Part shown: positions 1 to 6,861 of the stretch, in pieces
How the letters are laid out: every line of letters begins with the position of its first letter
Position numbering within the stretch: the stretch's first letter is position 1
DNA from: Nitrospira sp.
GTDB taxonomy: Bacteria > Nitrospirota > Nitrospiria > Nitrospirales > Nitrospiraceae
Assembly (NCBI GenBank): GCA_015904045.1
Contig: JABMDG010000055.1
Span: 8,559 to 15,419 of the forward strand
Reading direction: 5' to 3'
DNA: 6,861 nt
Notes under the pieces: generated by a model
The model's input: only the letters and a program-made list of their open reading frames with translations
Databases searched by the model: none
What the model was told of the DNA's origin: nothing
Position numbers and translations under genes: made by a program

Positions 1-36
1 GAGGCTCTTCTCGATGCACAGCATGTGGACGGTTGA
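1..36 (+). CDS. Possible 3' end of an upstream gene
   Basis: The first frame of the window reads 11 sense codons, ending in LLDAQHVDG, and then TGA at 34-36. This lies 27 bases ahead of the likely start of the TPR lipoprotein gene, which would fit a same-strand neighbour or operon partner. The fragment is too short to identify, and the other two frames are also open for a similar distance. It is only a plausible C-terminus. Confidence 0.25.
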   Translation, partial: EALLDAQHVDG

Positions 37-63
37 TGATCCATGTCGAACAGGAGGTGGCTT

Positions 64-471
64 GTGAAACAGATTTCTGTGGTTGCTTGTGTATTATTTG
101 CAGGGCTCATTCCCATCTTGGCATCGTGCGAATCAAATAAGCCGGAAAGTCCTGCGGTAAAGACCAGTGCAGCAGCAGTGCCTGCGCCGGAGACAGCCCT
201 GATAGCGGCTGCAGGTTCTCCGGGCCAGGCGGCCAATGACAAGGCCGTCTCCCAGTATAAGGAGGGGAAGATCGAGGCCGCGATTGAAGGCTTCGAGAAA
301 GCCGCCAAGGCTGATCCGAAATCAGCCGAAGTCCAGTATAACTTGGGGCTCAGTTTTGACCGGATAGGAAAGCATGACCAGGCGGCAACGGCCTTCAAAC
401 AGGCGACCGCACTGTCCCCGACGAATCCCACCATTAAAGATTCGGCGATCGCCAAGAAGCACACATCATGA
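64..471 (+). CDS. Small TPR-repeat lipoprotein
   Basis: From GTG 64 the product is 135 residues. The start is chosen because AGGAGGT at 52-58 is a near-perfect ribosome binding site five bases upstream. The in-frame ATG at 43 has none and would translate through that site. The N-terminus is a lipoprotein signal: Lys, a hydrophobic run, then lipobox LASC with the acylated Cys at residue 22 and Glu-Ser after it. A low-complexity Ala/Pro linker follows. Residues ~55-122 form two tetratricopeptide repeats, with the pattern A-x-Q-Y-K-E-G-K, A-I-E-G-F-E-K-A, A-D-P-K-S and then Y-N-L-G-L-S-F, A-x-x-A-F-K-Q-A, L-S-P-T-N-P. TPRs bind other proteins, so a scaffold or assembly role at the envelope is likely, but the partner is unknown. 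A strong hairpin lies 13 bases after the stop. Confidence 0.85.
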   Translation: MKQISVVACVLFAGLIPILASCESNKPESPAVKTSAAAVPAPETALIAAAGSPGQAANDKAVSQYKEGKIEAAIEGFEKAAKADPKSAEVQYNLGLSFDRIGKHDQAATAFKQATALSPTNPTIKDSAIAKKHTS

Positions 472-484
472 AATTTCCACTCTG

Positions 485-514
485 GGCGTCGACGGAGGCC
501 ACTCCGTCGACGCC
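485..514 (+). terminator. 13-bp perfect hairpin after the TPR gene
   Basis: GGCGTCGACGGAG at 485-497 and its exact reverse complement at 502-514 flank a four-base loop, GCCA. The hairpin begins 13 bases after the TPR stop codon, the usual place for a transcription terminator. No T tract follows, so it may instead protect the 3' end of the mRNA or act with Rho. The stem is seen directly; the terminator role is inferred. Confidence 0.45.
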
Positions 515-798
515 GGTTCCGAAGGGACGAACGGGTTGTGAGTCAAGGCTTTGCCATTGGCTCATCACTGCGGAGTTACAACATTCTCGGGGAGAATGGA
601 ACTCGCACTTCCCAGGCCGCCTCATTGATCCCTGTGTCAGTCGCAGGATGGAACGGTGTCGAAGGCGCCGGACCCCTCGCGTGGGGGTATGCGGCTGGAA
701 AGCGTGGCGGCTGCGGGGAAAGGTTCCTGGCGCCTTCGGCTCCTCCCAAAATTACGAATGCGCTTGCGGGGAGAGATATTTGGTGGCACAGGTAGACG
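515..798 (+). other. Structured non-coding stretch between two lipoprotein genes
   Basis: No convincing gene is present: the open frames here lack ribosome sites and family resemblance, and the longest runs far into the next gene. It does hold inverted repeats. CATTCTC at 582-588 pairs with 592-598 across a GGG loop. CGAAGGCGCC at 660-669 pairs perfectly with 729-738. Inside that outer stem, ACCCC at 672-676 can pair with GGGGT at 684-688. A long 5' leader of the next gene or a small RNA is possible. GCGTGGCGGCTGC at 702-714 recurs exactly at 1283-1295. Confidence 0.35.
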
Positions 799-1086
799 AT
801 GGATCAATCGGCCAACAACCTCTGGAAGCTCGTAGGACGGGGGCTCATTCTGATAACGGTGCTCAGCGCGTGCGGAACGGCGCCCACTCCCATGGCGACA
901 GAAAACACCACGCCGACTCCGAGCGAATCGGGGTTAGTGAAGTCGCTTCAGAAGCAATTACGGGAACGCGATAAGCGCATCGAAGAGCTCGAGTTCCAAC
1001 TGGAAACCTTAAAGCTCATCGATCAGGACTTCGACAAGAGAAAAAAGCTCCTCCGCCCGCCCGCGACCCTGACCCCCATCGAGTAA
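799..1086 (+). CDS. Small coiled-coil lipoprotein, family unknown
   Basis: The product is 95 residues. Residues 10-25 form a lipoprotein signal (Lys, Arg, then a hydrophobic stretch) ending in lipobox LSAC with Cys25, followed by Gly-Thr. Residues 26-44 are a Pro/Thr/Ser-rich tether. Residues ~45-84 are highly charged with hydrophobic residues at heptad spacing (SLQKQLRERDKRIEELEFQL), a clear coiled-coil helix. The tail is Pro-rich. The ribosome site is weak (AGGT at 790-793, five bases from ATG). The layout of lipid anchor, flexible tether and helix resembles small outer-membrane lipoproteins that act as spacers or oligomerise, but no family is recognised. Like the TPR protein upstream it is lipid-anchored, so both would sit on an envelope membrane. 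Confidence 0.78.
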   Translation: MDQSANNLWKLVGRGLILITVLSACGTAPTPMATENTTPTPSESGLVKSLQKQLRERDKRIEELEFQLETLKLIDQDFDKRKKLLRPPATLTPIE

Positions 1087-1398
1087 TCACCAGAAGCGAT
1101 CTTCCTGCCATCTGACAGGACCGTGACAAACGCTCAGGAAACGACTGAAGGCCGTGACGGCGGAAAGTGGTGTCTGCAGGATCAGACTGGAATTGCTACC
1201 CTATGCACAGGGCAAGCCCCCCACTATTGACGACGATTGACGAATGACGATTCATGAATAACGATTCATTCGGGGCCGGAGGGCGTGGCGGCTGCCGGGG
1301 GCGTCGAAGATCGAGATGTGGCTGACGTGGGAATTCAGACTGACCCTGTTTTTCTCCGTTTTTCTTCATCCGCATTAGGATTTCCAGCCTGACCAATA
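1087..1398. other. Gene-free region with repeats
   Basis: No supported gene lies between the coiled-coil lipoprotein and the stress-protein fragment. After the stop, TCCTG at 1103-1107 can pair with CAGGA at 1116-1120, a weak hairpin without a T tract. The heptanucleotide patch (1234-1275) is listed separately. A GC-rich segment at 1275-1315 shares GCGTGGCGGCTGC with the earlier gap and loosely resembles 3252-3288. Two T-runs at 1349-1353 and 1359-1363 follow but no clear stem precedes them. Confidence 0.4.
1234..1275. repeat. Heptanucleotide-phased repeat patch
   Basis: Six consecutive seven-base units begin at 1234: CGATTGA, CGAATGA, CGATTCA, TGAATAA, CGATTCA and a final TTCGGGG. CGAATGA at 1241-1247 is the reverse complement of TCATTCG at 1266-1272, and the centre holds the palindrome ATTCATGAAT, so the patch can fold. 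The unit CGAATGA also occurs at 3914-3920 beside the radical SAM gene, so this belongs to the same class of intergenic repeat. Confidence 0.6.
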
Positions 1399-1427
1399 TT
1401 GACACCATGTTGCCGACTGATTAGTCT
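1399..1427 (+). promoter_or_regulatory. Candidate sigma-70-type promoter for the stress-protein fragment and smbP
   Basis: A consensus -35 box TTGACA at 1399-1404 is followed after 17 bases by TAGTCT at 1422-1427, which matches three of six -10 positions. Transcription would begin near 1434, about 43 bases before ATG 1477. The spacing is ideal but the -10 is poor, so the call is tentative. Confidence 0.33.
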
Positions 1428-1476
1428 TGAAGACCTGTTCACGTGTAAGACCGTGTATCGGCCTAGAAGGAATCCC

Positions 1477-1773
1477 ATGGAAAGTACCCATAAGATACTG
1501 GTTGCCATCGAAGCCTCTGAGGCGTCCATGAAGGCTGTTGCCTATGTGGCTGAGATGGTACGGGGGCGTGAGGCGATCCACATCTGCCTGTTCCACGCAC
1601 TCCCTCCAATTCCACCACGACTCTTGGAGTACGGAGGAACGGAAGACCCTCAAAATGAGCAGGCGCTCCATACGGAGCTCAAATCCGCACAGACGGAATG
1701 GAAGACGGAAGGTGCGTTCTGGTGGTCAATGGAGGTCTTTTCACTTCTCTTGGGAAAGGGAAAATGCCGATGA
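1477..1773 (+). CDS. Universal stress protein fragment (N-terminal part only)
   Basis: ATG 1477 has a ribosome site (AAGGA at 1467-1471). The 98-residue product starts with the UspA strand-loop-helix HKILVAIEASEASMKAVAY (residues 5-23). Glu12 sits where the family usually has the nucleotide-contacting Asp. A second strand, AIHICLFHALPP, and a helical region to about residue 75 follow. UspA domains are usually ~140-150 residues and carry the ATP-binding G-x2-G-x9-G-S/T motif near the C-terminus. That part is absent, and no other frame downstream contains it, so this is a truncation and not a simple frameshift. Nucleotide binding is therefore doubtful. The TGA stop overlaps the likely smbP start as ATGA at 1770-1773, which would allow translational coupling. 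It could be a decaying gene kept as a leader for smbP. Confidence 0.72.
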   Translation: MESTHKILVAIEASEASMKAVAYVAEMVRGREAIHICLFHALPPIPPRLLEYGGTEDPQNEQALHTELKSAQTEWKTEGAFWWSMEVFSLLLGKGKCR

Positions 1774-2156
1774 GACGATCTACGACGCAACTCGCTGTCA
1801 TGCTGGCCGGAGTCCTAGCCGTAGTCGCCACCACAGTGCTGCCTGTGCAACCGGTATTCGGAGGAGGGGGCGGGGCGCGGCGTGACGTTCTGCGTCAAGA
1901 AGAGCAGAACCGCATGGACGCCCTCGATCACGCGACAGAAGCGGTGGACCATAGCAAACAGGGTCACACAGCGGAACTCGTGGCACATGCGGAAGCCGCG
2001 TTGCAACATGCCCTGAATGGAGGCAAGGATCGCCCGCATGTGGACGAAGGCATCGCACATCTGAAAGCAGCCATTGAGCATGGGAAAGCGGGCCATGCCG
2101 ACGTAGCCACGAAACACGCAGAAACCGCGGTCATGCACCTGTCTCAGGCAAGGTAA
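1770..2156 (+). CDS. smbP: SmbP-like His-rich periplasmic metal-binding protein
   Basis: From ATG 1770 the product is 128 residues. This start has AAGGGA at 1756-1761 eight bases upstream; ATG 1764 is too close to it, and ATG 1698 adds unrelated residues inside the Usp gene. Residues 1-30 are a Sec signal peptide (MRRSTTQ, then a hydrophobic core), followed by a Gly run. The mature part is helical with 11 His. Five His in each half have identical spacing: 54-61-66-73-80 and 97-104-109-116-123, built on H-x-x-x-A-x-x-H units. This fits SmbP, a small periplasmic helical-bundle protein described in Nitrosomonas that binds copper and other divalent metals. A role in periplasmic metal buffering follows from the family. 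The ATGA overlap suggests coupling to the Usp fragment. The next gene is convergent. Confidence 0.82.
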   Translation: MRRSTTQLAVMLAGVLAVVATTVLPVQPVFGGGGGARRDVLRQEEQNRMDALDHATEAVDHSKQGHTAELVAHAEAALQHALNGGKDRPHVDEGIAHLKAAIEHGKAGHADVATKHAETAVMHLSQAR

Positions 2157-2329
2157 GATAGCAAGGCAAAGAGGGTGGGTGGAATAGAGAAAGGTGTCAG
2201 AAACAATTGTTCACCAGTTCCTGCTTTGTCCGCCCGCGTTCTCGCAATATCGCATCCACTGGGAGTCCTGAGGGGCGGGCGACCCGCGAAGCCATCAGAT
2301 AAGTAGCCGTGCTCCCATTCAAATCCGCT

Positions 2330-3022
2330 TTAGAAGTGAACAGAGAGTCCCCCAACCCCATGGACGCCATTCAATGTAAGATCAACGCTACCCCCACCTA
2401 CAATCGATATAGAGTGAGAGGCATGGATGAATTTCCCTTCTGCAAAGGCAGCAATGTGTTTGGTCAGGAATACTTTGACACCCCCAAGCCCCTGAAACGC
2501 TGGTGCCGTATCTCTGCCTTCGTTCGTTCCCGACGTCTGGAAGGTAAGCCGTTGTCCTCCTCCCCCCAGGCCGAGGTAGGGGAACCAGCGGCCGTTTGGA
2601 AGGTCTGGCGTCACACCCATTGGGACACGAGCCAGAACATTAAGACCAAAGTATGTGGCATTGTGATCCAGTGTTGACACGAGAATGCCTGGACCAATGC
2701 TCGACGACAATATTTGCCCACTCGAAGCATCGGGATTATAGTTGGTCACGTCAACTTCCATTCCCACATCGATTCCCAATGTGTTTCGAGGAGCCGTGAT
2801 CCATATCCCAATCTTTCCCCCAAAGGAAGGAGAATTGTCGAGTTTGACATCGTGTAATGTCGGACCACCTAACACAATATCCGTCTTCAATGGGTGCGAA
2901 TACCCTCCGAATCCTGAGATATAGACATCGACCGGTCTGACCCGAACTTCTTCTTCCGCTTGAGCTAGGGAGAAATCACCAAGAACGCAGAGAAGAAGAG
3001 CCGAAACAACGAGCGTCTTCAT
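2330..3022 (-). CDS. Outer-membrane beta-barrel protein
   Basis: The product is 230 residues from the ATG at 3022, chosen because AGGAGG (complement of 3029-3034) lies six bases upstream. A longer reading back to 3205 adds basic, non-conserved residues and would bury the signal peptide. Residues 1-22 are a Sec signal (MKTLVVSALLLCVLG, cleavage after AQA). The mature protein has alternating hydrophobic/polar strands rich in Gly and aromatics: VDVYISGFGGYSHPL, FGGKIGIWI, NTLGIDVGMEVDV, WFPYLGLGGGG, HIAAFAEGKFIH. It ends in Phe (LSVHF), the outer-membrane insertion signal read by the BAM complex. The size fits a small barrel of the OMP_b-brl or OmpW-like type, typically eight strands. Its cargo or role is unknown. 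It converges with smbP across 173 bases that contain no clear terminator. Confidence 0.85.
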   Translation of the reverse strand: MKTLVVSALLLCVLGDFSLAQAEEEVRVRPVDVYISGFGGYSHPLKTDIVLGGPTLHDVKLDNSPSFGGKIGIWITAPRNTLGIDVGMEVDVTNYNPDASSGQILSSSIGPGILVSTLDHNATYFGLNVLARVPMGVTPDLPNGRWFPYLGLGGGGQRLTFQTSGTNEGRDTAPAFQGLGGVKVFLTKHIAAFAEGKFIHASHSISIVGGGSVDLTLNGVHGVGGLSVHF

Positions 3023-3367
3023 GTTTTGCCTCCTGGAAAATAGAGTGAAAGTGGTTTTAGCAGGATGTCCCATCTTTCCTGGCGGCACCTTCTGTTTCAA
3101 GGGACCTGGTATCCGTCGAACCGATCGACTCGTATCGTTGTACCGGATGCCGAAGTGATAGACGCGTTTGAAATGAGGATGCCTTACCGAGGGAGTAACC
3201 GTCAAGAGATGAGCAAACGGGTTTCAGGATCCGGTCCTGCCTTCGTGGTAGGCCGGAAGGCCGGGCGGCGGCTGGGAGAGACGAAGATCTCTCAGCCTCA
3301 CTTGGAGGGAAATTCAGAGTATCCCTGTTTCTTCTGTTGATTCCATTTCCATGGGCGCGAGTGGTGG
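3023..3367. other. Gene-free region between the barrel protein and the rhodanese
   Basis: Open frames here have no ribosome sites and no family resemblance. The part next to 3022 is the leader of the barrel gene. The only marked structure is an imperfect hairpin at 3270-3297: GGCT and GAGAGA (3270-3273, 3276-3281) pair with TCTCTC and AGCC (3288-3297) around a six-base loop, with a two-base bulge. It lies about 70 bases beyond the rhodanese stop, so it could end that transcript, but there is no T tract. The segment 3252-3288 loosely resembles the GC-rich gap segment at 1275-1315. Confidence 0.4.
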
Positions 3368-3742
3368 CTACTTCACAAACGGACGACCGGATTGTTGCCA
3401 GTCGTCGAGATTCATCACCACCGCGTTGATGTGTGTGAACCCAAGGTCGGCGAGAGACTGAGCGGCGAGCGAGGCGCGGTTGCCGCTCTGGCATTGCAGG
3501 ACGATCGGCTGATCCAGCTGCGTGTTTGCCGGATACCCCACGTAGTTCCAGATTTTGAATTCAATCACGCCGCGGGGAATGTTGATGGCGCCCGGCACAT
3601 GGCCTGCGGCATATTCCTGCGGCTCGCGCACATCCACGATCAGGGTCCCCGGAGCGTGTGTTTGAGCTATTCGAGCGGAACCACAATCCCGGCTGGGGTC
3701 TGCGCCTGTACATTCGGGAATACATCTTTCTCTACATTTCAA
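3368..3742 (-). CDS. Rhodanese-domain protein, 5' end probably lost
   Basis: Residues ~32-124 form a single rhodanese domain, the fold that carries sulfur as a Cys persulfide. It shows GTLIVDVREPQEYAAGHVPG, AINIPRG, then the active-site loop C84-Q-S-G-N-R89 (C-x4-R) and the late DLGFTHINAVVMNLDDW. The first ~30 residues (many Cys and Arg, starting at TTG with no ribosome site) do not resemble a rhodanese or a signal peptide, and they lie antisense to a radical SAM remnant. The usual N-terminal helix before the LIVDVREP strand is missing in this frame. In another minus frame, 3670-3726 reads VFPNVQAQTPAGIVVPLE, then a TAG at 3667-3669, and would need a frameshift to join the domain. Either way the start is broken. 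The conserved core suggests recent loss, and translation is doubtful. Confidence 0.65.
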   Translation of the reverse strand: MKCRERCIPECTGADPSRDCGSARIAQTHAPGTLIVDVREPQEYAAGHVPGAINIPRGVIEFKIWNYVGYPANTQLDQPIVLQCQSGNRASLAAQSLADLGFTHINAVVMNLDDWQQSGRPFVK

Positions 3743-3828
3743 AATTTGGTTTAGGAAAGCGGCAGGATCTGCAGTATCGGGCTGTGAAAACAGCTGGAGT
3801 GACTCCGACGCTGGCGGGGAAAATGTGA
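3652..3828 (+). pseudogene. C-terminal remnant of a radical SAM paralogue
   Basis: The + frame ending at TGA 3826-3828 contains REYIFLYISKFG (3715-3750). The intact radical SAM protein downstream has REHVFLYISKFG at 5684-5719. Aligned without gaps over 27 residues (3670-3750 against 5639-5719), 14 are identical by my count, including N, W and R upstream of the shared block. Many codons differ only at the third base, as expected if both copies were once under selection as protein. After the block the tail is LGKRQDLQYRAV and then diverges. There is no start and no cluster-binding domain; upstream of about 3650 the DNA is the antisense of the rhodanese domain. The best reading is a mostly deleted tandem paralogue, or the tail of a related gene brought in by recombination. 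Confidence 0.7.
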
Positions 3829-3834
3829 TGGGTG

Positions 3835-3920
3835 CGTATTTCGTGAAGCGTGAAGCGTATCTCGCATGCAGGACTGTATCGTTTGCGAACGACGAGATAC
3901 GAGATACGAACGACGAATGA
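3835..3920. repeat. Heptanucleotide-phased repeat, left of the radical SAM gene
   Basis: Seven-base units in a common CG phase run from 3835: CGTATTT, CGTGAAG twice, CGTATCT, CGCATGC; then a 16-base irregular centre; then CGAACGA, CGAGATA twice, CGAACGA and CGAATGA. The left half uses CGT units and the right half CGA units. CGTATCTCG at 3856-3864 is the exact reverse complement of CGAGATACG at 3893-3901, so the patch can fold into a hairpin. The last unit, CGAATGA at 3914-3920, contains the likely ATG of the radical SAM gene. An 18-base stretch (3840-3857) recurs exactly at 5871-5888. Confidence 0.7.
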
Positions 3921-5863
3921 GTGACTTACTCCAAATAGATGGTCTTGCTCCGCTGGCCAAGGGGACCAGGAAGCAATCCAAGGTTATGTTGTTGTTCCCG
4001 CCCGAGTGGGTGCCGACAGCGCCCTATCTCGCCTTGCCTTCCTTGACTGCTGTGTTGCGGGAAGCGGGCCATACCGTCATCCAGCGCGATATCAATATCG
4101 GGATGTGGGATCACTTCTTCAGTATGGAGTTCCTGATCTGGGTGAAGGCCCGATTGGGCATGCAGCTCAAGGCGCTGCAAGACAAAGAGAAGGCGGGAAC
4201 TCTGACGGAACGGGAGTTGGGTCAAAAAGCGGTCGTGGAACAGGCCTATGATGTCGATGTGTTCGACCTGGCGGAACGGGCGGAAGATGCCAAGCTGATC
4301 GTGCGTGGCGAACGGTTCTATGAGGCGGAGACGCTGGACGGGGCGCTCAATACCTTCCGCGAGACCATGGCCTATATCTCCGCCGCCTACTATCCCGCCT
4401 CACTCGTCTTCTATCCGATGGAAAGCAACCTGGGCTATCGCCCCGGGGTCTCGAAAGAAGTCTTTGCCTGTTTGGAGGATGAGCAGGTGAACGTCTATCG
4501 GGATCTCTGCAATCAGTTGGTCATGCCGGAGGTGGCGAGAGAGCAGCCGGATGTGATCGGGATTTCCATTGGGACGCAGATGCAGTTTTTAGCGGGTTTG
4601 ACCTTCGCGAAGATGATCAAGGACACGTTCCCGCAGATCCCTGTGGTCGTGGGCGGCAACGTGATCACGCGCCTTCAAGAAGATCTCGCGCATCATGAGC
4701 GGTTCTTCACGGATGTCTTTGACTCGGCGATTCTCTACGAGGGGGAGCATGCCCTCTTGTGGCTCATTGAAGCCTTGAACGGACAGCGGCCGCTCGCCTC
4801 CGTGCCCAACTTGATTTATCGCGATGCCGCAGGTCTTCACCGGAATACCGAAGTCTATACCGAGAAGACGGCCTCGCTGCCTTTGCCGGACTTCGAGGGG
4901 ATGCCGCTCGACCGCTACTTCGTTCCGGAACTGATCATTCCCTACCTGGCGACGCGCGGCTGCTATTGGGGGCGCTGTACGTTTTGCGACCACGGCCAGG
5001 GGTATTTCGATCAGTACCGGGGGATGCCGGCCCAGTTGGTGGTCGAACAGATCAAGGCGCTGCGGGACAAGTACCGCTGCCGGCATTTCCTCTTTTCCGA
5101 TGAATCCTATCCGCCGGCGCTGTTCAAGAAAATCTCACAACTGCTGATCGACCACGACATCGGGATCAAATGGACAACGCTCATCCGGTTCGAAGAGACG
5201 CTTCAGGACCAGGCCACCTGGGATCTCGCGGCCAAGTCCGGCTGCTGTACGCTCTATTACGGCATGGAATCGGCAAACGAACGTGTCTTGAATCTCATGG
5301 ATAAGCACGCCACGAAGCGTGTGATCCAGCGCAATCTCCAGATGGCGGCGAAGGCCGGGATCTGGAACCATGTGATGGCGTTCTACGGATTCCCGGGCGA
5401 AACGTTCGAGGAGGCGATGGAAACACGGCAGTTCGTCCTCGAGAACCAGCCGGTGATTCACTCACTGGAGCTGTTCTATTTTGTGGCCTACCGCCACACG
5501 CCCATGGTGCGGAAGCCGGAACAATTCGGGATTACGATTCACAAGCAGGAGGAGTACGATCTCCCTCTGGACTACTACTACACGCTGAATGACCCCAGCA
5601 CGCTCTCGTGCCTCGACGCGATGCAGCTCTGCGAAGAGTTCTACAAGAACGATTTTCACCCCTGGGCTGTGCGCGTCAACTCACGTGAACATGTGTTTCT
5701 GTATATCTCGAAATTCGGCACCAACCGGCTGCCGCAAATCTACGCGCAGCAAACCCAGCCGGTCGGATCGCCGGAAGGGGTGTCAGGCTTGATTACGTGG
5801 CCGGTGGCGCGTCCGGATGGAGAGGAAGGGATGAGCCGGGTCACGAGTCATGATGTGACGTGA
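3917..5863 (+). CDS. B12-binding-domain radical SAM protein
   Basis: From ATG 3917 the product is 648 residues. An upstream ATG at 3866 would add 17 Arg/Cys-rich residues made of repeat sequence; neither start has a ribosome site. Residues ~22-60 begin a cobalamin-type Rossmann domain (VMLLFPPEW, LPSLTAVLREAGH) without the DxHxxG base-off motif. A helical insertion of about 140 residues follows, then PDVIGISIG (211-219), VVGGN (244-248) and YEGE (274-277). The radical SAM core has RGCYWGRCTFCDHG with Cys349, Cys354 and Cys357, so spacing is C-x4-C-x2-C, not the usual C-x3-C-x2-C. GMES (449-452) and FPGET (492-496) are typical core motifs. The cluster should cleave S-adenosylmethionine to a 5'-deoxyadenosyl radical. 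The substrate is unknown; relatives include methyltransferases and lipid or peptide modifiers. Heptad repeats flank it, and a paralogue remnant lies upstream. Confidence 0.88.
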   Translation: MSDLLQIDGLAPLAKGTRKQSKVMLLFPPEWVPTAPYLALPSLTAVLREAGHTVIQRDINIGMWDHFFSMEFLIWVKARLGMQLKALQDKEKAGTLTERELGQKAVVEQAYDVDVFDLAERAEDAKLIVRGERFYEAETLDGALNTFRETMAYISAAYYPASLVFYPMESNLGYRPGVSKEVFACLEDEQVNVYRDLCNQLVMPEVAREQPDVIGISIGTQMQFLAGLTFAKMIKDTFPQIPVVVGGNVITRLQEDLAHHERFFTDVFDSAILYEGEHALLWLIEALNGQRPLASVPNLIYRDAAGLHRNTEVYTEKTASLPLPDFEGMPLDRYFVPELIIPYLATRGCYWGRCTFCDHGQGYFDQYRGMPAQLVVEQIKALRDKYRCRHFLFSDESYPPALFKKISQLLIDHDIGIKWTTLIRFEETLQDQATWDLAAKSGCCTLYYGMESANERVLNLMDKHATKRVIQRNLQMAAKAGIWNHVMAFYGFPGETFEEAMETRQFVLENQPVIHSLELFYFVAYRHTPMVRKPEQFGITIHKQEEYDLPLDYYYTLNDPSTLSCLDAMQLCEEFYKNDFHPWAVRVNSREHVFLYISKFGTNRLPQIYAQQTQPVGSPEGVSGLITWPVARPDGEEGMSRVTSHDVT

Positions 5864-5941
5864 AGCGTCATTCGTGAAGCGTGAAGCGCGGGATTGGCCT
5901 GTTCTGCGAGATACGAGATGCGAGATACGTTTTACGAGGTC
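5859..5941. repeat. Heptanucleotide-phased repeat, right of the radical SAM gene
   Basis: Seven-base units run from 5859: CGTGAAG, CGTCATT, CGTGAAG, CGTGAAG, CGCGGGA; then a 13-base centre; then CGAGATA, CGAGATG, CGAGATA, CGTTTTA and CGAGGTC. The layout of CGT units, centre and CGA units matches the copy at 3835-3920, with an exact 18-base match (5871-5888 to 3840-3857). The first unit supplies the TGA stop of the radical SAM gene (5861-5863), and CGTTTTA supplies the TAA stop of the minus-strand gene (5932-5934), so the patch also lies at a convergent gene junction. Confidence 0.7.
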
Positions 5942-6192
5942 TCATCGTCGGGGACGAGAACGGCCGAGAGCAGCGCGTGCGACGCCTCGACAAGTTCGGT
6001 CATCTCTTCAGCCGTCTTGTAGGACCGCATGTAGGCCTTGGGGTTGTTCGTCAGGGTCGCGCAGCGGGCCGGATTCCAGTTGTACAACTGGACCCGTTTG
6101 GCTTGATCAAGGGCGTCCGATGTGACGGGGAGTGTCAGTCCCAGGATCTCCAGTGCACGGAGGATTTCTTGAGGGACGGCGTGATCGGCCAT
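5932..6192 (-). CDS. Small protein resembling a J-domain without HPD
   Basis: From the ATG at 6192 the product is 86 residues and largely helical. A longer TTG start at 6207 is possible; neither has a ribosome site. Residues ~11-78 follow the J-domain outline: ALEILGL, then T-S-D-A-L-D-Q-A-K-R-V-Q-L-Y (helix II position), W-N-P-A-R (loop), and a long helix TAEEMTELVEASHALLSAV like the usual helix III. DnaJ J-domains need His-Pro-Asp in the loop to stimulate DnaK; here the loop reads Asn-Pro-Ala (40-42), so co-chaperone activity is unlikely. The fold call is pattern matching by eye and could be wrong. The + strand frames across this gene look like shadows. It converges with the radical SAM gene and diverges from the PhzF gene. 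Confidence 0.62.
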   Translation of the reverse strand: MADHAVPQEILRALEILGLTLPVTSDALDQAKRVQLYNWNPARCATLTNNPKAYMRSYKTAEEMTELVEASHALLSAVLVPDDETS

Positions 6193-6197
6193 GCGCA

Positions 6198-6226
6198 AGT
6201 GTGACAAAGCCGTGCGAACCTGTCAA
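6198..6226 (-). promoter_or_regulatory. Candidate promoter of the J-like gene, possibly leaderless
   Basis: On the minus strand TTGACA (complement of 6221-6226) is followed after 17 bases by CACACT (6198-6203), which matches three of six -10 positions. The predicted transcription start falls at about 6191-6192, on the ATG itself, which would give a leaderless mRNA and account for the lack of a ribosome site. The -10 is weak, so this stays tentative. Confidence 0.3.
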
Positions 6227-6241
6227 ATCATGCCGATGATT
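6226..6241. promoter_or_regulatory. Perfect 6-bp inverted repeat between divergent genes
   Basis: AATCAT at 6226-6231 and ATGATT at 6236-6241 flank GCCG. The repeat lies in the 100-base gap between two divergent genes and touches the candidate -35 box of the minus-strand gene, where an operator would sit. Nothing else supports protein binding. Confidence 0.25.
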
Positions 6242-6292
6242 GTCCGCTCGTTCGGCAGTTTCCATTTTTCAGCAGAAGGAGTATCGTGACGG

Positions 6293-6861
6293 AATGCCTG
6301 AGCCGCGGTCGTTGAAGTTCTACCAGGCCGATGTCTTCACGTCCCAACCATTTGGCGGCAATCCCGTCGCCGTCTTTCCAGACGCCAACGGACTGCCCGA
6401 CGAGCAGCTTCAGAAAATCGCCCGGGAAATGAATCTCTCGGAGACCGTGTTTGTCTTTCCTCCGAGCGATCCCGCCGCCGTCGTGCGCCTCCGCATCTTT
6501 ACGCCGACTCAGGAGATTCCGTTTGCCGGCCACCCGGTGGTCGGGGCCATGCACGTGTTGGCTCAGATCGGGACGCTCGCAACCTCTGAGGCAGTGACCC
6601 ACGTTGTCTACGAGTGCAACATCGGGCTCTTCCCGGCGGAATTGCACGCTCGCGATGCGCAGGTGACCCGGGTCATCATGACCCAGCCCCAGCCGCAATT
6701 TTTGGAGAAGGTTGAGGACACGGAAGAGCTGTACATGGTGGCCGGGGCCCTGGGGATTTCCAAACAGGTGATCAACGAAGCCAAATGGCCGGTGCAGGGC
6801 GTCTCGACCGGACTACCGGTATTGATCGTCCCGATTCGCACGTTAACCGCAGTTCGATCTA
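6293..6861 (+). CDS. PhzF-family isomerase-like protein (3' end outside the window)
   Basis: ATG 6293 has a ribosome site (AGAAGGAG at 6274-6281). The visible 189 residues match the N-terminal half and the start of the second half of the PhzF/YddE family, whose members are usually ~260-300 residues in two diaminopimelate-epimerase-like domains. Landmarks are FYQADVFTSQPFGGNPVAVF (9-28), MNLSET with Glu50 at the family's catalytic acid position, RIFTPTQEIPFAGHPVVGA (67-85) and MTQPQPQF. The family founder PhzF isomerises dihydro-3-hydroxyanthranilic acid in phenazine synthesis. Most relatives are of unknown substrate, and no phenazine genes are visible here, so a phenazine role should not be assumed. 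The gene is divergent from the J-like gene. It is open to the window edge. Confidence 0.9.

What the first reader, a model, noticed from the sequence alone, without database searches (positions are those of the whole stretch)
3652..3828. Unannotated radical SAM tail lying antisense to the start of a rhodanese gene
The + strand encodes REYIFLYISKFG, nearly identical to the REHVFLYISKFG near the C-terminus of the intact radical SAM gene 1.97 kb downstream; 14 of 27 residues match without gaps, with mostly silent codon differences. The remnant starts where the rhodanese domain ends, so this is a visible recombination or deletion scar. It implies that two related B12-type radical SAM genes once stood in tandem here.
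Basis: seen in the sequence. Interest (0 to 1): 0.72.

Follow-up and report, generated by a model that had tools for sequence, protein, structure and literature searches.

The report
Stub of a deleted neighbouring enzyme gene
In a Nitrospira-type bacterium, the first of two neighbouring vitamin-B12-dependent enzyme genes appears to have been deleted down to its last 58 codons, and the same cut removed the start of a rhodanese gene; it is a clear but ordinary deletion scar.

Summary
Window 3652-3828 (+) is the last 58 codons and stop of a B12-binding radical SAM gene (RSAM1). RSAM1 stands directly upstream of the gene at 3917-5863 (RSAM2) in 73 of the 73 related loci that hold at least 400 bp upstream (7 of 80 were too short); 72 of 73 match the remnant. 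RSAM1 and RSAM2 are about 47% identical. The remnant matches RSAM1 tails up to 53/58 but RSAM2's tail 17/55. Homology breaks at 3649/3650. On the left lies a rhodanese gene (-) without its first 58-60 codons; its ORF's first 29 codons are antisense RSAM1. In 5 of 10 genomes with both genes on one contig, the rhodanese lies 2.5-32 kb upstream of RSAM1 in the orientation that one deletion would turn into this joint. One genome (G030) has lost RSAM1 independently. The joint shares only a few bases; a chimeric contig is less likely but not excluded, because the joint is known from one contig only and the genes just left of it have other nearest relatives than the rest. A second scar of this kind lies at 1702. 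Ordinary gene debris, low novelty.

The parts
3652..3828 (+). remnant: last 58 codons and TGA stop of the missing upstream radical SAM gene (RSAM1)
   Evidence: 86% identical to L003 RSAM1 residues 591-648; up to 53/58 to the 120 listed RSAM1 tails; tblastn match upstream of RSAM2 in 72 of 73 loci
3649..3651 (.). junction, placed to within a few bases
   Evidence: 62 of 79 genomes had a match to a probe across it; every listed match lies either on the rhodanese side (ending at or before 3649) or on the radical SAM side (starting at or after 3650), none spans; blastn of loci starts at 3650/3652
3368..3655 (-). 5'-truncated rhodanese gene: domain from just before TLIVDVREP to the stop, with the CQSGNR loop kept; apparent signal peptide and about 58-60 N-terminal codons lost
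   Evidence: Pfam PF00581 E=3e-15; 96% identical over 75% of the query to 152-aa relatives P0003 and P0004
3656..3742 (-). first 29 codons of the rhodanese-frame ORF; antisense of the RSAM1 remnant, not rhodanese sequence
   Evidence: its matches in relatives are the antisense of RSAM1 tails
3917..5863 (+). RSAM2: B12-binding radical SAM gene, 648 aa, open throughout; downstream partner of the missing RSAM1
   Evidence: PF02310 and PF04055 above cut-off; up to 96% identical to relatives
1477..1702 (+). universal stress protein gene truncated after codon 75; second scar at 1702
   Evidence: L003 has the whole gene; relatives are mostly 168 aa and match over 75 residues
1702..2169 (+). segment with the small metal-binding protein gene, joined to the truncated USP at 1702
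   Evidence: PF16785; in 6 genomes the match begins at exactly 1702

Best explanation
3652-3828 is the surviving 3' end of RSAM1, the upstream member of a tandem pair of B12-binding radical SAM genes of Nitrospira and relatives. A deletion with one end inside a divergently oriented rhodanese gene (after about codon 58-60) and the other about 574 codons into RSAM1 (632 aa in the listed relatives) removed the rhodanese start, whatever lay between, and most of RSAM1, and left RSAM2 whole. It probably arose by end joining at no or a few shared bases. Shown: the remnant, the sharp break, the pair in relatives, the missing rhodanese head. Inferred: a single deletion rather than several steps, the mechanism of joining, and loss of RSAM1 function (no genome is held, so a copy elsewhere cannot be excluded). 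On the layout of genome G062 the lost piece would be about 4.2 kb; on other layouts more.
For: Tandem RSAM1-RSAM2 in 73 of 73 loci, tail match in 72. The remnant is closer to RSAM1 tails (up to 53/58 among 120 listed) than to RSAM2's tail (17/55) and sits at the usual place before RSAM2. Break at 3649/3650, no spanning match in 79 genomes. Rhodanese 2.5, 19.5, 23, 27 and 32 kb upstream of RSAM1 in the window's orientation in G062, G064, G060, G009 and G068: 5 of the 10 genomes whose listed matches put both on one contig (four of the five fetched). Segments 1477-1702 and 1702-2167 left of the joint and RSAM2 right of it share near relatives: G008 95%, 93% and (L033) 93.6%; G003 94%, 86% and (L003) 90.0%. 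Independent loss of RSAM1 in G030, where RSAM2 survives only from residue 40 and in two frames, with 6.6 kb of gap-free DNA upstream that holds no RSAM1 match, shows that the locus does suffer deletions.
Against: The joint is known from one contig: of the 120 proteins listed (of 691 found) only P0002, on a contig of 18,191 bases and apparently the window's own, covers the whole query; 0 of 175 genomes hold the 24-base joint at up to 3 mismatches; 0 exact matches in viral contigs. The outer-membrane-type gene and the rhodanese just left of the joint have other best matches (G041 82%; G068 and others) and close orthologues of the rhodanese were not found in G003, G008 or G002. In G043 the rhodanese is 12.6 kb away in the other orientation, and in G016, G025, G044 and G065 more than 90 kb away. 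In G060 a relative of the window's TPR gene (43-468) lies between rhodanese and RSAM1, whereas in the window it lies beyond the rhodanese, so gene order is not simply colinear and more than one step may be needed.
Confidence: 0.86

Rival explanations
1. The junction is an assembly or library chimera: two pieces of Nitrospira DNA joined in the data, with RSAM1 intact in the living cell.
For: The joint is known from one contig only, a second private joint lies at 1702, and the genes at 2314-3649 have other nearest relatives than the flanks.
Against: The two sides share only a few bases at the joint, whereas assemblers join on tens of shared bases (general knowledge, not tested). 1477-2167 and RSAM2 have common near relatives. 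The remnant has D16G at a column that is D in 62 of 62 tails and D or E in 120 of 120 listed proteins, a hint of relaxed selection; weak, since 4 of 62 intact tails also carry a private change at a column conserved at 95%.
Confidence: 0.12
2. The remnant is a partial duplication of the end of RSAM2 rather than the stub of a lost upstream gene.
For: It is similar to the RSAM2 tail.
Against: Far closer to RSAM1 tails, at the position where RSAM1 ends in relatives, with a usual spacing to RSAM2 (88 bases here; 10-171 in the 40 loci printed).
Confidence: 0.01
3. Chance similarity, or constrained antisense of a real rhodanese N-terminus.
For: The rhodanese-frame ORF runs through the antisense of the remnant.
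Against: The rhodanese relatives looked at have a quite different N-terminus; shuffle control 0 of 5000.
Confidence: 0.01

Closest known systems
RSAM1, upstream gene of the tandem B12-binding radical SAM pair of Nitrospira (e.g. L003:5946-7892; source names such as 'radical SAM protein' or 'cobalamin-dependent protein')
   Same: the last 58 residues are homologous, in the same place and orientation before RSAM2
   Different: about 574 upstream codons, with the B12-binding and radical SAM domains, are gone
Single-domain rhodanese of Nitrospira with an apparent signal peptide (P0003, P0004, 152 aa)
   Same: domain from TLIVDVREP to the C-terminus, 96% identical, CQSGNR loop kept
   Different: N-terminal 58-60 codons gone; no own start codon
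Bacterial gene remnants left by deletion at little or no shared sequence (a general class, recalled)
   Same: two truncated genes meeting at a sharp joint
   Different: nothing notable

Membership tests
B12-binding radical SAM protein (PF02310 + PF04055) | B12-binding domain and radical SAM domain | tested here: not met
   The remnant (58 aa) has no Pfam match, as expected of a C-terminal stub; RSAM2 and nearly all listed RSAM1 relatives carry both
RSAM1 orthologue (upstream member of the pair) | sequence and position directly upstream of RSAM2 | tested here: met
   as a remnant, not as a working gene
Named B12 radical SAM subfamilies of NCBIfam (PhpK, RiPP C-methyltransferase, BchE, HpnJ, HpnR and others) | score above the curated cut-off | tested here: not met
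   RSAM2 best 147 bits against a cut-off of 600; L003 RSAM1 best 122 against 282; none of the 16 and 15 families listed reaches its cut-off
Rhodanese (PF00581) | rhodanese domain match above cut-off | tested here: met
   56.8 bits against 22.2, from profile position 10 on
Intact Nitrospira rhodanese of the P0003/P0004 type | N-terminal region with apparent signal peptide | tested here: not met
   homology stops at about residue 30 of the ORF; the signal peptide itself was judged by eye, not by a predictor

The most novel reading that the evidence does not exclude
The stretch upstream of the radical SAM pair is a recombination hot spot that repeatedly cuts or copies part of RSAM1: here a 3' stub; in G030 loss of all RSAM1 and of the head of RSAM2; in L042, L061 and L067 extra copies of the RSAM1 5' end upstream of the gene, in L042 flanking a small cassette with a ParE-like toxin gene. 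A bolder variant is that the hybrid ORF (rhodanese domain read from antisense RSAM1 DNA) is expressed as a new cytoplasmic rhodanese; its domain shows no decay, but no good start site was seen.
Probability: 0.15. Interest if true: 0.4.

Novelty: new member of a known kind. Interest (0 to 1): 0.2.

Why it matters
It brings out a tandem pair of B12 radical SAM genes, without an assigned function in the libraries searched, that most of the Nitrospira-type genomes searched carry, and a lineage that seems to keep only the downstream member. If real, such a strain is a natural test of whether the two enzymes depend on each other. Otherwise it is ordinary genome decay.

Tried and rejected
Junction in viral contigs: no exact match. 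Junction in 175 family genomes by pattern with up to 3 mismatches: none. Decay test on the rhodanese domain: no sign of decay (1 residue unseen among 111 relatives that could be set in register, 0 at columns conserved at 95%; 8 of the 119 proteins P0003-P0121 were dropped because they did not fit the register), so its inactivity rests on the lost head and start, not on mutations. Decay test on the remnant: 2 residues unseen among 62 tails, 1 of them at a conserved column; but 9 of 62 intact tails have 2 or more unseen and 4 of 62 have one at a conserved column; 10 of the 72 tails found were left out because they were not 58 residues long. Silent and amino-acid-changing codon differences of the remnant (9 and 8 against L003) are not clearly out of line with those between intact tails (13 and 10 for L003 against L001). 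A head fragment of RSAM1 in the window: none found. First idea that L033's RSAM1 is frameshifted and L038's truncated: rejected, both contain runs of N. Papers: 'Nitrospira' with 'B12-binding domain-containing radical SAM', 0 papers; a looser search found 11 papers holding at least 4 of 5 terms, 10 listed, none evidently about this locus from the listing; no paper was opened.

Full report
The window is Nitrospira-type DNA: the loci that match it best are from Nitrospira or Nitrospiraceae records. No genome is held for it. The protein database lists two of its ORFs without a source on a contig of 18,191 bases (P0002, P0242), so the window appears to be a slice of that contig.

The observation. 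Frame 3652-3828 (+) encodes 58 residues and a stop. It aligns to the C-terminal region of the downstream radical SAM protein (RSAM2, 3917-5863) with 17/55 identities, E=1e-8. In 5000 residue shuffles the best score was 54 against 82 observed, and in a stepped six-frame scan the best stretch not overlapping the remnant (RSAM2's own frame left out) scored 45.

What it is. One scan of genome contigs with RSAM2 found 164 relatives, of which the tool kept the best 80. Seven of these hold less than 400 bp upstream of RSAM2 and were set aside. In the remaining 73 of 73 a second radical SAM gene, whole or cut by a contig end, lies upstream, with a tail match to the remnant in 72; in L061 the tail is altered. 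Of all 80 loci, 50 hold a full-length RSAM1 without stops, 11 are cut by a contig end, 7 have none in view (the short ones), and 12 needed a look. Of these 12, L017, L018, L022, L026, L028 and L053 have stops only at or before the likely ATG, outside the gene (in L053 the alignment shows the stop just before the MKIEYSKG start); L033 and L038 contain runs of N; L042, L061 and L067 carry extra copies of the head; L076 is split and was not examined. RSAM1 and RSAM2 are about 47% identical, so they are old paralogues. The remnant is 86% identical to L003 RSAM1 residues 591-648 and up to 53/58 identical to the tails of the 120 proteins listed (of 459 found).

How general is the pair? In 79 genomes of the genus of G003, listed matches of at least 75% identity to L003 RSAM1 occur in 62 (counted by hand; completeness of these genomes is not told). 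Fifteen show neither RSAM1 nor RSAM2 at E 1e-100, only a third relative of about 35% or nothing. Two show RSAM2 alone: G033, cut by the contig end just upstream, and G030. In G030 RSAM2 is present only from residue 40, in two frames, and 6.6 kb of gap-free DNA upstream holds no RSAM1 match. So G030 is an independent loss of RSAM1 in which RSAM2 was hit too.

The joint. A 201-base probe across it matched 62 of 79 genomes; each listed match lies wholly left (ending at or before 3649) or right (starting at or after 3650) (up to 10 first-look candidates per genome were scored). A 24-base pattern with up to 3 mismatches was absent from 175 of 175 genomes. Left of the joint lies a rhodanese gene on the - strand. 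Relatives of 152 aa have an N-terminal region ending ...YRKVVENPGGTLIVDVREP. In the window the homology begins at (P)GTLIVDVREP, so about 58-60 codons are missing. The 29 codons before it in the ORF are antisense of the RSAM1 tail. The only ATG, GTG or TTG in that frame before the domain is a TTG at 3742, with no evident ribosome-binding site (by eye). Compared with the DNA of relatives, the two sides can share only a few bases, which suits end joining rather than homologous recombination; the exact number needs the ancestral rhodanese DNA.

Was the rhodanese a neighbour? From the matches listed, 10 genomes show a close rhodanese and RSAM1 on one contig. In 5 (G062, G064, G060, G009, G068) it lies 2.5, 19.5, 23, 27 and 32 kb upstream in the window's orientation. 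In G043 it is 12.6 kb away in the other orientation, and in G016, G025, G044 and G065 more than 90 kb away (the matches in G043 and G044 are short, 64-66 bases, and may be paralogues). In G062 the rhodanese is itself a pseudogene (frameshift and stops). In G060 a relative of the window's TPR gene lies between rhodanese and RSAM1, which is not the window's order. Equal contig lengths suggest linkage of rhodanese and RSAM1 in Nitrospira sp. ST-bin4 (30,695 bases: P0034 and P0220) and of rhodanese and USP in two other contigs (43,716: P0042 and P0281; 4,088: P0003 and P0251); this is inference from the listings. On the G062 layout the lost piece is about 4.2 kb.

A second scar. At 1702 a universal stress protein gene is cut after codon 75 and joined to the leader of a small metal-binding protein gene. 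L003 has the whole USP and the metal-binding gene 3.3 kb apart, upstream of RSAM1 and in the same order. So the window reads as the L003 order USP - SMBP - RSAM1 - RSAM2 with two deletions, plus an outer-membrane-type gene and the rhodanese, which L003 lacks there. In G008 the order is different: SMBP stands before USP, on another contig than the radical SAM pair. Of 47 proteins found with the USP-frame ORF only the window's own P0242 matches along its whole length; two 168-aa USPs cover 95% of it at 60-61%.

Real or chimeric? For real: little shared sequence at either joint; common near relatives of 1477-2167 and RSAM2; a change at an otherwise invariant residue of the remnant (D16G), which is weak evidence; and an independent loss of RSAM1 in G030. 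Against: both joints are private to one contig, and the genes at 2314-3649 have other best matches than their flanks. I put a true deletion at about 0.86.

Function. RSAM2 stays open and full length, and the remnant itself very likely does nothing. The pair's function is unassigned: all NCBIfam matches are below cut-off.

Noticed in passing
window 1702: Second scar: a universal stress protein gene cut after codon 75 and joined to the leader of a small metal-binding protein gene; the joint was found only in the window's own contig.
   Followed up: partly
L123:6639-8430 (G030:C55): Independent loss of RSAM1: RSAM2 survives only from residue 40 and in two frames, with no RSAM1 match in 6.6 kb of gap-free DNA upstream.
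   Followed up: partly
L042:1313-2523, L061:3760-6226, L067:187-1003: Extra copies of the RSAM1 5' end (101-175 bases, 82-91% identical) upstream of the gene in 3 of 80 loci; in L042 they flank small ORFs, one with a ParE-like toxin domain.
   Followed up: partly
window 3652-3828 and 3917-5863: Mixed kinship: RSAM2 is nearest to L033 and L002 (93.6%) while the remnant is only 75% identical to theirs and nearest to L003 (87%); L002's RSAM1 tail equals that of L046, so that lineage may have exchanged RSAM1.
   Followed up: partly
L117:2980-3434: In genome G062 the same rhodanese gene is independently dead (frameshift and two stops, one in the active-site loop).
   Followed up: no
window 3840-3916 and 5868-5935: Intergenic repeats of the type CGTGAAGCGTGAAGCG and ACGAGATACGAGATACG stand on both sides of RSAM2 and recur in part in L001, L002 and L008.
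   Followed up: no
window 3371-3898 (-): The protein database holds a 176-aa chimeric rhodanese (P0002) across the scar that appears to begin at an ATC codon; a likely mis-annotation.
   Followed up: partly
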